The notes below the pieces were generated by a model. That model made no database searches and had not been told where the DNA came from. It saw nothing but the letters and a program-made list of their open reading frames with translations. From Roseomonas populi (GTDB lineage Bacteria; Pseudomonadota; Alphaproteobacteria; Acetobacterales; Acetobacteraceae): a stretch of 64,000 nucleotides of DNA. The position numbers and the translations under genes were made by a program. Numbering within the stretch: position 1 is the stretch's first letter; each line of letters opens with the position of its first letter. The stretch is taken from the NCBI RefSeq assembly GCF_024594815.1, contig NZ_JANJOU010000003.1:310001-374000 (forward strand), given 5' to 3'. Below, in pieces: positions 1 through 64,000 of the stretch.

Positions 1-407
1 CGGCCGGAATCCAGCAGGAAGGCATGGATGTGGGGCGCATAGGCCGGGATGAGGTCCAGCGCGTCGTTCCCCCCGACATGGATGACCTGGACGCGGCGGA
101 CCCTCGGCTCCAGCACGGCGAGCCGGGCGGCCTCGGCAGGGTCAATGTGGGAGACGATCTGGACGGCGGTGGGGCCGGAGGCGCGGATATGGGCGGATAT
201 GGCCTCGGCCCTCGTCTCGGAGGTGAGGAGGAATGTCGCGACGGGGGGCGGCACCGTGGTGGCGATTGCAGCGATGCGCTCGTCCGGGATCGGGCCGGGG
301 CCGGAGGGCATGGCGCCAACCAGGCCCAGGGCGTCGGCACCGGCGGCCACGGCCATCGCCGCCTCCTCGGCCGAGGCGATGCAGCAGACCTTCACGCGCG
401 TTCTCAT
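1..407 (-). CDS. TrpF-like phosphoribosylanthranilate isomerase, 3' end outside window
   Basis: About 135 N-terminal residues are visible on the minus strand and the gene runs off the left edge. The protein begins MRTRVKVCCIAS, matching the VKICG start of phosphoribosylanthranilate isomerases, whose cysteine is the catalytic base. The visible part ends in FLLDS, which resembles the beta-strand carrying the catalytic aspartate. The fold would be a TIM barrel acting in tryptophan biosynthesis (N-(5-phosphoribosyl)anthranilate to CdRP). The usual KICG glycine is replaced by a second cysteine, so a diverged paralogue is possible. An in-frame ATG at 419 would add four residues. The gene diverges from thiS with about 75-85 bases between them. 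Family assignment rests on motifs only. Confidence 0.6.
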   Translation of the reverse strand, partial: MRTRVKVCCIASAEEAAMAVAAGADALGLVGAMPSGPGPIPDERIAAIATTVPPPVATFLLTSETRAEAISAHIRASGPTAVQIVSHIDPAEAARLAVLEPRVRRVQVIHVGGNDALDLIPAYAPHIHAFLLDSG

Positions 408-492
408 GGTGGCATCCATGCCGGCGGCGAATGGGGCGGGCAAGGGCCCACCCCTTCAACCCGCCCGCGCGCCGTGCCACATCCGCCCGGCC

Positions 493-705
493 ATGTCCGC
501 ATCCATCCAGATCACCGTGAACGGGGAGGCGCGGAGCCTGCCGGCTCCCCTCCCCCTCTCCGACTTCCTGGCCGGGGCCGGGCTCGACACGCGCAAGGTG
601 GCGGTGGAGCGGAACGAGGAGATCGTGCCGCGCTCGGCCTACGGCACCACCCTGCTGGTGGCGGGCGATGCGCTGGAGATCGTGCACTTCATCGGGGGAG
701 GCTGA
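493..705 (+). CDS. thiS: Sulfur carrier protein ThiS
   Basis: A 70-residue ubiquitin-like protein beginning [12 protein letters not shown] and ending HFIGGG. The C-terminal Gly-Gly is the site that is adenylated and then thiocarboxylated to carry sulfur for the thiazole ring of thiamine. Length and the VNGE start are typical of ThiS. It lies four bases upstream of thiG, which uses the ThiS thiocarboxylate directly, so the two form a translationally linked pair. No TPP riboswitch is recognisable in the short upstream gap; the pair may be internal to a larger regulatory arrangement not visible here. Confidence 0.93.
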
Positions 706-709
706 GGCG

Positions 710-1516
710 ATGGATACGGTGGTGACGGCCCCAACGGACAGCGACATCGACTTCTGGGAGGTGGCGGGGCGCCGCTTCCGGTCCCGCCTCGTGGTCGGGA
801 CGGGGCGGTACAAGAGCCTGGAGGAGACGGCGGCGGCCATCGAGGCCTCCGGCGCCGAGATGGTGACGGTGGCGGTGCGGCGGGTGAACCTGTCGGACCC
901 GAAGGCGCCGATGCTGCAGGATTTCGTGCCGCCGGACCGCTACACCTACCTGCCCAACACGGCCGGCTGCCACACGGCGAACGAGGCGGTGCGGACGCTG
1001 CGCCTGGCGCGCGAGGCCGGGGGATGGAACTTGGTGAAGCTGGAGGTGCTGGGGCCGCCCCCCTTCCTCTACCCGGACATGCCCGCGACCTTCGAGGCCG
1101 CCGAGGCCCTGATCAAGGACGGGTTCGAGGTGATGGTCTACTGCGCGGACGATCCGCTGGCCGCCAAGCGGCTGGAAGAGATGGGCTGCGTGGCGGTGAT
1201 GCCGCTGGGGGCGCCGATCGGGTCCGGTCTCGGGCTCTCCAACCCCTTCATGCTGCGCTCCATCATCGAGAACGCGAAGGTTCCGGTGCTGGTGGATGCC
1301 GGGATCGGCACGGCGAGCGAGGCGGCCCAGGCGATGGAGCTGGGCTGCGACGCGGTCCTGCTGAACTCCGCCATTGCGCACGCCAGGGACCCCGTGCGGA
1401 TGGCACGGGCCATGAAGGCGGGGGTGGAGGCGGGGCGCCACGCCTATATCGCCGGGCGGATGCCGCGGAACTACGCGGCGGTTGCTTCCAGCCCGATGAC
1501 CGGGCTGATCCGCTAG
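710..1516 (+). CDS. thiG: Thiazole synthase ThiG
   Basis: A 268-residue TIM-barrel enzyme that condenses 1-deoxy-D-xylulose 5-phosphate, dehydroglycine and ThiS thiocarboxylate into the thiazole phosphate of thiamine. Visible family motifs are VVGTGRYKS (about 28-36), PNTAGC (82-87), VKLEV with the Schiff-base lysine at about residue 110, and the phosphate-binding [11 protein letters not shown] near 195-205. The ATG at 710 follows the thiS stop by four bases and gives the expected family length; earlier in-frame starts would lie inside thiS. The thiazole-oxidising partner (ThiO or ThiH) and ThiE are not within the window. A strong palindrome directly follows the stop codon. Confidence 0.95.
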
Positions 1517-1517
1517 G

Positions 1518-1619
1518 GCCGATTCCGTTCCGGTGGAATCACCGGAACGGGTGAATCGGCTCTAGGAACAATGGGCTGGAGCGGTTGCGGTGAGCGGAGG
1601 CGACCGGAAGCCGCTCCAG
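1518..1619. repeat. Extragenic palindromes downstream of thiG
   Basis: Two bases after the thiG stop there is a near-perfect hairpin (1518-1560): GCCGATTC pairs with GAATCGGC and CGTTCCGGTG with CACCGGAACG around a GAAT loop, leaving a three-base bulge. A second inverted repeat, CTGGAGCGG (1576-1584) with CCGCTCCAG (1611-1619), follows. There is no T-run, so this looks more like an extragenic repetitive palindrome than a classic Rho-independent terminator, although it may still end the thiSG transcript. Confidence 0.6.
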
Positions 1620-1680
1620 GGCGGGTGATCCCCGGCGGCGCCACGGTGCCGCTGGGCAGGAGCTGGCGCCGGTTGCGGCC

Positions 1681-2073
1681 TCAGCTCCAGTAGCGGGGCA
1701 GGCCGCGCGGGGCCTCGCCGTCCTCCTCGGAGAGGCGGGTGGCGCAGAGGATGTCCAGCAGGGTGACGCCGAGCACGGCGGCGACGGCGATCTTCACGTT
1801 CCGGCGCTCCGCCGCGCCATAGCTGGGAGTGCCGACGAGGGTCGCGACGTCCAGCACGTCGCCGCCCACGCGCGCCCAGAGGAGCGGGGCGGAGGCGGGG
1901 TTGGCGAGGATGGCGACGCCGTTGGCCACTTCCCGCACGCCGTAGGCGCGAAGGACGCCGGTGCGGCCGGTCATGCCCAGGCGGCGGGCCAGGGTGCGTC
2001 CGCCGAGGATTTCCATCGCCCCCAGGCCGATGCTGAACCATCCGAGGAAGCGGGCGAGGTTCGTCGTGTTCAC
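1681..2073 (-). CDS. Small membrane protein of unknown function
   Basis: A 130-residue protein starting MNTTNLARFLGWFSIG. Hydrophobic segments are visible near residues 7-24, 45-68 and 95-112, consistent with three or four membrane helices. The pattern (LGWFSIGLG, RAYGVRE, ARVGGDVLD) resembles the membrane domain often attached to or encoded next to polyketide-cyclase/START-like proteins in proteobacteria, but no cyclase domain is present here. It lies downstream of, and on the same strand as, the LRR kinase gene with a 54-base gap. Function is unknown; the resemblance is from memory of the family. Confidence 0.6.
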   Translation of the reverse strand: MNTTNLARFLGWFSIGLGAMEILGGRTLARRLGMTGRTGVLRAYGVREVANGVAILANPASAPLLWARVGGDVLDVATLVGTPSYGAAERRNVKIAVAAVLGVTLLDILCATRLSEEDGEAPRGLPRYWS

Positions 2074-2127
2074 GGGCAGATCTCCGCAGGGCTGGCGCCT
2101 GCTGGAACGCGCGAGGGCGGAAAAGGA

Positions 2128-3423
2128 TCAGTCGCCGAGAGCGTGCAATGCGTCCTGCATGAGGGCGCGCGCGGCGGGATCGGGCGCGGTGCAGCGGCGT
2201 GCCAGGGCGCGCAGGGCGGGATCGGCGGAGAGCGGCGGGCAGCGATCCAGGATCTCGCCAAGGAGGATCCCCCAGGCACGGACCTCCACGCGCTGCCAGG
2301 GGATGCCGGCCGCGCCGGGAGGGAGGCGGGAGGCGGCGCCGAAATCGCTGAGGACGGCCTCGCCCTTCTCGCCGTCCCAGAGAGTGTTGTGGGCGTAGAG
2401 GTCGCCGTGCAGCAGGCCGCGCGCGTGCAGGTGGGCGGCGGCCGCGGCCGTGGCACGGGCGAGGCGGAGCGCGGCATCGGGCAAGAGGCGCAGGGCGGGG
2501 TCGTAGGCGTCCCGGGAGCAGGAGTCCGGGCTGGGCGGGCCGGCCAGGGGGCGCCAGGTTTCCGGCAGGAGGGGCATGACGAGGCCGTGCAGGCCTTCCG
2601 GGTGGTCCTTCAGCCGGCCGAGGGCGCCCGGGAGGTTTGGGTGGGCGCCGGCGCGGAGACAGGCCTCCATTTCCCTCTCGGGCAGGCCGTCGCTTGTCAT
2701 GGCGCCCTTGAAGAGCTTCAGGGCGACGGGGCGGGGCCCCTCCCCTGCCCTCCAGGTCGCGCGGCGGACAAGGCCGGAGGCGCCTTGCCCCAGGATCTCG
2801 GCAGGTTCCAGCGCGGACCAGGGGATATCGGCCGCGTCCAGGCCGGGCGCCAGCGGGTCCAGCGGGTTCCCGGCCCAGGCGATCCAGGCGAGGCGCGGGA
2901 GGGCAGCGAGCCAGGGCGGGAGGGCCTCAAGGCGGTTGGCGGACAGGCGGATGAGTTCGAGGTTCGCGGCTCCGGCCAGGGCTTCCGGCAGGGCGGAAAG
3001 GTGGTTGCCGGCCAGCATCAACTTCTGGAGGGCCGGCCGCTTCCCCAACTCCTCCGGCATCGTAGCGATCGCGTTGCCGGTGAGGGTGAGCCAGCGCAGC
3101 GCGGGCGGGAGGGCTTCCCCCGGCACCTCCTCCGTGCCGCAGCCGCGCGCGCCGAGCTGGGACAGGGCGGGGAGGCCGCCGAGGGCGGGCGGCAGGCGTC
3201 GCATCGGGTTGCCGGAGAGGAAGAGGATCTTGAGGCGGCGCAGGCAGGCGATGCCGGCGGGAAGGTCCGTCAGCGCGTTTCCGCCGAGGTCCAGCACCTC
3301 CAGCGTGTCCGCCAGGCCGAGGATTTCCGGCGGGAACTCGCGCAGGCCGAGGCCGGTGAGGCGCAGTTCGCGGGCGCCGGCGAGATCGCCGCGTCGAAGG
3401 GCATCCAGGTTGGCGTCGGACAT
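2128..3423 (-). CDS. Leucine-rich-repeat protein kinase-like protein
   Basis: A 431-residue protein with two parts. Residues 15-195 contain about seven leucine-rich repeats of the L-x-L-x-x-N-x-L-x-x-LP type. Residues 205-431 form a compact eukaryotic-like kinase domain with glycine loop GQGASG (212-217), VALK lysine (236), catalytic loop HGDLYAHN (339-346) and DFG (360-362). HGD replaces the usual HRD, a known variant; the catalytic Asp and Asn are kept. No membrane segment is seen, so it is probably cytoplasmic. The ATG at 3423 is preferred because AGAAGGGG lies just upstream; a GTG at 3450 is possible. It follows the efflux pump gene on the same strand. Substrate is unknown. Confidence 0.82.
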   Translation of the reverse strand: MSDANLDALRRGDLAGARELRLTGLGLREFPPEILGLADTLEVLDLGGNALTDLPAGIACLRRLKILFLSGNPMRRLPPALGGLPALSQLGARGCGTEEVPGEALPPALRWLTLTGNAIATMPEELGKRPALQKLMLAGNHLSALPEALAGAANLELIRLSANRLEALPPWLAALPRLAWIAWAGNPLDPLAPGLDAADIPWSALEPAEILGQGASGLVRRATWRAGEGPRPVALKLFKGAMTSDGLPEREMEACLRAGAHPNLPGALGRLKDHPEGLHGLVMPLLPETWRPLAGPPSPDSCSRDAYDPALRLLPDAALRLARATAAAAAHLHARGLLHGDLYAHNTLWDGEKGEAVLSDFGAASRLPPGAAGIPWQRVEVRAWGILLGEILDRCPPLSADPALRALARRCTAPDPAARALMQDALHALGD

Positions 3424-3453
3424 GGCACCCCTTCTGCCAGGGGCAGGCACGCG

Positions 3454-5049
3454 TCAATGCGCCGCGCCGCCCCCTGCCCCAGGCTTGGGCAGCTTGACGA
3501 AGATCACCAGCGGGGTGGCGAGGGCGAAGAGGAGCGCGATCGTCACCAGCACGTCGTTGTAGGAGAGGATCAGCGCCTCCCGCGTGACCATGGCGGAGAC
3601 GCGGGCGAGCGCGGCCTTGTCCGAGAGGTCGCCCAGCCGGCCGGAGAGGGCGGCGGAGATGGCGTCCACGGAGGAGGAGACGCCGGTGCGGGCCCAGTTC
3701 ATCCCCTCCTGCATGTGCAGGCGGTGGGCGGCGGAGCGGTCGATGACGAGGGTGTTGATCATGGCCAGCCCCACCGCGCCGCCGAGGTTGCGCATGAGGT
3801 TGAAGAGGCCGGAGGCGTTCTTGATCTTCGCGGGCGGCAGGGTGCCGAGCGCCACCTGGTTCACCGGCACCATGGCGAACATCGTGCCGAAGCCGCGGAG
3901 GGCGAGGGGCAGCCAGAGCTCGGCGAAGCTGGACTGCGCGGTGAGGGTGGAGGTCCACCACATGGCCAGGGCCGTGGTGCCGAGGCCGAAGCCCATGAGG
4001 ATGCGGAGGTCCATCGCGCGGGAGAGCTTCCCGACGATCGGCGCGGCCAGGAACATGGCGACGCCGGTGACGAACATCGTCTCCCCGATCTGCATGGAGT
4101 TGTAGCCGCGGATGCGCCCGAGGAAGAGCGGGACGAGGTACACCGCGCCGTAGAGGCCGATGCCGACGAGGAAGGCGAAGACGCTGCCGATGGCGAAGTT
4201 GGCATTTCCGAACGCGCGCAACTCCACGATCGGGTCCTCACGGAAGAAGGCCCGCCAGAAGAAGATCACGCCGGAGATCAGGCAGGCGGCGGCGAAGGTG
4301 GCGATGGTCGGGTCGTCCAGCCAGTCCCAGCGGGGCCCCTCCTCCATCACGTACTCCATGCTGCCGAGGAAGACGGCCATGGCGGCGAGGCCGAGCCAGT
4401 CGAAGCGGCCGAAGAGGCGCCGGTCGCCCCGGTCGATATCCATCGTGTTCCAGACGACGACGGCGATCAGGGCGCCGATGGGCACGTTGATGAGGAAGAG
4501 CCAGTGCCAGGACAGGGTCTCGGTCAGGTAGCCGCCGAGGGTCGGGCCGATGGTGGGGGCGAGCGTGGCGGTGAGGCCGATGAGGACGGAGACGCTGCCG
4601 CGCGCCGGACCGCGGAAGAGGATGAAGGCGGTGGCGAAGACGGTGGGGATCATCGCGCCGCCGAGGAAGCCCTGGCAGGCGCGCGCCAGGATCATCACCG
4701 GCAGGGAGGAGGCGGTGGCGCAGAGCAGGGAGAAGATCGTGAAGCCCGCGGCGGAGATCGTGAAGAGCACGCGGGTGGAGAGCAGGCGCGAGAGGAAGCC
4801 CGAGAGCGGGATCATGACGATCTCCGCGATCAGGTAGGAGGTCTGGACCCAGCTCGCCTCGTCCGGCGAGGCGGCGAGGCCGGCCTGGATGTCACTGATG
4901 CTGGCGGAGACGATCTGGATGTCCAGGATCGCCATGAACATGCCCAGCACCATCGTCATGAAGCCGAGGAAGTGCCTGGTGGGGACGCCCGCCACGCTGC
5001 CTGAGGGGGGGACGGCCGGGATGACTTGGGGGTTGGCCGTGGCAGACAT
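3454..5049 (-). CDS. EmrB/QacA-type MFS multidrug efflux transporter (DHA2 family)
   Basis: A 531-residue integral membrane protein with about 14 hydrophobic helices, as expected for the DHA2 drug:proton antiporters. Family motifs include LDIQIVSAS in helix 1 (motif D1, LDxTIVNVA-like), the QTSYLIAEI segment of helix 2 and the motif C-like APTIGPTLGGYL in helix 5. It would export hydrophobic compounds across the inner membrane and, with the adjacent HlyD-type protein and an outer-membrane channel encoded elsewhere, across the whole envelope. It begins 24 bases after the end of the membrane-fusion gene and is probably in the same operon under TetR control. The substrate cannot be inferred. Confidence 0.92.
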   Translation of the reverse strand: MSATANPQVIPAVPPSGSVAGVPTRHFLGFMTMVLGMFMAILDIQIVSASISDIQAGLAASPDEASWVQTSYLIAEIVMIPLSGFLSRLLSTRVLFTISAAGFTIFSLLCATASSLPVMILARACQGFLGGAMIPTVFATAFILFRGPARGSVSVLIGLTATLAPTIGPTLGGYLTETLSWHWLFLINVPIGALIAVVVWNTMDIDRGDRRLFGRFDWLGLAAMAVFLGSMEYVMEEGPRWDWLDDPTIATFAAACLISGVIFFWRAFFREDPIVELRAFGNANFAIGSVFAFLVGIGLYGAVYLVPLFLGRIRGYNSMQIGETMFVTGVAMFLAAPIVGKLSRAMDLRILMGFGLGTTALAMWWTSTLTAQSSFAELWLPLALRGFGTMFAMVPVNQVALGTLPPAKIKNASGLFNLMRNLGGAVGLAMINTLVIDRSAAHRLHMQEGMNWARTGVSSSVDAISAALSGRLGDLSDKAALARVSAMVTREALILSYNDVLVTIALLFALATPLVIFVKLPKPGAGGGAAH

Positions 5050-5072
5050 GGCGGGCGTGTCTCGGGTGCGCG

Positions 5073-6266
5073 TTACCGGCCGCTGATCATCGCGGCGGCG
5101 GCGCCGAAGAGGCTGCGGGGGGCATGGGGGTCGTCGCGCGTGTCCACCTCCGCCTCCACCGAGAGGCCGGGGCGGAGGGCGCGCACGTCCTGGCCGGGAT
5201 CGACGGCGATGCGGACGGGGACGCGCTGGACGATTTTGGTGAAGTTGCCGGTCGCGTTCTCGGGCGGCAGCAGGGAGAACTGGGCGCCGGTGGCGGGGGC
5301 GAGGCTCTGCACCGTGCCGTGCAGGGTGGCGCCGGCATCGACGGAGAGCTCCACAGGCTGGCCTTCCCGGATGCGGCGGAGCTGCGTCTCCTTGAAGTTG
5401 GCGGTGACGTAGAGGCGGTCGGCCGAGGGGGCGACGGCGATGAGGTTCTGGCCGGCGCGGACGTGCTGGCCGAGCTGGGCGGCGCGGTTGCCGGCGACGC
5501 CGGCGAAGGGCGCGCGGATGATCGTGTATTCCAGGTTGCTCTCGGCCAGGGCCAGCGAAGCCTCGGCGGCATCACGGCGGGCGTTGGCGGAGCGGGACTG
5601 GGCCTCGATCACTGGAATGCCGGCGCGGGCGGATTCCAGCCCGGCGCGCGCGGCGGCGAGGCCCGCGCGGGCGGCGGCGACGCCGGCCTCGGCCTTGCGC
5701 TGGGCGGCGACGGTGGTGTCCACCGCGGCGCGGGTGCCGAAGCCGCCGGTGGCGAGGGTGCCGGCACGGCCGGCCTCGGCCACAGCGCGGACGCGCTCGG
5801 CTTCCGCGGTCGCGGCCTCGGCCTCGGCGGTCGCGACCTGGGCCTCGGCGCTGGCCACCTGGGCCAGGGCCTGGGTGCGCTGGGCGGCCAGCGTTCCGAT
5901 GTTCGCCTCGGCCTCAGCCAAGGCAGCGGCGGCCCCGTCGCGCCGGGCAGTCCAGTCGCGGCTCTCCAGCTCGATCAGGGGCTGGCCGGCCTCCACCGCC
6001 TGGTTATCGGCCACGAGGATGCGGGCCACGTCGCCCTCGATTCGCGGGGAGAGCACGGCGATATCGCCGCCGACATAGGCGTTGTCGGTGGCTTCCGTGA
6101 AGCGGCCGATCTGCCAATACCAGGTGCCGCCCGCCGCGCTGCCGGCCACGGCCAGCAGGGCGATCAAGGGCAGGGCGCGGCGGAAGCGAGAGCGGCGCGG
6201 GGCGGACGCGGCAGCGGTGCTGGCGCGCGATTCGGTGTCGGGGATGGCGCTGGTCCGGGCGTTCAT
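5073..6266 (-). CDS. EmrA-type membrane fusion protein (HlyD family)
   Basis: A 397-residue periplasmic adaptor. A cytoplasmic start rich in Ala, Ser and Arg is followed by one membrane anchor (about 32-52), a split lipoyl/biotinyl domain (DNAYVGGDIAVLSPRI near 60-75 and APFAGVAGNRAAQLGQHV near 255-272), a long Ala/Glu-rich alpha-hairpin coiled coil between them, and a beta-barrel (YVTANFKETQLRRI). It would bridge the downstream EmrB-like transporter to an outer-membrane TolC-type channel. The ATG at 6266 lies seven bases from a palindromic operator, so repressor binding there would cover the ribosome-binding or promoter region. Nothing is truncated. Confidence 0.92.
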   Translation of the reverse strand: MNARTSAIPDTESRASTAAASAPRRSRFRRALPLIALLAVAGSAAGGTWYWQIGRFTEATDNAYVGGDIAVLSPRIEGDVARILVADNQAVEAGQPLIELESRDWTARRDGAAAALAEAEANIGTLAAQRTQALAQVASAEAQVATAEAEAATAEAERVRAVAEAGRAGTLATGGFGTRAAVDTTVAAQRKAEAGVAAARAGLAAARAGLESARAGIPVIEAQSRSANARRDAAEASLALAESNLEYTIIRAPFAGVAGNRAAQLGQHVRAGQNLIAVAPSADRLYVTANFKETQLRRIREGQPVELSVDAGATLHGTVQSLAPATGAQFSLLPPENATGNFTKIVQRVPVRIAVDPGQDVRALRPGLSVEAEVDTRDDPHAPRSLFGAAAAMISGR

Positions 6267-6272
6267 GGCACA

Positions 6273-6287
6273 ACTGAACCGTTCAGT
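6273..6287. promoter_or_regulatory. TetR-type operator 1 (emrA-proximal)
   Basis: A perfect 15-base palindrome, ACTGAAC-C-GTTCAGT, sits six bases upstream of the efflux operon start codon. The same half-sites recur at 6331-6345 with a different central base. Short perfect palindromes in the divergent region between a TetR gene and a pump operon are the usual binding sites of the local repressor. Confidence 0.85.
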
Positions 6288-6330
6288 TCAGTGCGTAAAT
6301 GGCGCCGTCCCGGCGGTTTGTCCATGGAAA

Positions 6331-6345
6331 ACTGAACAGTTCAGT
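6331..6345. promoter_or_regulatory. TetR-type operator 2 (tetR-proximal)
   Basis: A second perfect palindrome, ACTGAAC-A-GTTCAGT, lies 40 bases upstream of the proposed TTG start of the regulator. Its half-sites are identical to operator 1 and the centres are 58 bases apart. Two copies imply control of both divergent transcripts and possible autoregulation. Confidence 0.85.
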
Positions 6346-6384
6346 ATCAAATATGGGCGCACCGCCTTACCCGGGAATTCGTCT

Positions 6385-7017
6385 TTGTCCTGCTCCCTCG
6401 CCCAGCCGTCCGATACCTCGCCGAAGCGCTCCGCGATCCTGAAGGCGGGCGCGCAGCTCTTCATGGCGAGCGGCTATGCAAACGTGTCCATGGACGCGGT
6501 GGCGAAGGAGGCCGGGGTCTCGAAGGCGACGCTCTACGCGTATTTCAGCGGGAAGGAGGCGCTTTTCAGCGCCATCGTGGGCGAGCGCTGCACGGCCATC
6601 GCGGCGGAATCGGAGGAGATGGCGTCCCACGCCGAATCCACCGGTGCGGCGCTGCGGGAGCTGGGCCGGGTGTGGATCCGCTTCCTGATGAGCCCCCAGA
6701 GCCTGGCGATCCACCGGACCGTGATCGCGGAATGCGCCCGCTTCCCCGACCTGGCGCGGGGCTTCTACGAGGCCGGGCCGGGGCGCGGGCGCGCCTGGCT
6801 GGGGCGGCGGCTGGCCGAGGCGCAGCAGCAGGGAGAGTTGCGGGCCGATGCCGACCCGCTGGTCGCCGCCGATCACCTGGTGGGGCTGATCCGTGGGGAC
6901 CTCTACATGCAGGCGATGCTGGGCGGGCCGGTGCCGGACGACGCGGCGATGGATGCGGTGGTGGACGCGGCGGTGGCGGTGTTCCTGCGGGCCTACGGAG
7001 TGCCTTCACCCAGGTAA
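6385..7017 (+). CDS. TetR/AcrR family transcriptional regulator
   Basis: About 210 residues. The N-terminal helix-turn-helix spans residues 16-61 (SAILKAGAQLF, then DAVAKEAGVSKATLYAYFSGKEAL), followed by a helical ligand-binding domain of normal length with a C-terminal region (FYEAGPGRGR, ADPLVAADHLVGLIRGD) common in AcrR-like repressors. No ATG fits: the reading frame upstream would run through both operators, so the TTG at 6385 is the most reasonable start. It is divergent from the emrAB-like pair and flanked by twin operators, so it very likely represses that pump and itself until an inducer binds. The inducer is unknown. Confidence 0.88.
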   Translation: MSCSLAQPSDTSPKRSAILKAGAQLFMASGYANVSMDAVAKEAGVSKATLYAYFSGKEALFSAIVGERCTAIAAESEEMASHAESTGAALRELGRVWIRFLMSPQSLAIHRTVIAECARFPDLARGFYEAGPGRGRAWLGRRLAEAQQQGELRADADPLVAADHLVGLIRGDLYMQAMLGGPVPDDAAMDAVVDAAVAVFLRAYGVPSPR

Positions 7018-7375
7018 GCGCGGCGCCGGAAAGGGGCCTGCGGTTTCATCAATTGGCCTGGAAATCGGCGGCTGGGCCGTGAAGGTTCCGGGAGGTTTAC
7101 GGCCGCCCCTACCGCTCACGAAAAAAAACCCGGCCAGCTCGGAGAAATGGGCCTTGCACCCCTGGGGCGCGGGGATTATTTGCCGCCCCAGACGCAGTAC
7201 GCACGTGCCTCTGGCCTGATGGTTACGCAACGACGTCAAGCGTTCTGGCAACCCCCGCCGGCAAGCCGACGGGCCTTCTCTTTGGTCGCTGGTTCGTTCG
7301 ACCGTTCGTCAACCTTGTGCAGGCCCGGTTCGCGGAATGCGACCGCCTGCCGCCTTCGTTTGGGAGGGTGGTGCG
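7018..7375. other. Intergenic region upstream of decarboxylase
   Basis: About 360 bases without a convincing gene. It contains the putative leader of the decarboxylase gene, including a good ribosome-binding site (GGGAGGG) just before the ATG, an A8 tract at about 7120-7127, and a weak inverted repeat GGCCGT/ACGGCC near 7075-7105. No clear sigma-70 promoter or riboswitch is recognised. Confidence 0.5.
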
Positions 7376-8506
7376 ATGACTCCGAAGATCGCGCAGTTCC
7401 TGGCCGATGTTCAGCCGGCGACGCCGTGCCTCGTCCTCGACGTGGACCGGGTGGAGCAGAACTATCGCCGCCTGCAGGCCGCGCTGCCGCTCGCCCGCAT
7501 CTACTATGCCGTGAAGGCCAACCCGGCGCCCCAGATCCTGGAACGGCTGGCCGGGCTTGGTTCCTGCTTCGACGCGGCCTCCTGGGAGGAGGTCTCGGCG
7601 GTGCTGGAGGCCGGCGCCTCGGCGGATGCCGTTTCCTTCGGCAACACGGTGAAGAAAGAGAGCGCGATCCGCGCGGCCTATGCCCGCGGCGTGCGGATGT
7701 TCGCCTTCGACTCCGAGGGCGAGCTGGAGAAGCTGGCGCGCTCCGCCCCGGGTTCCCGCGTGTACTGCCGCATCCTCGTCGGCAATGACGGCGCCGAGTG
7801 GCCGCTCTCCCGCAAGTTCGGCTGCGAGGTCGAGATGGCGCGGGACCTGATGATCAAGGCGGGCGAGATGGGGCTGGACCCCTTCGGCCTCTCCTTCCAC
7901 GTCGGCAGCCAGCAGACCAACACCGCGGCCTATGAGGCGGCGATCGCCAAGGTCGCCATGCTCTTCACCGACCTCAAGGAGGCCGGGGTGAAGGTGCGGA
8001 TGGTGAACTTGGGCGGTGGCTACCCCGTGCGCTACCGCGCCGAGGTGCCGGAGATCGACGCCTTCGGCGACGCCATCATGGGCGCCATGGCCGAGCACTT
8101 CGGCAATGCCATCCCCGACATCGTGGTGGAGCCCGGGCGCTTCATCGCGGGCGACGCGGCGGTGGTCTCGGCCGAGGTGGTGCTGGTCTCCCGCAAGGCG
8201 AAGGACGACCCGGTGCGCTGGGTGTACCTGGACATCGGGCGCTTCGGCGGGCTGGCGGAGACGGAGGGCGAGGCGATCAAGTACGCCTTCCGCACGCCGC
8301 ATGACGGCACGGCCGAGGGGCCGGTGACGATCGCGGGCCCGACCTGCGACAGCACGGACACCCTCTACGAGAAGTCCAACTACCGGCTGCCGGAGAAGCT
8401 CCAGCCCGGCGACCGGATCGAAATCCTGGCGACGGGTGCCTATGTGACCACCTACGCCAGCCAGGCTTTCAACGGCTTCGCGCCTCTGGCCGAACACTAC
8501 ATTTAA
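7376..8506 (+). CDS. Ornithine/lysine decarboxylase (alanine racemase-fold, PLP)
   Basis: A 376-residue group IV decarboxylase. Key residues are visible: PLP lysine in YYAVKANP (Lys47), HVGSQ (175-179), the glycine loop GGGYP (213-217), EPGR (252-255) that binds the PLP phosphate and pyridine, and catalytic CDSTD (324-328) contributed to the partner active site of the dimer. The WPLSRKFG segment (142-149) is typical of alphaproteobacterial ornithine decarboxylases. It makes putrescine (or cadaverine) and so starts polyamine synthesis. The ATG at 7376 has a strong GGGAGGG ribosome site; a start at 7337 is less likely. The gene is monocistronic, with a strong terminator directly after it. Confidence 0.92.
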   Translation: MTPKIAQFLADVQPATPCLVLDVDRVEQNYRRLQAALPLARIYYAVKANPAPQILERLAGLGSCFDAASWEEVSAVLEAGASADAVSFGNTVKKESAIRAAYARGVRMFAFDSEGELEKLARSAPGSRVYCRILVGNDGAEWPLSRKFGCEVEMARDLMIKAGEMGLDPFGLSFHVGSQQTNTAAYEAAIAKVAMLFTDLKEAGVKVRMVNLGGGYPVRYRAEVPEIDAFGDAIMGAMAEHFGNAIPDIVVEPGRFIAGDAAVVSAEVVLVSRKAKDDPVRWVYLDIGRFGGLAETEGEAIKYAFRTPHDGTAEGPVTIAGPTCDSTDTLYEKSNYRLPEKLQPGDRIEILATGAYVTTYASQAFNGFAPLAEHYI

Positions 8507-8515
8507 GAAATGACG

Positions 8516-8545
8516 AAAAGGGCGCCTTCGGGCGCCCTTTTTTTT
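8516..8545 (+). terminator. Rho-independent terminator of decarboxylase gene
   Basis: GGGCGCC (8520-8526), TTCG tetraloop, GGCGCCC (8531-8537) and then eight T residues. Flanking AAAA pairs with the T-run to extend the stem. It begins nine bases after the stop codon. Confidence 0.95.
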
Positions 8546-8659
8546 CGTCGACGAGCGCCGTTCCGAAAGAACCTGTCTCCCTTCGTGCGACCCGGCCCGG
8601 ATTCTGCTTCCCTGGTGATGACGCGTCGGTAATAATGCCGCAAAAGACCGGGGGCTGGC

Positions 8660-9229
8660 GTGGCAGAGTTCTGGGCTGATTGGGGCGCGGCTGCCTATCT
8701 GCTGGCGGCGCTCTGGGCATTCTTCGAGGGCGAGACCTTTGTCCTGGCGGCCTCCGCTATCGGGGCGATGACGGGCGCCGTCGATCCGTGGCTGCTGATG
8801 GGCTCTGTCTGGATCGGTTCCTTTCTGGGGGACCAGACCTGGTTCACCCTCGGGCGCCGCTACGGGCCACGCATCATGAAGAAGTACCCGAAGGCCGAGG
8901 CGAAGATGGCCAGCGCCACGGCCATGCTGCTGCAGTACGGCACGATCTTCATCCTGACCTTCCGCTTTCTCTATGGCATCCGGAACGTGGCGGCCGCGGC
9001 CTGCGGGCTGGCGGGAATCGGGCGGCTGCGCTTCGCGCTGCTGAACTTCTGCGCGGCGGGCATCTGGGCGGGCAGCTTCGTGGCGGCGGGCTGGTATCTG
9101 GGCGCGCTGATCGGGCCGGAGCGGCTGTTCCACGCCATCGCGGGCGGGGCGCTGCTGGTGCTGGCGGTGTTCCTGTTCCGGCGCTTCTACCGCCGCCGCC
9201 GGCTGGCCCGGACGGTGCCGGCCCTCTAG
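8660..9229 (+). CDS. DedA family membrane protein
   Basis: A 189-residue inner-membrane protein with four to five hydrophobic segments. It carries the DedA/VTT pattern: an E-rich early segment (FFEGETFVLAAS, about 22-33), GSFLGDQTWFTLGRRYG (about 53-69), and the conserved FxRFxYGxRN-like element (FRFLYGIRN, about 101-109). Members are linked to lipid scrambling, undecaprenyl-phosphate recycling and membrane homeostasis. Start is GTG at 8660 with GGGGG a few bases upstream. It sits alone between the decarboxylase terminator and a hairpin pair, so is probably its own transcription unit. Confidence 0.85.
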   Translation: MAEFWADWGAAAYLLAALWAFFEGETFVLAASAIGAMTGAVDPWLLMGSVWIGSFLGDQTWFTLGRRYGPRIMKKYPKAEAKMASATAMLLQYGTIFILTFRFLYGIRNVAAAACGLAGIGRLRFALLNFCAAGIWAGSFVAAGWYLGALIGPERLFHAIAGGALLVLAVFLFRRFYRRRRLARTVPAL

Positions 9230-9236
9230 CCTGTCC

Positions 9237-9284
9237 GGGCCTTCGGGGCCGGAAGGCCCCTGACGGGGTGCCGTGCGGCACCCC
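9237..9284 (+). terminator. Twin hairpins after dedA
   Basis: GGGCCTTC (9237-9244) pairs with GAAGGCCC (9252-9259). A second perfect stem, GGGGTGCC (9265-9272) with GGCACCCC (9277-9284), is followed by a pyrimidine-rich tract of mixed C and T. This is probably a terminator for the DedA gene, though the U-tract is imperfect. Confidence 0.65.
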
Positions 9285-9358
9285 CTTCCCCTTCTTCTTC
9301 CCTGCAACTCGTCCCCCGATGATTTCCAGGGACCGGCCGAGGCTCTAGGCTGCATCTC

Positions 9359-9823
9359 ATGGACGAGATCGACCGGAACATCCTCATCGCCGTGCAACAG
9401 GACGGCGCGGCGGGACTTTCCGACCTCTCCAAGGTGGCCGGGCTCTCCGTTTCCGCTACCGCGGAGCGGGTGAAGCGGCTGGAGGAGCGCGGCACGATCC
9501 GGGGCTGGCACGCGGCGCTGGATCCGGCGGCGGTGGGCTGCCCGCTGCTGGCCTTCGTGATGGTGGGGCTGCGGCCCGGGCGTGACGACGGCGCCTTCCG
9601 CAAGGCCATGCGCCGCGCGGACGCGGTGCTGGAGTGCCACGCGGTCAGCGGACCATGGGACTACATGCTGAAGGTCCGCGTGCCGGATCTGGGCGCGCTG
9701 GAGCGCTTCGTGGTCGAGGAGGTGCGCGGCCAGACAGGGGTGGAGCGCACGGAGATCGTGGTGGCCCTCGCCTCGGCCAAGGAAACGATGATCCTGCCGG
9801 TGGCGGAGGCGGACGAGGAGTAG
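9359..9823 (+). CDS. Lrp/AsnC family transcriptional regulator
   Basis: A 154-residue regulator beginning MDEIDRNILIAVQQDG, the usual Lrp start. Residues 1-60 form the winged HTH (LSDLSKVAGLSVSATAERVKRLEERG), followed by the RAM effector domain (AFVMVGLRPG; HAVSGPWDYMLKVRVPDLGALERF), where amino acids bind and octamers form. Targets are unknown. It lies 0.3 kb from a binding-protein gene on the opposite strand, with a terminator for that gene between them, so control of the transporter would have to act from a distance. Replacement of G-D-Y by G-P-W-D-Y in the effector loop is a common variant. Confidence 0.92.
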   Translation: MDEIDRNILIAVQQDGAAGLSDLSKVAGLSVSATAERVKRLEERGTIRGWHAALDPAAVGCPLLAFVMVGLRPGRDDGAFRKAMRRADAVLECHAVSGPWDYMLKVRVPDLGALERFVVEEVRGQTGVERTEIVVALASAKETMILPVAEADEE

Positions 9824-9840
9824 GGCGCTGTCCGGGACCA

Positions 9841-9980
9841 GGGGAGGCTGGAACCCCTCCACCAAGAGGCTGAGCCTCCTGGACCTGCATCGGGCTGCCG
9901 CGGGACTGGCTTGAGACGGGGTCTCCGGTGAGGGTCTCTATCCTGCCCTTGCAGTCGCCTCGGCTCATCGAGCCGAGGCG
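9841..9980. repeat. Cluster of extragenic palindromes after lrp
   Basis: Three hairpins in 140 bases: GGAGG (9843-9847) with CCTCC (9856-9860); CCA-A-GAGGCT with AGCCTC-C-TGG (9862-9882); and a perfect 11-base stem CGCCTCGGCTC (9956-9966) with GAGCCGAGGCG (9970-9980) around ATC. None has a T-run. They resemble the repetitive extragenic palindromes common in GC-rich Acetobacteraceae genomes; that resemblance is an impression, not a search result. Confidence 0.5.
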
Positions 9981-10011
9981 CACCGTCAGCGATGTTCGGA
10001 CCGGCTGATAC

Positions 10012-10079
10012 AAAAAATGATGGTGAGGGGTCCGGGGAGAGGAAGAATTCCTTCTTCCTTTCCCCGGGACAGACCATCA
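10012..10079 (-). terminator. Long-stem terminator of the Tat-type binding protein gene
   Basis: Read on the minus strand, TGATGGT pairs with ACCATCA, and the inner arm pairs through a C/G-rich block and AAGGAAGAA with TTCTTCCTC over a GGAA loop. Six T residues (10012-10017) follow. It starts nine bases after the gene's stop codon. Confidence 0.92.
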
Positions 10080-10087
10080 GCCAAAGA

Positions 10088-11704
10088 TCAGGCCGGCTTC
10101 GCTTCGGTGGCGACGCTGCGCTCGTCGGCCCGGGCGTTGTAGTCCAGGCCGCGCTTCACGGCCCAGACGTTGACCAGCTGCATCAGCGGGATGAAGGCCA
10201 GGTCGTCCATGGCGATCTTCACGCCTTCCTGCAGCAGCTTCTCGCGCGCCGCGTCGTCGAGGGTGGAGGTCGCGCGGGCGGTCACCTCGTCCAGGCGCGG
10301 GTTGGAGTAGCGGCCGTTGTTGTTGGAGCCGAGGCGGCTCGCCTGGTTGTAGGTGCTGAGGATGTTGACCAGGGTGTAGGCGGCCTCGCCGGTGGTGCTG
10401 GCCCAGCCGAGCAGGCGGATGTCGAACTCCTGCCGGGCGTTGCGGGCGGAGAAGCTCGCCCAGGGGGCGGCTTCCACCGCGGTCTGGATGCCGACACGCT
10501 GCCACATCTGGGCGACCGCCTGGATGATGCGGGCGTCGTTGGGGTAGCGGTCGTTCGGGCCGTGCAGGGTGATCTTCAGCCCCTGCGGGAAGCCGGCTTC
10601 GGCCAGAAGTGCCTTGGCGCGGTCGGGGCTGTAGGTGTCCGGCTTCACATCGGGGTTGTGGCTGTAGGTGCCAGGGGCCAGCCACTGGCCGGTGGGCTGG
10701 GCGGTGCCCTCCATGACCTGGCGGCAGAGGGCATCGCGGTTGATGGCGGCGGAGAGGGCCTGGCGGAACTTGAGGTTCCGGAAGGGGTTCGTCGCCAGCT
10801 TCTGGCCGTTCAGGTCGGTGGCGAAGTTCGGCGGGCCTTCGCGGGAGAAGTCGGGGAAGAGATAGATGACGCGCAGGCCCTGGGTCTCCACCACCTTCAC
10901 GCGGCTCTCGCGGCGCAGCTTGGCGATATCGCTGGTGGGCACCTGGTCGATCATGTCCACGTCACCGGCGAGGAGGGCGGCGACGCGGCCGCTGTCATTG
11001 CCGATGAAGCGGTAGGAGACCTTGGCCCAGGGCTGCTTCGGCCCGAACCAGGCGTCGTTGCGGACCAGCTCCGTCCGGTCGCCTGGGGTGTAGGAGGCGA
11101 GCTTGTAGGGGCCGGTGCCGATGGCGGCCTTGCCGGAGTTGTAGTCCTCCGTCGCGGTGCCGTTCACGTGCTTGGCGATGACTGCGACGGCGGCGAGGTC
11201 GGTGGGGACCAGCGGGGCCGGGCCTTCGGTGTGGAAGCGGACGGTCAGCGGGTCCACGATCTCCACGCGCTTGATGGAGCGGACGAAGCCGCCGAAGCCG
11301 CCGGGGGAGTTGGGGACGTTTGGCGTGCGCTCCACCGTGAACGCCACGTCCTCGGCGGTGAAATCCTTGCCGTCGTGCCACTTCACACCGGGGCGGAGCT
11401 TGAACTCCCACACCGTGTCGGAGACCGGCGTCCAGCTCAGGGCGAGGCCGGGCTGCAGGCGGGCCTGGGCGTCGCGCTCCACCAGCCGGTCGAAGATGTG
11501 CATGGCCAGGCCGTTGTTGGGCGAGGCGTTGTAGAAGTGCGGATCAACGGAGGTGACGGCGCCGCCGATGCCGATGGTCAGGGTGCCGTTCGCCGGCACG
11601 GCGGCCGTCTGCGCCTCCGCCGTCAGGGGCGGGAGGCCGCCGGAGATGGCGGCCATGGCGGCGGGCGCGGTGATGAAGAGACGGCGGCTGACCGGTGAAG
11701 ACAC
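10088..11704 (-). CDS. Peptide-type ABC transporter substrate-binding protein, Tat-exported
   Basis: A 538-residue family 5 solute-binding protein (DppA/OppA class). The start is GTG at 11704, seven bases from AGGAGA. It places SPVSRRLFIT at the N-terminus, a twin-arginine motif followed by a hydrophobic stretch and an AEA-type cleavage region near residue 35. Family features include VTSVDPHFYNASPNN, WEFKLRPGVKWHDG and DFTAEDVAFT. It is paralogous over its full length to the divergent gene at 11814-13397 and shares the segment QVPTSDIAKLR. It probably feeds peptides or a similar ligand to the permeases encoded on the other strand. An earlier start would add about 12 residues ahead of the Tat motif. 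Confidence 0.9.
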   Translation of the reverse strand: MSSPVSRRLFITAPAAMAAISGGLPPLTAEAQTAAVPANGTLTIGIGGAVTSVDPHFYNASPNNGLAMHIFDRLVERDAQARLQPGLALSWTPVSDTVWEFKLRPGVKWHDGKDFTAEDVAFTVERTPNVPNSPGGFGGFVRSIKRVEIVDPLTVRFHTEGPAPLVPTDLAAVAVIAKHVNGTATEDYNSGKAAIGTGPYKLASYTPGDRTELVRNDAWFGPKQPWAKVSYRFIGNDSGRVAALLAGDVDMIDQVPTSDIAKLRRESRVKVVETQGLRVIYLFPDFSREGPPNFATDLNGQKLATNPFRNLKFRQALSAAINRDALCRQVMEGTAQPTGQWLAPGTYSHNPDVKPDTYSPDRAKALLAEAGFPQGLKITLHGPNDRYPNDARIIQAVAQMWQRVGIQTAVEAAPWASFSARNARQEFDIRLLGWASTTGEAAYTLVNILSTYNQASRLGSNNNGRYSNPRLDEVTARATSTLDDAAREKLLQEGVKIAMDDLAFIPLMQLVNVWAVKRGLDYNARADERSVATEAKPA

Positions 11705-11813
11705 TGCAAGCTCTCCTGGGTTTAATCTTTGGCGGCGCAAACTAGCGGGAGGTTGTGCGGACTGCTAGAACGCCCTTTGGGAAGGCGCCATCGGGAAACC
11801 CGGGGGACTTTAC

Positions 11814-13397
11814 ATGAAGAAGTATGCAGCGGCGGCCGTGAAGGCTGCCCTTTCGGCATTCGTGGTCGCCGGGGCCCTTCCGGCTGCCGCCCAGACCCTG
11901 AACCTGGCGGTCGGCGCGCCCGTCACCTCGCTGGACCCGCACTACCACGCGCTCTCTCCCAATTACGCCGTGGCGGACATGCTGTTCGACAGCCTGACGG
12001 CCTTCGATGCCCAGGCCCGCGTTCAGCCGCGGCTGGCGGAAAGCTGGAAGCCGGTGGCGGAGGATGTGTGGGAGTTCAAGCTCCGCCCCAACGTCACCTT
12101 CCACAACGGCAATGCCTTCACCGCCGAGGACGTTGCCTTCACCATCGCCCGCGTGCCGACGGTGCCGAACAGCCCGTCCTCCTACGGGATTTACACGCGC
12201 GCCATCACGCGGGTGGAGGTGGTGGACCCGCTGACGGTGCGCTTCCATACGAACGGCGCCTATCCGCTGCTGCCCGTGGACCTCGGGCAGATCGAGATGC
12301 TGGACAGCGAGACGCACGCCAACCCGGCGACGGAGGACTTCAACTCCGGCAAGCTGGCGATCGGCACCGGGCCGTTCCGGATGGTGAGCTATCGCAGCGG
12401 CGACCGGATCGAGTACGTGCGCAACGACGGCTATTTCGGGCCGCGGCCGCACTGGGCGCGCGTGAACTACCGGATGATCACGAACGACGCGGCGCGGACG
12501 GCGGCGCTGCTGTCCGGCGACGTGGACTTCATCGACCAGGTGCCCACCAGCGACATCGCGAAGCTGCGGGGCGACAGCCGGGTGCAGTTGAGCGAAGCGG
12601 ACGGGCTGCGGCTGATCTTCCTGGCGCTGGGGCACAGCCACGAGACGAACGCGCCCTACGTCACGGACAATGACGGCAAGCCGCTGGGGCGGAACCCGCT
12701 GCGGGACGTGCGGGTGCGCCGGGCGCTCTCCATGGCGGTGGACCGGCAGGCGATCACGGACCGGGTGATGGAGGGGGCTTCGCTGCCCACCACGCAGCTG
12801 CTGCCGCCGACTGCCTATGGTGCCCTGCCCGACCGGCAGGTGGGCCGGGCCGATGCGGATGCGGCGAAGCGGCTTCTGGCGGAGGCGGGCTATCCCAACG
12901 GCTTCCGCATCCAGCTGAACGGGCCGAACGACCGCTATATGAACGACGCCCGGATCATCCAGGCGATCGGGCAGATGTGGACGCGCATCGGCATCCGCAC
13001 GGCGGTGGAGGGGCAGCCCTGGGCGACCTTCGTGGCGCGGGCCGGGCGGCAGGAGTTCTCCGCCATGCTGGTGGGCTGGGGCACCTCCTCCGGCGAGCCG
13101 ACGAGCCCGCTCCGCTCCCTGCTGGCGACCGTGAACCCGCAGCGCGGCTGGGGCGGTTCCAACCGCGGGCGCTACTCCAACCCCGCGATGGACGAGAAGC
13201 TGGCCGAGGCGCTGCGGACGCTGGACGACAACAAGCGCGAGGCGCTGCTGCGCGAGGCGACGACGATCGCCATGGACGACGTGGGCATCATCCCCATCCA
13301 CATCCAGAAGAACATCTGGGCGATGCGGCGGGGGCTGCGGCACGAGGCGCGGGCGGATGAGCTGACGCGCGCGCAGGATGTGAGTCCGGCCCAGTAA
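11814..13397 (+). CDS. Peptide-type ABC transporter substrate-binding protein, Sec-exported
   Basis: A 527-residue family 5 periplasmic binding protein with a classic Sec signal: MKKYAAAAVKAAL, a hydrophobic core and cleavage after AAAQ near residue 27. Mature motifs are VTSLDPHYHALSPNY, WEFKLRPNVTFHNG and AFTAEDVAFTIARV. It heads an operon with two permeases and two ATPases (13421-17402), so it is the cognate binding protein of a DppABCDF-like importer for di- or oligopeptides or similar compounds. The upstream gap to the divergent paralogue is about 110 bases and must hold both promoters. Similarity to the divergent paralogue is clear by eye along the whole length. Confidence 0.92.
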   Translation: MKKYAAAAVKAALSAFVVAGALPAAAQTLNLAVGAPVTSLDPHYHALSPNYAVADMLFDSLTAFDAQARVQPRLAESWKPVAEDVWEFKLRPNVTFHNGNAFTAEDVAFTIARVPTVPNSPSSYGIYTRAITRVEVVDPLTVRFHTNGAYPLLPVDLGQIEMLDSETHANPATEDFNSGKLAIGTGPFRMVSYRSGDRIEYVRNDGYFGPRPHWARVNYRMITNDAARTAALLSGDVDFIDQVPTSDIAKLRGDSRVQLSEADGLRLIFLALGHSHETNAPYVTDNDGKPLGRNPLRDVRVRRALSMAVDRQAITDRVMEGASLPTTQLLPPTAYGALPDRQVGRADADAAKRLLAEAGYPNGFRIQLNGPNDRYMNDARIIQAIGQMWTRIGIRTAVEGQPWATFVARAGRQEFSAMLVGWGTSSGEPTSPLRSLLATVNPQRGWGGSNRGRYSNPAMDEKLAEALRTLDDNKREALLREATTIAMDDVGIIPIHIQKNIWAMRRGLRHEARADELTRAQDVSPAQ

Positions 13398-13420
13398 GGG
13401 TTGGGTAAGGGAGCCGGGCG

Positions 13421-14392
13421 ATGAGCGTCTATCTTCTGCGGCGGCTGATCCAGGCGGCCCTGGTCATGCTGGCCATGTCGGTCATCGTCTTCATTGGCGT
13501 CTATGCCATCGGCGACCCGGTGGAGATCCTGATCTCCCCGGACGCGGACCAAGCGGAGCGGGCGCGGGCCATCGCGGCGCTCGGCCTCGATAAGCCGCTG
13601 TGGCAGCAGTATTTCTCCTTCCTGGGCGCGGCGCTGCAGGGCGACCTCGGGCGGTCCTTCGTGTTCAACGAGCCGGCGCTGAAGCTGATCGGGCAGCGGG
13701 CGCCGGCGACGCTGGAGCTGGCCTTCGGGGCGACGATCATGGCCGTGATCATCGGCCTGCCGCTGGGGCTCTATGCCGGGTTGCGGCCGAAGAGCTTCGG
13801 GGCGCAGGCGATCATGACCGGCTCCATCCTCGGCTTCTCCCTGCCGACCTTCTGGGTGGGGCTGATGCTCATCATGGTCTTCGCCGTGCAGCTGGGCTGG
13901 CTGCCCAGCACCGGGCGCGGGGAGACGGTGGAGATCCTGGGGATGCGCTGGTCCTTCCTGACCTGGGACGGGCTGGCGCACATGGCGATGCCGGCGCTGA
14001 ACCTGGCGCTGTTCAAGATCAGCCTTGTCATCCGCCTGACCCGCGCGGGCGTGCGGGAGACGATGCTGATGGACTACGTGAAGTTCGCGCGCGCCAAGGG
14101 GCTTTCCCCGAGCCGGGTGATCGGCGTCCATGTCTTCAAGAACATCCTGATCCCCGTGGTGACGGTGGTGGGGCTGGAGCTCGGCTCCACGATCGCCTTC
14201 TCCGTGGTGACGGAGAGCGTGTTTGCCTGGCCGGGCATGGGCAAGCTGATCATCGACAGCATCAACGTGCTCGACCGCCCGGTGATCGTCGCCTACCTGA
14301 TGAGCATCGTGCTGATGTTCATCATCATCAACCTGGTGGTGGACCTGCTCTACTCGGTGCTTGATCCCCGCGTGCGGCTGGAGAGCAAGTGA
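13421..14392 (+). CDS. Peptide-type ABC transporter permease (DppB-like)
   Basis: A 323-residue inner-membrane permease with six helices. It opens MSVYLLRRLIQAALVMLAMSVIVF, the standard DppB/GsiC start, and carries the EAA loop (RAGVRETMLMDYVKFARAKGLS, about 208-229) that contacts the ATPases. It is 23 bases after the binding-protein gene and its TGA overlaps the next ATG by one base. It forms the transmembrane heterodimer with the following permease. Substrate specificity is set by the binding proteins and cannot be read from this gene. Confidence 0.95.
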   Translation: MSVYLLRRLIQAALVMLAMSVIVFIGVYAIGDPVEILISPDADQAERARAIAALGLDKPLWQQYFSFLGAALQGDLGRSFVFNEPALKLIGQRAPATLELAFGATIMAVIIGLPLGLYAGLRPKSFGAQAIMTGSILGFSLPTFWVGLMLIMVFAVQLGWLPSTGRGETVEILGMRWSFLTWDGLAHMAMPALNLALFKISLVIRLTRAGVRETMLMDYVKFARAKGLSPSRVIGVHVFKNILIPVVTVVGLELGSTIAFSVVTESVFAWPGMGKLIIDSINVLDRPVIVAYLMSIVLMFIIINLVVDLLYSVLDPRVRLESK

Positions 14393-15327
14393 TGAGCGCG
14401 ACGACGGCCGGCAGCACCGCCCCTGCCCCCACCTCTGGAAAGGTGCCCCGGGCGGAGACGCCGCTGCGGCGCTTCATCCTGGACTTCGCGGAGAGCAAGC
14501 TGGCGCTGGGGGCGCTGGTGGTGTTCCTGGCGATCGTGCTGGTGGCGGTCTTCGCGCCCTGGATCGCGCCGCAGAACCCCTACGACCTCGCGCAGCTGGA
14601 CATCATGGACGGTCGGCTGGAGCCGGGTTCGGTGAGCGAGGGCACCGGCATGACCTACTGGCTCGGCACAGATGACCAGGGGCGCGACATGCTCTCCGGC
14701 ATCATGTACGGGCTGCGGATCTCCCTGCTGGTGGGCGCGGGCTCGGCCATCGTCGCGGCCTTCGTGGGGGCTTCCCTCGGGATGCTCGCGGCCTATGCCG
14801 GCGGGCGGACCGATACGGTGATCATGCGGCTGGTGGATCTCCAGCTCTCCTTCCCGACCATCCTTTCGGCGCTGATGATCCTGGCCTTCCTGGGCAAGGG
14901 GATCATGAACGTCGTCATCGCGCTGATCATCGTGGAATGGGCCTATTACGCCCGCACGGTGCGCGGCACGGCGCTGGTGGAGCGGCGGCGGGAGTATATC
15001 GAGGCGGCGCAGTGCCTGGCGCTGCCGACGCGGCGGATCATCTTCCGCCACCTGCTGCCGAACTGCATGCCGCCGCTGATCGTGGTGGCGACGATCCAGA
15101 TCGCCCGCGCCATCGCGCTGGAGGCGACGCTCTCCTTCCTCGGCCTCGGCGTGCCGATCACGGAGCCGTCCCTCGGGCTGCTGATCGCCAATGGCTACGA
15201 GTACATGCTCTCCGGCAAGTACTGGATTTCCTTCTACCCGGGCATCGCGCTGCTGATCACCATCGTCTCGATCAACCTGGTGGGTGACCACCTGCGCGAC
15301 GTCCTCAACCCGCGGCTGAAGAAGTAA
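14392..15327 (+). CDS. Peptide-type ABC transporter permease (DppC-like)
   Basis: A 311-residue permease. It has a cytoplasmic N-terminus of about 35 residues, a first helix (LALGALVVFLAIVLVAVFAPWI) and the DppC hallmark LGTDDQGRDMLSGIMYGLRISL (about 95-116). The EAA loop follows around 185-210 (RREYIEAAQCLALPTRRIIFRHLLPN). Start is the ATG at 14392, which shares its A with the TGA of the previous gene, indicating translational coupling. Pairs with the DppB-like permease. Confidence 0.95.
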   Translation: MSATTAGSTAPAPTSGKVPRAETPLRRFILDFAESKLALGALVVFLAIVLVAVFAPWIAPQNPYDLAQLDIMDGRLEPGSVSEGTGMTYWLGTDDQGRDMLSGIMYGLRISLLVGAGSAIVAAFVGASLGMLAAYAGGRTDTVIMRLVDLQLSFPTILSALMILAFLGKGIMNVVIALIIVEWAYYARTVRGTALVERRREYIEAAQCLALPTRRIIFRHLLPNCMPPLIVVATIQIARAIALEATLSFLGLGVPITEPSLGLLIANGYEYMLSGKYWISFYPGIALLITIVSINLVGDHLRDVLNPRLKK

Positions 15328-15330
15328 CCC

Positions 15331-16334
15331 GTGGAACCCAGCATTCCCGCCTCCGCCCCGCGCCCCACCTTGCAGGTGCGGAATCTCCAGACCCGGTTCT
15401 TCACCCGTGCGGGCGTGGTGCCGGCGGTGAACGACGTGTCCTTCAATGTCGGCCGCGGCAAGGTGCTGGGGCTGGTGGGGGAGTCCGGTTCCGGCAAGAC
15501 CGTGACGGGCTTCTCCATCATGCGCCTGGTGGACGAGCCCGGGCGGATCACCGGGGGCGAGATCCTGTTCGACGGGCGGGACCTGGTGAAGGCCTCCGAG
15601 GAGGAGATGCGGCAGCTCCGGGGGAACCGGATCGCCATGATCTTCCAAGACCCGATGATGACGCTGAACCCGGTCCTGCGCATCGACACGCAGATGATCG
15701 AGACGATGCAAGCGCACACGAAGATCAGCAAGGAGGACGCCCGGCAGCGGGCGCGGGACACGCTGGGGATGGTTGGCATCCCCTCCCCCGACGAGCGGCT
15801 GAAGGCTTATCCGCACCAGTTTTCCGGCGGCATGCGGCAGCGCGTGGCGATCGCCATCGCCCTCCTGCACCGGCCGGAGCTGATCGTGGCGGACGAGCCG
15901 ACGACGGCGCTGGACGTGACGATCCAGGGGCAGATCCTGGCCGAGGTGCAGAAGCTGGCGGCCACCACCGGGACCTCCATCATCTGGATCACGCACGACC
16001 TCTCCGTGGTGGCGGGCCTGGCCGACGACATCGCGGTGATGTACGCGGGGGAGATCGCGGAGTACGGGGCCGTCTCCGACGTGCTGGACCATCCGCTGCA
16101 CCCTTATACCCACGGGCTGCTGGGCTCGGTGCCCAGCCGGAACCGGCGGGGCGAGCCGCTGCGGCAGATTCCCGGCACCACGCCATCCCTGCTGAGTCTG
16201 CCGCCGGGCTGCCCGTTCCAGACGCGCTGCCCGCGGGCGGCGGATGTGTGTCGGCAGGTGCCGCCGATGGCGGAGATCCTGCCCGCGCACGAGGCGCGGT
16301 GCTTCCGGCCCCATCTTGAGAACGCGGAGGCGGC

Positions 16335-16338
<4 letters not shown>
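15331..16338 (+). CDS. Peptide-type ABC transporter ATPase (DppD-like)
   Basis: A 335-residue ATP-binding subunit. Walker A is GESGSGKT (50-57), the Q-loop lies in [12 protein letters not shown], the signature is FSGGMRQR and Walker B is [13 protein letters not shown]. The C-terminal OppD/F domain includes [14 protein letters not shown], the cysteine-rich segment that in this family can hold an iron-sulfur cluster. Start is GTG at 15331, three bases after the previous stop. Its stop overlaps the next ATG (ATGA). Works as heterodimer with the following ATPase. Confidence 0.95.
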
Positions 16339-17401
<1,063 letters not shown>

Positions 17402-17402
<1 letters not shown>

Positions 17403-17518
17403 TGCGGGTGGCCATGGTTTTCCTGGTCCTGCTGGGGCTGGCGGCCTGCGGGCAGCGCCCCGAGGGCTCGCGCGGGGCCTATGTGGGTGGTAGTGGCGGA
17501 ATCAACGTCTCTCGTTGA
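17402..17518 (+). CDS. Mini-lipoprotein coupled to ABC operon
   Basis: A 38-residue open frame, MRVAMVFLVLLGLAACGQRPEG onward in shortened form: a single hydrophobic core followed by the lipobox LAAC (residues 13-16) and only about 22 mature residues rich in Gly and Ser. The ATG shares its A with the TGA of the DppF-like gene, which argues for real translation. A lipid-anchored peptide of this size resembles entericidin-like small lipoproteins in architecture only. It is easily missed by gene callers. Function is unknown. Confidence 0.6.
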
Positions 17519-17528
17519 GGACCTGTCC

Positions 17529-17909
17529 ATGCCCCAGTTCGCCTTCGACCACGTCCACCTGCGCAGCCCCGATCCGGATGTGACCGGGGCCTGGTTCGTG
17601 GATCATCTGGGCGCCGTGCATGTGCGCCGGCAGGAAGGGCCTTCCAGCCTTCGCGTGGTGCTGGACCTGGGCGGGCTGAACCTGTTCGTCGATCGCGTGC
17701 CGGGCGATACCCCCTCCCCGCCCAAGGCGCCCTTCATGGGCATTGAGCACCTGGCCCTGGCGGTGAAGGGGATCGACGCCGTGGTGGAGGAGCTGCGCGG
17801 CAAGGGCGTGCGGATCGTGGTGGAGCCGAACAATCCGAACCCGACCACGCGCATCGCCTTCATCGAAGGGCCGGAGAACGTGCGGGTGGAGCTGCTGGAG
17901 CGGAGCTGA
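17529..17909 (+). CDS. VOC/glyoxalase-like family protein
   Basis: A 126-residue protein starting MPQFAFDHVHLRSPD. It shows the paired beta-alpha-beta-beta-beta modules of the vicinal oxygen chelate superfamily, with potential metal ligands His at position 8 or 10, a second His in GIEHLALAV (about 75) and Glu in VRVELLE near the C-terminus. Such proteins are glyoxalases, dioxygenases or resistance proteins; no specific substrate can be assigned. It starts 10 bases after the mini-lipoprotein and may be read through from the ABC operon. An in-frame start at 17481 would overlap the lipoprotein gene and is less likely. Confidence 0.85.
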   Translation: MPQFAFDHVHLRSPDPDVTGAWFVDHLGAVHVRRQEGPSSLRVVLDLGGLNLFVDRVPGDTPSPPKAPFMGIEHLALAVKGIDAVVEELRGKGVRIVVEPNNPNPTTRIAFIEGPENVRVELLERS

Positions 17910-17918
17910 GCCGCTCCG

Positions 17919-18920
17919 TCAGGGCGTCTTCCAGAATACGACCGTATCGATAAGGTGCCCGTCCCCGGCCTTCGAGTAGCCGGGGATGGTGCCGACTTCC
18001 TGCCATCCGAGGTCACGGTAGAGGCGTTCGCCGTCGCTGCCGGCCTCCGTGTCCAGCACCAGCAGGCGGCGGCCGATGCTGCGGGCCGTCTGCTCCGCGC
18101 GGAGCATGAGCGCGCGGCCGATGCCGCGGCGGCGAAAGGCCGGGTCCACCAGCAGCTTGGAGACTTCGGCCCGGTGCGGGGCGTTGGGCTGCTGCGCCAG
18201 GGCGAGGTGGACGGTGCCGGCGATCTGGCCGTCGCACCAAGCGGCCAGGAGGACCTTGCCGCCGGTGGCGACGTCGGCGGAGACGGTGCGCCAGAAGGCG
18301 CGCGCCACCTCCGCCGAGAGGGGCGGCAGGTAGTTCACGGAGGCGCCGGCGGCGACGCAGGCGGCCATGATTTCCGCTAGGCGGCGCTCCGCGCTGGCGG
18401 CGGCGGCGGCGTCCAGGGCCTCTACCACCACGCCGGTGGCGGGCTTGGCGTAGCGGAACTCGAGCGACTTGGAAATGTCGTCGAGGATGCGGATGGAGCC
18501 GGCGCGAACATAGCCGCGCTTTTCGTAGAAGCGGTGCGCGGCCTCGAAGCGCGTGTCGGTCCAGAGGATCATGCGGCGGGCGCCGTGCTCCACCGCGTGG
18601 CGCTCCGCGCCGTCCAGCAGGCGGTGCGCGAGGCCGGTGCCGCGGCCGGCTTTCGCGACGTACATGCGGCCGATCTCCCAGGCCTCGTCGTCGTCGCGCA
18701 GGGGGCGGGTGGCGACCATGCCGACGAGGTCGTCGGACTCGTCCTCGGCGGCCCAGAGGGCGCCGCCGACCTTCTCGAAATGGGTGGCGAGGGCGCGGAG
18801 TTCGGGGACCTCCGCGTCCACGTCCAGCACGCAGTTCGGGTACTCCGCCCAGGCGTCGCCGATCAGGCGGATGAAGCCTTCCGCGTCGTCGTCGCGGCCC
18901 GGGCGGATGGTGATGCTCAA
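17919..18920 (-). CDS. Tandem GNAT acetyltransferase
   Basis: A 333-residue protein with two GNAT domains in one chain. The first (about 1-150) has the acetyl-CoA loop region MYVAKAGRGTGLAHRLLDGAE and ends with RFYEKRGYVRAG. The second (about 165-333) has LLVDPAFRRRGIGRALMLRAEQ and ends ERLYRDLGWQEVGTIPGYS. Both keep the (Q/R)xxGx(G/A) phosphate-binding pattern. The start is TTG at 18920, overlapping the stop of the upstream aminotransferase (TTGA), so the two are translationally coupled. Substrates are unknown; coupling to an aminotransferase suggests an amino-group acceptor, which is inference. Confidence 0.88.
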   Translation of the reverse strand: MSITIRPGRDDDAEGFIRLIGDAWAEYPNCVLDVDAEVPELRALATHFEKVGGALWAAEDESDDLVGMVATRPLRDDDEAWEIGRMYVAKAGRGTGLAHRLLDGAERHAVEHGARRMILWTDTRFEAAHRFYEKRGYVRAGSIRILDDISKSLEFRYAKPATGVVVEALDAAAAASAERRLAEIMAACVAAGASVNYLPPLSAEVARAFWRTVSADVATGGKVLLAAWCDGQIAGTVHLALAQQPNAPHRAEVSKLLVDPAFRRRGIGRALMLRAEQTARSIGRRLLVLDTEAGSDGERLYRDLGWQEVGTIPGYSKAGDGHLIDTVVFWKTP

Positions 18921-20122
18921 TGCAGGCCCCTGCAGAAATCCTGGATGCGGGCGCAGGCCTCGCGCAGCGTCTCCGTGTCGGTGGCGTAGGAGAGGCGGAT
19001 GTAAGGGCTCATCTGGTAGGCTGTGCCGGAGACGGTGGCGACGTGGTTTTCCTCAAGCAGGGCCATGGCCAGGTCCTCGTCCGTCTCCAGCTTGCGGCCG
19101 CCAGCGGTGGTCTTCCCGAGGCATCCGGCGACGCTGGGATAGACGTAGAAGGCGCCTTCCGGTTTGTGGCACTGCAGGCCCGGCGCCTCGTTCAGCATGG
19201 AGACGACGAGGTCGCGGCGTTCCCGGTAAAGGCGGCGGCGTTCCTCCACGCCCTCCTGCGGGCCGTCCAGGGCGGCGATGGTGGCGGCCTGGGAGACGGT
19301 GGCGATGCCGTTCGTCGTCTGGCTCTGCATGTTCGTCATCGCCTTGATCAGCGCGCGCGGGCCGCCGCCGAAGCCGACGCGCCAGCCCGTCATGGCGTAG
19401 GTCTTGGAGGCGCCGGACACCGTGAGGGTGCGATCCTTCAGGCGGGGCTCCACGGCGGCGATGGAGTGATGGCCGCCGGTATCCTCGTAGATGATGTGCT
19501 CGTACATCTCGTCGGACAGCACCCAGACATGGGGGTGGCGCATCAGCACCTCGGCCAGCGCCGCCACCTCGGCGCGGGTGAGCGCGGCGCCTGAGGGGTT
19601 GTTCGGGAAGTTCAGCGTCACCCACTTGGTCTTCGGGGTGATCGCGGCCTCCAGGTCCTCGGGGCGCAGCTTGAAGCCGTTGTTCTGCGGGCAGGGCACG
19701 AGGACGGGCACGCCGCCGCAGAGGCGGCCGATGTCGGAGTAGGCAGACCAGAAGGGGGTGGGAATCACCACCTCGTCGCCGGGGTCCACCGTAGCGAGGA
19801 GGGCGTCGAGGATGACCTGCTTGCCGCCATTGGCGGCGATGATCTCGTCAGGCGCGTAGTCCAGGCCGTTCTCGCGGCTGAACTTGCGGGCGATGGCGGC
19901 CTTCAGCTCGGGCCAGCCGTCGTTAGGGGGGTACTTGGTCTTGCCGGCGAGGGCGGCCGCGTGCGCGGCCTCGATGGCGTGGGGCGGGGTGGCGAAGTCG
20001 GGTTCGCCGACGGTGAGGGTGATCACCTTATGCCCGGCCTCGCGCAGTTCCCGGGCACGGACGGACATGCGGGTGGAGCCGGAGACCTGGATCTCCTGGA
20101 TACGCTTGGCGAGGGCGGGCAT
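18917..20122 (-). CDS. PLP-dependent aminotransferase, aspartate aminotransferase family (paralogue 2)
   Basis: A 401-residue fold-type I, class I/II aminotransferase. Motifs are TVGEPDFATPPH (about 38-49), NGGKQVI, NFPNNPSGA, the PLP-lysine segment SGASKTYAMTGWRVGF, and a C-terminal arginine in SPYIRLSYAT. It transfers the amino group of aspartate or a related amino acid to 2-oxoglutarate. The next gene upstream, at 20339-21541, is a clear paralogue with the same layout. The ATG at 20122 is chosen because it begins the conserved family start; longer frames run into an extragenic palindrome. Differences from the paralogue in the substrate loop suggest a shifted preference, unproven. Confidence 0.9.
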   Translation of the reverse strand: MPALAKRIQEIQVSGSTRMSVRARELREAGHKVITLTVGEPDFATPPHAIEAAHAAALAGKTKYPPNDGWPELKAAIARKFSRENGLDYAPDEIIAANGGKQVILDALLATVDPGDEVVIPTPFWSAYSDIGRLCGGVPVLVPCPQNNGFKLRPEDLEAAITPKTKWVTLNFPNNPSGAALTRAEVAALAEVLMRHPHVWVLSDEMYEHIIYEDTGGHHSIAAVEPRLKDRTLTVSGASKTYAMTGWRVGFGGGPRALIKAMTNMQSQTTNGIATVSQAATIAALDGPQEGVEERRRLYRERRDLVVSMLNEAPGLQCHKPEGAFYVYPSVAGCLGKTTAGGRKLETDEDLAMALLEENHVATVSGTAYQMSPYIRLSYATDTETLREACARIQDFCRGLH

Positions 20123-20167
20123 TCCGGGTGTTCCAGCGGTGGCAGTCGGGAAAGAGGGGCGGAAACT

Positions 20168-20216
20168 AGAGCAGATCGCCGGAGGGCGGTATCGCCCGGA
20201 GGCGTGAATCTGCTCT
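20168..20216. repeat. Extragenic palindrome between aminotransferase genes
   Basis: AGAGCAGAT (20168-20176) pairs with ATCTGCTCT (20208-20216); inside lies CGCC/GGCG and GGGCG-GTAT-CGCCC. The nested symmetric form is that of a repetitive extragenic palindrome. It sits in the 5' region of the second aminotransferase gene, so it could influence that transcript. Confidence 0.6.
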
Positions 20217-20267
20217 CCACTTCCGGGGGGCGTGGCGCCAACCCCGCGCGGCAAGGCCCAAAAGGAA

Positions 20268-20294
20268 GGGGCGGCGCCTGGCCGGCGCCGCCCC
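20268..20294 (-). terminator. Terminator after aatA
   Basis: A perfect 11-base stem, GGGGCGGCGCC (20268-20278) with GGCGCCGCCCC (20284-20294). On the minus strand it is followed by TTCCTTTT. It ends the transcript of the aminotransferase at 20339 and separates it from the downstream paralogue. A TGTTTT on the plus side makes it potentially bidirectional. Confidence 0.85.
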
Positions 20295-20338
20295 CCCTGT
20301 TTTCAGGCCTGGATGGTTCCGGCGCGGCTCAGCCCAAC

Positions 20339-22406
<2,068 letters not shown>

Positions 22407-22410
<4 letters not shown>

Positions 22411-23243
22411 TGGGCTCGCCCGAGGCGCTGGAAGAGGAGGATGGGGCCGGTCAGCAGGGCCAGCAGCGCGAGCGCGAGGGCGGAGGCGACGGGCCAGTCG
22501 CGGTTCTGGAAGAACTCCTGGAACAGGACGCGGCCGACGAGGGTCGCGTCGGGCGGGCCCAGCAGTTCGGGGATCACGTATTCCCCCGCGGCCGGGATGA
22601 AGACGAGGAGGAAGGCGGCGGCGAGGGCCGGGAAGAGCTGCGGCAGGGTGACGGTGAGGAAGGCGTGGCCGGGCGTGGCGCCGAGGTCGGCGGCGGCTTC
22701 CTCCAGCACCGGGTCCAGGCGGGTGGCGGCGGCGAAGACCGGCAGGACGGCGAAGGGCAGGTAGGCGTAGACCATGCCGAGCAGCATGGCGCCGTGCGTG
22801 TAGAGGAGCGGGATCGCGTCCTGCGTCAGCCCGAGGCCGCGGAGGACGGCGTTGATCCAGCCCTCGTCCCGCAGCAACCCGATCCAGGCGCCGATCCGGA
22901 TGAGGAAGCCGGTCCAGAAGGGCAGCAGGACCGCGGCCAGGAGCGCGTTCCTCCAGCGGCCGGCGCGGGCGATGGCGATGCCCATCGGGGCCGCCAGCAA
23001 CAGGCAGAGGCCGGCGGTGAGGGCGGCGACGACGAAGGACTGGGCCAGGGAAGCGCGGTAGTAGGGGTCTTCCAGCAACAGGCGGAGGTTGTCGGGGTTG
23101 GTCCCCTGCCCGGCCCAGGGCGGATCGTAGGGCGGGACGCCGTTGGACTGCCAGGACACGGCGAGGACGAACACCAGGGCCAGGGGCGCGGCCACGAGGA
23201 GGGCGAGCCAGAGGCCGGGGACGAGGCGGAGCGCGACCCTCAT
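22407..23243 (-). CDS. Polyamine-type ABC transporter permease (PotB-like)
   Basis: A 278-residue permease starting MRVALRLVPGLWLALLVAAP. Helix pattern and the EAA loop (LEEAAADLGATPGHAFLTVTLP) match PotB; FIPAAGEYVIPELLGP is the PotB-specific stretch after it. The start ATG overlaps the TGA of the ATPase gene (ATGA), and its own TGA overlaps the GTG of the next gene. It pairs with the PotC-like permease for polyamine or related cation import. Confidence 0.9.
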
Positions 23244-24289
23244 GGCAGGAGGGGCACCACGTCGTCCCGGTCCCAGGCCAGGCGCACGGCGGCGCCGCGC
23301 GGGGGCGGGGCGCCGTCCTCCTCGGCATGGGAGACGCGGAGGGTGGCGCCACCACTCAGCCTGACGAGGAGAAGGCTGCTCTCTCCGCGGAAGGCGGATT
23401 CCTCGACCGTGCCGGCGGCGGTGTTCTCGCCGGGCTCGGTGGCGAGGCGGATGCGCTCGGGGCGGAGGGCGACGGCGGTGCCGCCTTCCGGCAGGGGCGC
23501 TTCGGCGCGCAGGGTGCAGGCCGCGCCGGGACAGTCCAGCGCGCCATCGGCAGTGCGCGTGCCGTCCAGCACGTTGGCGGCGCCGAGGAATGTGGCGACG
23601 AAGCGGGTGGAGGGGCGGTCGTAGACCTCGCGCGGGGGGCCGGCCTGGACGATGCGGCCGTGGTCCATCACCGCCACGCGGTCGGCCAGGGCCAGGGCTT
23701 CGGCCTGGTCGTGGGTGACCATGATAAAGGCGGCGCCGCTTTCCCGCTGGATGGCGCGCAGCTCGAAGCCGGTGCGCTCGCGCAGGTTGGCGTCCAGGGC
23801 GCCGAGGGGCTCGTCCAGCAACAGCAGGCGGGGGCGCTTCACCAGGGCGCGGGCCAGGGCCACGCGCTGGCGCTGGCCACCTGAGAGGGCGTGGGGCTTG
23901 CGGGCTTCCATGCCCTCCAGGCGCAGCACCGCGATGGCCTGGGCCACGCGGGCGGCGACTTCCGCGCGCGGCAGGCCCTCCCGCTTCAGGCCATAGGCGA
24001 TGTTGGAGGCCACGCTCATGTGCGGGAACAGGGCGTAGGACTGGAACATCATGTTCACGGGGCGGCGGTGCGGGGGAACGCCGAGGAGGTCGGTGCCGTC
24101 CAGCTGCACGGTGCCGGCATCCGGCGTCTCGAATCCGGCGATCACGCGCAGCAGGGTGGACTTGCCGGAGCCGCTGCCGCCGAGGAGGGCGAGGAACTCG
24201 CCGGGGGGAACGTCGAGCGAGACGCCGTCCAGCGCCGCGACGTTGCCGAAGCGGCGGGTGAGGCCGCGCAGCGTGAGGCGGGGCTTCAA
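23240..24289 (-). CDS. Polyamine-type ABC transporter ATPase (PotA-like)
   Basis: A 349-residue ATPase. Walker A GGSGSGKS (37-44), Q-loop in NMMFQSYALFPH, signature LSGGQRQR, Walker B RLLLLDEPLGALD, H-loop MVTHDQAEAL. The C-terminal TOBE domain (about 280-349; VALRPERIRLATE) is typical of the PotA/MalK group and can be regulatory. The start is a TTG at 24289 that overlaps the TGA of the binding-protein gene, so initiation probably depends on coupling from the upstream frame. No residue of the catalytic set is missing. Confidence 0.92.
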   Translation of the reverse strand: MKPRLTLRGLTRRFGNVAALDGVSLDVPPGEFLALLGGSGSGKSTLLRVIAGFETPDAGTVQLDGTDLLGVPPHRRPVNMMFQSYALFPHMSVASNIAYGLKREGLPRAEVAARVAQAIAVLRLEGMEARKPHALSGGQRQRVALARALVKRPRLLLLDEPLGALDANLRERTGFELRAIQRESGAAFIMVTHDQAEALALADRVAVMDHGRIVQAGPPREVYDRPSTRFVATFLGAANVLDGTRTADGALDCPGAACTLRAEAPLPEGGTAVALRPERIRLATEPGENTAAGTVEESAFRGESSLLLVRLSGGATLRVSHAEEDGAPPPRGAAVRLAWDRDDVVPLLP

Positions 24290-25374
24290 CGGGCGGCCTT
24301 GAAGCGGGACCAGGAACGGGCGCGGGCGCGCTCCGCCACCGGGCCGGGGGCGGAGACGGTGAAGCTGTGGGCAATCATGTCAGGCGACGGATAGACGTTG
24401 AGGTCGGCGGCCACGTCCTGCCGGAGGTGCGGGCGGGAGGCGGGGACGGCGTTGGGGTAGTGCACCTGGTTCGTCACGCCCGCGATCACCTCCGGCCGGA
24501 GCATGTAGTCGATGAACCTCTGCGCGGCCTCCGGGTTCGGCGCGTCGGCGGGGACTGCCAGCATGTCGAACCAGAGCTGTGCGCCGTCCTTCGGTGGGGT
24601 GTAGGTGATGCCGCCCTCCGGGGCGCGGACCTGGGCCTGCACCACGTCGCCGGAATAGGTGAGGACGGCGCAGTACTCGCCCTGGGCCAGCGCGTCGGTG
24701 ATGGCGGCGGAGGGGATGATGGCGCGGATATGCGGGCGGATGGCGAGCAGCGCCGCCTCCGCCGCGCGGGCCTCGGCGGCGTCAGTGGTGTTGGGGTCCT
24801 TGCCGAGCCAGCGGAGGACGGAGGGGATGACGTCGATGCCACTGTCCATGATGGCGATGCCGCAGCGGGCGATGCGGGCCGCGTTCTCCGGCCTGAGGAT
24901 CAGGTCCAGGCTGTCCAGCGGGGCGTCGGGCGCCAGGGCCCGGATGCGGTCCGCGCGCAGGCCGAGGCCGACCGTGCCCCAGAGATAGACGGCGCCGTGC
25001 CTGTTGCCGGGATCGCTGGCGGCGACCTGGGCGAGGAGCGCGGGATCCTGGCCGGCGAGGTTGGGGATCGCCGCACGGTCCAGCGGGCGCAGGGCGCCGG
25101 CGCGCACCAGGCGGGCGAAGCTCGGCTCGCTGGTGGGCACCACGACATCGTAGCCGGAGCGGCCGGCGGAGAGCTTGCCTTCCAGCGTCTCCAGGCTGTC
25201 GAAGACGTCGTACCGCACGCGGATGCCCGTCTCCCGCTGGAAGCCCTCGATCGCCTTCGGGTCGATGTAGTCGGTCCAATTATAGACGTTCAGCACGGGC
25301 TGCTGCGCGGCGACGGCCCCTGCCAGCAGGGGCGCGAGGAGCAGGGTGGGCAGAAGGCGACGCAGGCGGATCAT
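24286..25374 (-). CDS. Polyamine-binding periplasmic protein (PotD/PotF-like)
   Basis: A 362-residue solute-binding protein with a Sec signal peptide (MIRLRRLLPTLLLAPLLAG, cleavage near AVAAQ at about 23). The mature start LNVYNWTDYIDP is the hallmark of spermidine/putrescine-binding proteins. Further family pieces are GYDVVVPTSEPSFARL, the aromatic segment YLWGTVGLGLRAD and QGEYCAVLTYSGDV. It delivers polyamine to the PotB/PotC-like channel. It is the first gene of a four-gene minus-strand operon whose cistrons all overlap by four bases. Exact ligand (putrescine or spermidine) cannot be settled by eye. Confidence 0.92.
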   Translation of the reverse strand: MIRLRRLLPTLLLAPLLAGAVAAQQPVLNVYNWTDYIDPKAIEGFQRETGIRVRYDVFDSLETLEGKLSAGRSGYDVVVPTSEPSFARLVRAGALRPLDRAAIPNLAGQDPALLAQVAASDPGNRHGAVYLWGTVGLGLRADRIRALAPDAPLDSLDLILRPENAARIARCGIAIMDSGIDVIPSVLRWLGKDPNTTDAAEARAAEAALLAIRPHIRAIIPSAAITDALAQGEYCAVLTYSGDVVQAQVRAPEGGITYTPPKDGAQLWFDMLAVPADAPNPEAAQRFIDYMLRPEVIAGVTNQVHYPNAVPASRPHLRQDVAADLNVYPSPDMIAHSFTVSAPGPVAERARARSWSRFKAAR

Positions 25375-25597
25375 GCCCCGCAAGGTATGGCCTGGGCCGC
25401 GGCGCGCAAGTTGGGCATCTATTCTCTTTTTTCGATATTTAGGAAGATATTTCTTGACTTGAGGCCCACGGTCCTGTAACCCCCCTCTCGTCAACGGGAC
25501 ATCTGCGCCCGCATCGCACATCACGGTCCCCCTCGCCCCGCCCGGCCCTGCCGGCGCGGGGCTTTTCGCGTCCGCGCCCCGCAGGAGCCATGCCAGC
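25375..25597. other. Intergenic region upstream of pot operon
   Basis: Contains an AT-rich patch at 25417-25456 that contrasts with its surroundings and probably holds the pot operon promoter on the minus strand and perhaps a promoter on the plus strand (TTGACT at 25454-25459). Exact promoter elements could not be fixed. A terminator lies at its right end. Confidence 0.45.
25535..25566 (+). terminator. Terminator-like hairpin before tail-like gene
   Basis: GCCCCGC-CCGG (25535-25545) pairs with CCGG-C-GCGGGGC (25551-25562), followed by TTTT. It lies 31 bases upstream of a plus-strand start codon, so it would either stop read-in transcription or act as a leader attenuator. Confidence 0.75.
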
Positions 25598-26251
25598 ATG
25601 CCCTACATCGCCAGCAACCTGATCCCGCTCGTCGCGGCCGACAGCTTTACCTTGTGGCTGTACAGGACCACCGACACCCGGGCGACGGTGCTCTCGGCCG
25701 GTTATTTCAGCGCGGCCAGGAGCCGGCTGCTGGCCGGGCACATGGTGGTGCTGGAGGCGGCGGATTCCACCGCCCTGCTGCCCGTCCGCACCAACGCGGA
25801 GGTGGGGAACGGGCTGGTGGTGGATGCCAGCTCCTCTCCGCTGCGCCTGACGGGCGCGGGGTCGCTGAACCTTGAGGCAGACCTGGCGGCCGCGGCGGTG
25901 GCGCGCGGCGTCTCCCTCGGCTCTGTGCCGAGCGGGGTGAACGAGGGCGAGACCTTCACTGTCCGCGCCACCGCCTCCGGCGCGACCAGCTCGGTGAGGT
26001 TCAGCATCCTGAACGCGAGCGGCGCCGTGGTGCTCGGGCCCAGCACGGCCGCCGTCTCCTCGGGCAATGCCAGTGCCACCTTCACCGCGCCGGTGCCCGG
26101 CAATGGCTACCGGGTGAAGGTGGAGGATGCGGCGGACTCCCTCGTCGTGCAGACCTCGCCTTCCTTCGTCGTGCTCGCCGCCTTCGCGCTGCTGGTCGAG
26201 ACCGGGCTCGGCCTGCTGATGGCCGAGGCCGGGACGCGGCTCGTCATGTAG
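25598..26251 (+). CDS. Putative phage tail-associated protein, orphan
   Basis: A 217-residue protein starting MPYIASNLIPLVAADSFTLWLYR. The first 100 residues have no recognised motif. Residues 105-190 look like a beta-sandwich (NEGETFTVRATASG; NASGAVVLGPSTAAVSSG; GNGYRVKVEDA), a layout common in phage tail or adhesion proteins. GC content and codon use match the host. It precedes a beta-helix tailspike gene on the same strand with about 100 bases between. Assignment to a tail is inference from this neighbour; it could also be an unrelated surface protein. Confidence 0.55.
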   Translation: MPYIASNLIPLVAADSFTLWLYRTTDTRATVLSAGYFSAARSRLLAGHMVVLEAADSTALLPVRTNAEVGNGLVVDASSSPLRLTGAGSLNLEADLAAAAVARGVSLGSVPSGVNEGETFTVRATASGATSSVRFSILNASGAVVLGPSTAAVSSGNASATFTAPVPGNGYRVKVEDAADSLVVQTSPSFVVLAAFALLVETGLGLLMAEAGTRLVM

Positions 26252-26354
26252 CGCGGATCGCCGAAGGGCGCCTTCCGGCGCTTGAATCCGCCCTTCAGCG
26301 ACCGCCCCTTCCCCGCCCCGCCCGACGCCCTCCCCCTTCCGGAGCCGCTACCCC

Positions 26355-27764
26355 ATGCCTGACAGCAAGATCAGCGACCTTCCCGCAGCGATCTCCTTCG
26401 CCGATACCGACATCACGCCCATCGTGCAGGGCGTCGGCGGCGCGGCCGAGACCCGGCGCGCCACCTTCGCCCAGTTCCGCAGCACGGTGATGGCGGACCG
26501 GCCGCTGCACGTGCGCGACTACGGCGCGGTGGGCAACGGCACCACGGACGACACCGCCGCGTTTCAGGCCGCGCTGAACGCCGCCGCCAGTACCGGAGGC
26601 GGCATCGTCCTCCTCGGGCCGCGCCGCTACCTGATCGACAGCGCGGAACTGGTCATCCCGCCCAATGTCACGCTTCAGGGCGGCGGAGATCCGGGCGGGT
26701 GGCGCATCAACAACGACTACAACTCCGTGCCCTACTCCATCATCCTGAATCCTGCCCGCACCATCCGCCTGCGGCGGAACTCGGCGCTGGAGCAGGTGGC
26801 GATCATCCGCAAGGGCTTCGCCGCGCCCTCCTCCGTGCGGGAGGCGCTGGACTGCGCGGCCGCCTTCGCCGGCACGGCGGTGAGCATCGGGGACGGCACC
26901 ACGGGTGGCAGCGCGACGAACGCCACCGACGCTTCCGTGCGGGGCCTGCTGATCATCGGCTTCACCTGGGGCGTGTACAGCAACGGGGCCAGCCGCACGC
27001 GGATCCGCGACGTGGTGGGGGACTGCACCAACGGCCTCTATCTCGGCAAGTCCTTCGACATCGGGCAGAACGAGCGCATCAACTGGCACCCGCTGGCCAC
27101 CACGGGCCGGACCTTCGCCGCCACCACCTGGGCGGTCACGGGCTGCGCCAACAACGGCGGCGGCCTCGTGCGGCTCACCACGGGCTCGGCGCACGAGCTG
27201 CGGGTGGGCGACGTGGTGCTGGTCAGCGGGGTCGGCGGCGTGGCGGGGGCGAACGGGCGCTTCACCGTGGCGGCCGTGCCCAGCACCACCACGCTGGACC
27301 TGCTGGGCAGCGCCTTCGCCGGCAGCTATGCCGGCGGCGGATCGGTGAACCCCACGGTCAATCACCGGCGCGGCAAGGCCTTCTGGATCACCACGGCCGA
27401 CATGCCGAACTTCGTGAACTGCTTCGAGTACGGGCACGACATCGGCTGGCACCTGGATGACCTGACGCACTCCGCGCAGTTCGTGAACTGCGGCGTGGAC
27501 GGGGTGAACACCGATCCCGGCACGATCGGCGTGCAGATGACGGGGCTGTGCTACCGCAACAAGTGGTACGGCGGCTTCTGGTCCATCCGTGGCCGCCATT
27601 CCTACAAATTTCGCGCAGGTCCGTTTCGCCCCGATCCGCCTACCTTTATGGTGGGTCCGAGTTCCTATGACCTCCGCACCCTTCGCCATGATCCCCGGTC
27701 AGGACCGGGTATATTTCGGGTACAAGGGTCGGAAAAACCGGGTATCGGGAGATTCTGCCGGTGA
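26355..27764 (+). CDS. Beta-helix tailspike / pectate-lyase-fold protein with replaced 3' end
   Basis: A 469-residue frame. It starts MPDSKISDLPAA, the head-binding-type start common in phage tailspikes (KISDLPxAxxxxxxDxxPxVQGG-like). RDYGAVGNGTTDDTAAFQAAL (about 55-75) is the hallmark of the pectate lyase superfamily (GH28-related) right-handed beta-helix. The helix proceeds with coil repeats to about residue 415 (WYGGFWSIRG). The last 50 residues (FRPDPPTF to the stop) are Pro/Arg-rich, unlike a beta-helix, and lie in the leader of the integrase gene. I infer that prophage insertion near 27600 removed the original 3' end. Such proteins often depolymerise capsule. Enzyme activity of the remnant is doubtful. 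Confidence 0.7.
   Translation: MPDSKISDLPAAISFADTDITPIVQGVGGAAETRRATFAQFRSTVMADRPLHVRDYGAVGNGTTDDTAAFQAALNAAASTGGGIVLLGPRRYLIDSAELVIPPNVTLQGGGDPGGWRINNDYNSVPYSIILNPARTIRLRRNSALEQVAIIRKGFAAPSSVREALDCAAAFAGTAVSIGDGTTGGSATNATDASVRGLLIIGFTWGVYSNGASRTRIRDVVGDCTNGLYLGKSFDIGQNERINWHPLATTGRTFAATTWAVTGCANNGGGLVRLTTGSAHELRVGDVVLVSGVGGVAGANGRFTVAAVPSTTTLDLLGSAFAGSYAGGGSVNPTVNHRRGKAFWITTADMPNFVNCFEYGHDIGWHLDDLTHSAQFVNCGVDGVNTDPGTIGVQMTGLCYRNKWYGGFWSIRGRHSYKFRAGPFRPDPPTFMVGPSSYDLRTLRHDPRSGPGIFRVQGSEKPGIGRFCR
27694..27745. promoter_or_regulatory. Palindrome and direct repeats in integrase leader
   Basis: A palindrome CCCGGTC-AG-GACCGGG (27694-27709) is followed by TATATT (27710-27715), a possible -10 element. 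The nonamer ACCGGGTAT occurs twice, at 27704-27712 and 27737-27745, spaced 33 bases. Such repeats upstream of a tyrosine integrase could be arm-type integrase sites or an operator. No matching function is proven. Confidence 0.45.
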
Positions 27765-29047
27765 AGCTGACGGACAGGGCGGTGAAGGCCGCGCAGGCCA
27801 GACAGGATGGCCCGTACAAGATGCCCGACGGCGGCGGGCTGCACCTGCTGGTCACGCCCGCCGGCGGCAAGCTCTGGCGCTACCGGTATGAGGTGCGCGA
27901 CGCCGAAGGGCGCCGGGAGAAGATGCTCGCCCTCGGGACGTACCCGGCGGTGTCGCTGGCGGATGCGCGACGCGCGCGGGAGGAGGCGCGCGCCCTGCTC
28001 GGCAAGGGGCAAGACCCGTCCGTGGAGAAGCGCACCCGCCGGGCCCAGGCCGCGGCCGAGGCGGCCACCACCTTCGAGCCGATCGCCCGCGCCTGGCACG
28101 CCATGCGGAAATCGGCCTGGTCGGAGAGCCACGCGCGGGACGTCATGCGGAACCTGGAGGCGGACGTCTTCCCGGCGCTCGGCGCGCTGCCGATCAAGGC
28201 CATCAAACCGCGCATGGTCCTCGAGATGCTCCGCGGGGTGGAGGAGCGGTCCATGACCACCGCCCGGAAGATCCGGCAGCAGGTGAGCGCGGTGTTCGTC
28301 TACGCCATCGCCGAGGACCTGGCCGAGTTCGACCCGGCGCAGACTGTCGGCGGCGCCCTGCGCCCGGCCGAGGCGGAGGAGCACCACCCTGCCCTGGTCT
28401 CGATCGTGGAGCTGCGGGAGATGCTGGCGAAGGTGGACACCCAGCCCGCCTATCCGCCCGGGCGGATCGCCATGCGCCTCCTCGCCATCACGGCCGTGCG
28501 CTCGAAGGAGCTGCGCGGCGCCATGCCGGCGGAGCTGGAGGAGCTGGACGGGCCGAACCCGATATGGCGGATCCCTGCCGAGCGGATGAAGGGGCGCAAG
28601 GGGAAGAAGCGGGAGCACGTCGTGCCGCTGGCGCCGGAGGCGGTGGAGCTGTTCCGCCTGGCCCGGGAGTTCGCCGGTCGCGGCCGCTTCCTCTTCCCGA
28701 GCGGCAGATCCTCGCTCCTGCCGATCAGCGAGAACACGCTCAACCGGATGCTCCACCGGGCGGGGTACGAGGGGCGCCACACGCCGCACGGCTTCCGGTC
28801 CAGCTTCTCCACCATCATGAACGAGCGGCACGCGGACAGTGAGCAGGACCGGGCCATCATCGACTTGATGCTGGCGCACGCGCCCGGCAGCGGGGTCGAG
28901 AGCATCTACAACCGGGCGGCCTACATGCCGCGGCGGCGCGAGCTGGCGCACGAGTGGGCGGCCCTGGTCATGGAGGGGCTGAGCCCGGCCGCCAGCCTGG
29001 TGGCCCTCCCCCGCTCCGGCATGGGGCGCCCGGCGAAAAAGAGGTGA
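27761..29047 (+). CDS. int: Tyrosine-type site-specific integrase, P4 family
   Basis: A 428-residue recombinase. Residues 1-90 form the DUF4102 arm-binding domain (KLTDRAVKAAQ; MPDGGGLHLLV; KMLALGTYPAVSLADARRAREEAR). The core-binding SAM-like domain spans about 103-190, and the catalytic domain 210-400 has Arg247 (TAVRSKEL), HGFR (His343, Arg346), His373 and the nucleophile Tyr383 (SIYNRAAY). Start is GTG at 27761. This family usually targets tRNA or tmRNA 3' ends; here it borders a disrupted tailspike gene instead and no tRNA is visible. It heads a short plus-strand unit of four genes, opposite to the late operon. Confidence 0.95.
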   Translation: MKLTDRAVKAAQARQDGPYKMPDGGGLHLLVTPAGGKLWRYRYEVRDAEGRREKMLALGTYPAVSLADARRAREEARALLGKGQDPSVEKRTRRAQAAAEAATTFEPIARAWHAMRKSAWSESHARDVMRNLEADVFPALGALPIKAIKPRMVLEMLRGVEERSMTTARKIRQQVSAVFVYAIAEDLAEFDPAQTVGGALRPAEAEEHHPALVSIVELREMLAKVDTQPAYPPGRIAMRLLAITAVRSKELRGAMPAELEELDGPNPIWRIPAERMKGRKGKKREHVVPLAPEAVELFRLAREFAGRGRFLFPSGRSSLLPISENTLNRMLHRAGYEGRHTPHGFRSSFSTIMNERHADSEQDRAIIDLMLAHAPGSGVESIYNRAAYMPRRRELAHEWAALVMEGLSPAASLVALPRSGMGRPAKKR

Positions 29048-29100
29048 ACAGAACGAGAACGCCATGTAAGGTTCCGGCCCGCGAATCGATAGGAGCCGAC

Positions 29101-29436
29101 ATGGCCAAGCCCCCTGCCCGCCCCTCCGTCCAGCAGGAGGTCGCCACCCGTATCACCCGCCTCATGCAGAAAGAGCCGACGCCCGCGCGCTGTGTGATGG
29201 AGGTGGAGACCATCGTCTCCAACCTGCGCCGGGACGGGGACGCCGAGCAGGTGTCCACCTGGCTCGAGGAACTGCGCGACGGCTTCGCCGAGGCCTCCGA
29301 GCAGGCAGCCGAAGCGGTGGACGAGGTCGAGGCCACCCAGAAGGCGGAGCGGCGCAAGGCCGAGAACGCGGTGGTCTGCCTGCGCGCCATCAGCCAGGCG
29401 TTCGGCCGCGCGCTGGAGGAGCCCGTCCTGGCATGA
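29101..29436 (+). CDS. Small prophage protein of unknown function (coiled)
   Basis: 111 residues, start ATG at 29101 with TAGGAG eight bases upstream. The middle (about 45-95) is helical and rich in Glu, Ala and Lys (EELRDGFAEASEQAAEAVDEVEATQK in shortened form), suggesting a coiled coil. No domain recognised. It follows the integrase by 53 bases and its TGA overlaps the next ATG, so it belongs to the int-proximal operon. Possibly a recombination-directionality or regulatory factor by position only. Confidence 0.7.
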   Translation: MAKPPARPSVQQEVATRITRLMQKEPTPARCVMEVETIVSNLRRDGDAEQVSTWLEELRDGFAEASEQAAEAVDEVEATQKAERRKAENAVVCLRAISQAFGRALEEPVLA

Positions 29437-29774
29437 TCCAGTGGCGTTCCCAGTGGCCCGCCGCTCTGCGGGAGGCGGTGGGACTGGCTTACAGGGAGGC
29501 AGGCGGCCGCGGCGCCGATGAGCGCGGGCGGCTCGAGGCCGCAGTCGAGGCCTTCCTCGACGCTGGCGGCGTGGCAGCGGTCCCGCGCGAGACGGTCGAG
29601 GACATCATCCGGGACCTATCCCGCGACCGGGCGGACTGGCTGCTGGAGCTGGCGGAGGCGTGGGCGCTAAGGCAGCACCGCCGGCCCCAGGACGGTCGCC
29701 TGCGGTGGCGGCGCCCGTTCCGCTGGGACAATACCGAGCCGCAGGCGCCGGGTGATCGGGTGAGGAGCGGCTGA
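29433..29774 (+). CDS. Small prophage protein of unknown function
   Basis: 113 residues, MIQWRSQWPAALREAVGLAY onward, mostly helical and arginine/tryptophan-rich at the C-terminus (RLRWRRPFRW). The ATG overlaps the stop of the preceding gene (ATGA). No membrane segment and no recognised motif. The basic C-terminus would fit nucleic-acid binding, but that is only a guess. Part of the integrase-proximal plus-strand group. Confidence 0.65.
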   Translation: MIQWRSQWPAALREAVGLAYREAGGRGADERGRLEAAVEAFLDAGGVAAVPRETVEDIIRDLSRDRADWLLELAEAWALRQHRRPQDGRLRWRRPFRWDNTEPQAPGDRVRSG

Positions 29775-29780
29775 CCTCGC

Positions 29781-30014
29781 ATGGCCGACGCGCATCTCAC
29801 CCCGGCCGCCCCCAAGGATCTCGCCGCCGCTATCTCCTACGCCCTTCGCTTCAACGATCGGGGCAAGGCGCACACGAAGGGGCTGAGGGACGATCCCGAC
29901 TACATGGCCCAGTGGATTGCCGCCCACCTCGCCCGGAGCCTCTATGTGGTGCTGAAGAAGGCGCCTGAGCCCCGGCCGCTCAACCCGTTCGGGCAGAACA
30001 ACCCCGGGGTGTGA
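29781..30014 (+). CDS. Small prophage protein of unknown function
   Basis: 77 residues starting MADAHLTPAAPKDLAAAISYALRF and ending FGQNNPGV. It is helical, moderately basic and has no recognised motif, signal or membrane segment. It starts seven bases after the previous gene and ends five bases before a strong hairpin, so it is the last gene of the integrase operon. Confidence 0.65.
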   Translation: MADAHLTPAAPKDLAAAISYALRFNDRGKAHTKGLRDDPDYMAQWIAAHLARSLYVVLKKAPEPRPLNPFGQNNPGV

Positions 30015-30018
30015 ACGC

Positions 30019-30056
30019 AAAAACGGCCAGCGCGGGAGGGTTCCCGGCTGGCCGTT
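30019..30056 (-). terminator. Terminator of the prophage late operon
   Basis: A stem AACGGCCAGC (30022-30031) with GCTGGCCGTT (30047-30056) encloses an inner CGGGA/TCCCG. On the minus strand it is followed by five T residues. It separates the rightward integrase group from the leftward late transcript and may also stop the plus-strand one. Confidence 0.9.
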
Positions 30057-30074
30057 CAGTCCCCAGCGCTTTCG

Positions 30075-30428
30075 TCACCCGCACGAGGATCGTGCGTCTC
30101 CAGCCCAGGGCGCGAGGCACAAACCTAGCCCCCCTGCTCCCGCCATTTCCAGCGCCTTCGCCTTGGTACTGTCCGTCCGCCGGGTCCACCCCAGGCCGAA
30201 GGTGTCGAAGGTGGAGAGGCTCCGGTAGTAGGTCATCCGAGCCTTCGCCAGCACCTCGATCAGCCGCGCCGGGTTGGCCTGCACGACGGCGGCCAGGGTC
30301 TTGGGCCCGAACGCCCCATCCGCCGCAACGCCGACGCAGCCCTGAAGCATCTTGATGGACCGCCCGGGGCCGGCGTTCACCCCGAAGTCGAACACCATCA
30401 GGTCCACCCCTGTCGGGAGAACGACGAT
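30075..30428 (-). pseudogene. C-terminal fragment of GH108-type endolysin
   Basis: About 115 residues in one frame, including LMVFDFGVNAGPGRS, GVAADGAFGPKTLAAV and a C-terminal GWTRR segment. This is the C-terminal half of phage N-acetylmuramidases of the ZliS/GH108 type with its PG_binding_3 domain. The catalytic N-terminal region (with the EGG motif) is missing: the frame closes at a TAG at 30429-30431 and upstream sequence is unrelated. It lies directly before the late-operon terminator, the expected place for a lysis gene. I read it as the stump of an endolysin gene cut by the cargo insertion. Confidence 0.75.
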
Positions 30429-30661
30429 CTAATGGCGGCCAGCATCGCCGAGCAGCTGCAGAACTCGGGGGACGTGTTCTTCAAGGTCGCGATCAAGATG
30501 AGCTGCCCAGAAGACTTGCGAGCGGGTTCGGCTAATCGACAGCCTCAACCGTTTGACCTTCTCCGGATGGTAGTCTTTTACGCTGCTGGCGTCATAGAGA
30601 CTGCCTATGACACCTGCCGGCTCAGGAATCTGAGTTGTCGAAGTCTGGAACTGGAGATCTC

Positions 30662-32146
30662 ATGTCGGTGGATAATTGGTCGGGAAAAAAGGAGGATTTC
30701 CGCATCCTCTTGTCTTACTTCGAGCGGCAGCTTCGACGTCACCTGCCCACGCTGCTTAGGGGCTACAAGGCACCACCGAAAGATGATGTACGCCTCCCAC
30801 TAATCGGCGACATCAGACATCACCCGTTCGCTAAGAATTGGCACCATCTGCACGATGTTGCGGAGAAGGTAGAGCGCGAAGGATTCGATATTTTAGTTCC
30901 CGAACTACGCCTTTTTCTCGAAGACCTAGTCGCGATCTGCGAATGCCTAGGCGATCCTCAAGAGGACTCATTCTTTCGGCGTCTCGCACAAAAATCTGAG
31001 TATCACTCAGCCGCCTTCGAAGCGGCTTGTCTTTTGAGCTTACGCAACACTGGTTACGAGGTGGACTTCGTTCCTCCAAATTCGACACCTGGAGCACGAA
31101 CACCTGATCTGCGCATCACGCTGCCGTCCGGCTTCGTGAACTTCGAGTGTAAGTCACTCGAGGACTTCAACGCAGCTCAAAAGAGGATCGCTCGTCTCCT
31201 CTTCAAGGTTGCACTGGAGGGGATGGACAGAGCCGACGTTAGCTCCGTCTGCACCTTCTATTTTGACGGTATTCTGGAAGCTCACGATGCGAACCTGCAT
31301 GCCCGAGCGATCCGCGACGCGGCGCGGACCACTCAAGATACTCCTGTGCGTTTGTCTGACCGGATAAGCCTGCAGTACGAGCAGGTGCGGGAATTACCTT
31401 TTATCTCTACTCCCGGGAGCATCGGACATTTCGAGATTTCTAGTCCGGATGGCTACGCTATGTCGGTGCGGGCTTGTGAGGCAGCCCTCGAGGTGCGGAA
31501 GAATTACTCAAGAACAGCGATATCCCAGTTGAAGTCGGCTCGAGGGCAGCTCCCGCCGGATGAATTCTCGATCGTCTGCATAGGCGTTTCAGAGAATCAC
31601 GGGCCCACATATCAAGAGATCATCAATTCGCTAAAGCGAGAAATATTCGACTGGCTCCCTCGGCACACTACTACGATCGATGCTGTATGGGTGATCGGAC
31701 GGCTTGTAAACCAGCATGCTCACACTACCCAGATAAACGTTATCGACGATTATCACTTCATTCCGAACCACAGCGCATCGGCGACCTGCCCGCCAGGCTT
31801 TGCCTTGTTGCAGGGCACAAATAGATGGCCCGCCAACGAGCGCGGAGAGGAGAGGATGCCGAGAGAAGGAGGGTATACCTTTACTTACAAACCGAAGCTC
31901 CCTCTTGCTCAATTGTCCGGAGCGCCGATCACGAAGATGATGTCTCCGGACGGGAAAGAACAGCTGTCGGTCTACATTGGCTTCGATCAGAAAGCGTATT
32001 TCGAGATATACTCGGCGGCAGCGGGTTATCAACAAACATCGATTGATGTTTCCCACCATACGACACTTGGCCGTCACAAGTTCGCACTGACATGGGGGGA
32101 CGGGTCGCCTCTTAAGTTTGCAATCAGTGATGCTTCAGCCGAATAA
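30662..32146 (+). CDS. Cargo protein with PD-(D/E)XK nuclease signature, candidate defence gene
   Basis: A 494-residue protein of unknown family. Residues 145-166 carry a restriction-nuclease signature: T-PDL-RI, a hydrophobic strand, then F-ECK-S, giving Asp149, Glu162 and Lys164, with a helix containing Glu120 (AAFEAACLL) ahead, as in Mrr/Holliday-junction-type folds. No methylase or helicase domain is present. The C-terminal half has no recognised domain. Start is ATG 30662 with GGAG nine bases upstream. Base composition is clearly lower in G+C than the phage genes (27 of 60 in 30661-30720). It is opposite to the late operon and flanked by broken endolysin pieces. Likely recent cargo; an anti-phage role is inference. 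Confidence 0.7.
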   Translation: MSVDNWSGKKEDFRILLSYFERQLRRHLPTLLRGYKAPPKDDVRLPLIGDIRHHPFAKNWHHLHDVAEKVEREGFDILVPELRLFLEDLVAICECLGDPQEDSFFRRLAQKSEYHSAAFEAACLLSLRNTGYEVDFVPPNSTPGARTPDLRITLPSGFVNFECKSLEDFNAAQKRIARLLFKVALEGMDRADVSSVCTFYFDGILEAHDANLHARAIRDAARTTQDTPVRLSDRISLQYEQVRELPFISTPGSIGHFEISSPDGYAMSVRACEAALEVRKNYSRTAISQLKSARGQLPPDEFSIVCIGVSENHGPTYQEIINSLKREIFDWLPRHTTTIDAVWVIGRLVNQHAHTTQINVIDDYHFIPNHSASATCPPGFALLQGTNRWPANERGEERMPREGGYTFTYKPKLPLAQLSGAPITKMMSPDGKEQLSVYIGFDQKAYFEIYSAAAGYQQTSIDVSHHTTLGRHKFALTWGDGSPLKFAISDASAE

Positions 32147-32378
32147 CCTCGCCAGTAGTTGACACAAATTGCTGCCAAACCTACGTCCGCCGTGCGGGTC
32201 GGAGCAGAACTCGGACCAGTGAAGAGCCGCCGATCAAGAAGCACGCCGGAGTACTCTCCGGACGACCTGGGCATCGGACCCGGGCACCCTAGCTGGATTT
32301 TTGGGGGTGTGGTGTATGGACTAGCCTCCGACCCGCAGTTCAGACGGCGTGGACGGCAATGGGGGCGCCTGATTACGC

Positions 32379-32585
32379 TCAGATTAGCCCCGCCACCCGA
32401 TTCAACTGCCATCCCCAAGCGAAGTCTTCCTGGGTCGGGTTTGCCTCCGTGATCTCCAGATAGCGGACCGACTGCTGGGCAGTGACCATGGCCACCAGCA
32501 CCCGGTTGGCGTCCGCCTTCCCACGCCGCTGGATCAACGAGGCAAGTGCCGCCCGGGTCATGGTGCCGCACGCCCCATCCAGCAT
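32379..32585 (-). pseudogene. Second C-terminal fragment of an endolysin
   Basis: 68 residues: MLDGACGTMTRAALASLIQ, then QQSVRYLEITEANPTQEDF and GWQLNRVA at the end. The RYLEI-EA-P-Q--F--GW-NRV pattern is the C-terminal peptidoglycan-binding part of phage muramidases (PG_binding_3-like). No catalytic region precedes it. It differs in sequence from the fragment at 30075-30428, so it is either a second lysin or a different segment of the domain. It marks the right side of the nuclease-like cargo gene. Confidence 0.6.
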
Positions 32586-32758
32586 CAGGTTGCCTTCTGG
32601 GCCGGCTAAGCTGCTGGGGCGAGTGAGGTAGTTCTAATATCGCAATTTCCTATGAACCCCGGCTTCCCGACACCTATGGTGTGGACATCGCAGGCTCCTC
32701 CGTGGCTGCCTGCGCATGACGGATGTTTGTGCCGCCGCCACAGGACTGCGGGGCATAG

Positions 32759-33031
32759 ATGCCGAGGTACTTCTTCCATGTCCACGATGGGCAATACCTG
32801 CCAGACCGAGAAGGGACTGACTTACCCGACCTGACGGGCGCTAGGCTGAATGCAGTGCTCTATACAGGCGAACTTTTGAGCAGAGACACGGAGGGCTTCT
32901 GGAACGGTGAATTGTGGCACATGGACGTGACCGACGAAGTCGGAGTGATCCTGTTCACCCTCGACATTGTTGCCACAGACCCGACCGTAGTCCAATTAGA
33001 AGGCTCGCCCGGCCACGAGCCCGATGGATGA
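32759..33031 (+). CDS. DUF6894-like small protein
   Basis: 90 residues starting MPRYFFHVHDGQYLPDREGTDLPD. This start (RYFFxxxDG, DxxGxELPD) is shared by a large family of small alphaproteobacterial proteins of unknown function (DUF6894). No membrane segment. G+C is lower than in the flanking lysis genes. It is on the opposite strand to the late operon and so looks like cargo. Several copies per genome are usual for the family in some Rhizobiales; their role is not known. Confidence 0.75.
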   Translation: MPRYFFHVHDGQYLPDREGTDLPDLTGARLNAVLYTGELLSRDTEGFWNGELWHMDVTDEVGVILFTLDIVATDPTVVQLEGSPGHEPDG

Positions 33032-33044
33032 GCGCCCGATCGGC

Positions 33045-33548
33045 TTAGAGCCGGTTGGCTGCCACAGCTTCTAGCGCCTCCCGCCAGTGCCCCGCCCAGG
33101 TCTCCGGGTGCGGCTTCCCCGGGTGCCAGCGGGACAGGTAGTAGCCCCAGCCGGCGTCGGGCTGATCCACCCCAGGCAGCGCCTTGGGGCTTCCCCAGAG
33201 CAGCAGACGGGCAAAGGCGCAGGCCAGGAGGTCGTTGTGCTCCAGGGCAGCATAGACGGTCGCCCGATCGGTGGAGACCTGCAGGTCGGCGCATACCCGC
33301 TCCGCCAGGCGCTTCGTGGCGCCGCCGGTCAGCACCTCGGCCGTGGCGCTCATCGGCCCGCCCTCGAACTGCCACCAGCCGCGGGCTGGCCCGTTGCCGC
33401 CCTGTCGCCGGGCCTTGAAGGCCCCACTCTCCTGGCCGCCGATTGCCAGCAGCATCACCCGGGCGCGGTCGTCGCTCTTCACCCCCAAGCCGGCCAGGTA
33501 GGCCAGCACGGGATCCACCGTCAGGCGGATGCAGAGGGCGGGGGTCAT
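33045..33548 (-). CDS. Phage lysozyme-like protein (putative endolysin)
   Basis: 167 residues. It starts MTPALCIRLTVDPVLAYLAGLG and has LLAIGGQESG (about 31-40), where the Glu fits the catalytic residue of lysozyme/transglycosylase folds, followed by GPARGWWQFE and a helical end with YYLSRWHPGKPHP. No signal peptide is seen, so release would require a holin. Its ATG overlaps the stop of the holin-like gene (ATGA), the usual lysis cassette arrangement. It is probably the functional lysin now that the GH108-type ones are broken. Family assignment is by pattern only. Confidence 0.65.
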   Translation of the reverse strand: MTPALCIRLTVDPVLAYLAGLGVKSDDRARVMLLAIGGQESGAFKARRQGGNGPARGWWQFEGGPMSATAEVLTGGATKRLAERVCADLQVSTDRATVYAALEHNDLLACAFARLLLWGSPKALPGVDQPDAGWGYYLSRWHPGKPHPETWAGHWREALEAVAANRL

Positions 33549-33826
33549 CGGCCGCCTCCGACGAAGCGGTCCAGGGTGGCCGCGCGCGCCGCGCTGCCGG
33601 CACTGGAGCCGATGTGGTAGCTGACCACGGCCGTGTTCCAGCCGATCACCGCCCCGAGGGCGATGTTGAACATGTCCCGGTTCTCGGGCGGGATCTGGAT
33701 GAAGATCAGCGCCACCAGCATCAGAATGAGCAGCAGGGGCGAGACGGCGGTGACGATGAGCTGTCCGATGCTCGGCCGGCCAGGAGGCACGACAGGATCG
33801 GCAGCCGGCGCAAGGGCGTCGGACAT
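33545..33826 (-). CDS. Holin-like small membrane protein
   Basis: 93 residues from the ATG at 33826 (MSDALAPAADPVVPPG). A polar N-terminus is followed by a strong membrane helix (about 25-47, LIVTAVSPLLLILMLVALIF), a second weaker one (MFNIALGAVIGWNTAVVSYHIG, about 53-73) and a Gly/Ser/Arg-rich tail. Size, topology and direct coupling to the lysozyme-like gene fit a class II-like holin that opens the inner membrane at lysis. A longer upstream frame exists but lacks a good ribosome site. Confidence 0.65.
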   Translation of the reverse strand: MSDALAPAADPVVPPGRPSIGQLIVTAVSPLLLILMLVALIFIQIPPENRDMFNIALGAVIGWNTAVVSYHIGSSAGSAARAATLDRFVGGGR

Positions 33827-34393
33827 GAGGTGTTTCCATTTTCGGTGAGGTATCCGGCTACCGGCCAGACGCGGAGCTTCATCAATTTTGACGAGGCCGT
33901 GCCACGCGGAGCGCGAGGGCAACTGAAACGATTGTATTTTCTTCGGATACTTGCGCTGTGACAGACGCTCCTGGACTGCGTTAGCTCTCCCGTCTGCAGC
34001 TGCGGGGATGGACCCGTCTCGGCCCGAACGAGGCACAACGAAGCGCCAGAAGCTACGGGGTCTGGACGCCGTCCGACGTGCAGCCGGTGTCGAACCCGGT
34101 CCGCGACGCCTCTTTGCGGCCTTCCCAGCTGACCGGCCGGTCGTGGGTTACTCTGCGCTAAGGTGAAAGCGGCCGATGTGAGCTACACGGGGACATGCAC
34201 ATCAGCACCTCCCGACCGAGCGAAATCGAAGCGATCCACGCCGCCTGCGATGCCGCCCTTCGCCGTTCGACCGAGGTGCTGGCGCTCCCAGTGTATCCTT
34301 GGCTGCCGCCTTCACGGCGGCCCGGAGAAGTACCTTGCGAGCCCTCGCCGAAAGAGGCGGCAGAGCCCGCCGACTGATCCGCCCGGCGTGGGG
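33827..34393. other. Gene-poor region between lysis genes and tail-distal membrane genes
   Basis: About 570 bases. Only one small plausible frame (34195-34377, plus strand) is seen. Base composition is mixed and slightly lower in G+C around 33880-33960. No terminator, tRNA or repeat was found. It may contain a promoter for the lysis genes. Confidence 0.4.
34195..34377 (+). CDS. Possible small protein of unknown function
   Basis: A 60-residue frame starting MHISTSRPSEIEAIHAACDA, on the opposite strand to the late genes. The first 30 residues look protein-like (amphipathic helix), the end is Pro- and Glu-rich. The ribosome-binding site is weak (GGGGAC). It may be cargo or may be chance coding in a gene-poor stretch. 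Confidence 0.3.
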   Translation: MHISTSRPSEIEAIHAACDAALRRSTEVLALPVYPWLPPSRRPGEVPCEPSPKEAAEPAD

Positions 34394-34696
34394 CTACTCG
34401 ATGTCCTTGAACACCGGCACCTCGGGCAGCACCCGGTCATCCCCGGCGAGGATGAGCCGCTCGGCCGCGACGTGCCGGATCTTCACGGCCGCCAGGGTTA
34501 GGACGCTGATGAAGGCATGGGCGTGCGCCAACTTGCGCCGCGCCATGGCCAGCGCCATCTCCAGCTCCTCCTCATCCTCCTTGTTGATGGCGTCCCGCCG
34601 CGAGCGGATGGCGCCGTAGGCGGTGAGCAACCCGGCCAAGCCGGCGAAGAACATGGAGCCGATGGCGACGATCTGCTCTGCGGTCAGGCTAGGCAT
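34394..34696 (-). CDS. Small phage membrane protein with helical tail
   Basis: 100 residues: MPSLTAEQIVAIGSMFFAGLAG with one membrane helix at about 8-27, then a charged helix (RRDAINKEDEEELEMALAMAR, about 33-53) and a second amphipathic stretch. Its ATG overlaps the end of the preceding gene. The single N-terminal anchor plus a long charged helix resembles holin-associated or spanin-like proteins, but no diagnostic motif is present, so function is open. Confidence 0.6.
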   Translation of the reverse strand: MPSLTAEQIVAIGSMFFAGLAGLLTAYGAIRSRRDAINKEDEEELEMALAMARRKLAHAHAFISVLTLAAVKIRHVAAERLILAGDDRVLPEVPVFKDIE

Positions 34697-35177
34697 ATCG
34701 GCGCCACAACCTCCACGAGAGGATGCCCGCGATCGTCGTGAGCGCGAGCAGCAGGGTGATGATGGGGGAGAACGGGTCGAGGCTCATTGCGCCCACGCAG
34801 ACCGTCACGTGCGCCAGGACGACATAGCCGGCCGTCTGCACGAGAGCGCGCTGGCGCAGGCTCCCCATCCGCAGCGCGGCGATCTGCCAGGGGAAGAGCG
34901 CGAAGCCGATCCAGGGCCAGAGCCAGCCGCCCAGCACATTCAGGATGGCCAGCGCCGGACGGTCTGTCAGGGCGTCGGGCGAGAGCAGGTTGGCCACGGA
35001 CCAGCTCAGCCAAGTGATGGCGAAGGTGGCCTCCAGCCATTGCGGGTAGCGGAAGGGATCGCGGAACCAGCCGGCGGCAGCGCTGGCCGACCCGGCCGCG
35101 GCCCTGGCCGCTGCATCAAGGGCGGCGTCACTGGCGCCCGTGTTGCCCAAGGGGCGCAGGTTGGGGCTGCTGGGCAT
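34689..35177 (-). CDS. Phage membrane protein, unknown function
   Basis: 162 residues from the ATG at 35177 (MPSSPNLRPLGNTGASDAAL). Residues 1-50 are polar and alanine-rich; four hydrophobic segments follow (about 50-66, 75-97, 108-126, 134-152). DPFRYPQWLEATFAITWLSWSVANLL is striking for its aromatic content. It sits between the tail fibre genes and the lysis genes and may take part in lysis or superinfection exclusion. No family recognised. Confidence 0.6.
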   Translation of the reverse strand: MPSSPNLRPLGNTGASDAALDAAARAAAGSASAAAGWFRDPFRYPQWLEATFAITWLSWSVANLLSPDALTDRPALAILNVLGGWLWPWIGFALFPWQIAALRMGSLRQRALVQTAGYVVLAHVTVCVGAMSLDPFSPIITLLLALTTIAGILSWRLWRRYA

Positions 35178-35191
35178 GGCGTGGCCCTCCC

Positions 35192-36352
35192 TCAGCACCG
35201 CGTCACGACGCGCACCCAGCCCGGGCCGCCAGCGCCGCCTGTGCCGCCCGAGCCGCCCTGCGAGGCCCCACCGCCTCCACCGCCGGCGCCGCGGTGCCCT
35301 GCCCCGCCAGCGCCGCCAGCCGCTCCCACCGCGCTGCCCCCGCCTCCACCGCCGGAGCCAGCGCTGTCCCCGGTCGGCGCGTTGACGGGCGAGCTGCCGG
35401 CCGCGCCGATCGCGCCGGCCGGGCCGCCGTTGAGTAGGCCAGCCGCGCCGCCGATTCCGCCGGCGGCGGCGACATTGGCCGCAGTTACGCCCCCGCCCGA
35501 GCCGCCGCCTGCCGGCCCGACGCCCGCGGCCGGACCTGCCGAACCGCTGTTGGCATTGGCGGCCGCAGCGCCGCCGGCGCCCAGCCCAGGGATGGTCTGG
35601 GCGGTGCTGCCAGCGACGCCCCCGGTGAGGCCCGCCGCGCCGGCGGTGGCGCCGCTCGCATCGCCACCGGCACCGCGGAAGCCCGCGCCCCCGCCGCCCC
35701 CAGCGTTGACGCCGACGCCCCCACCGGCGCCCGCGCCGCCCCCGTGGACCTGAAGGCGAACCTGGTTGTTCGGGAACCAGTCGGTCATCCCACCGCCGGT
35801 CCCGGCTGACCCAGCCGTGTTGTCGGCCGTGGCGCCTGCACCTCCCGCGCCACCGGCCCCGACCGTGATCTGCGCCGTGGCGGGCAGCTCCAACGCCTCG
35901 AAGGAGCGGCGCCGCATCGCGCCACCGCCGCCTGCACCGCCGCCGGAGCCGGCCGTGCCGGAGGCAAGGCGCGCGCCCCCTCCCCCACCGCCCCCGCCGC
36001 CGACCACGTCCACCTCCACGACGACGGCGCAGGCCCGCTTGGTCCAGGTGTAGGGGCCGCCCGGTGTCGCGTAGGTGTCCACGAAGGCCCGCGGTGTGGC
36101 TGTGGTGGCGATGCGGTTGCTGCTGTCGCCTTCGGTCGGGAGCGGCGCCGTGGGCGCGCCAGTGAGCGCCGGGCTGTCCATCCCGAGGGCGCCGAGCGCC
36201 GCGCGGGCGCCTGCCGCGTTCGACGCGCCCGTGCCGCCGCTGGCGATCCCGAGCGGCACGGTGAGCGTCAGCCCATCGAAGGTCGGGCTCTGCGCGGCCG
36301 CCGGAGCGGCCAGGAGTGCGAGGGCGAGCGCCCCGCGGATCAGGACACGCAC
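35192..36352 (-). CDS. Glycine-rich tail protein with signal peptide
   Basis: 386 residues starting at GTG 36352. The first 22 residues look like a Sec signal peptide (RVLIRGALALALLAAPAAAQ). Residues 22-100 resemble tail-fibre linker (TVPLGIASGGTGASNAAGARAAL, PTEGDSSNRIATTA-AFVDTYAT). From about 105 to the end it is a glycine-rich domain with long runs of Gly, Ala and Ser (VVGGGGGGGGG, GAGGAGG repeats), like the glycine-rich domains at the tips of phage receptor-binding proteins. The start overlaps the esterase gene by 13 bases. A signal peptide on a virion protein is unusual. Confidence 0.75.
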   Translation of the reverse strand: MRVLIRGALALALLAAPAAAQSPTFDGLTLTVPLGIASGGTGASNAAGARAALGALGMDSPALTGAPTAPLPTEGDSSNRIATTATPRAFVDTYATPGGPYTWTKRACAVVVEVDVVGGGGGGGGGARLASGTAGSGGGAGGGGAMRRRSFEALELPATAQITVGAGGAGGAGATADNTAGSAGTGGGMTDWFPNNQVRLQVHGGGAGAGGGVGVNAGGGGGAGFRGAGGDASGATAGAAGLTGGVAGSTAQTIPGLGAGGAAAANANSGSAGPAAGVGPAGGGSGGGVTAANVAAAGGIGGAAGLLNGGPAGAIGAAGSSPVNAPTGDSAGSGGGGGGSAVGAAGGAGGAGHRGAGGGGGGASQGGSGGTGGAGGPGWVRVVTRC

Positions 36353-39186
36353 AGGACACCTCCGTTCAGCCACCACTGGCCGGGCAGCGCCGGCTTCGCG
36401 GTGGGCAGGGTTGTGGGATCGGGCAGCCCCGCGAGGTCGGGCGTGGGCGGGATGATGACGGGCGGGCGCGGCAGCACGTCCGGATAGACCCGGCGCACCA
36501 GGTCCTCGACCTGATCGCGGCGGGTGGGCACCGCCTCGCCCAGCAGATCGGCGCCCTGCCAGAACCAGGCGTCGCGCAACCAGCCGTCGAAGGTGAAGGG
36601 GCCGGCCAGGTCCACCTGCCCACAGAGGGCGAGGTTCGCCGAGGCGACGCCGGCGACGGCCGCGAGCCCCGCGGCCGAGACCGTACCCTGCGCGACATCG
36701 GAGCCCTGCCAGCGCATGCGAATGGTGCCCGCGCCGTCGTAGGAGCCCCACACCAGCATCGGCATGCCGCGCTGGACGCCGACCTGGGTGATCATGTCGG
36801 CCTGGCCGCCATGCTTCAGGTAGAGGGTCGGGAAGCCCGAGCTGTCGGCGATACTCAGCCCCGTGCCGGGCGAGGCCGCGCCGGCCGCGGCATGCTTGCC
36901 GAAGAGGTAGCCGCTCGTGGCGCTTGCGCCGGCCTGGATGAGCCCGGCGAAGGTCCAGGGCTGCAGCAGATCCACCGGCGCCTGCGCGCTGTACCAGGAG
37001 ACGACCCCGTTCCCCATGCGGGCCATGCGCTCGGTGCCGAGCAGCATGCCCTCCGCAGGCGTCGCCTGTCGCACCGCCGTTGCCTGCCGGAACGCCTCCT
37101 CGCCGCTGGCGCCGGTCCTGCGGTTCCTCCAGGCGACCACCTTGCCGCCGGCTTCGACCAGGTCCGAGGCCTCGGCCGAGATCCACCAGGCGAGGTTCGC
37201 CTGCCCGGCCACGGCGGCCGCGAGCTCCGGGGCGACCTGGGTGACGAGGGGCACGTCCAGCATGGTCAGCGGCGTTCGCTCGCTCACCGCGTCGTGGCGC
37301 GACTTCTGCGGGATGTCGCCGCCCGGCTTGCCCGGCGCGCCGGACTGGCGGCGCCGCCAGTAGGGATTGTCGTGAATGGACGGCGCATAGAGCTGCCCCC
37401 GCCCGTTCGCCCAGGTGTCCGCGCTGCTGGTGTCCTGGCCCAGCGCATAGGCAAGGTCGCCGGTCGTGGCCGGCGCCGTGGTGAAGGTCAGGTCCACCGC
37501 ATCGCCGCGCCCGGCCGCCAGCGCCGCGCCGGTGATGGCGTTCCCCGCCACGTCCGTCATCGGCGTGAGGATCGCCGACTGGACGTGCCGGAAGCCGAGG
37601 TTCGGCACCACGAAGCGGCTGTGCACGGCCAGCGCCTGCGCCGTGGGCGGCAAGTCGTAGAACACGCGCACTGCCGGCTGGCCGGGGATCCGCCGCACCG
37701 CGCGGCGCCAGACCGGGTTCCAGCGCTGGTCGAGCACCGTCTCATGCAGCATGGCCTCGGCCTGCGGTCCGGCGACCTCCTTGCGGCCGTCCTCCTCCGG
37801 GTGCTGGTTGGAGGTGATGTAGGCGAGGCCCGTCATCGTGCCGATGAGGCTGAATCGGTCGGGCCGGTCGCGGCAGAGCTGCGCCTGCGCGGCGGGGACG
37901 ATGTCGCGGTTGGTGAAGTCGCCCAGGTTGGACGCCAGCGCCGTCTGCATGAGGCAGATGCGGAAGGGCCTGCTCTGGCCGGTGATGGCGGTGAGATCAG
38001 CCGCCAGATAGTCGGCGATCTCGACCATGTACCCGGCCCAGAGCGCCGAGGTGCTGATGGGGGAGACGCCGGCCTCGCCCTGGCAGAAGAACATGGACGC
38101 GTCGATGCCGCGGCCGTAGCGCTCGCGCGCGATCCGCTCCGCCGCGACCACGCCCTCCCTCAGATTGCCGTAGGTGTTGGCGGCATCGGGGGTGGCCCAG
38201 CTCGCGCCCGGAGGGGCGAAGCCGTTGAGCGAGGTGCCGCCCTGGCCGGCGCTCCAGCCGATCATGAGCCGCGGCGCGTAGCCGATCTGGCGCATGAGGT
38301 CCTGCAGGGCGGTGAGCACCGCCGTGCCGACCCAGAGCACGCCGTCGCCGCGGTCGCGGTACGGCGCAAAGGCGGTGACACCGGACAGGTCCACCAACCC
38401 CTCGGTGCCCTCGACGGCGCCGAGCTTGGGAAAGTCGAAGCAGACCAGGGTGTGCGGGTAGAAGGCCTCGCGCAGGGAGGAGAGCGCCCGGCCAATCGCG
38501 CCGCCCCGGGCCGAGTTCGACTGCCCCCAGAACAGGAGAAGCGGGATCCGGTCGGTCCAGTGCTGGATGGGCAGGCCACCGTTCGCCGGCTGCAGCACCT
38601 GGTAGGGCGCCACCGGCATCACATCCAGCCAGGGCTGCTCGGTCAGCGTGGCCGCGACGCCACCCGCGGCACGGTAGGCGTCCCGTGCCAGCGGCGCCGC
38701 CGCGATGGCAGCCGGCGCGGTGCGGATGTCCTCCTGGGTGAGGGTCGCGATCTTGAGGTCTGCCGCGGCCGCGCCGGCCTGGCTTGCGTAGTCGCGCAGG
38801 ATCGGCAGCGACACGTCGGCTTCGACCAGGCTGGCCGCGCCGAGCATGGAGGCGCCGACATCCACCGCGATCTCTGCCGTTCCGGGCGTAGGGCCCTCAA
38901 CCGTGCAGCGGATGCGGTAGCGCCCGCTCTCGTCCGTCACGTGGGATAGGGCCCAACCCTGGGCGGTCTCCACGCCGGGCACGTCGTCCCAGTCCAGGGT
39001 GCCGGCCTGGGAGGGGCGCTGCACCTGCCAGGACACGCCCGATAGCGGCACCGCCGCGTCAGTGAAGCGGTCCGCTCCCGTCGCCAGGACGCGGATCATC
39101 GTGCCGTCCTGCAGGCGAGCCGGACGCTCGCTTCGCCCGACCCGCAAACGCAGGTTCACCGCCGCCGGCAGAGCCGTCGTCGCCAT
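36340..39186 (-). CDS. Tail fibre protein with SGNH (sialate O-acetylesterase-like) domain
   Basis: 948 residues. Residues 1-190 look like a structural attachment region with an Ig-like part. Residues 212-475 hold an SGNH/SASA esterase domain: block I LLLFWGQSNSA with nucleophile Ser223, block II IGWSAGQGG, block III FFCQGEAGV (CQGE in place of the usual WQGE) and the histidine in SNQHPEEDG (His462). A middle region (475-600) has a beta-rich fold, and 640-850 resembles a concanavalin-like lectin (LAWWISAEASDL, WTFAGLIQAG, WQGSDV). It probably removes acetyl groups from host surface polysaccharide during adsorption. Substrate unknown. Confidence 0.82.
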   Translation of the reverse strand: MATTALPAAVNLRLRVGRSERPARLQDGTMIRVLATGADRFTDAAVPLSGVSWQVQRPSQAGTLDWDDVPGVETAQGWALSHVTDESGRYRIRCTVEGPTPGTAEIAVDVGASMLGAASLVEADVSLPILRDYASQAGAAAADLKIATLTQEDIRTAPAAIAAAPLARDAYRAAGGVAATLTEQPWLDVMPVAPYQVLQPANGGLPIQHWTDRIPLLLFWGQSNSARGGAIGRALSSLREAFYPHTLVCFDFPKLGAVEGTEGLVDLSGVTAFAPYRDRGDGVLWVGTAVLTALQDLMRQIGYAPRLMIGWSAGQGGTSLNGFAPPGASWATPDAANTYGNLREGVVAAERIARERYGRGIDASMFFCQGEAGVSPISTSALWAGYMVEIADYLAADLTAITGQSRPFRICLMQTALASNLGDFTNRDIVPAAQAQLCRDRPDRFSLIGTMTGLAYITSNQHPEEDGRKEVAGPQAEAMLHETVLDQRWNPVWRRAVRRIPGQPAVRVFYDLPPTAQALAVHSRFVVPNLGFRHVQSAILTPMTDVAGNAITGAALAAGRGDAVDLTFTTAPATTGDLAYALGQDTSSADTWANGRGQLYAPSIHDNPYWRRRQSGAPGKPGGDIPQKSRHDAVSERTPLTMLDVPLVTQVAPELAAAVAGQANLAWWISAEASDLVEAGGKVVAWRNRRTGASGEEAFRQATAVRQATPAEGMLLGTERMARMGNGVVSWYSAQAPVDLLQPWTFAGLIQAGASATSGYLFGKHAAAGAASPGTGLSIADSSGFPTLYLKHGGQADMITQVGVQRGMPMLVWGSYDGAGTIRMRWQGSDVAQGTVSAAGLAAVAGVASANLALCGQVDLAGPFTFDGWLRDAWFWQGADLLGEAVPTRRDQVEDLVRRVYPDVLPRPPVIIPPTPDLAGLPDPTTLPTAKPALPGQWWLNGGVLCVS

Positions 39187-39215
39187 GCTGGTGCTCCAGA
39201 TTGTGGGGTGGTGCG

Positions 39216-40169
39216 CTAGAGAAGCTTCAGGCCGGTGAGCTTCTTGACCAGCCCACCGAGATCGTTCTGCAGGGCCTGGATCGCCTTACCCTGGTCCTGG
39301 ATGGTCTTGCGCTGCGCCTGGATGGTCGCGATCGCCAGGACCATCAGCTTTGACTGGTCCATGGCCCACATGCGGAAGCCCGGGTCCTCCTGGCCTGCCA
39401 CGTCGCTGTCGCCGGGCGTCACCGCCTCGGGGAACACCGCGTGCACCTCCTGCGCGAAGAAGCCGGTCGCCTCCTCGCCGTTGCGCTTCCAGCGAAAGCG
39501 CAGCGGGCGGAGCTTGTAGAGCAGGTCGGGATCGACAGGGCCGATCTCCTCCTTCAGGCGCCGGTCGGACGAGGTGTTGAAAGACGTAGCAGTGGCCGAG
39601 GTGCCGATGCTGCCGACGTTCGTCCCGAAGGTGGTGAACTGCACCGCGTTGCCGCCGACGTTGATGGCGACGTTCACGTTGAGGGGTGCGGACGTGCTGG
39701 AGGAGAGGAATGCCGATCCAGTGGGCGTCAGCGAGGCTCCAACCTGATCGCCGACACCCGCCGAGCCCGGGGCGTTCTGGGGCGTGTTGACCCGGAGCCA
39801 GCCGGAGACGAGGAGGCTGCTGTCCGTCTCGAAGACGGGTGTGCGGTCCGCGTGCACGGTCAGGAAGACGAACCGCGTGCCTGCCGGCCAGTTCACAGCC
39901 AGGGTGCCAAGGGAGCTGGCCTTGATCTGCGCCCGGGTGAGCGTGGCAGGGCTGCCGGCGGAATAGATGCCCTCTCCCAGCTCCAGCATCGTCGGCGCCG
40001 TCAGGCTGTCCACCACCACGTACATGACCCGCGAGCCGGACGGGATGCCCGCTTCAGCGGGGGTGAAGTAGGTGGCCGCCACCGCGCTGCCGGAGAGCTG
40101 GTAGGTGCCCGTGCCCGTCGTCGTGGTCGTCAGCAGGACGCGATTGCCGGTCCGCAGCGGCGTTCCCAT
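39216..40169 (-). CDS. Tail fibre protein with C-terminal S74 intramolecular chaperone
   Basis: 317 residues. The N-terminal half is beta-rich and Thr/Ser-rich (LLTTTTTGTGTYQLSG), in keeping with a fibre shaft. The C-terminal 117 residues form a peptidase S74 chaperone: TSSDRRLKEEIGPV (catalytic Ser201 and Lys206), RWKRNGEEATGFFAQEVHAVFPEAV, and a terminal coiled coil (IQAQRKTIQDQGKAIQALQ). The chaperone drives trimer folding and then cleaves itself off before the SDRRLK motif. Overlap or abutment with the next gene (40170) indicates a single tail-tip operon. Confidence 0.9.
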   Translation of the reverse strand: MGTPLRTGNRVLLTTTTTGTGTYQLSGSAVAATYFTPAEAGIPSGSRVMYVVVDSLTAPTMLELGEGIYSAGSPATLTRAQIKASSLGTLAVNWPAGTRFVFLTVHADRTPVFETDSSLLVSGWLRVNTPQNAPGSAGVGDQVGASLTPTGSAFLSSSTSAPLNVNVAINVGGNAVQFTTFGTNVGSIGTSATATSFNTSSDRRLKEEIGPVDPDLLYKLRPLRFRWKRNGEEATGFFAQEVHAVFPEAVTPGDSDVAGQEDPGFRMWAMDQSKLMVLAIATIQAQRKTIQDQGKAIQALQNDLGGLVKKLTGLKLL

Positions 40170-40943
40170 TCAGAGGTCCTCCTGGAAGGCGATGTGCGCC
40201 TTGAAAAGGCGGTGGTTGGACTGCTCCGGCGCCGGCGGCTCGGAGAAGCGGCCGAACATGCCGTGCCGCAGGTCGTCGTTCAGCGGTGAGACGAAGCCCT
40301 GCGCCGTGGTGCCGAGGGCGAGCCCGGCCTCGTCCAGGGCCAGGGCGTCCTCCGGCGGCAGCAACTGCAGGTCGAAGTCGAGACGGCGATAGGTGGCGCC
40401 GCGCTGGGCGTAGCGGACGCCGGAGACGGGTGCGCGCTCCACCGTGCCGGCATCCAGGACCCCGCGCCCCCAGCCGTAGGAGACGGCCCGCGAGGTCACG
40501 AGCGCCTCGCCCGCCCAGACGCGGCCGAGCTGCAGGTAGGGGTCACCCGCGACGGTCCTGATGATGAACTGGGCGTAGCGCGCGGAGACGGGCGCCGGCA
40601 GCAGCGTCGCGGCCACGCCGCGGCGCATATCGAGGGCGGTGAAGGCGGGGTTCGCCACGTCGGTGCCGCCGACTGAGGTGTTGCTCAGCACCACGCGCCA
40701 GGTCGCCCCTGTTCCCGGCAGGATGCCGTCCCGAGGCGCGGCGATAGCGAGGAGACGCAGCGGGACCACTGCCCCGAAGTCGATGCCGATCCAGTGCGTG
40801 ACCGCCCCGCCCGTGGCGCTGCGCCACACCTCGGCGATGGTCGGGGTGAGCAGCGACTGCACGCCGAGGCCGGGCGCCTGGGTGTTCGAGGACAGGCTCA
40901 CGCCCGCGGCCTCGGCCGCGTTGCGCCACGCGATCACCGCCAT
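40170..40943 (-). CDS. Phage tail-tip protein with discoidin-like region
   Basis: 257 residues: MAVIAWRNAAEAAGVSLSS. Residues 10-140 resemble an F5/8 type C (discoidin) fold common in tail proteins (LTPTIAEVWRSATGGAVTHWIGIDFG, ATWRVVLSN, YAQFIIRTVAGDPYLQLGRVWAGE). The C-terminal part (RRLDFDLQLLPPEDALALDEAG) is shared by tail-tip proteins of alphaproteobacterial phages, by recollection. It abuts its neighbours without a gap. Probably contacts receptor or links hub to fibre. Confidence 0.65.
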   Translation of the reverse strand: MAVIAWRNAAEAAGVSLSSNTQAPGLGVQSLLTPTIAEVWRSATGGAVTHWIGIDFGAVVPLRLLAIAAPRDGILPGTGATWRVVLSNTSVGGTDVANPAFTALDMRRGVAATLLPAPVSARYAQFIIRTVAGDPYLQLGRVWAGEALVTSRAVSYGWGRGVLDAGTVERAPVSGVRYAQRGATYRRLDFDLQLLPPEDALALDEAGLALGTTAQGFVSPLNDDLRHGMFGRFSEPPAPEQSNHRLFKAHIAFQEDL

Positions 40944-40945
40944 GC

Positions 40946-42649
40946 TTACCCCCAGAGATCCAGCGTGAGGCGGTCGCCGCGGGCCGAGATGCCGCGCAGG
41001 ATCATCGTCCGCCCACCGCGCAGCGCCGCGATGCCCGACCAGGTGAGGCTCACCGGCTGGCCCGGCTCCATGACGGACCAGAAGCGCCAGGCCTGGTCCG
41101 GCCGGACCTCCGCTCGCCAGGTGCGCCGCGGCGTGCCGTGCAGGTCCATCAGGCGCACTGCCATGGCCTGCGCATCGGCCGCGTCATCGAAGGCGCTGGG
41201 CACCTGCGGCCCGTCTTGCGCGCCCGGGAAGGCGCTCTGGACGGCCGGGCGGTACTCCGTCGCGGTCTGGGCCGCCTGCCCGTAGAGAGCGCGGTCGGCG
41301 TCGCTGACGGCGCCCAGGTCCTCGCCGCTCTGAGTGACGCCGAGGGCGCGGTAGTCCACCCGCACGCGCCACCACGGCGCCTGCGCGGCGTCCACCTCCT
41401 CCGGCGGCGTGGCCAGCATCCAGGGCTCCAGCAGGATGGAGGGCCCCACGATTTCGGGCGGCAGGAGCTGCGAGCCGCGGAAGCGCCCGAGGGCGTCCGC
41501 CCCCCACCAGCCGCCGACGCTGGAGGCCAGGGCATCCATCGCCGCCGCGACCGTCAGGCCCGATGCGTCCAGCCGCACCTCGCCCACCGGCCAGTCATAG
41601 AACGAGACGGCCTGCGCCAGGTCAGACGTCACGCCGCCTCTGCGCCCCAGCAGGTCCGCCGCGATCGCAGCGGCCGTCCCCAGGTAGGCCCCGGCCGGCG
41701 CCGCACCGCGCAGGTCCACCGTCAGCGAGGAGGTGGTGCTGCCCAGCCGCAGCCAGCCGGCGGCGAGGCAGGTCACGTAGGTGCCGGCGGCCACCGTGGC
41801 GGCGGCGAGCGCCGCCAGGTTGGGATAGTCGCCAGCATAGCCGAACGGATCGCCCCGCCCGCGCACCGCCAGCACCGCGCTGATCGGCCCGTCATGCAGG
41901 TGCGCGGCCAGGAGGCCCGGGACTACGATGGCGGGCCGGACGTTGCGGTGGATGCCGTAGCGGATGGGCTTGGCCTGCCCCGCCATCTCGGCCGTGCCCT
42001 CCCAGCTACCCGTGCCGGCGTAGGTGCCCGAGGCCGGCATCGTCAGATCCGCCGCCGCGCTGCCCAGCGGCAGGCGGAGCCGGTCGGTGCCCTGCGCCAC
42101 GCGCTCGATGCGGAACCCCCCGATAGTCGAGAACTCCGACCGCGCCGCCCGGCGGCCGCGGCGGTAGGGGCCGCGCAGCACCGTCAGACGCCGCCCGGCC
42201 AGCCGCCAGTCCGTGGCGAGGCTGTCCAGCGCGCCGTCCGCATTGGCCAGCAGGATCTCGCCGGCATTCACCTCGGAGCGCCGCGCCTCGGTCGGGTAGA
42301 TCGGGATCGTCCGCACGATGGACGGCGCGTCCAACATCCGGGCCGGCCAGCTCTCGTTCGGCGCGTTCGGGTCGGTCGGCTCGCCGATCCAGCCGCGGTC
42401 GGTGTAGCGCAGCACCGGCAGGGCGGGCTCCGCCACGGCCGGGAAGGCGAAAGCCGCCGCGGGAAGGCCCGCCGTCAGCCCGAGGGGCACCACCAGGGCC
42501 AGACCTGCCGGCCGCTCCAGCGCGACAGCCCAGATCGGATCGACGGCGCCCGTGCCCACCAGCACGGTACCGGGCACCGGGTCCGGGATGTCGGGCTGCC
42601 ACAGCGCCGCCAGCGGCGCGGCGGCGAGCGGGGAGAGGCCGAGGCTCAT
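40946..42649 (-). CDS. Phage tail hub/baseplate-like protein
   Basis: 567 residues from the ATG at 42649, which overlaps the tape-measure stop (ATGA). The sequence includes TIPIYPTEARRSEVNAGEILLANADGALD, a feature I associate with tail proteins that measure position along the fibre attachment, and a repeated beta-rich structure (TVDLRGAAPAGAYLG; VGGWWGADALGRFRG). No catalytic motif. Placement right after the tape measure fits distal tail or hub proteins of siphoviruses. Specific family not recognised with certainty. Confidence 0.7.
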   Translation of the reverse strand: MSLGLSPLAAAPLAALWQPDIPDPVPGTVLVGTGAVDPIWAVALERPAGLALVVPLGLTAGLPAAAFAFPAVAEPALPVLRYTDRGWIGEPTDPNAPNESWPARMLDAPSIVRTIPIYPTEARRSEVNAGEILLANADGALDSLATDWRLAGRRLTVLRGPYRRGRRAARSEFSTIGGFRIERVAQGTDRLRLPLGSAAADLTMPASGTYAGTGSWEGTAEMAGQAKPIRYGIHRNVRPAIVVPGLLAAHLHDGPISAVLAVRGRGDPFGYAGDYPNLAALAAATVAAGTYVTCLAAGWLRLGSTTSSLTVDLRGAAPAGAYLGTAAAIAADLLGRRGGVTSDLAQAVSFYDWPVGEVRLDASGLTVAAAMDALASSVGGWWGADALGRFRGSQLLPPEIVGPSILLEPWMLATPPEEVDAAQAPWWRVRVDYRALGVTQSGEDLGAVSDADRALYGQAAQTATEYRPAVQSAFPGAQDGPQVPSAFDDAADAQAMAVRLMDLHGTPRRTWRAEVRPDQAWRFWSVMEPGQPVSLTWSGIAALRGGRTMILRGISARGDRLTLDLWG

Positions 42650-45600
42650 GCCGCCTTGGAGAAGCGGGTGTTCTCCAGCTCCACGCGCAGCCGCGTCACC
42701 TCCTGCTGCAGCGAGGTGAGCGCGTCCCTCACCGTCAGCAGCGGCGCCATGGCGCGCTCGATCTGGCCACCGAAGGCCGGCAGGTCGAGGGCGGCGCCGA
42801 GGCTCCGCACCTGGCTCTCCACGGACTGCCGGAGGAACGCCCCCTGGATGCCGTCGCCGAGGTAGGAGGAGCCGGCGGAGAGGAGCGTGTTCGCCGCCGA
42901 GGTGACCCGGCCGGCGTCGATCCCCTGGATGCCCGCAGCCCGCGCCTTGGCGATCTCGGCCGCGAACTGCTCCTGGGCGGCGGTGAAGGCGTTCTGCGGC
43001 GAGGCCGTCGACGCGTTCATGCCGTTCAGGAAGTCCACCAGGGTGCCCTGCACCGAGCCGATGCGGGTCAGCGCGCTCTGCTCCGTGGTCAGGCGGGTGG
43101 TCTCGGCCGCATCCTTCTCCGCCTTGGCCTTGTCCCGCAGGGCCTTGATGTTGACCTGCGTGACGGCGTTGAACTCCTCCGAGGAGGCGACAATGTCGCC
43201 GAAGGCGAAGTCCAGGTCCTCCATCTGCCGCTTGAGCGCGCGCCACTCGTTGTCCCGCTGCTGGGTATAGGAGAGCACCCCCACCTCCGGGTCGCCGTTC
43301 GCCTCCAGGTAGGCGTTGCGGAGGCTGTTGCGGATGTCGGCGGCCGAGGCCTCCCGGTCCTCGAAGGCGCGGGTGGTCTGCCGCTGGAGCGCGGCCCGCT
43401 GCAGGTCCTGCACCCGGTCGAACCCGGCGGTGGCCTTGCTCACGTCGGCGTCCGGCAGGTTCCAGTCCTTGATCTGCGCCTCCAGCGCCAGCCAGGCGGC
43501 CGTGCGCGCCTGGTCGAACTGCTTCAGCGCCTCGGCTGTCTGATCGCCGCCGGTGAGCTGCGAGGCCGTGACCCGGTAGCCCTGGAGCAGCTTCTCGAAG
43601 TCGCTGTTCCGGGCCTTCTCCACCGCCTCCAGCTGCTCGTCCATCACGTCGGAAATGGGCTCCAGCGCGAGGCCGTACTCCTTGGCCTTGGCGATCAGCG
43701 GCTCGTAGGCGTCGGTGACCGCCTTAATCTCCTGCTCGTAGGAGGTCGGCTTCTCGGGGTCCTTATTGTCCTCGAAGGCCTTGTAGGTCGTGCTGGTCCA
43801 ATCCAGCGCGCCCAGCAGCCTGTCGAGGTCGCCCGTGCCGACTGTGGCGTAGGTGGTCGCCATGGCGCCCTTGAGCTGGTCCGCCACGCCCTCAACGATG
43901 CGCTTCGACGCCTCGCGAAGAAGGTCGGTCGAGCCCTTCTCGTCCGCCGTGAAGGTCAGCTTGTCGCGGCCGTTGCGGGTCAGGTACATGCCGTCGCGGT
44001 CGCCCACGCCGACCTGCATGCGCCCCTCCAGGCGGACCCCGTAGGCGGTCTCGATGCGGTCGGCGATGCCGCCGATGGCATCGGTCAGGCTCTTGGCTGC
44101 GTCGCGGTTCTCCTGGCTGAACTTGCCGCCCGTCGCGCCGCCGCTGAAGACCGACCCGTCGCCGAAGTCGATGGTGGAGTTGCCCTCACGGTTGGAGGGC
44201 TTCTGGGCGGGCAGGAACATGGCGACGATCGCCGCGATGGCTGCAACGTAGGGGGCGACAGTCGCCACGGCGCCCAGCACGCCCGCCATACCGCCGGCGG
44301 CCGCGGTGGCCGCGCCAGCGCCGGCGGCAGCGCCGCCTGCGGCGGCCCCCGTGGTGCCGACGGCGCCCAGGGCGGCTGTTCCGGCGCTCGCGAAGCTGCC
44401 TGCTGCCGCGGCCCCGGTCGCCGCACCGATCGCTGTGCCGCCGCCACCCAGGAGCGCAGCCGCGCCCCCGGCCATACCGGCAACACCGCCAATTCCCTGG
44501 ACCAGCCCCTTGGGGCCGCCGTTCTGGATGCCGGTGTAGAGGCCGTAGGCGCCACCCGCAAAGCTGGCAGCACCTAGGGCTGCGCCACCCACGGACACGG
44601 GAGCGCCACCAACGCCCTCCCAGACCGGTGTGTTAAGCGTGCCTCCGATATTAGTCCCCAGCCAGCCGTCAGCCCGCCCGATGAAGCCGCTGGAGAAGTC
44701 ATACCCACTCTGCAGCATGGTCGGGCCAGGCGTGCTGTTGAACAGGCCGGAGAGTTGCTGTCCGTTGGTGGCAGTGCCGGCGTACCCGATGAGGTTGCCG
44801 CTGGTGTCAGTAACGGGCATCCCCTTGGAAGCCATCGGCGAGAGAGTGCTGCCGACCGTGCCCGCTGCCGAGAACACACCGCCCAGCGTTGGCCGGGTGC
44901 CGCCGAACGCCCAGTTCGCCAGCGGGTTGATGGCCGCCAGCTTCAGGAGGTCGGAGCCGACAGAGGTGATCGTCTGCTTCCAGATCGTGCCCCAGTCCCG
45001 GACCTTGCCGCCACCGTCGATGACGGCCTGCGTGACCCGGTCCACCGCGTTCTCACCGATGCGGCTGAACTCGCTCCAGCTGTTGGTGAGCTGCTGGTTC
45101 GCGGCCTGCATCTCGCCCATGCGGCGGATGTTGTTCTGCGCCGCCTGGCTGACGCCGCTGTCCGGATCGCCGCCCTCCCGCAGTACGCGCTGCCGCTCGC
45201 GGAAGACGGCCAGTTCGGTCTGCCTCGCCTCGGCGCTGAGGCTGACCAGCTGCCCTTCCTTCTCCAGCAGCGCGAGCTGCTCGCGCTGGGCCGGGAGGTT
45301 CTTCGCCGTGGTGTTGTCGGCGGCGGCAGCAGAGTTGAGGCGGTACTCCTCTGTCAGCCGCCGGACATGCTCGGCGTAGTCGCCCGTCGTGACCGCGGCA
45401 GTCTTCTTCGCCTCGGTTTCGGCGCGGATGGTGCGATCCACCTCGGCAGCCGACTTTGAGCCATCCAGGTATGCTGCCGTCAGCCGTTCCTGGGCTTCCC
45501 GCGCGAGCCGCCCCTTGTCGATGGCGACTTCGAGCTCGGCGTTCAGCAGCTCCTGGGCCCGGGCACGGGCGCCGGCCACATCGGGGGTGCGGCCCTCCTG

Positions 45601-47751
45601 GCGCGCGCTCTCGATCTCCTGCTGCTCGGCCTCCAGCAGCTTCCGGGCCGCGCCCTCCTCCATCTGCAGCAGCGCCACCTGATTGCGGTGCTGCTGCGCG
45701 CGCTGGTCCATGGGGTCGCGCAGGGCGGCCAGCTTCGCGAGCTGCTCCTCCAGAAGCTCGTTGTACCGCTTCTGGTCCTCGGCATTCAGCCCCGGGGTCG
45801 CCAGGGTGCGCCGGGTCTGGGAGATCTGGTCCTCCAGGTTTTCCCGCTCGCGGGATCGGATCGAGGCGGCGCGGTAGCGCTCGTCCGCCGTCCCGATCTC
45901 GTCGGCCGCGCCGGTCAGCACGCCGCTGCGCGCCGTAGCCCGGACATAGCCCCAGGTCTCGGACGGGAGGGTGCCGCGCCCTTCGAGGAACTTCTGCACC
46001 CGGCCAGGGCCGGCGTTGTAGGCCGCGGCAACCAGGCTCTCGTCCGCGCCCAGGTCGCCCGTGCCAGTGCGGCGCCCCAGGTCGTTGAGGAACTTCCTCA
46101 GCCACTGGATGTAGGCCAGGCCGCCCCGGATGTTGTCGGCCGTGTCCGTGGCGTCCACGCCCATTTGGGACGCCGTGCCCGGCATCAGCTGCATCGTGCC
46201 GAGCGCGCCGGCGCGCGACGTCACGATGGAGCCATTCCGGTACTGGCTTGCGCCGCTCTCCTGCACCGCTATGCGCTGGGCGAAGGCAGCGTCCTCGCCC
46301 AGGCGCTGCGCCTCGGCGCGGATGGCGGCCTGGATGTCGGAGGTGCTCGCCTCTCGGCCAATGGACCCGCGCGTCAGCGATCCGTCGGAACCGACGATGC
46401 GGTCCCGGAGCTCAACGCCGGCCGTGACGGGATCGCCGGCCAGGATGCGGCCGAGGAGGCCTGAGCCCTCGATCAGGGCGCGGATCCGCTCCAGGCGCTC
46501 CAGCACGCCACTCAGGGCGCCAAGCAGGCCAGCGGCACCCCCTGCGATCGGGCGCCCGATGCCCTCCACCAGCGGCCGGAGGCTGTTCCAGGCCCGGGCG
46601 CCCGAGTTCGACAGGTCGTCCATGGTGCGCTGGAGCGGGGTCAGGTCGCGCGCGGCGCCGCTGCTGGCTTTCGCAATGGCGTCCAGCGTCAGGTTTGCCG
46701 CCTCGCTGCGGCGGCCCATGTTGTCCAGCCGCTCGATGGTGCGGAGGGTCGCCTCGTCCAGCGTGCGGAAGTCCTGCTCCGCCAGCTGGCGGGCGGCCTC
46801 GGCCGGCTTGCGAAGGGCGGCCGCCACCTTCTCGGCGGCCTCCGGGACGGACAGGCCCAGCACCCGCGCCAGGTCGCCCGAGAGGCGGACCATGCGCTCC
46901 AGGTCGGACTGGCTGCCGGAGAAGTCCCTGGCGCCGCCGATCGCCAGCCCGGCCTGCCGCGCGTCGGCTGCGGAGATGCCGCTGGTGGAGGCCACCTTGC
47001 GCGCCGTGTCCTCGACCTGCCGCGCCACCTCGGCATAGTCGGCCCGGGTTGCCCGGAGCCGCGCCTGCAGGCCCAGCATGGTTCGATCGGCGCTCTCCGC
47101 CGCCGCGACCGATGTGACGAGGGCGGCACCGAGCGCGAGGGTCGCGACCCGGGCCGGCGTCAGAACCTGCCCCAGGAGACCCACGGCGTTCCGCACGCCG
47201 CCCACCGCGTCAACGGCCTGCGGCCCCTGCTGAATGAGTGGCAGGAGGATGCCGCCGCCGGAACTGATCTGGACGCCCAGGTCCACCACCTGAGCGGTGA
47301 GGTTCTGAACCTGATACTGCTGCAGCTTGAAGCTGTTGCTGGTCTTGTCCGACTGGTCACGGAGGCGCTCGTACTCGGTGCGCGCCGCGGCGACCGCCGA
47401 GCGCTGCTCCTCCGTCACCTGCCGGCCCCGGGACTGAAGGCCGGCCATGGCCTCCTCCAGCCGGGCCGCGCGCTGCCGCGCCGCCACCAGGTCGTCATTC
47501 GCCGCCGCGGCCGCATCAAGCTCGCGGGTCCAGCGGCCGATCTCGCGGGACGCCCGGGAGGCCTCGGCTGCGCTGCGCCCCACGCTGCTGGTGAGGGTGT
47601 CCAGCCCGCCGGCCGTGCGGGTGCTGCTGTCGCGGAGCGCATCGGCGGCGGACTGGAACTCCTTGCCTGCCGTCGCCGCGCGCTCGAACGTGCGCTCAAC
47701 CTGATCCGCGCCCTCGGCCTGGAGCCGGAAGGCATAGGTGGTGCCGGCCAT
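42646..47751 (-). CDS. Tail tape measure protein with lytic transglycosylase domain
   Basis: 1701 residues, the longest gene here. Long alpha-helical and coiled-coil stretches (about 10-170 and 630-900) with VGLLGQVLTPARVATLALGAAL-type hydrophobic helices fit a tape measure, whose length sets tail length. Residues about 480-600 form an SLT transglycosylase domain: IAVQESGAS (catalytic Glu near 495), ALGTMQLMPGTA and AAYNAGPGRV. It would cut peptidoglycan during DNA injection. A Gly/Ala-rich membrane-like region lies near 1060-1190. The ATG overlaps the preceding stop by one base. Confidence 0.93.
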   Translation of the reverse strand: MAGTTYAFRLQAEGADQVERTFERAATAGKEFQSAADALRDSSTRTAGGLDTLTSSVGRSAAEASRASREIGRWTRELDAAAAANDDLVAARQRAARLEEAMAGLQSRGRQVTEEQRSAVAAARTEYERLRDQSDKTSNSFKLQQYQVQNLTAQVVDLGVQISSGGGILLPLIQQGPQAVDAVGGVRNAVGLLGQVLTPARVATLALGAALVTSVAAAESADRTMLGLQARLRATRADYAEVARQVEDTARKVASTSGISAADARQAGLAIGGARDFSGSQSDLERMVRLSGDLARVLGLSVPEAAEKVAAALRKPAEAARQLAEQDFRTLDEATLRTIERLDNMGRRSEAANLTLDAIAKASSGAARDLTPLQRTMDDLSNSGARAWNSLRPLVEGIGRPIAGGAAGLLGALSGVLERLERIRALIEGSGLLGRILAGDPVTAGVELRDRIVGSDGSLTRGSIGREASTSDIQAAIRAEAQRLGEDAAFAQRIAVQESGASQYRNGSIVTSRAGALGTMQLMPGTASQMGVDATDTADNIRGGLAYIQWLRKFLNDLGRRTGTGDLGADESLVAAAYNAGPGRVQKFLEGRGTLPSETWGYVRATARSGVLTGAADEIGTADERYRAASIRSRERENLEDQISQTRRTLATPGLNAEDQKRYNELLEEQLAKLAALRDPMDQRAQQHRNQVALLQMEEGAARKLLEAEQQEIESARQEGRTPDVAGARARAQELLNAELEVAIDKGRLAREAQERLTAAYLDGSKSAAEVDRTIRAETEAKKTAAVTTGDYAEHVRRLTEEYRLNSAAAADNTTAKNLPAQREQLALLEKEGQLVSLSAEARQTELAVFRERQRVLREGGDPDSGVSQAAQNNIRRMGEMQAANQQLTNSWSEFSRIGENAVDRVTQAVIDGGGKVRDWGTIWKQTITSVGSDLLKLAAINPLANWAFGGTRPTLGGVFSAAGTVGSTLSPMASKGMPVTDTSGNLIGYAGTATNGQQLSGLFNSTPGPTMLQSGYDFSSGFIGRADGWLGTNIGGTLNTPVWEGVGGAPVSVGGAALGAASFAGGAYGLYTGIQNGGPKGLVQGIGGVAGMAGGAAALLGGGGTAIGAATGAAAAGSFASAGTAALGAVGTTGAAAGGAAAGAGAATAAAGGMAGVLGAVATVAPYVAAIAAIVAMFLPAQKPSNREGNSTIDFGDGSVFSGGATGGKFSQENRDAAKSLTDAIGGIADRIETAYGVRLEGRMQVGVGDRDGMYLTRNGRDKLTFTADEKGSTDLLREASKRIVEGVADQLKGAMATTYATVGTGDLDRLLGALDWTSTTYKAFEDNKDPEKPTSYEQEIKAVTDAYEPLIAKAKEYGLALEPISDVMDEQLEAVEKARNSDFEKLLQGYRVTASQLTGGDQTAEALKQFDQARTAAWLALEAQIKDWNLPDADVSKATAGFDRVQDLQRAALQRQTTRAFEDREASAADIRNSLRNAYLEANGDPEVGVLSYTQQRDNEWRALKRQMEDLDFAFGDIVASSEEFNAVTQVNIKALRDKAKAEKDAAETTRLTTEQSALTRIGSVQGTLVDFLNGMNASTASPQNAFTAAQEQFAAEIAKARAAGIQGIDAGRVTSAANTLLSAGSSYLGDGIQGAFLRQSVESQVRSLGAALDLPAFGGQIERAMAPLLTVRDALTSLQQEVTRLRVELENTRFSKAA

Positions 47752-48434
47752 CAGCTACGCCCTCCTTCCGTGATGCGTGCCGCCTGCTGCTCCAGCAGCT
47801 GCGGCATGGTGTTGGCCCACTTCTGGGCGATGGTGTCGAAGTCCAGGCGCTTGCGGATGGTCGCGCGCGGGATGAGGACGAACATGACGATGCTCTCCGC
47901 GCCGCGCCCCTGCGCCGCGCGGCGCTTGGTTGCGCGGCGCACCTGGCCGGAGCGGCCGACCGTCTGCTTCTTCAGGACGAGGTAGCCCCAGACACCGCCC
48001 CGTGCGGGAACCAGGGTCAGCCGCTCGCCGAAGGATCGGGAGACCTCGTCCGGGGTCATCTTGCGGCGGCTGACCATGGGTACCCGCGCCGTCGGCACCG
48101 CGAGCGCCGTGCCTGCCTTGGTCGGGTAGATGGTCCCGCCCTCGGCGAAGAGCTTCAGGGGCGCGGGCCAGGCCGAGCCCTTGCCGCCGCGCCCGACCAC
48201 CGACCCGGCCGCGTTGATGGAGACCTCGCGCTCCGGAAAGACCCGGCTGGTGACAAGGTTGGCGGCGCGCTTGGACCGCGGGAAGGCCGCGGCGAGGTTC
48301 GAGCGGAAGTCCTGCAGCATGCCGGCGGTGCCCACCTCGACGGCGGACTGCACGACCTGATTGGCCTGCTCCCGGTACTTGGTCAGCAGGTCGGGGATCC
48401 GCACGCCGCTGGTGGTCAGGCGGATTGCCGGCAT
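47751..48434 (-). CDS. Putative minor tail/morphogenesis protein (DUF6441-like)
   Basis: 227 residues: MPAIRLTTSGVRIPDLLTKYREQ. The region RSKRAANLVTSRVFPEREVSINAAGSVVGR and the C-terminal VMFVLIPRATIRKRLDFDTIAQKWAN resemble phage proteins grouped as DUF6441, usually encoded just before the tape measure. Basic overall. The GGGGG ribosome site precedes the ATG at 48434. A plus-strand lipoprotein gene separates it from the tail chaperone genes, where the operon is otherwise continuous. Confidence 0.65.
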   Translation of the reverse strand: MPAIRLTTSGVRIPDLLTKYREQANQVVQSAVEVGTAGMLQDFRSNLAAAFPRSKRAANLVTSRVFPEREVSINAAGSVVGRGGKGSAWPAPLKLFAEGGTIYPTKAGTALAVPTARVPMVSRRKMTPDEVSRSFGERLTLVPARGGVWGYLVLKKQTVGRSGQVRRATKRRAAQGRGAESIVMFVLIPRATIRKRLDFDTIAQKWANTMPQLLEQQAARITEGGRS

Positions 48435-48533
48435 GAGGAGCCCCCAAATGAAAAGAGCGCCCCGGATGGGACGCCCATTTGCCCGTGATGGCCCCTTCGG
48501 CCATTCTTCGCCCCAACTAAGGGAAGGAGCGCC

Positions 48534-49169
48534 ATGCGCCGGATAGCTGTTGTTGCCGCCCTTCTTGCCTCGCCTTGGCTTCTGACCGGCTGCGCCGTGG
48601 AACCGGCGACAACCGACACTACGTTCCTATGCCGCCGCTATACTGCCCCGCTGAGTTCTCAGCGGAATGACCCAGAGATCCGGGCCGAGTTGCTCCGGCG
48701 CGGGGTCTATGAATGCGATGGCCCCTATGGCGTAGTCCTGGGTTCGCGCCCGGCTCCGCCGCAGCCGCCCCCACCGCCCCCCGCACAGGCCCGCGAGAAT
48801 TCTCTTCTCGAAGACGCCCTCTCCGGCCGCCCCGACTACACCGCGGCCCTGCGCCGCGCGGCGGAGGCGAACATCAGCGAGGAGAACCCGGTGGTGCGGC
48901 AGAGCCGCGCCGCGCGTGAGGCCCGCATCGACGCCGAGGTGGCCCGCCTCTCCGATGCCGTCGAGAAGCGCCGCCGCGAAGTCCTGGCCCAGCACCAGCA
49001 GCAGCAGCGCTCCGCCCAGGACCAGGCCGCCATAGACGCCTGCCAGGCTCGCGGGCAGACGATCGAGGCCTCCATGTACCGGTCGCGCAGCCTGCTGAAC
49101 CTCGAAGCCTCTGCGGCCGGAGTGCAGGCGCGGGACGCCTGCATCCAGAACTACCTGCGGAGCCGCTGA
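48534..49169 (+). CDS. Lipoprotein moron in the tail operon
   Basis: 211 residues on the strand opposite to the tail genes. It starts MRRIAVVAALLASPWLLTGCAVEP with a lipobox LTGC (Cys20), so it is exported and lipid-anchored. The mature part has a Pro-rich linker (PAPPQPPPPPPAQ, about 74-86), a helical coiled-coil region (140-165, with QHQQQQRSAQ) and pairs of Cys (Cys33, Cys61, then 173 and 205). A strong ribosome site AAGGGAAGGAG lies ahead. Its own strand and position suggest expression during lysogeny. Function unknown; envelope modification or exclusion are possible. Confidence 0.8.
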   Translation: MRRIAVVAALLASPWLLTGCAVEPATTDTTFLCRRYTAPLSSQRNDPEIRAELLRRGVYECDGPYGVVLGSRPAPPQPPPPPPAQARENSLLEDALSGRPDYTAALRRAAEANISEENPVVRQSRAAREARIDAEVARLSDAVEKRRREVLAQHQQQQRSAQDQAAIDACQARGQTIEASMYRSRSLLNLEASAAGVQARDACIQNYLRSR

Positions 49170-49176
49170 CCGGCAC

Positions 49177-49455
49177 TCAGGCGTCCTTCGCCTTCTCCAT
49201 GTCGGCCTCGGCGCCGTCCAGCAGCGCGAAGGCCGCCATCAGCCAGGCGGGCTGCTGATTGACCCCGCCCGGCTCGGGGAGGAGCCCGGTGCCGCCCATG
49301 GCGCCGCGGCAGCGGCTCCAGAGCTTCACGATGTGGAAGAAGACCGGCCGAAGAGCGAGCCGCGGGTTCCGCCGCCACTGTGTCTCGGCCAGCACCCAGT
49401 CGCCGCCACTGGCGTGGAACATGCCCCCGGCATAGGCCCGGGGAGCACGCATCAC
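49177..49455 (-). CDS. Downstream frame of tail assembly chaperone (gpT-like extension)
   Basis: A frame of 92 residues from GTG 49455, starting MMRAPRAYAGGMFHASGG and ending MEKAKDA. In lambda-like phages the second chaperone reading frame is expressed only as a fusion with the first by -1 frameshifting. Here the -1 frame reached from the slippery site at 49476-49482 is exactly this frame. Fusion would add 99 residues to the first 212 of the upstream protein, about 311 in total. Independent start at 49455 is not needed. Function: bridges tape measure and tail tube during assembly. Confidence 0.75.
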   Translation of the reverse strand: MMRAPRAYAGGMFHASGGDWVLAETQWRRNPRLALRPVFFHIVKLWSRCRGAMGGTGLLPEPGGVNQQPAWLMAAFALLDGAEADMEKAKDA

Positions 49456-49469
49456 CGCCAGCGCGGCCC

Positions 49470-50111
49470 TCAGCCGTTTCCCGCTTCGGCCGTCGGGCGC
49501 ATGAGTTCCTCGGCTCGCCGGCCGAGCGCGGCGAGGTCGCCCATGGGGATGGCGGCCTCGATCGCCGCGGCGTCCAGCGCCTCCGGGAAGTCCGGAAGGC
49601 CCTCACCTTCCCAGCCGCGCAGCACGACGGCCAGCAGGTCGCAGCGGGCGAGGCGCTGGGCCTTGGCCTGCTCGGCCTGCATCGCCTTCAGCTTCGGGTC
49701 GCGGGCGATGCTGCTGATGGCCAGGTCGCGCCGGCGGCGCGCGGCCAGCATCTCCGTCCGCACCTCCATCGCCTGCTCCTGGATCTCGCGCGAGGCGTCC
49801 GGCCCGGTGAGGATGTGGATGGAGGTGAAGGCCACCCAGCGATCCTCGGCCCGATCGTAGGCGTCCAGCGCCTCCGTGCCGGCGGCGGTGGCTTCCAGCG
49901 CCTCGCGGATCGCCTGCTGCAGCTCGGCATCGGTCGGGGCATCCGACATGGCCTGGGCATCAAGGAAGGCGCCCACCTCGGCCAGGGTCGGCGCGGCCAG
50001 GATGTACTTGCGCTCACCCAGCGGCATGGTGACGCGAACGCCGCCCCCGGTGACGACGGGGGCGGTGGTGGCGGTGCTGGCCATCAGGGCAGCCTTTCGG
50101 TTTGCGGCCAT
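49470..50111 (-). CDS. Tail assembly chaperone, main frame (gpG-like)
   Basis: 213 residues: start ATG 50111 (an in-frame ATG at 50084 has the better ribosome site, AAAGG). The helical protein (PLGERKYILAAPTLAEVGAFLDAQ; ARRRRDLAISSIARDPKLKAMQAEQ) lies between the tail tube gene and the tape measure, the conserved place of the gpG chaperone. Ends TAEAGNG just after a GGGAAAC heptamer in the correct frame. It would coat the tape measure before tail polymerisation. Recognised by position and frameshift architecture rather than sequence similarity. Confidence 0.75.
   Translation of the reverse strand: MAANRKAALMASTATTAPVVTGGGVRVTMPLGERKYILAAPTLAEVGAFLDAQAMSDAPTDAELQQAIREALEATAAGTEALDAYDRAEDRWVAFTSIHILTGPDASREIQEQAMEVRTEMLAARRRRDLAISSIARDPKLKAMQAEQAKAQRLARCDLLAVVLRGWEGEGLPDFPEALDAAAIEAAIPMGDLAALGRRAEELMRPTAEAGNG
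49476..49482 (-). promoter_or_regulatory. Programmed -1 ribosomal frameshift site (G GGA AAC)
   Basis: On the coding strand the zero-frame codons are GCG GGA AAC GGC TGA, so the heptamer reads G-GGA-AAC, the X-XXY-YYZ pattern of -1 slippage. It lies one codon before the zero-frame stop at 49470-49472. Slipping back one base opens a 99-codon frame. No clear downstream pseudoknot was recognised; only a short CGGC/GCCG hairpin is close. Confidence 0.85.
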
Positions 50112-50114
50112 GGG

Positions 50115-51296
50115 TCAGAAGGCCGCGATGAACACGCCGGCGTCCGGCACGTTCGGCGCCAGGGTGAGCTGGTCCACGCCGAGGCTGTTCCGGTTACTGC
50201 TGTCGAAGGCGTTGATGATGGCGCTCGGCACGGAGACCGCGATGCGGTTGCCGTCCGTCTGCCCCAGCACGGCCGCGTACTCTACCGACTGGCCCTGCTG
50301 GTACTTCCCGAACCGGGTCGGCGAGCGGGTGGAGTTGGTGAAGGGGTCGATCGTGATCCGCTGGGTCGCAGAGACGGGGATGGGGCTGTCGTAGCCCTGC
50401 GGCGCCTCCGGGTTCTCCGGGTCCACCAGCTGCACGCCGAGGTCCCAGGTCATCCGGGCGCAGTTGCAGAGCAGGCCGTCCAGGCGCGAGACGCCGTTGA
50501 TCCAGACCGGCGGCTGCGCGCGGGAGATGGCGGAGCCGGCCGGGAGGGGCACGGCCTCGTAGGCCGCCAGCAACTGGCCGCGCATGGTGAAGGTGATGAA
50601 GGCCGGCTGGGCGTCCACCATCTCCAGCTGCGCGGTGCCGACGGCGCCGACGATGCGGTGCCGGAGCCCGTTCATGTAGCCGTAGATCGTCACCGGCTTC
50701 AGCAGGGTCAGGTCCGAGGTCGGCGCATAGAGCGCGTTCGGCAGCACCTGCACCAGGGTGGAGGTGCTGAGGACCGGGTTAAACACATACGGGAGCTTGG
50801 CCACCTTCAGCGCGGTGTAGTTCGTCACCGGCAGGATGATGCTGGTGGCCGGGTTGCCGCTGAGGGCTGCCGGCATGCCGCGGTAGGCCTGGGCCGTGCC
50901 GGCGAAGGGGGTGCCGAGCGTCGCGGACCCCGCGTTGCCGGCGGTCGCCGCGGTGGGCGCGCCGATCGCGGTCGCGGTCAGCAGCTCGGTGAAGCGGCAG
51001 GCCTTCATCAGCTTACCGAACTCCGGGGCGGTGCCAGACGTGCCCGCACCGCGCAGCGGCATGCGGATGGTCACCTCCGGCCGGATGCCGGTGACGATGG
51101 GGGCGTTGGTGTCCAGCGAGCCGGTCAGGGACGGGTCGTCGGCGGTCTGCTGCGGCAGCCGCACCGTGATCTCGCCGCCGATCCAGTCACCGGCGGCCGG
51201 GGCGCCACCGCCGATCGCGTCGGTGCCGGTGTTGGTCTCCGTGCGGACCGCCGCGGCGGACAGGCGGAGGACGACGTAGTCCTGCGGGGTGGGCAT
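50115..51296 (-). CDS. Major tail tube protein
   Basis: 393 residues, beginning MPTPQDYVVLRLSAAAVRTETN. Beta-rich, with alternating hydrophobic strands, Gly/Ser/Thr-rich loops (GAPTAATAGNAGSATLG) and an immunoglobulin-like C-terminal half (TMRGQLLAAYEAVPLPAGS). Size and position between tail terminator and chaperone genes are those of siphovirus tail tube proteins. The conserved stretch KPVTIYGYMNGLRHRIVGAVGT and the C-terminal QLTLAPNVPDAGVF were noted in related prophages by recollection. Forms the hexameric rings stacked along the tape measure. Confidence 0.75.
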   Translation of the reverse strand: MPTPQDYVVLRLSAAAVRTETNTGTDAIGGGAPAAGDWIGGEITVRLPQQTADDPSLTGSLDTNAPIVTGIRPEVTIRMPLRGAGTSGTAPEFGKLMKACRFTELLTATAIGAPTAATAGNAGSATLGTPFAGTAQAYRGMPAALSGNPATSIILPVTNYTALKVAKLPYVFNPVLSTSTLVQVLPNALYAPTSDLTLLKPVTIYGYMNGLRHRIVGAVGTAQLEMVDAQPAFITFTMRGQLLAAYEAVPLPAGSAISRAQPPVWINGVSRLDGLLCNCARMTWDLGVQLVDPENPEAPQGYDSPIPVSATQRITIDPFTNSTRSPTRFGKYQQGQSVEYAAVLGQTDGNRIAVSVPSAIINAFDSSNRNSLGVDQLTLAPNVPDAGVFIAAF

Positions 51297-51305
51297 GCGG
51301 CCCTC

Positions 51306-51770
51306 CTATGCTTCGGGGGTGTCGAGGAACCGCCTGCCGAATGGCACGCGGAGGTCGAAGGTGAATTCGAGGTAAAAGGCGCCGACCGGCGTCTGGCTCT
51401 CGGTGACGCTGGCCAGGTCGAGATCCATGTTCCCCTCGACGGGGTAGATCTCGGTCAGGCCGTCGCCGAGCGGGATCGGGCCGCGCAGGAGCGCCTCGGC
51501 GGCCTCGCCGTAGAGCGCGCTGACGAGGTCGCCCACCTCTGCGTCCTCGCCCTCCACGAAGCCCTCCAGTGTGCCCTGGACAGTGAAGCGGTCCTCGCCC
51601 ACCGCGTCAGGCGCGGAGGACTGGTCGCCGTCGCGCAGCACGAGGACGCGGTTCTCGCCCTCCCGGATGAGGGTCCGCCGGTTCCGCTCCACGGCCACGT
51701 CGGCCACGCCGGCTTCCAGGCAGGCCCTGATCGCCTCGTAGGCGGCCTCTCGGTAGGTGATGCGGGCCAT
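51306..51770 (-). CDS. Tail terminator-like minor tail protein
   Basis: 154 residues, MARITYREAAYEAIRACLEAG. The alternating helices and strands plus a C-terminal EFTFDLRVPFGRRFLDT resemble the gpU-type tail terminators (tail completion) that cap the tube. It lies directly upstream of the tail tube gene. Acidic mid-region (GEDAEVGDLVSALYG). No catalytic features. Family assignment is by position and general size. Confidence 0.6.
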   Translation of the reverse strand: MARITYREAAYEAIRACLEAGVADVAVERNRRTLIREGENRVLVLRDGDQSSAPDAVGEDRFTVQGTLEGFVEGEDAEVGDLVSALYGEAAEALLRGPIPLGDGLTEIYPVEGNMDLDLASVTESQTPVGAFYLEFTFDLRVPFGRRFLDTPEA

Positions 51771-51772
51771 GG

Positions 51773-52111
51773 CTACCTCAGCAGGGTCAGCGGCAGACGC
51801 CAGGCCCAGCCGTTCAGGCCTGCCTGAGGCGTCTCGACCTTCCAGGCCTTGCCGAGCGCCGGGATGGTGATGGTGTCGCCGCGCTCCGGCCTGCCGATCT
51901 GATCGGGCGCGGCCTCAGTCAGCGCCCGCACGGCATCGTCGGAGACCAGCGCGGCCGTGACGGTCGCGACCCGGCTGCGCTGCTCCTCGTCGGCCTTCTC
52001 AAGCATGAGGCGGAGGTGAACCGGCGGTCCCTCCCCGCGGACGCGGTACTCGGCATCCACGCCCCCGGGCCCACGGGCCATGATGGCGACGCCGCGGGCC
52101 CAGGGGTTCAT
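51773..52111 (-). CDS. Head-tail joining protein (putative)
   Basis: 112 residues, MNPWARGVAIMARGPGGVDAEYRV. A short domain with RPERGDTITIPALGKAWKVETP, a stretch seen in head-closure or adaptor proteins that seal the portal channel. It overlaps the end of the previous gene by one base (52111). Position between decoration/capsid and tail genes supports a connector role; the exact type (closure, adaptor or stopper) is unknown. Confidence 0.6.
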   Translation of the reverse strand: MNPWARGVAIMARGPGGVDAEYRVRGEGPPVHLRLMLEKADEEQRSRVATVTAALVSDDAVRALTEAAPDQIGRPERGDTITIPALGKAWKVETPQAGLNGWAWRLPLTLLR

Positions 52112-52428
52112 CAGGCCTTCGCCTTGCGGCCGCCGCGCGGGGCCGGGGTCGCGGCGGGCGGCTCCGGCTCAGGCGGCGGCAACTCCACCTGGATCGGCTC
52201 CGGGGCGGGCTCCTCGGGAACGGGCTCCGGCTCGGGCGCGGGCAGCACCTCCACGGGCGCCCCCTCGGGCACCTCCTCCTTCTCGACTTCGACCACCTGG
52301 CCGAGGGCGATCAGGTTCTCCGCCTCGCTCGTCTCCAGGTCGAAGGCAACGCCTTCCTCATGGCGCTCACTGGCCGAGGTCATGATGTTCGTCAGCGGGA
52401 CCACCCGCAGCGTCTTCGGCTTGCTCAT
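52111..52428 (-). CDS. Proline/glutamate-rich phage protein
   Basis: 105 residues: MSKPKTLRVVPLTNIMTSAS. The first 50 residues are mixed, then residues 48-95 are a low-complexity Pro-Glu-Val-Ala string (EVLPAPEPEPVPEEPAPEP), ending in a basic GRKAKA tail. It is in the connector gene cluster. Low-complexity tails occur in head fibre or adaptor proteins. Shortness and composition make the function uncertain. Confidence 0.6.
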   Translation of the reverse strand: MSKPKTLRVVPLTNIMTSASERHEEGVAFDLETSEAENLIALGQVVEVEKEEVPEGAPVEVLPAPEPEPVPEEPAPEPIQVELPPPEPEPPAATPAPRGGRKAKA

Positions 52429-52436
52429 GGCGGGCC

Positions 52437-52769
52437 TCAGAAGCTGGTGTTCAGCTTCACGCGACCCACCGCCGCGGCCGAGGCCTTCGCGGTGAAGGCG
52501 TAGCCGACCTTCAGGTTGCTGCCGACGGTGCTGGTGAAGTTCTTGGCCGTGGCGTCCCAGTAGATCGCCAGGCCGTGCGTCCAGGCCTGGCCAGTGGCCG
52601 CAGCCTTCTCGTGCACGCCACCCGGGCGCACGCGGAGGGGGTCGCCTTCGGCCGCGTCATGCGCGGCGATGCCGAAAGCAATGCCCTGGACGATGAGGTC
52701 GCCGGACTTGGCGCCACCGGTCGGGGCCGGGATCTCCCAGACCTCGCCATGCTCGATGAAGGTCTTCAT
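52437..52769 (-). CDS. DUF2190-type capsid decoration protein
   Basis: 110 residues: MKTFIEHGEVWEIPAPTGGAKSGDLIVQG. The pattern (SGDLIVQGIAFGIA, GDPLRVRPGGVHEKAAATGQAWTHGLAIYWDATAKNFT) is that of DUF2190 proteins, which are trimeric head decoration or fibre-like proteins in many phages. It lies between capsid and connector genes and is about the usual length. It probably stabilises the expanded capsid. Confidence 0.85.
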   Translation of the reverse strand: MKTFIEHGEVWEIPAPTGGAKSGDLIVQGIAFGIAAHDAAEGDPLRVRPGGVHEKAAATGQAWTHGLAIYWDATAKNFTSTVGSNLKVGYAFTAKASAAAVGRVKLNTSF

Positions 52770-52789
52770 GTGCGTGTCTCCACACGCGC

Positions 52790-52823
52790 AGAGGGCGCCC
52801 AGGCATGAGCCGGGACGCCCTCT
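52790..52823. other. Hairpin between capsid and decoration genes
   Basis: AGAGGGCG (52790-52797) pairs with CGCCCTCT (52816-52823) over an 18-base loop. No T-run follows on either strand. It lies in the 78-base gap after the capsid gene and could set relative expression of capsid and decoration protein or be an RNA-processing site. Confidence 0.5.
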
Positions 52824-52847
52824 GGCGCTGCTTCAAGGGTTGGGGGA

Positions 52848-54944
52848 TCAGTTGCCGGGGTTGCGGTAGGCGACGCGGTAGTCCAGCCAGCCGGCATCGA
52901 AGTCGAGCGCGACCTTGAACTCCACGCCCTCGACGTTCCACCCGGCCTTCTCCTCCAGCCGCGGCTCTTCGCGGCCGTTCAGGAAGCCGACCGCCAGCCC
53001 GTCCCGCAGCGGCGGGTCGGCGAAGAGGAACCACGCGTTCGTGGTGATGCGCGGCTCCACGATCAGCTGCAGGTCGCCCTGGTAGATGTTGGGCACGCCG
53101 GAGGCGTTCGGGCCGGTGCCGAGGAACTTCCGCGCCGTCGCCGCGCGGGTCGGGCCGACCACCAGCGTGCGCGGGGTGATGTCGATCGGCTCGCCGTTCT
53201 CGTCCACCTGCTGCGCGAAGGCGAGGTAGGCCGCCTCCATCGCCGCGTCGGTGATGTCGGTGCCGGAGGCCGCCAGGTTCTTGTGGTCGGCGTGGAACAC
53301 GGCCTTGCCGTCCGACATGATCACCTTGTTGGCGCCGGTGCCGATGTGCCCGTTGTTCACCAGCGCCCACACCCGGGCGGAGATGGTGCGCCCGGCGGAG
53401 CTGCCGCGCTCGCGCATGGCACGGGCCAGGGCGCCCAGGTCATCATTGATCAGCAGCTGGCGCGTGAAGGCGAAGATCTTGCCCCAGGTGTCGATCCCGA
53501 AGCCCTCGGCACCCTCGGAGAGGGTGCCGTACTTGAACTCGCCGTGCTCGCCGATGCGCTCCAGCTGCGGCGTGCCGGAGAGCTTCAGGAACTGCTTCTT
53601 GCGGAAGTCCTCGAAGTTCTCGGGCTGGCTGATCTGGCGCCAGTTCTGCGGTACCTGGGCGTAGGCGCCGAGCAGGGTGCGGCGCGCCGCGTTGCCGAGC
53701 ACCACCGGGAAGTCGGAGGTAGTGTGCATGCCCGCCTCGGCGCGGAAGTCCGAGGACAGGTTCATGGCGGCGCCGGCCAGGCGCAGCGTGTCATGGCCGA
53801 ACTTCGCCGGCTTGCCGCCAGCCGCCTCGATGCTGGCACGCGCCAGCTCCATGGCGGAGCGGCCCAGCAGGGGGCGGGCCCGCTCGGTCGGCTGCCCGCC
53901 GCCCATGCGGTACATCAGGGCGTCCTCCAGGGCGCCGCGGAAGGTGTCGCGCTCGTCCTGCGTGATCTGGATGCCGCCCTCCGGGCGCTGTGGCTGGCGG
54001 GCGGCCATGGCGTCGATCAGGCGGCTGCGCGCCTCGGCGACGGTCACGCCCTCGGCGGCCAGATCCAGGGCCCAGTCGGCGGAAACCGCGCCGCGGGCCT
54101 GCGTCACCATGGCGCGCAGGTCCTGGATGGTGGCCACGGCCGTCGGCTGCGAGGCCGGAGGCGCGGCCGGAGCCGGCGGCGTGGGCGGCGCAGCGCCGGT
54201 CGGCGGCGTGGCGGGCGCGGGCGGGGCGGGCGGCGTGGCCGGGCCCTGGGCCGTGATGTGCGCCGTGGGCGCGGTGCGGAAGGCGACAGACTGTCCACCA
54301 GCTCGGGCCATGATGTCCTCCAGGTTCACGAGGGCAGCGGCCTGGACCGCCTCCCGGTTCTCGATGCGATCCGCGAAGCCGAGGGAGACGGCCTCCTCTG
54401 CGGTGAAGTAGGTTTCGGCGGCCAGCAGCTCGGCCACGCGGGCACGGTCCTGGCCGGTGCGGGCGGCGAAGACGTCGGCCTGGATGCCGTCGATCTTGCG
54501 CAGCACGGCCAGCACGCTTTCCATCGTCTCGGTATTGCCGTGCGCGCCGCCGGAGGCGTTGTGGATCATCATCAGCGAGGCCTGCGGCATGACGATCTCG
54601 TCGCCGGCCATGGCGATGAAGGCGGCGCTGGAGCAGGCCTGCCCCTCGATCGCGATGACCTTGCGCCCCTCGTGCCGCGCGATGGCGTTGAAGATCGCGA
54701 AGCCCTCGGTGACGAGGCCGCCGATGCTGTTCACCCGGACCACCAGGTCACGACCGGCGACCGCGGTGAGCGCGCGGCGCACGTCGCGGGCGGTGAAGTC
54801 GATGCCGACCACCCCGAAGAGCTCGATCTCGGCCGGGCCGGCGGTGGGCGCCAGCGCCGTCAGGCTGCCAGTGTCCGCCTCCAGCGTGATCTCGTGCTCA
54901 ACCGTCTCCGCCGCGGCCAGCGCGGCAGGATCCATGGGCTTCAT
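52848..54944 (-). CDS. ClpP-like prohead protease fused to major capsid protein
   Basis: 698 residues. Residues 40-210 form a ClpP-type serine protease: FGVVGIDFTARDVRR, VRVNSIGGLVTEG, GQACSSAAFIAMAG with likely nucleophile Ser105, and MMIHNASG with His128. Residues 228-275 are a Pro/Ala-rich linker, the likely cleavage region. Residues 300-698 match Mu-gpT-like or HK97-type major capsid (GKPAKFGHDTLRL; GRTISARVWALVNNG; NAWFLFADPPLRDGLAVGFLNGREEP). Protease and shell encoded as one polyprotein means equal amounts at first; the cut would be made in cis or by neighbours. Start codon ATG with AGGAGAG upstream. Confidence 0.9.
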   Translation of the reverse strand: MKPMDPAALAAAETVEHEITLEADTGSLTALAPTAGPAEIELFGVVGIDFTARDVRRALTAVAGRDLVVRVNSIGGLVTEGFAIFNAIARHEGRKVIAIEGQACSSAAFIAMAGDEIVMPQASLMMIHNASGGAHGNTETMESVLAVLRKIDGIQADVFAARTGQDRARVAELLAAETYFTAEEAVSLGFADRIENREAVQAAALVNLEDIMARAGGQSVAFRTAPTAHITAQGPATPPAPPAPATPPTGAAPPTPPAPAAPPASQPTAVATIQDLRAMVTQARGAVSADWALDLAAEGVTVAEARSRLIDAMAARQPQRPEGGIQITQDERDTFRGALEDALMYRMGGGQPTERARPLLGRSAMELARASIEAAGGKPAKFGHDTLRLAGAAMNLSSDFRAEAGMHTTSDFPVVLGNAARRTLLGAYAQVPQNWRQISQPENFEDFRKKQFLKLSGTPQLERIGEHGEFKYGTLSEGAEGFGIDTWGKIFAFTRQLLINDDLGALARAMRERGSSAGRTISARVWALVNNGHIGTGANKVIMSDGKAVFHADHKNLAASGTDITDAAMEAAYLAFAQQVDENGEPIDITPRTLVVGPTRAATARKFLGTGPNASGVPNIYQGDLQLIVEPRITTNAWFLFADPPLRDGLAVGFLNGREEPRLEEKAGWNVEGVEFKVALDFDAGWLDYRVAYRNPGN

Positions 54945-55136
54945 GGGTGCTCTCCTGATGAGCAGGGCGGGGCCGGATGCCGGACCCTCACGATCTCCTG
55001 CGTTGAAACTCGGTGCGGCGCCGGCCTATATTCTGGGCGGTGGCCGAAACACGGTGAAACTCGCTGCCGTAGCCTCCCGTCAGGGATGCGCGCGTGAGGG
55101 TGCCGGAGCGATCCGGAAGTGAGCCCCTCCGGCCAC

Positions 55137-55526
55137 CTACTTCCCCGGCAGCCTGTGCATCGAGAGCAGGTACACCTCCTTCGAGGTGACCTTGAGCACG
55201 GCCCGGTAGGGCTTCCCCCCTATCTCTCCGAAGACCCGCGTGCGGTTCGCCGTCTGCTGCTCGCGCGTACCGCGGTCCAGCATGCCTTGCAGCCCGCGGT
55301 ACTCTCCCGCCGTCATCTCCGGGTGGTGCGCCCGCTGCTTCGTGGCGGACGCGCGCGAGAGCAGAACGGTATGGGTGTCTGCCCCGATGTCTTTCTGCGC
55401 CTGAGCCGGCAGCACGGCCACAGGGAACTCATCGCCTCGCCCATCCAGAAATCGCTGGAAGCCAGCGCCGCCCATAGCGCGGCGGATGGTCCTCCGCGCC
55501 TTCCTGCGCGACATGCCGCCGACCAT
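55137..55526 (-). CDS. Phage PBECR-like nuclease (barnase/RelE-fold) candidate
   Basis: 129 residues. The N-terminal 30 are basic (SRRKARRTIRRA). The rest matches the pattern of phage Barnase-EndoU-ColicinE5/D-RelE-like domains: HTVLLSRASATKQRAHHPEMT, EYRGLQGMLDRG, and a final strand GKPYRAVLKVTSKEVYLLSMHRL. Candidate catalytic residues are His and Arg/Lys in those strands. These domains are usually fused to MuF-type head morphogenesis proteins and delivered or used in phage-phage or phage-host conflict. Here it is a separate gene between portal and capsid, 59 bases after the portal end. No immunity gene is evident. Confidence 0.7.
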   Translation of the reverse strand: MVGGMSRRKARRTIRRAMGGAGFQRFLDGRGDEFPVAVLPAQAQKDIGADTHTVLLSRASATKQRAHHPEMTAGEYRGLQGMLDRGTREQQTANRTRVFGEIGGKPYRAVLKVTSKEVYLLSMHRLPGK

Positions 55527-55585
55527 GCCTCTGCCACCGGCGAAACGGCCGTTCTTGTCCCGTGGCTGGTTCGGGTTGAACTGGG

Positions 55586-57220
55586 CTACGAAGCCCGGCG
55601 CGGGCGAAAAGGGACGACAGGCGGCGCCCCCTGCGCCGCTGGATCCGCCGAGGTTGGTGCCTGCGGGCGCGGGGATGCTGCGCCGGTAGCCGCGATCTCG
55701 ATTGCGGCGTTCTGCTTGGGGTCATTGGCGCCGCCCGACAGGCTCATTCGCCTCGGGTCGCCGTCCAGGATGATCCCGCGCTCATCGAAGTCGGCGTTCT
55801 CGCGCCGGATCTCCTCCATCTGCTCGTCCGGGTCGAAGCCCTGCTCCATGACCTGCTGGCCCCAGGTCTGGAGGCCGAGGCGGCGCATGGAGCGAAGCGC
55901 CGGCACGTCCTGGGACGGGTCGATCAGCTCGATCCGCGGCGGCATGTGCGTGACCGGGTAGTCGCCCTCTTCGAGGACGCCGGCCGCCATCGCCATCTGC
56001 GTGAACCAGTCCACGACCGGGTCGCACATCTGGGGGATGATCATGAGGTACTGGTCGTCCTCGACCACCCGGCGGAACTCCGCCCGGCCGCCGCGCATGC
56101 TGCTGTAGTTGGCGGCCCGCAGGTCGCCGGTCGCCTGGTCGTAGGTACAGCCCGCGCCGGCGGCGATGGCCCGCAGCCCGTGCCCCACGAAGGGCTCGAA
56201 GGGGCCGGCGCCGGCGGGCTGGAGGTAGTGGGCCTTCGATCCGGCCGGGGCCGAACCGATCATGCCCGGGTACATCTCGACCGGCACGTCCGCCCCACCC
56301 GTGTCCTGGCCCTCCCCTGCCCCGCCGCCTGGCTTGCCGGTCTGCATGTCGGCTTCGCCGTCGGCGGTCTCCCAGATGATGCCAGTGAGCGCGGCCGCGC
56401 GGGCCTGCTCGATCGCCGCCACCTCGTAGTCGTCCAGGCGGTAGAGCCGGGTGATGGAGGGCGTCAGGTCGGGGATGCCCCGCACGGTGCCCGGGCGGTC
56501 GGCATAGGCGCGCTGAAGGTGCACCACGTCGGCCGCCGGCCAAAACCGCGCGTCGTCGCCGTAGCGCAGCATCGTGCCCTCGCCGGGGTGGCTGCCCCGG
56601 AACCAGTAGCCGTCGCGGTTGCCGCGCCGGTCGAAGGAGACGCCGTGCACCACGCGCGGGCCGAGCGGGTTGCCGGAGGCGCTCAGCCCATCGGCCAGGA
56701 GGTCGGCCTCCACGATCTCGATCTGCAGCGGCACCTTCATGCCGCGGTCGCGCATCTCGCGCGAGGACAGGCGCACTGCGCGGACCAGCGCCTCGCCGCT
56801 CTCGCCGCGGGCCCAGGCCGCCTGGTGCTGCCCGCCGAAGTAGTCCAGCTGCCCGCCGATGACGCCCTTCTTGGCCCACTCCGTGAAGGCGGCGTTGAAG
56901 CGCTTGTTCGTCGGCTTGTCGTCGGTCGTGGCGCGCGGGCGGATGCCATAGCCGACCTGGTGCCCGGCCAGGGTCAGCAGGATCTTCTTGGCGTAGGGGT
57001 TGTCCCGCACCAGCGCGCGGGACCGGCGCCGCAGCACGGCCAGCGCGTTGCCGACCTCGTCGTTCGGCCCGCCGTCGCGGTCCCGGAAGCGGTCGCGCAG
57101 CGGCATGCGTGCCGCCTCGAAGCCCATGATCGCCTCGGCTCTGGCCCGGGCGCGGATCCGGTTCAGCCCCCAGGAGGGCGAGAGGCGCAGGGCGGCGCGG
57201 TCCAGCCAGCTTGTCGGCAT
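55586..57220 (-). CDS. Portal protein (lambda gpB family)
   Basis: 544 residues starting MPTSWLDRAALRLSPSWGLNRIRAR. Key features of lambda-type portals: RSRALVRDNPYAKKILLTLAGHQVGYG (about 68-95), EIVEADLLADGLSASG (about 165), VVHLQRAYADRPGTVRGIPDLTPS and the long wing/stem with AANYSSMRGGRAEFRR. The C-terminus (about 500-544) is disordered, Pro/Ala/Arg-rich. It forms the dodecameric ring through which DNA is packaged and ejected. The start overlaps the stop of the gpW-like gene (ATGA). Confidence 0.93.
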   Translation of the reverse strand: MPTSWLDRAALRLSPSWGLNRIRARARAEAIMGFEAARMPLRDRFRDRDGGPNDEVGNALAVLRRRSRALVRDNPYAKKILLTLAGHQVGYGIRPRATTDDKPTNKRFNAAFTEWAKKGVIGGQLDYFGGQHQAAWARGESGEALVRAVRLSSREMRDRGMKVPLQIEIVEADLLADGLSASGNPLGPRVVHGVSFDRRGNRDGYWFRGSHPGEGTMLRYGDDARFWPAADVVHLQRAYADRPGTVRGIPDLTPSITRLYRLDDYEVAAIEQARAAALTGIIWETADGEADMQTGKPGGGAGEGQDTGGADVPVEMYPGMIGSAPAGSKAHYLQPAGAGPFEPFVGHGLRAIAAGAGCTYDQATGDLRAANYSSMRGGRAEFRRVVEDDQYLMIIPQMCDPVVDWFTQMAMAAGVLEEGDYPVTHMPPRIELIDPSQDVPALRSMRRLGLQTWGQQVMEQGFDPDEQMEEIRRENADFDERGIILDGDPRRMSLSGGANDPKQNAAIEIAATGAASPRPQAPTSADPAAQGAPPVVPFRPRRAS

Positions 57221-57447
57221 CAGAAGCGCCGCATCGCGGTGGGCTGGTAGATGATCCGCGTCCGGGTCGGCAGCCCCGACACCGCGGCGAGCTCGCCGCG
57301 CAGCAGCTTCAGGCGCGCAGGCGCATGGGCAGCGTCCACGTAGGTCACTCCCGCACCGTCGGAGTAGCGGATGGACTGCACCCCGTCGGCGACCTGCTGG
57401 ACGATGCTGTCGATCGCGGCCTGCAGCTGCGCGGCGGTCGTCGCCAT
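57220..57447 (-). CDS. gpW-like head-tail joining protein
   Basis: 75 residues from the ATG at 57447: MATTAAQLQAAIDSIVQQVADG. The pattern (helix, SIRYSDGAGVTYVDAAH beta-hairpin, then a second helix ARLKLLRGELAAVSG) and length match lambda gpW, which completes the portal channel. In lambda the order terminase-gpW-portal is the same. The stop overlaps the portal ATG. A longer frame upstream lies in the terminase gene and is not preferred. Confidence 0.85.
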   Translation of the reverse strand: MATTAAQLQAAIDSIVQQVADGVQSIRYSDGAGVTYVDAAHAPARLKLLRGELAAVSGLPTRTRIIYQPTAMRRF

Positions 57448-57451
57448 AGGC

Positions 57452-59446
57452 TCATCTCCCTCCGCCGAAGTAGCCGCGCCGCGGCCCGTTGAACCAACCT
57501 CCACCCTGTCGGCGCCCCTCTCGGGCGGCCGGTGGCGGTGGCGTCTCTGCTTCCTGCGCGCCGGGTGGCGCCGTGGTGCCGCGCCGGGGTGGTGGGGGTG
57601 GTTCCTCGCCGTCCCACGCCTCGCGCAGTTCCCGCCACTTGCTGTCCGTCCAGCGGTCGGCGCCGATCGCGGTCATCATCGCCCGAGCGTACTTCCAGCC
57701 GTCGAGCGCCTCGTCCGGGTGGACCTTTTTCCACTCGCCGCTCTTCTCCAGCCACTCCAGGCCGACGAGCTGCTTGCAGAACTCCTCCGTGGCGAGCCCA
57801 TTCAAGTCCACGTAGCCGGGCGGCGGTACCACCCCCTGCTCCGCGTCCTCTTCGGTCGGCGCGTCCAGGTTCAGGAGCCCGTAGAGCTCCTGGGTCAGGA
57901 TCGTGCCGCCCACCATACCGATGCGCTGGCCGCGCTTGCGCTTGCCGCCCCGCGGGCCGGGGTCACGGCTGTCCGACCAGGCGAAGACCGGCGCGTGGTG
58001 ATTGCTCGCGCCCTTGACCGGGATCACCAGCCCTGGGTGCTTGCGCGCCCAGGCCAGGACGTGGGTGGTGGCGAAGCCGATGTCCGCGCCAACACGAGAC
58101 AGGCGCATCTCAGCGCCGCCCGCGCGGCGCCAGGCGCCGGTGATGATCTTGCTCACGTCCTCCCAGGTGGCTGGAAGGAACGGGTTCCCGGGCACCACGC
58201 GGTGGTCCACCAGGAAGGAGCGCTTGTCCGGCGCCCAACCCCAGATGAACACCTCGATGCGGTTGCCCTGCACGTCGATGCCGCCCGTCAGCAGCAGCGC
58301 GTCGCGCGGCACGAGGCCGGGCTGACGCTGCGATCGGCGATCGTAGAGGCGGCGCCATTGCGGCGCGTCGCCCTTCACCTTCCAGGTCTCACCGAGCACC
58401 TGGTTCACGAAGGGCATCAGCAGCAACGGGTCCTTGCGGGCCGCGAGGAACTCCCGCGCCAGCTCCAGCCAGGCGGCACCCTCGAACTGGCTGTAGCCGG
58501 ACCAGATGTGGAAGGACCGGTGCCGGGGGCCGTTCTGCGGGGCGTGGGCGCGCCACTCACCCCGCTCGTCCATCCAGGCCTTCCAGTCCTCCTCGATCTC
58601 ACAGGCCGCCTCACCCGCGCAGCGATAGTAGGCGCGGGTCGGGTTCTCGCGCGGCTCCCAGCGGATGCCCGGCCCCGTGCCGTCACCGAACACCAGCACC
58701 TGCATGTGCCCGCAGTGGGGACAGGGCACGTAGCGGTGCTCCTGCGTCCCCTCCTGGAACAGCTTCTCGACACGACTGGCGCCGGCGACCGTCGGCGTGG
58801 AGCCGGCAGCCTTCAGCGGATCATCCGACGTCAGGCAGCGCTTGAACGCCAGCGCTGCCTGGTCGCCCTCGCGCCCCGCCGTGGGCGGGTAGCCGTCAGG
58901 CTCCTCCAGCAGCACCTTGTCGGCGGTGACCCGCCGGAATTCCTTGGGGCTGTTCGCCCCCTTGATCTGCACCCACCCGCCCGGAAAGCGCTTGGCCCGG
59001 AGCTTGTTGTCCGGGTGCCGCGGCTTGAACACCACCCGCTCGCGCACCGCCGGCCATTGCAGCACCGGCTCCAGGTCGTCCTTGGAGTAGGTCTCGGCGT
59101 CATCGATCGTCGGCTGGTAGATCAGCAGCCGGGTGGGCGCCTGGTGGATGCAGTAGGCGACGTAGTTCTGGACGATCTGCGAGTAGCCGATGCGGCTGCT
59201 CTTCATGACCGTGATCTGGCGCACCGCCGGATCGGTGAAGGCGTCGGCGATCCCGTTCTGGAATGGGAAGGCCCGGTAGCGCTTGCCGCTTTCCAACCGC
59301 GCGTGCTGGGCGGACCACTCCGACAGGCTCAGCCGCTTGCGCGGCTTCCACGTCTCGAACCACCGGGCGACCTGGGCGGCAACGACCGCCCCCTCGACCG
59401 GGAAGGGCTCAGACGTCGGTGGGTTCGTCGGGCTCTTCACCCCCAT
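57452..59446 (-). CDS. Terminase large subunit (lambda gpA family)
   Basis: 664 residues. The N-terminal ATPase has the gpA-type Walker A TVMKSSRIGYSQ (80-90), Walker B LLEEPDGYP (179-187) and a Cys4 zinc-like finger (Cys242, Cys245, Cys276, Cys282 in CPHCG and AGEAAC). The C-terminal nuclease begins at LLTGGIDVQGNRIEVFIWGWA. The final 80 residues are Pro/Gly-rich (GEEPPPPPRRGTT). It cuts cos and powers packaging into the portal. It overlaps the terminase small subunit by 38 bases, a coupling seen in lambdoid phages. Confidence 0.95.
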   Translation of the reverse strand: MGVKSPTNPPTSEPFPVEGAVVAAQVARWFETWKPRKRLSLSEWSAQHARLESGKRYRAFPFQNGIADAFTDPAVRQITVMKSSRIGYSQIVQNYVAYCIHQAPTRLLIYQPTIDDAETYSKDDLEPVLQWPAVRERVVFKPRHPDNKLRAKRFPGGWVQIKGANSPKEFRRVTADKVLLEEPDGYPPTAGREGDQAALAFKRCLTSDDPLKAAGSTPTVAGASRVEKLFQEGTQEHRYVPCPHCGHMQVLVFGDGTGPGIRWEPRENPTRAYYRCAGEAACEIEEDWKAWMDERGEWRAHAPQNGPRHRSFHIWSGYSQFEGAAWLELAREFLAARKDPLLLMPFVNQVLGETWKVKGDAPQWRRLYDRRSQRQPGLVPRDALLLTGGIDVQGNRIEVFIWGWAPDKRSFLVDHRVVPGNPFLPATWEDVSKIITGAWRRAGGAEMRLSRVGADIGFATTHVLAWARKHPGLVIPVKGASNHHAPVFAWSDSRDPGPRGGKRKRGQRIGMVGGTILTQELYGLLNLDAPTEEDAEQGVVPPPGYVDLNGLATEEFCKQLVGLEWLEKSGEWKKVHPDEALDGWKYARAMMTAIGADRWTDSKWRELREAWDGEEPPPPPRRGTTAPPGAQEAETPPPPAAREGRRQGGGWFNGPRRGYFGGGR

Positions 59447-59915
59447 CCGCGTCCTCGCCGATCAGCGCCTCCACCCGCGTGGCGCTCAGGTCCTCCATGG
59501 CATCCTCGATCGCGGTGGCCACCCGCTCGCGCAGCCCGGCATCGGCCTTGGCCACGATGGCCGGCACCTTTGCCAGCCGCGACTTGCTCAGCTCGATCAG
59601 CCCGACCACCGCCAGCGTCACGGCCGAGACCGGCACGAGTTCGCCGCGGTCCTGGGCGTTCCTCGCCGCGATGCGGTCTGCCTGCTCCTTCGCGAGCCGG
59701 GCGCGCTGCTGGACGAGGTCCAGGTCCTCGGCATCGGCGGCATCCGACCGGCGCCCCGCTGCCTGCTCGCGCAGGTGGCGGATGTAGGCCAGCCGGTGAG
59801 CGTCGAGGTCAGCCTTGCCGCGCGCGGCGGCGGGGAACACGCCCTTCGTCCGCAGCTCGCGCACCGTGCGGTCGCTGATGTCGAGGTGCGCCGCGATCTC
59901 GGTGTCCGTCGCCAT
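59409..59915 (-). CDS. Terminase small subunit (lambda Nu1 family)
   Basis: 168 residues from the ATG at 59915. MATDTEIAAHLDISDRTVRELRTKGVFP is a MerR-like winged HTH, as in gpNu1, which binds cosB. The middle (30-110) is a charged helix (DLVQQRARLAKEQADRIAARNAQDRGE), then an acidic tail (EDADGGEEPDEP) expected to interact with the large subunit. AGGGGG lies nine bases ahead of the start. The sequence upstream, 59919-60050, holds repeated CCGGAAC boxes that may be its binding sites. Confidence 0.9.
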   Translation of the reverse strand: MATDTEIAAHLDISDRTVRELRTKGVFPAAARGKADLDAHRLAYIRHLREQAAGRRSDAADAEDLDLVQQRARLAKEQADRIAARNAQDRGELVPVSAVTLAVVGLIELSKSRLAKVPAIVAKADAGLRERVATAIEDAMEDLSATRVEALIGEDADGGEEPDEPTDV

Positions 59916-59918
59916 GAA

Positions 59919-60050
59919 CCGGAACCCCCTCGCGCTGCCGTCGCACGATCCGGAACCCCTCCCGGCGTCGCTGAACGAGAAAAGGGCCTCCGGACGCACC
60001 GGAAGCCCCGCATTCATTGGTTCCGGCGCCAACCGGAACCGGAACCCCCT
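59919..60050. repeat. CCGGAACCCC-type repeats, candidate cosB terminase sites
   Basis: Copies: CCGGAACCCCCT at 59919-59930 and 60039-60050; CCGGAACCCCT at 59950-59960; CCGGAAGCCCC (one change) at 59999-60009; CCGGAACC at 60033-60040 and the inverted form at 60019-60026. They lie just upstream of the terminase small-subunit gene, exactly where lambda has cosB with its R sites. Spacings of about 30-50 bases suit HTH-dimer binding on a bent DNA segment. The cos nick site itself was not identified. Confidence 0.6.
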
Positions 60051-60475
60051 ACCGAATTGCTTCGCCTAGCGATGCAACACGCTCTGCCCCACCGTAATTC
60101 CCCCGGACCGGGGAAGGACCCAACGGGGTGGGGGTGCTATACCCCACCGGCACGGTCCTGCGGTCGTTCAGGACGTATGCCGATGGACGGCGCTTCGGCG
60201 CTGGGCATGAGGCTCGGCAGGCCGTGTACCCAACCGGTCAGGCATGAATGCCAGGGCGGCGCGCTTCGGCTTTGCCATCGAGCCTTCGCCTTGAAGTGAA
60301 GGAGGCCAGAAATGGAAAGCCCCGCGCAGCGAGGCTGGCGGGGCTTCGGTCGCACTTATGGCGATGCAAGCAATCTAATCAGTTCGAAGCCTTCGTCAAG
60401 GCCCACCTAAGTGGCTATGGCCTTCGCCCCGAACCGAAGAGAAGATTGGGGGTGCAGTGATTGCGATGAGTGAAC
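60051..60475. other. Region between terminase genes and early module
   Basis: About 425 bases. Holds the end of the repeat cluster, a hairpin GGTGGGG/CCCCACC near 60136-60160 and a terminator-like stem AAGCCCCGC (60317-60325) with GCGGGGCTT (60338-60346), which on the minus strand is followed by TTTCCATTT. It probably separates early from late transcription and may hold the late promoter and the cos site. No gene is convincing. Confidence 0.5.
60317..60346 (-). terminator. Possible terminator before late genes
   Basis: Nine-base perfect stem AAGCCCCGC with GCGGGGCTT over a 12-base loop; on the minus strand TTTCCATTT follows. The late operon lies downstream on that strand, so an antiterminator could act here, as Q does in lambda. 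Confidence 0.5.
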
Positions 60476-61129
60476 ATGAACAAATCCCCCGGCACCTCCC
60501 TCTCCAGATCGATTGGGAGCGACAGCCTCAAGGATGTCTTGGCTACCAGTGGTGATATCGGTCTCAACGCCGCGGTGGATTCAGGTGCTCTAGATGGCGT
60601 CCCCGTTCTGAACGTGTTGACGGGCCTTTACAAGGCCCAGCGCGATGTGCGGCAGGTCCTGTATCAGCGCAAGATCGCTCGATTCTTAAAGGGCCTGGAT
60701 TCGACGTCCGCTGCAGAAAGAGAGAAGTTCACGAATGATTTGGAGAAAAGCGGGAAGCTCGAGGAGTTTGGAGAAACTATACTTGAGCTGATCGACAAGA
60801 GCGATGAGGTCAGGAAGCCTCGCATTGTCGGCCGGATAATGGCCGCACATATCAGCGGGAGTATTTCCTATGAGCAGGCAATACGCGTTTCAACGATGAT
60901 CAACCGCGTGTTTCTAGACGATTTGAACTTCCTGGCCAACTTTGTCTGGGGATTCCCATCCGACTTTGATCGGGAAATCGCTGCTTCACTAGCTGCCGCC
61001 GGCTTTTTGAGGTCGGACGGCACGGATCTCGGCGGCATCGGCGGCAGCTTATCGTCATCCAAAATCCGATATCGCCGAACGCGATACGGCGACATCGTCG
61101 TTGAATATGGCCTGGAATGGCAGAGCTGA
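60476..61129 (+). CDS. Low-GC cargo protein of unknown function between early and late modules
   Basis: 217 residues from the ATG at 60476 (MNKSPGTSLSRSIGSDSLKD). Residues 35-60 are hydrophobic and amphipathic (LNAAVDSGALDGVPVLNVLTGLYKAQRD). The middle (65-150) is helical, with a regular pattern of Lys, Glu and Phe (KIARFLKGLD; FTNDLEKSGKLEEFGETILELI; RIMAAHISGSI). The C-terminus repeats Ser, Gly and Arg. No family recognised. Base composition is below the phage average (32 of 60 in 60781-60840) and it is on the plus strand within a minus-strand genome, so it is probably cargo. A superinfection-exclusion or defence role is a guess. Confidence 0.6.
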   Translation: MNKSPGTSLSRSIGSDSLKDVLATSGDIGLNAAVDSGALDGVPVLNVLTGLYKAQRDVRQVLYQRKIARFLKGLDSTSAAEREKFTNDLEKSGKLEEFGETILELIDKSDEVRKPRIVGRIMAAHISGSISYEQAIRVSTMINRVFLDDLNFLANFVWGFPSDFDREIAASLAAAGFLRSDGTDLGGIGGSLSSSKIRYRRTRYGDIVVEYGLEWQS

Positions 61130-61130
61130 T

Positions 61131-61676
61131 CTACTTCACCCGCCACCAATCGGCGAGGAAGAGCAGCGCCTCGCGCACCATCCACGCCCGGCTCTGCGGT
61201 GACGGCTCGGCATAGATGATCACCATTCGCACCGCATTGGCGTGCTGCATGCTGCACTGGCGCTCCACCTGCGCCATCGCCTCCGAGTAGGCTTTGAAGG
61301 CGACGTGGGCAGCCTCCTCTTCCTCCTGGCTGAGCGTGCCGCCGCCCTTGCCGCCGCCAGGGTAACCGCCCGGCACGTCGATGCCCGGCACCGCGGCCTT
61401 CCACAGCGCGCCAAGCCTGGCCGCAGCCGCGCGCTGGCGGCGGCACCAGCCGTCGCCATAGCCATCCTCTCTGCGGAGAGGCTGATCCTCCACCCGCCCC
61501 ATCGGGCGCGTGAATCGCCCAGTCACGTCCGCCGCGAGCGCAGTCAGGTAGAGCTCGTCCCGCTTCTCGTCGCTCATGACATAGGCGCCGCCGGCGGTGA
61601 CGGTCCCCGCCGCCATGGTCAGACCCAACTCCCCGCCGCTCACTAGCGGCTTGGGCGCTTCCCTGTCGTAGCTCAC
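61131..61676 (-). CDS. Prophage protein of unknown function, possible late regulator
   Basis: 181 residues from GTG 61676: MSYDREAPKPLVSGGELGLTMAAG. It contains a Gly-rich linker (GGYPGGGKGGGTLSQ, about 102-116), a helical segment with EEEEAAHVAFKAYSEAMAQVERQC, and a C-terminal aromatic stretch (MVREALLFLADWWRVK). No recognised domain. It is the last gene of the early group and immediately precedes the late region, the position of lambda Q or RinA-type late activators. Role assigned by position only. Confidence 0.55.
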   Translation of the reverse strand: MSYDREAPKPLVSGGELGLTMAAGTVTAGGAYVMSDEKRDELYLTALAADVTGRFTRPMGRVEDQPLRREDGYGDGWCRRQRAAAARLGALWKAAVPGIDVPGGYPGGGKGGGTLSQEEEEAAHVAFKAYSEAMAQVERQCSMQHANAVRMVIIYAEPSPQSRAWMVREALLFLADWWRVK

Positions 61677-62458
61677 CCCATCCCCCCTGCTGCGGTGACA
61701 CCGTGCTTCTGCTCCAGCACCCGCAGCCGCATCGCCGCCATCGGCGCCATGGGTCCGCCCTGCGCCACGATCTTCCGGTACTCCACCGCCAGCAGCGCCG
61801 GCGCGACGAAACGGGGCGAGACGGGCCGCCCCTCCGATCCCGCCTCGAGGTCCTGGCGCTGCGCCGCCATGTTCGCCCGCCAGGCCGTCAACGTGGCCGC
61901 CACCGCAGCCACCTCGCCCTGAGGGCGCGGCGCGCGGCCGCTCGGCGCCGGCTCGGCGGGCAGCGGGGGCGCGGCGATGCGCTCCAGCGCGGCGATGCGG
62001 TCCCGGATGCTGCGCTCGATCGGCTCCAGCACGGCCAGCACGTCGCCGGCGGCGGGGAAGAAGCGGGTCTCGGCGTAGAGGGCACGACGGCTCTCATCGG
62101 TGAAGCACCCGGCCGGCAGGTGCCCGCAGTCCTGCGCGATAGCGCCGAACCGCATGGCGAAGGTGTCCTGATCCTGCGGATTGCGGCATCCGCGATTCAC
62201 GCCCCCAAGCCACATCGCGAGCCGCTCACGGGTCACTGGCGCGAGAAGGGCGCGGAACTGCTCGGCCGCCCACTCGGCCTCCTCCCGCTGCGCCGTGCTG
62301 ACGCTGCGGGGGTCGAAGTGCCGCAGGGCGCGGGCCTCGCGGTCCGGATCGGTCAGCCTGGCAACATCCAGCGCGAGGCTGCGGCTCATCGGCGGTTCGC
62401 GCAGCTCGGCACTCGACACCAGACGGGCGTCGGCCTGGACGGGAGTGAGAGCGTTCAT
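61673..62458 (-). CDS. Prophage protein of unknown function (early operon)
   Basis: 261 residues from the ATG at 62458: MNALTPVQADARLVSSAELREPPMSRSLALDV. The middle region RFGAIAQDCGHLPAGCFTDESRRALYAETRFFPAAGDVLAVLEP is a pattern seen in replication-module proteins of alphaproteobacterial phages (partner of the replication initiator). C-terminal part is helical and basic. It overlaps both neighbours by 4 bases. A helper role for replication is inferred from position. Confidence 0.6.
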   Translation of the reverse strand: MNALTPVQADARLVSSAELREPPMSRSLALDVARLTDPDREARALRHFDPRSVSTAQREEAEWAAEQFRALLAPVTRERLAMWLGGVNRGCRNPQDQDTFAMRFGAIAQDCGHLPAGCFTDESRRALYAETRFFPAAGDVLAVLEPIERSIRDRIAALERIAAPPLPAEPAPSGRAPRPQGEVAAVAATLTAWRANMAAQRQDLEAGSEGRPVSPRFVAPALLAVEYRKIVAQGGPMAPMAAMRLRVLEQKHGVTAAGGMG

Positions 62459-63285
62459 CCGTTGACCACCTTCTCGAAAGCACCAGGGTCGAGCATCCAG
62501 GCGAGGTTGCTGGGCTTGCTTGGCCCGGGCGGGCCGGCCCCCGTCCCGGACACGCCGCGGCGGCGCCCAGCGACCTCGCGGCATCGGTTGTGGAAGGTGG
62601 CGGACCAGTCGAGCTTCGTGGCCTTCGTGCCAGGCAGCGCGCACCAGTAGTCGCGGAACTCCGCCGCCACCGCGTCAGGGTCGAGGCCCAGGCTGCGGGC
62701 GAACGCTCGATCGTCCTCGCTGGGCTGCCAGTTCGTCGGGAGGCGCGTGCCGCGCGCCGCGCCGACCGAGCGAAGCGAGGTCTCCTCTTCCCTCCTACCT
62801 CCTTCCTCCTTCCTCTGCGGAGGATTTCCCCGATCGGTCGGCGACGTGTCGGCGACTGGTCGCCGATCCGGCTCCGACGCGAAGGCGACAGGTGGCGGAG
62901 CGGTCGAAGGCCCGTCGTCGGCGGCCGGCTGATCGGTCACCGACAGGCCAACGAACGCCCGCAAATCGTCGGGGAGCGGGTGGACAGCCTTCGGCTTCTC
63001 GGGGCGCTGCCACTTCCGGAAGTTGCGGATCGCTCCGTACTTCCTCCCCGACACGTCGAACTGCCGGACCTGACCGCTCTCCGACAGCTCGGCGAGCAGG
63101 GCGGGCATGTCCACCGCGTCGGCGGGAAAGATCTGCATCTTCAGCCCGAGCGGCTTCCACTCGAACACGCCCTGGTCGTCCGCCACGTTGCGGAGGGCAA
63201 TGGAGAGGAGGCGCGCCAGCGGTGAGCACGAGACGAAGTCCTCGTCCGTCCACTGGCCGGGGTGCATGCTGCGGATACGGGCCAT
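62455..63285 (-). CDS. Phage replication initiator-like protein
   Basis: 276 residues: MARIRSMHPGQWTDEDFVSCSPLARLLSIALRN. The first 110 residues form a winged-helix domain with the family start MARIRS-HPG-W-DE-F-S and CDS-like SPLARLL, often met in phage replication proteins that recruit a helicase. A long Pro/Arg/Glu linker (about 115-190) is followed by a C-terminal DnaD-like segment (TNWQPSEDDRAFARSLGLDPDAVAAEFRDYWCALPG; TKLDWSATFHNRC). ATG at 63285 overlaps the stop of the nuclease gene. Confidence 0.8.
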   Translation of the reverse strand: MARIRSMHPGQWTDEDFVSCSPLARLLSIALRNVADDQGVFEWKPLGLKMQIFPADAVDMPALLAELSESGQVRQFDVSGRKYGAIRNFRKWQRPEKPKAVHPLPDDLRAFVGLSVTDQPAADDGPSTAPPPVAFASEPDRRPVADTSPTDRGNPPQRKEEGGRREEETSLRSVGAARGTRLPTNWQPSEDDRAFARSLGLDPDAVAAEFRDYWCALPGTKATKLDWSATFHNRCREVAGRRRGVSGTGAGPPGPSKPSNLAWMLDPGAFEKVVNG

Positions 63286-63731
63286 CAGAGGTGGACCTTT
63301 CGGAGCGGAACGCCCTCCCCGCGCAGGAAAGCCTCCACGCCCTCGATGGTGGATGCGATCTCGACCGCGTGGCCGATCTCGCGCATCTCGCGGTGGAGGT
63401 TCAGCTGCTCGGACGAAGGCGTGCCAAAGCGCGGCCGCTTCATCTCCACCCAGACCGTCCGCCCGCCGGGCAGCAGGATCGCGAGATCCGGGAAGCCATC
63501 CAGCACGCCATCGGCCTTGCGGGCCGCGAAGTAGCGGGCCTTCCGCTCGCTGGACCAGTTCGGGTCCACCGCGGATTCGTTCGCCACGTGGTGAACCTTG
63601 GAGCCGGGCGGCAGGGTCAGGGCGAGCCACTCCAGCACGGAGCGCTGCACCTGGCGTTCCTTCGGCGTCAGGGCCCGCGCCACCGCGCGGCCGGCAGCCT
63701 TCGGCAAAGAGTGAAGGGTTGGGCAGGTCAC
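63285..63731 (-). CDS. VRR-NUC domain nuclease
   Basis: 148 residues, GTG start at 63731. The core KADGVLDGFPDLAILLPGG, then VWVEMKRP and SSEQLNLHREMREIGHAVEIAST match the VRR-NUC family, a PD-(D/E)XK type with Asp in FPDL, Glu and Lys in EMK. These structure-specific nucleases occur in phage replication modules and may process branched DNA. It overlaps its neighbours in the early operon, so is probably co-expressed with the replication initiator. Confidence 0.88.
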   Translation of the reverse strand: MTCPTLHSLPKAAGRAVARALTPKERQVQRSVLEWLALTLPPGSKVHHVANESAVDPNWSSERKARYFAARKADGVLDGFPDLAILLPGGRTVWVEMKRPRFGTPSSEQLNLHREMREIGHAVEIASTIEGVEAFLRGEGVPLRKVHL

Positions 63732-64000
63732 CGGGGCGATCCCTCGCCGGCTAGGCGCGCCGCACGAATCGCCGCAGCGCCCTCACCGGCCACTCGCTGC
63801 ACGTCCAGCATTTCGGCCTCGAGGCGCGCAGTGTCCTCCGCGCAGAGGTGCCCATCCGCCAAGCCCAGGGCGGCGGCCTGGACGACCTCGGCTGCCTCCT
63901 TCGCCACCGCCGCGACGTGCTGCATCGCCTCGCCGCTGCCCATCGTGGAGAGGCGCTCGATGCGATAGCCGCAGCGCCGTGCCACCTCCTCCAGCAGCTG
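63728..64000 (-). CDS. CII-like phage regulatory protein, 5' end outside window
   Basis: At least 90 residues of the C-terminal part are visible: the frame is open through the right edge (QLLEEVARRCGY upstream of a possible GTG at 63985). Pattern EAMQHVAAVAKEAAEVVQAA, then CAEDTARLEAEMLDVQRVAGEGAAAI resembles the C-terminal helices of phage CII-type regulators (GEAxxxxxxxxxEAGEVxxAxxxAxADGxLxxxExxxLxxExxxL). It overlaps the VRR-NUC gene. Assignment is weak because the DNA-binding region is not seen. Confidence 0.55.
   Translation of the reverse strand, partial: QLLEEVARRCGYRIERLSTMGSGEAMQHVAAVAKEAAEVVQAAALGLADGHLCAEDTARLEAEMLDVQRVAGEGAAAIRAARLAGEGSPR

Follow-up and report, generated by a model that had tools for sequence, protein, structure and literature searches.

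What does the prophage in this part of the Roseomonas populi genome carry in its lysis region, and on whose nucleic acid, if any, would the product act? The window analysed here (a stretch of 64,000 nucleotides) contains a lower-G+C gene, hereafter the cargo gene, for which a preliminary description had proposed a stand-alone nuclease of the PD-(D/E)XK type, possibly an undescribed anti-phage factor. Overall, the observation was confirmed, while the interpretation as nuclease and cargo was supported in part.

The cargo gene and its prophage surroundings

An intact, stop-free open reading frame of 494 codons was found at 30662..32146 (plus strand), and the gene originally proposed is thus real. 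A plausible ribosome-binding site, GGAG (30653..30656), lies five bases 5' of the ATG; an alternative start at an in-frame TTG, 27 bases 5' of the ATG, is possible, with GGAG present at the ATG. The G+C content of the gene is 53.3% against approximately 70% for the surrounding region, in agreement with the lower G+C noted earlier, and its G+C at codon positions 1/2/3 (0.58/0.43/0.59) shows a coding-like bias. Third-position G+C was 0.91–0.96 in four of the seven comparison frames, the remaining three being one wrong-strand frame and two that are themselves low in G+C (0.65). The low-G+C segment spans from about 30.4 to about 33.0 kb, the value recovering in part at 32.2–32.6 kb. Together with the neighbouring genes described below, these sequence features support in part the view that the gene is foreign-looking, stand-alone cargo.

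The late operon of this tailed phage (terminase, portal, head protease and tail genes) occupies the minus strand from about 36 to 60 kb and, because the cargo gene is on the plus strand, the two are convergent; the preliminary description likewise had them on opposite strands. On the other side, a tyrosine integrase gene (27761..29047, plus strand; Pfam Arm-DNA-bind_3, Phage_int_M and Phage_integrase) is followed by two small genes in the integrase-to-cargo interval (29101..29774, plus strand), which show 82–83% identity with the same pair in a related genome, G739. Within 26355-29047, a pectate-lyase-like gene, which we take to be of the tail-spike type, shares four bases with the beginning of the integrase gene, both lying on one strand. 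A 77-aa gene (29781-30014) and a 100-aa gene (34394-34696), both searched in PHROGs only, had no match there.

The cargo gene was described as lying in the lysis region, and endolysin remnants were indeed found on both sides of it. The left flank of the low-G+C segment is an endolysin-type remnant with a PG_binding_3 domain only (30075..30407, minus strand; Pfam), and the right flank is a GH108 endolysin remnant assigned to a PHROG endolysin family (32379..32585, minus strand), which corresponds to the C-terminal third of the protein and shows 80% identity over 64 aa with the intact endolysin of genome G387. The remnants, C-terminal parts of two different endolysins, have the same orientation and a direct repeat in common (82% over 33 bases). 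Beyond the right-hand remnant are a DUF6894 gene of lower G+C (32759..33031, plus strand; Pfam) and, next to it, a conserved phage gene (33045..33539, minus strand) that was first judged by look to be an endolysin and that PHROGs assigns instead to phrog_3108, a PHROG of unknown function; no intact endolysin was identified in the window. An exchange of lysis modules may have brought the cargo gene in. An exact 11-base direct repeat surrounds it (30458-30468 and 32204-32214), where about 1.2 such pairs are expected by chance; searches for transposon-type repeats around the gene gave none beyond chance or endolysin kinship, and no clear target-site duplication. As to the late terminator proposed beside the gene, terminator-like sites in the region numbered 8 against 2.5 expected, none of them clearly placed. 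Rfam gave no match at gathering thresholds within 26000-36000.

The ten neighbouring proteins between 25.6 and 34.0 kb were searched against Pfam (E≤0.01), and the matches comprised the integrase, the pectate-lyase type domain, the two PG_binding_3 remnants and DUF6894, plus marginal ones. Within this scope the cargo gene has no methylase, helicase or toxin-antitoxin neighbour, as had been suggested.

A predicted nuclease core in an orphan protein

The absence of a recognisable family, remarked upon from the sequence, was reproduced in database searches: the cargo protein matched no family in Pfam or in PADLOC-DB 2.0.0 (both at E≤10, the latter meaning no known defence-system model), gave a single NCBIfam match (E 0.17, far under its curated cut-off), and had only single weak matches in PHROGs and among PDB sequences. 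Phage and plasmid records, viral contigs and genome contigs yielded no clear homologue: tblastn at E≤10 had no match in plasmids and a single one in phages, to an unrelated stretch of a tail protein (E 4), and no relative was confirmed when viral and genome contigs were scanned with patterns from the single protein. The contig scans miss distant relatives because they are built on exact peptide words. Genome searches in sets of 1, 385, 397, 395, 398 and 175 (1,751 in all, overlapping) returned the cargo gene itself and weak matches only, and at E≤0.01 the gene was not found in the other 14 genomes of the genus that were searched. Four weak genome matches were assessed (L004, L005, L007 and L022; L006, L023 and L024 were left out), and all four were rejected: two lie within open reading frames resembling what we take to be MreC (L004) and a Kdt-type transferase (L007), one is in the frame opposite a presumably helicase-like gene (L005), and L022 (E 4.6e-4) belongs to a presumed ImuB-like protein without the motif. 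Two further matches (L002 and L003, E 0.009 and 0.010 in the 397- and 395-genome searches), not significant alone, led to the motif pattern used below. The literature listings for Roseomonas prophages, TrlF and Rmr contained nothing on the cargo gene. By these sequence comparisons the cargo gene is an orphan at present sampling.

The residues on which the nuclease proposal was founded are all where they had been placed: E120 (31019..31021), D149 in TPDL (31106..31108), and E162 and K164 in FECKS (E162-C163-K164, 31145..31153). The bare form D-x(8-20)-[DE]-x-K is uninformative, occurring in 77% of 20,000 shuffles of the cargo protein; the strict form occurred in 0.28% of shuffles, but was written post hoc with the sequence already known. 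D149 corresponds to motif II of the PD-(D/E)XK superfamily, E162-C-K164 to motif III and E120, in the preceding predicted helix, to motif I. In PMC1913061, PD-(D/E)XK families are described as having the same core with these motifs and as usually escaping standard searches.

A single-sequence AlphaFold2 model of the full-length protein was poor (pLDDT 37), with a helix at 117–127, strands at 133–137, 149–154 and 157–161, a helix at 166–186 and a helix in place of the expected last core strand. The protein may accordingly be divided into an N-terminal region (aa 1–116, 30662..31009) of mostly helices in a low-confidence model; a nuclease-like core (aa 117–186, 31010..31219) consisting of the helix with E120, strands, D149, E162-x-K164 and a helix; and a C-terminal part (aa 187–494, 31220..32143) with low-confidence strands predicted near its end (aa 424–489). 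The fragment aa 70–216 was modelled by AlphaFold2 with nine motif-family sequences that had been retrieved by the cargo protein's own motif (mean pLDDT 63.6, pTM 0.59). The fragment model comprises a helix (104–128), three strands (134–136, 150–154 and 157–161), a helix (171–190) and a strand (197–201), which is the element order expected of PD-(D/E)XK proteins, although the last strand has a pLDDT <50 and is unreliable.

Foldseek gave no match with E <0.001 (best E 0.31 in PDB and 0.033 in BFVD). A probability >0.4 was obtained for 7 of the 50 PDB matches listed: VRR_NUC (4qbo), I-Ssp6803I (2ost, four chains) and two R2 retrotransposon proteins. We take these seven to be nuclease-bearing and of the PD-(D/E)XK type. 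The BFVD matches listed with telling names include a Holliday-junction resolvase, VRR-NUC and endodeoxyribonuclease I. With its nearest folds in the superfamily (VRR-NUC 4qbo, I-Ssp6803I 2ost and archaeal Hjc), the cargo protein has in common the predicted element order, a D and E-x-K across a strand hairpin and a Glu in the preceding helix; it differs in its length of 494 aa with extra N- and C-terminal parts, in the lack of a sequence-family match and in structural matches that fall below significance. The proposed PD-(D/E)XK core is moderately supported, by strict motif, element order and class of match, the structural E-values being non-significant and the last strand unreliable. On these models the cargo protein probably contains a PD-(D/E)XK-type core and is best read as an orphan variant within a superfamily already known.

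Motif-sharing proteins and their defence-like islands

The pattern PD-hyd-x6-G-x-hyd-x-FE-x-K-x-L retrieved 36 loci from genome contigs, nine of which (L032, L033, L037, L039, L041, L043, L047, L055 and L056) belong to one family of about 310–355 aa. The other 27 were set aside on their translated stretches, most of them looking like chance; L030 (helicase-like) and L031 are possibly other nuclease-like proteins outside the nine-member family. The sole viral match of the motif pattern (L026) was discarded; it falls within a structural region of a phage. Two alignments of the family, A1 (with the cargo protein among its sequences) and A2, produced 71 and 76 pattern matches in viral contigs, of which none was confirmed.

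The D, E and K are common to the nine members because the retrieval pattern contained these residues; the equivalent of E120, which is outside the pattern, is present in 9/9, six of these being near-identical. When the motif was included, the family profile scored the cargo gene at 12.3 bits (whole) and 14.1 bits (core), above 2,000/2,000 shuffles, a result biased by the way the family was retrieved, and hhalign of the family against the cargo protein gave E 9.5e-5 (prob 58.7, aa 80–169). When the pattern columns were omitted, 278/2,000 shuffles did as well before the PD and nothing aligned after the motif. In 200 genomes the family profile found nothing at E≤0.001, also missing the cargo gene in its own genome. 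Because the homology test without the pattern columns failed, the cargo gene was not placed in this family, with which it has the core motif in common, the remainder being not alignable. The 310–355 aa proteins appear from their sequences to be another family of the same superfamily, with no kinship to the cargo gene established beyond the motif.

The two also differ in context: six of the nine family members are within multi-gene islands, whereas the cargo gene is alone. These mobile defence islands (L041:718-7998, L037, L039, L047, L055 and L056, from Acetobacteraceae and Mesorhizobium) count as one lineage because they are near-identical; their gene families were identified on one copy, and in the other copies by near-identity or by eye. 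AbiEi was present in 6/6, with the adjoining 197-aa gene and the nuclease-like gene; AbiEii, GajA-like and GajB-like genes were present in 5/6, as was a TrlF-family ATPase, the remaining loci ending early. The AbiE and Gaj genes are divergent from an operon of the 197-aa gene, a 346-aa PD-(D/E)XK-motif protein and the TrlF-family ATPase, and this three-gene operon is a candidate for an unnamed defence system. As to the other three members, L032 lies near a ParA-like gene, and no defence gene was recognised by eye beside L033 or L043. The contexts of the 310–355 aa family are defence-like. An Acinetobacter plasmid member, WP_004708988, was found by tblastn from L032 and has one extra residue between the G and F-E-x-K. 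This PD-(D/E)XK-motif protein, on an Acinetobacter johnsonii plasmid (L063:9856-12969), lies directly downstream of genes with PADLOC matches to RmrT and RmrA.

A variable cargo place and the possible role of the gene

With the phrog_3108 protein (33048-33539) as query, 7 distinct loci were found in 5/15 genomes of the genus, the window included, and six of these were compared (the window, G739, G582:C40, G582:C79, G387:C34 and G000:C17; G671 was left out). Both flanks are shared with the window in G739 and G387, where the integrase-side small gene is 83% and 72% identical, respectively. Between these flanks lie, in G739, an HTH_3 gene with a HicAB-like pair (HicB above and HicA below the Pfam cut-off) and, in G387, a D12 adenine methylase. 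Each of the two G582 loci has just one flank in common with the window, that of phrog_3108: G582:C40 (L018:1165-4847) has a 383-aa gene of phrog_3482 (a PHROG of unknown function), a 200-aa gene resembling a membrane protein and a PDC-M24B-like gene (PADLOC, 7.7e-13), and in G582:C79 (L019:6638-8125) there is a convergent gene of 495 aa that matched no family. Transposase-like genes, judged by eye, lie near the contig end in G000:C17, and in G764:C59 the small integrase-side gene stands alone among chromosomal-looking genes. The four comparison sites, two from one genome, thus differ in content; this supports, in a small sample, a variable cargo place such as the hot spot put forward for the locus.

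Prophage defence hotspots such as those of P2 are alike in being accessory places with differing content in related prophages; the present gene differs from them in having no PADLOC match, in lying at the lysis end of an alphaproteobacterial tailed phage and in its defence role being putative. In E. coli, according to PMC9519451, 12/21 newly selected defence systems were in intact prophages, several of them at fixed hotspots. The step from a nuclease-like fold to defence would follow, by analogy, from place and from this precedent.

On the reading we prefer, the gene would be a single-gene lysogenic-conversion cargo, horizontally acquired, at the lysis-gene end of the prophage. Its product would have a metal-dependent PD-(D/E)XK nuclease core (E120, D149, E162 and K164) between N-terminal helices and a long C-terminal part that would serve in trigger sensing or target binding. 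It might cleave foreign nucleic acid as this enters or replicates, or abortively that of the host, and prophage and lysogen would benefit as competing phages or plasmids are excluded; we infer that a trigger-dependent or abortive mode would spare the host without a methylase. Catalysis, target, trigger and a role in defence are all put forward here as conjecture. That the gene is a nuclease-type, single-gene lysogenic cargo which probably keeps out other phages or mobile DNA comes close to an even chance in our judgement. The narrower proposal of a new-family, single-gene prophage immunity factor, in which a PD-(D/E)XK effector with its own N- and C-terminal sensing or target-binding parts in one chain sits at a lysis-end hotspot and would need no methylase, helicase or antitoxin, is made tentatively, as possible but doubtful.

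These readings compete with others. A real but unrelated protein that is not a nuclease, its motif being coincidental, seems rather unlikely: the frequency of the bare motif in shuffles, the non-significant fold matches with the unreliable last core strand, the lack of a family match and the failure of the pattern-independent comparison with the motif family are all consistent with it, whereas the strict motif in order, E120 in the preceding predicted helix, the predicted element order and the consistent class among the best-probability structural matches argue for more than coincidence. A PD-(D/E)XK nuclease might instead act on the DNA of the phage itself or of a selfish element, as a resolvase, a homing-type enzyme or an enzyme of gene exchange, and not in host defence. 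VRR-NUC, Holliday-junction resolvases and the homing enzyme I-Ssp6803I are the nearest structural neighbours of the model, and a position between two endolysin remnants is possibly a trace of nuclease- or recombination-driven insertion. Resolvases, however, are compact, unlike this protein with its large extra regions, a foreign composition and an accessory place speak against a core phage function, and there is neither a clear target-site duplication nor a repeat pair beyond about the chance expectation; we regard a nuclease for own DNA as unlikely. Very improbable is a gene left behind by module exchange in the lysis region, in decay and with no function under selection, since the 494 stop-free codons, coding-like composition and good start site speak against decay, even though both flanking endolysins are remnants and the gene was not found in the 14 other genus genomes searched at the threshold used.

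If lysogenic nuclease cargo is the correct reading, a stand-alone nuclease effector without a named family would be added to those described, the gene would be a test case for how a host is spared by a nuclease lacking a modification partner, and the stretch from lysis side to integrase in this group of prophages would be a source of more unnamed cargo.

Elsewhere in the window, a second lower-G+C orphan gene (60470-61129, 219 aa), without a match in Pfam, NCBIfam, PADLOC or PHROGs, lies directly upstream of the small terminase gene.
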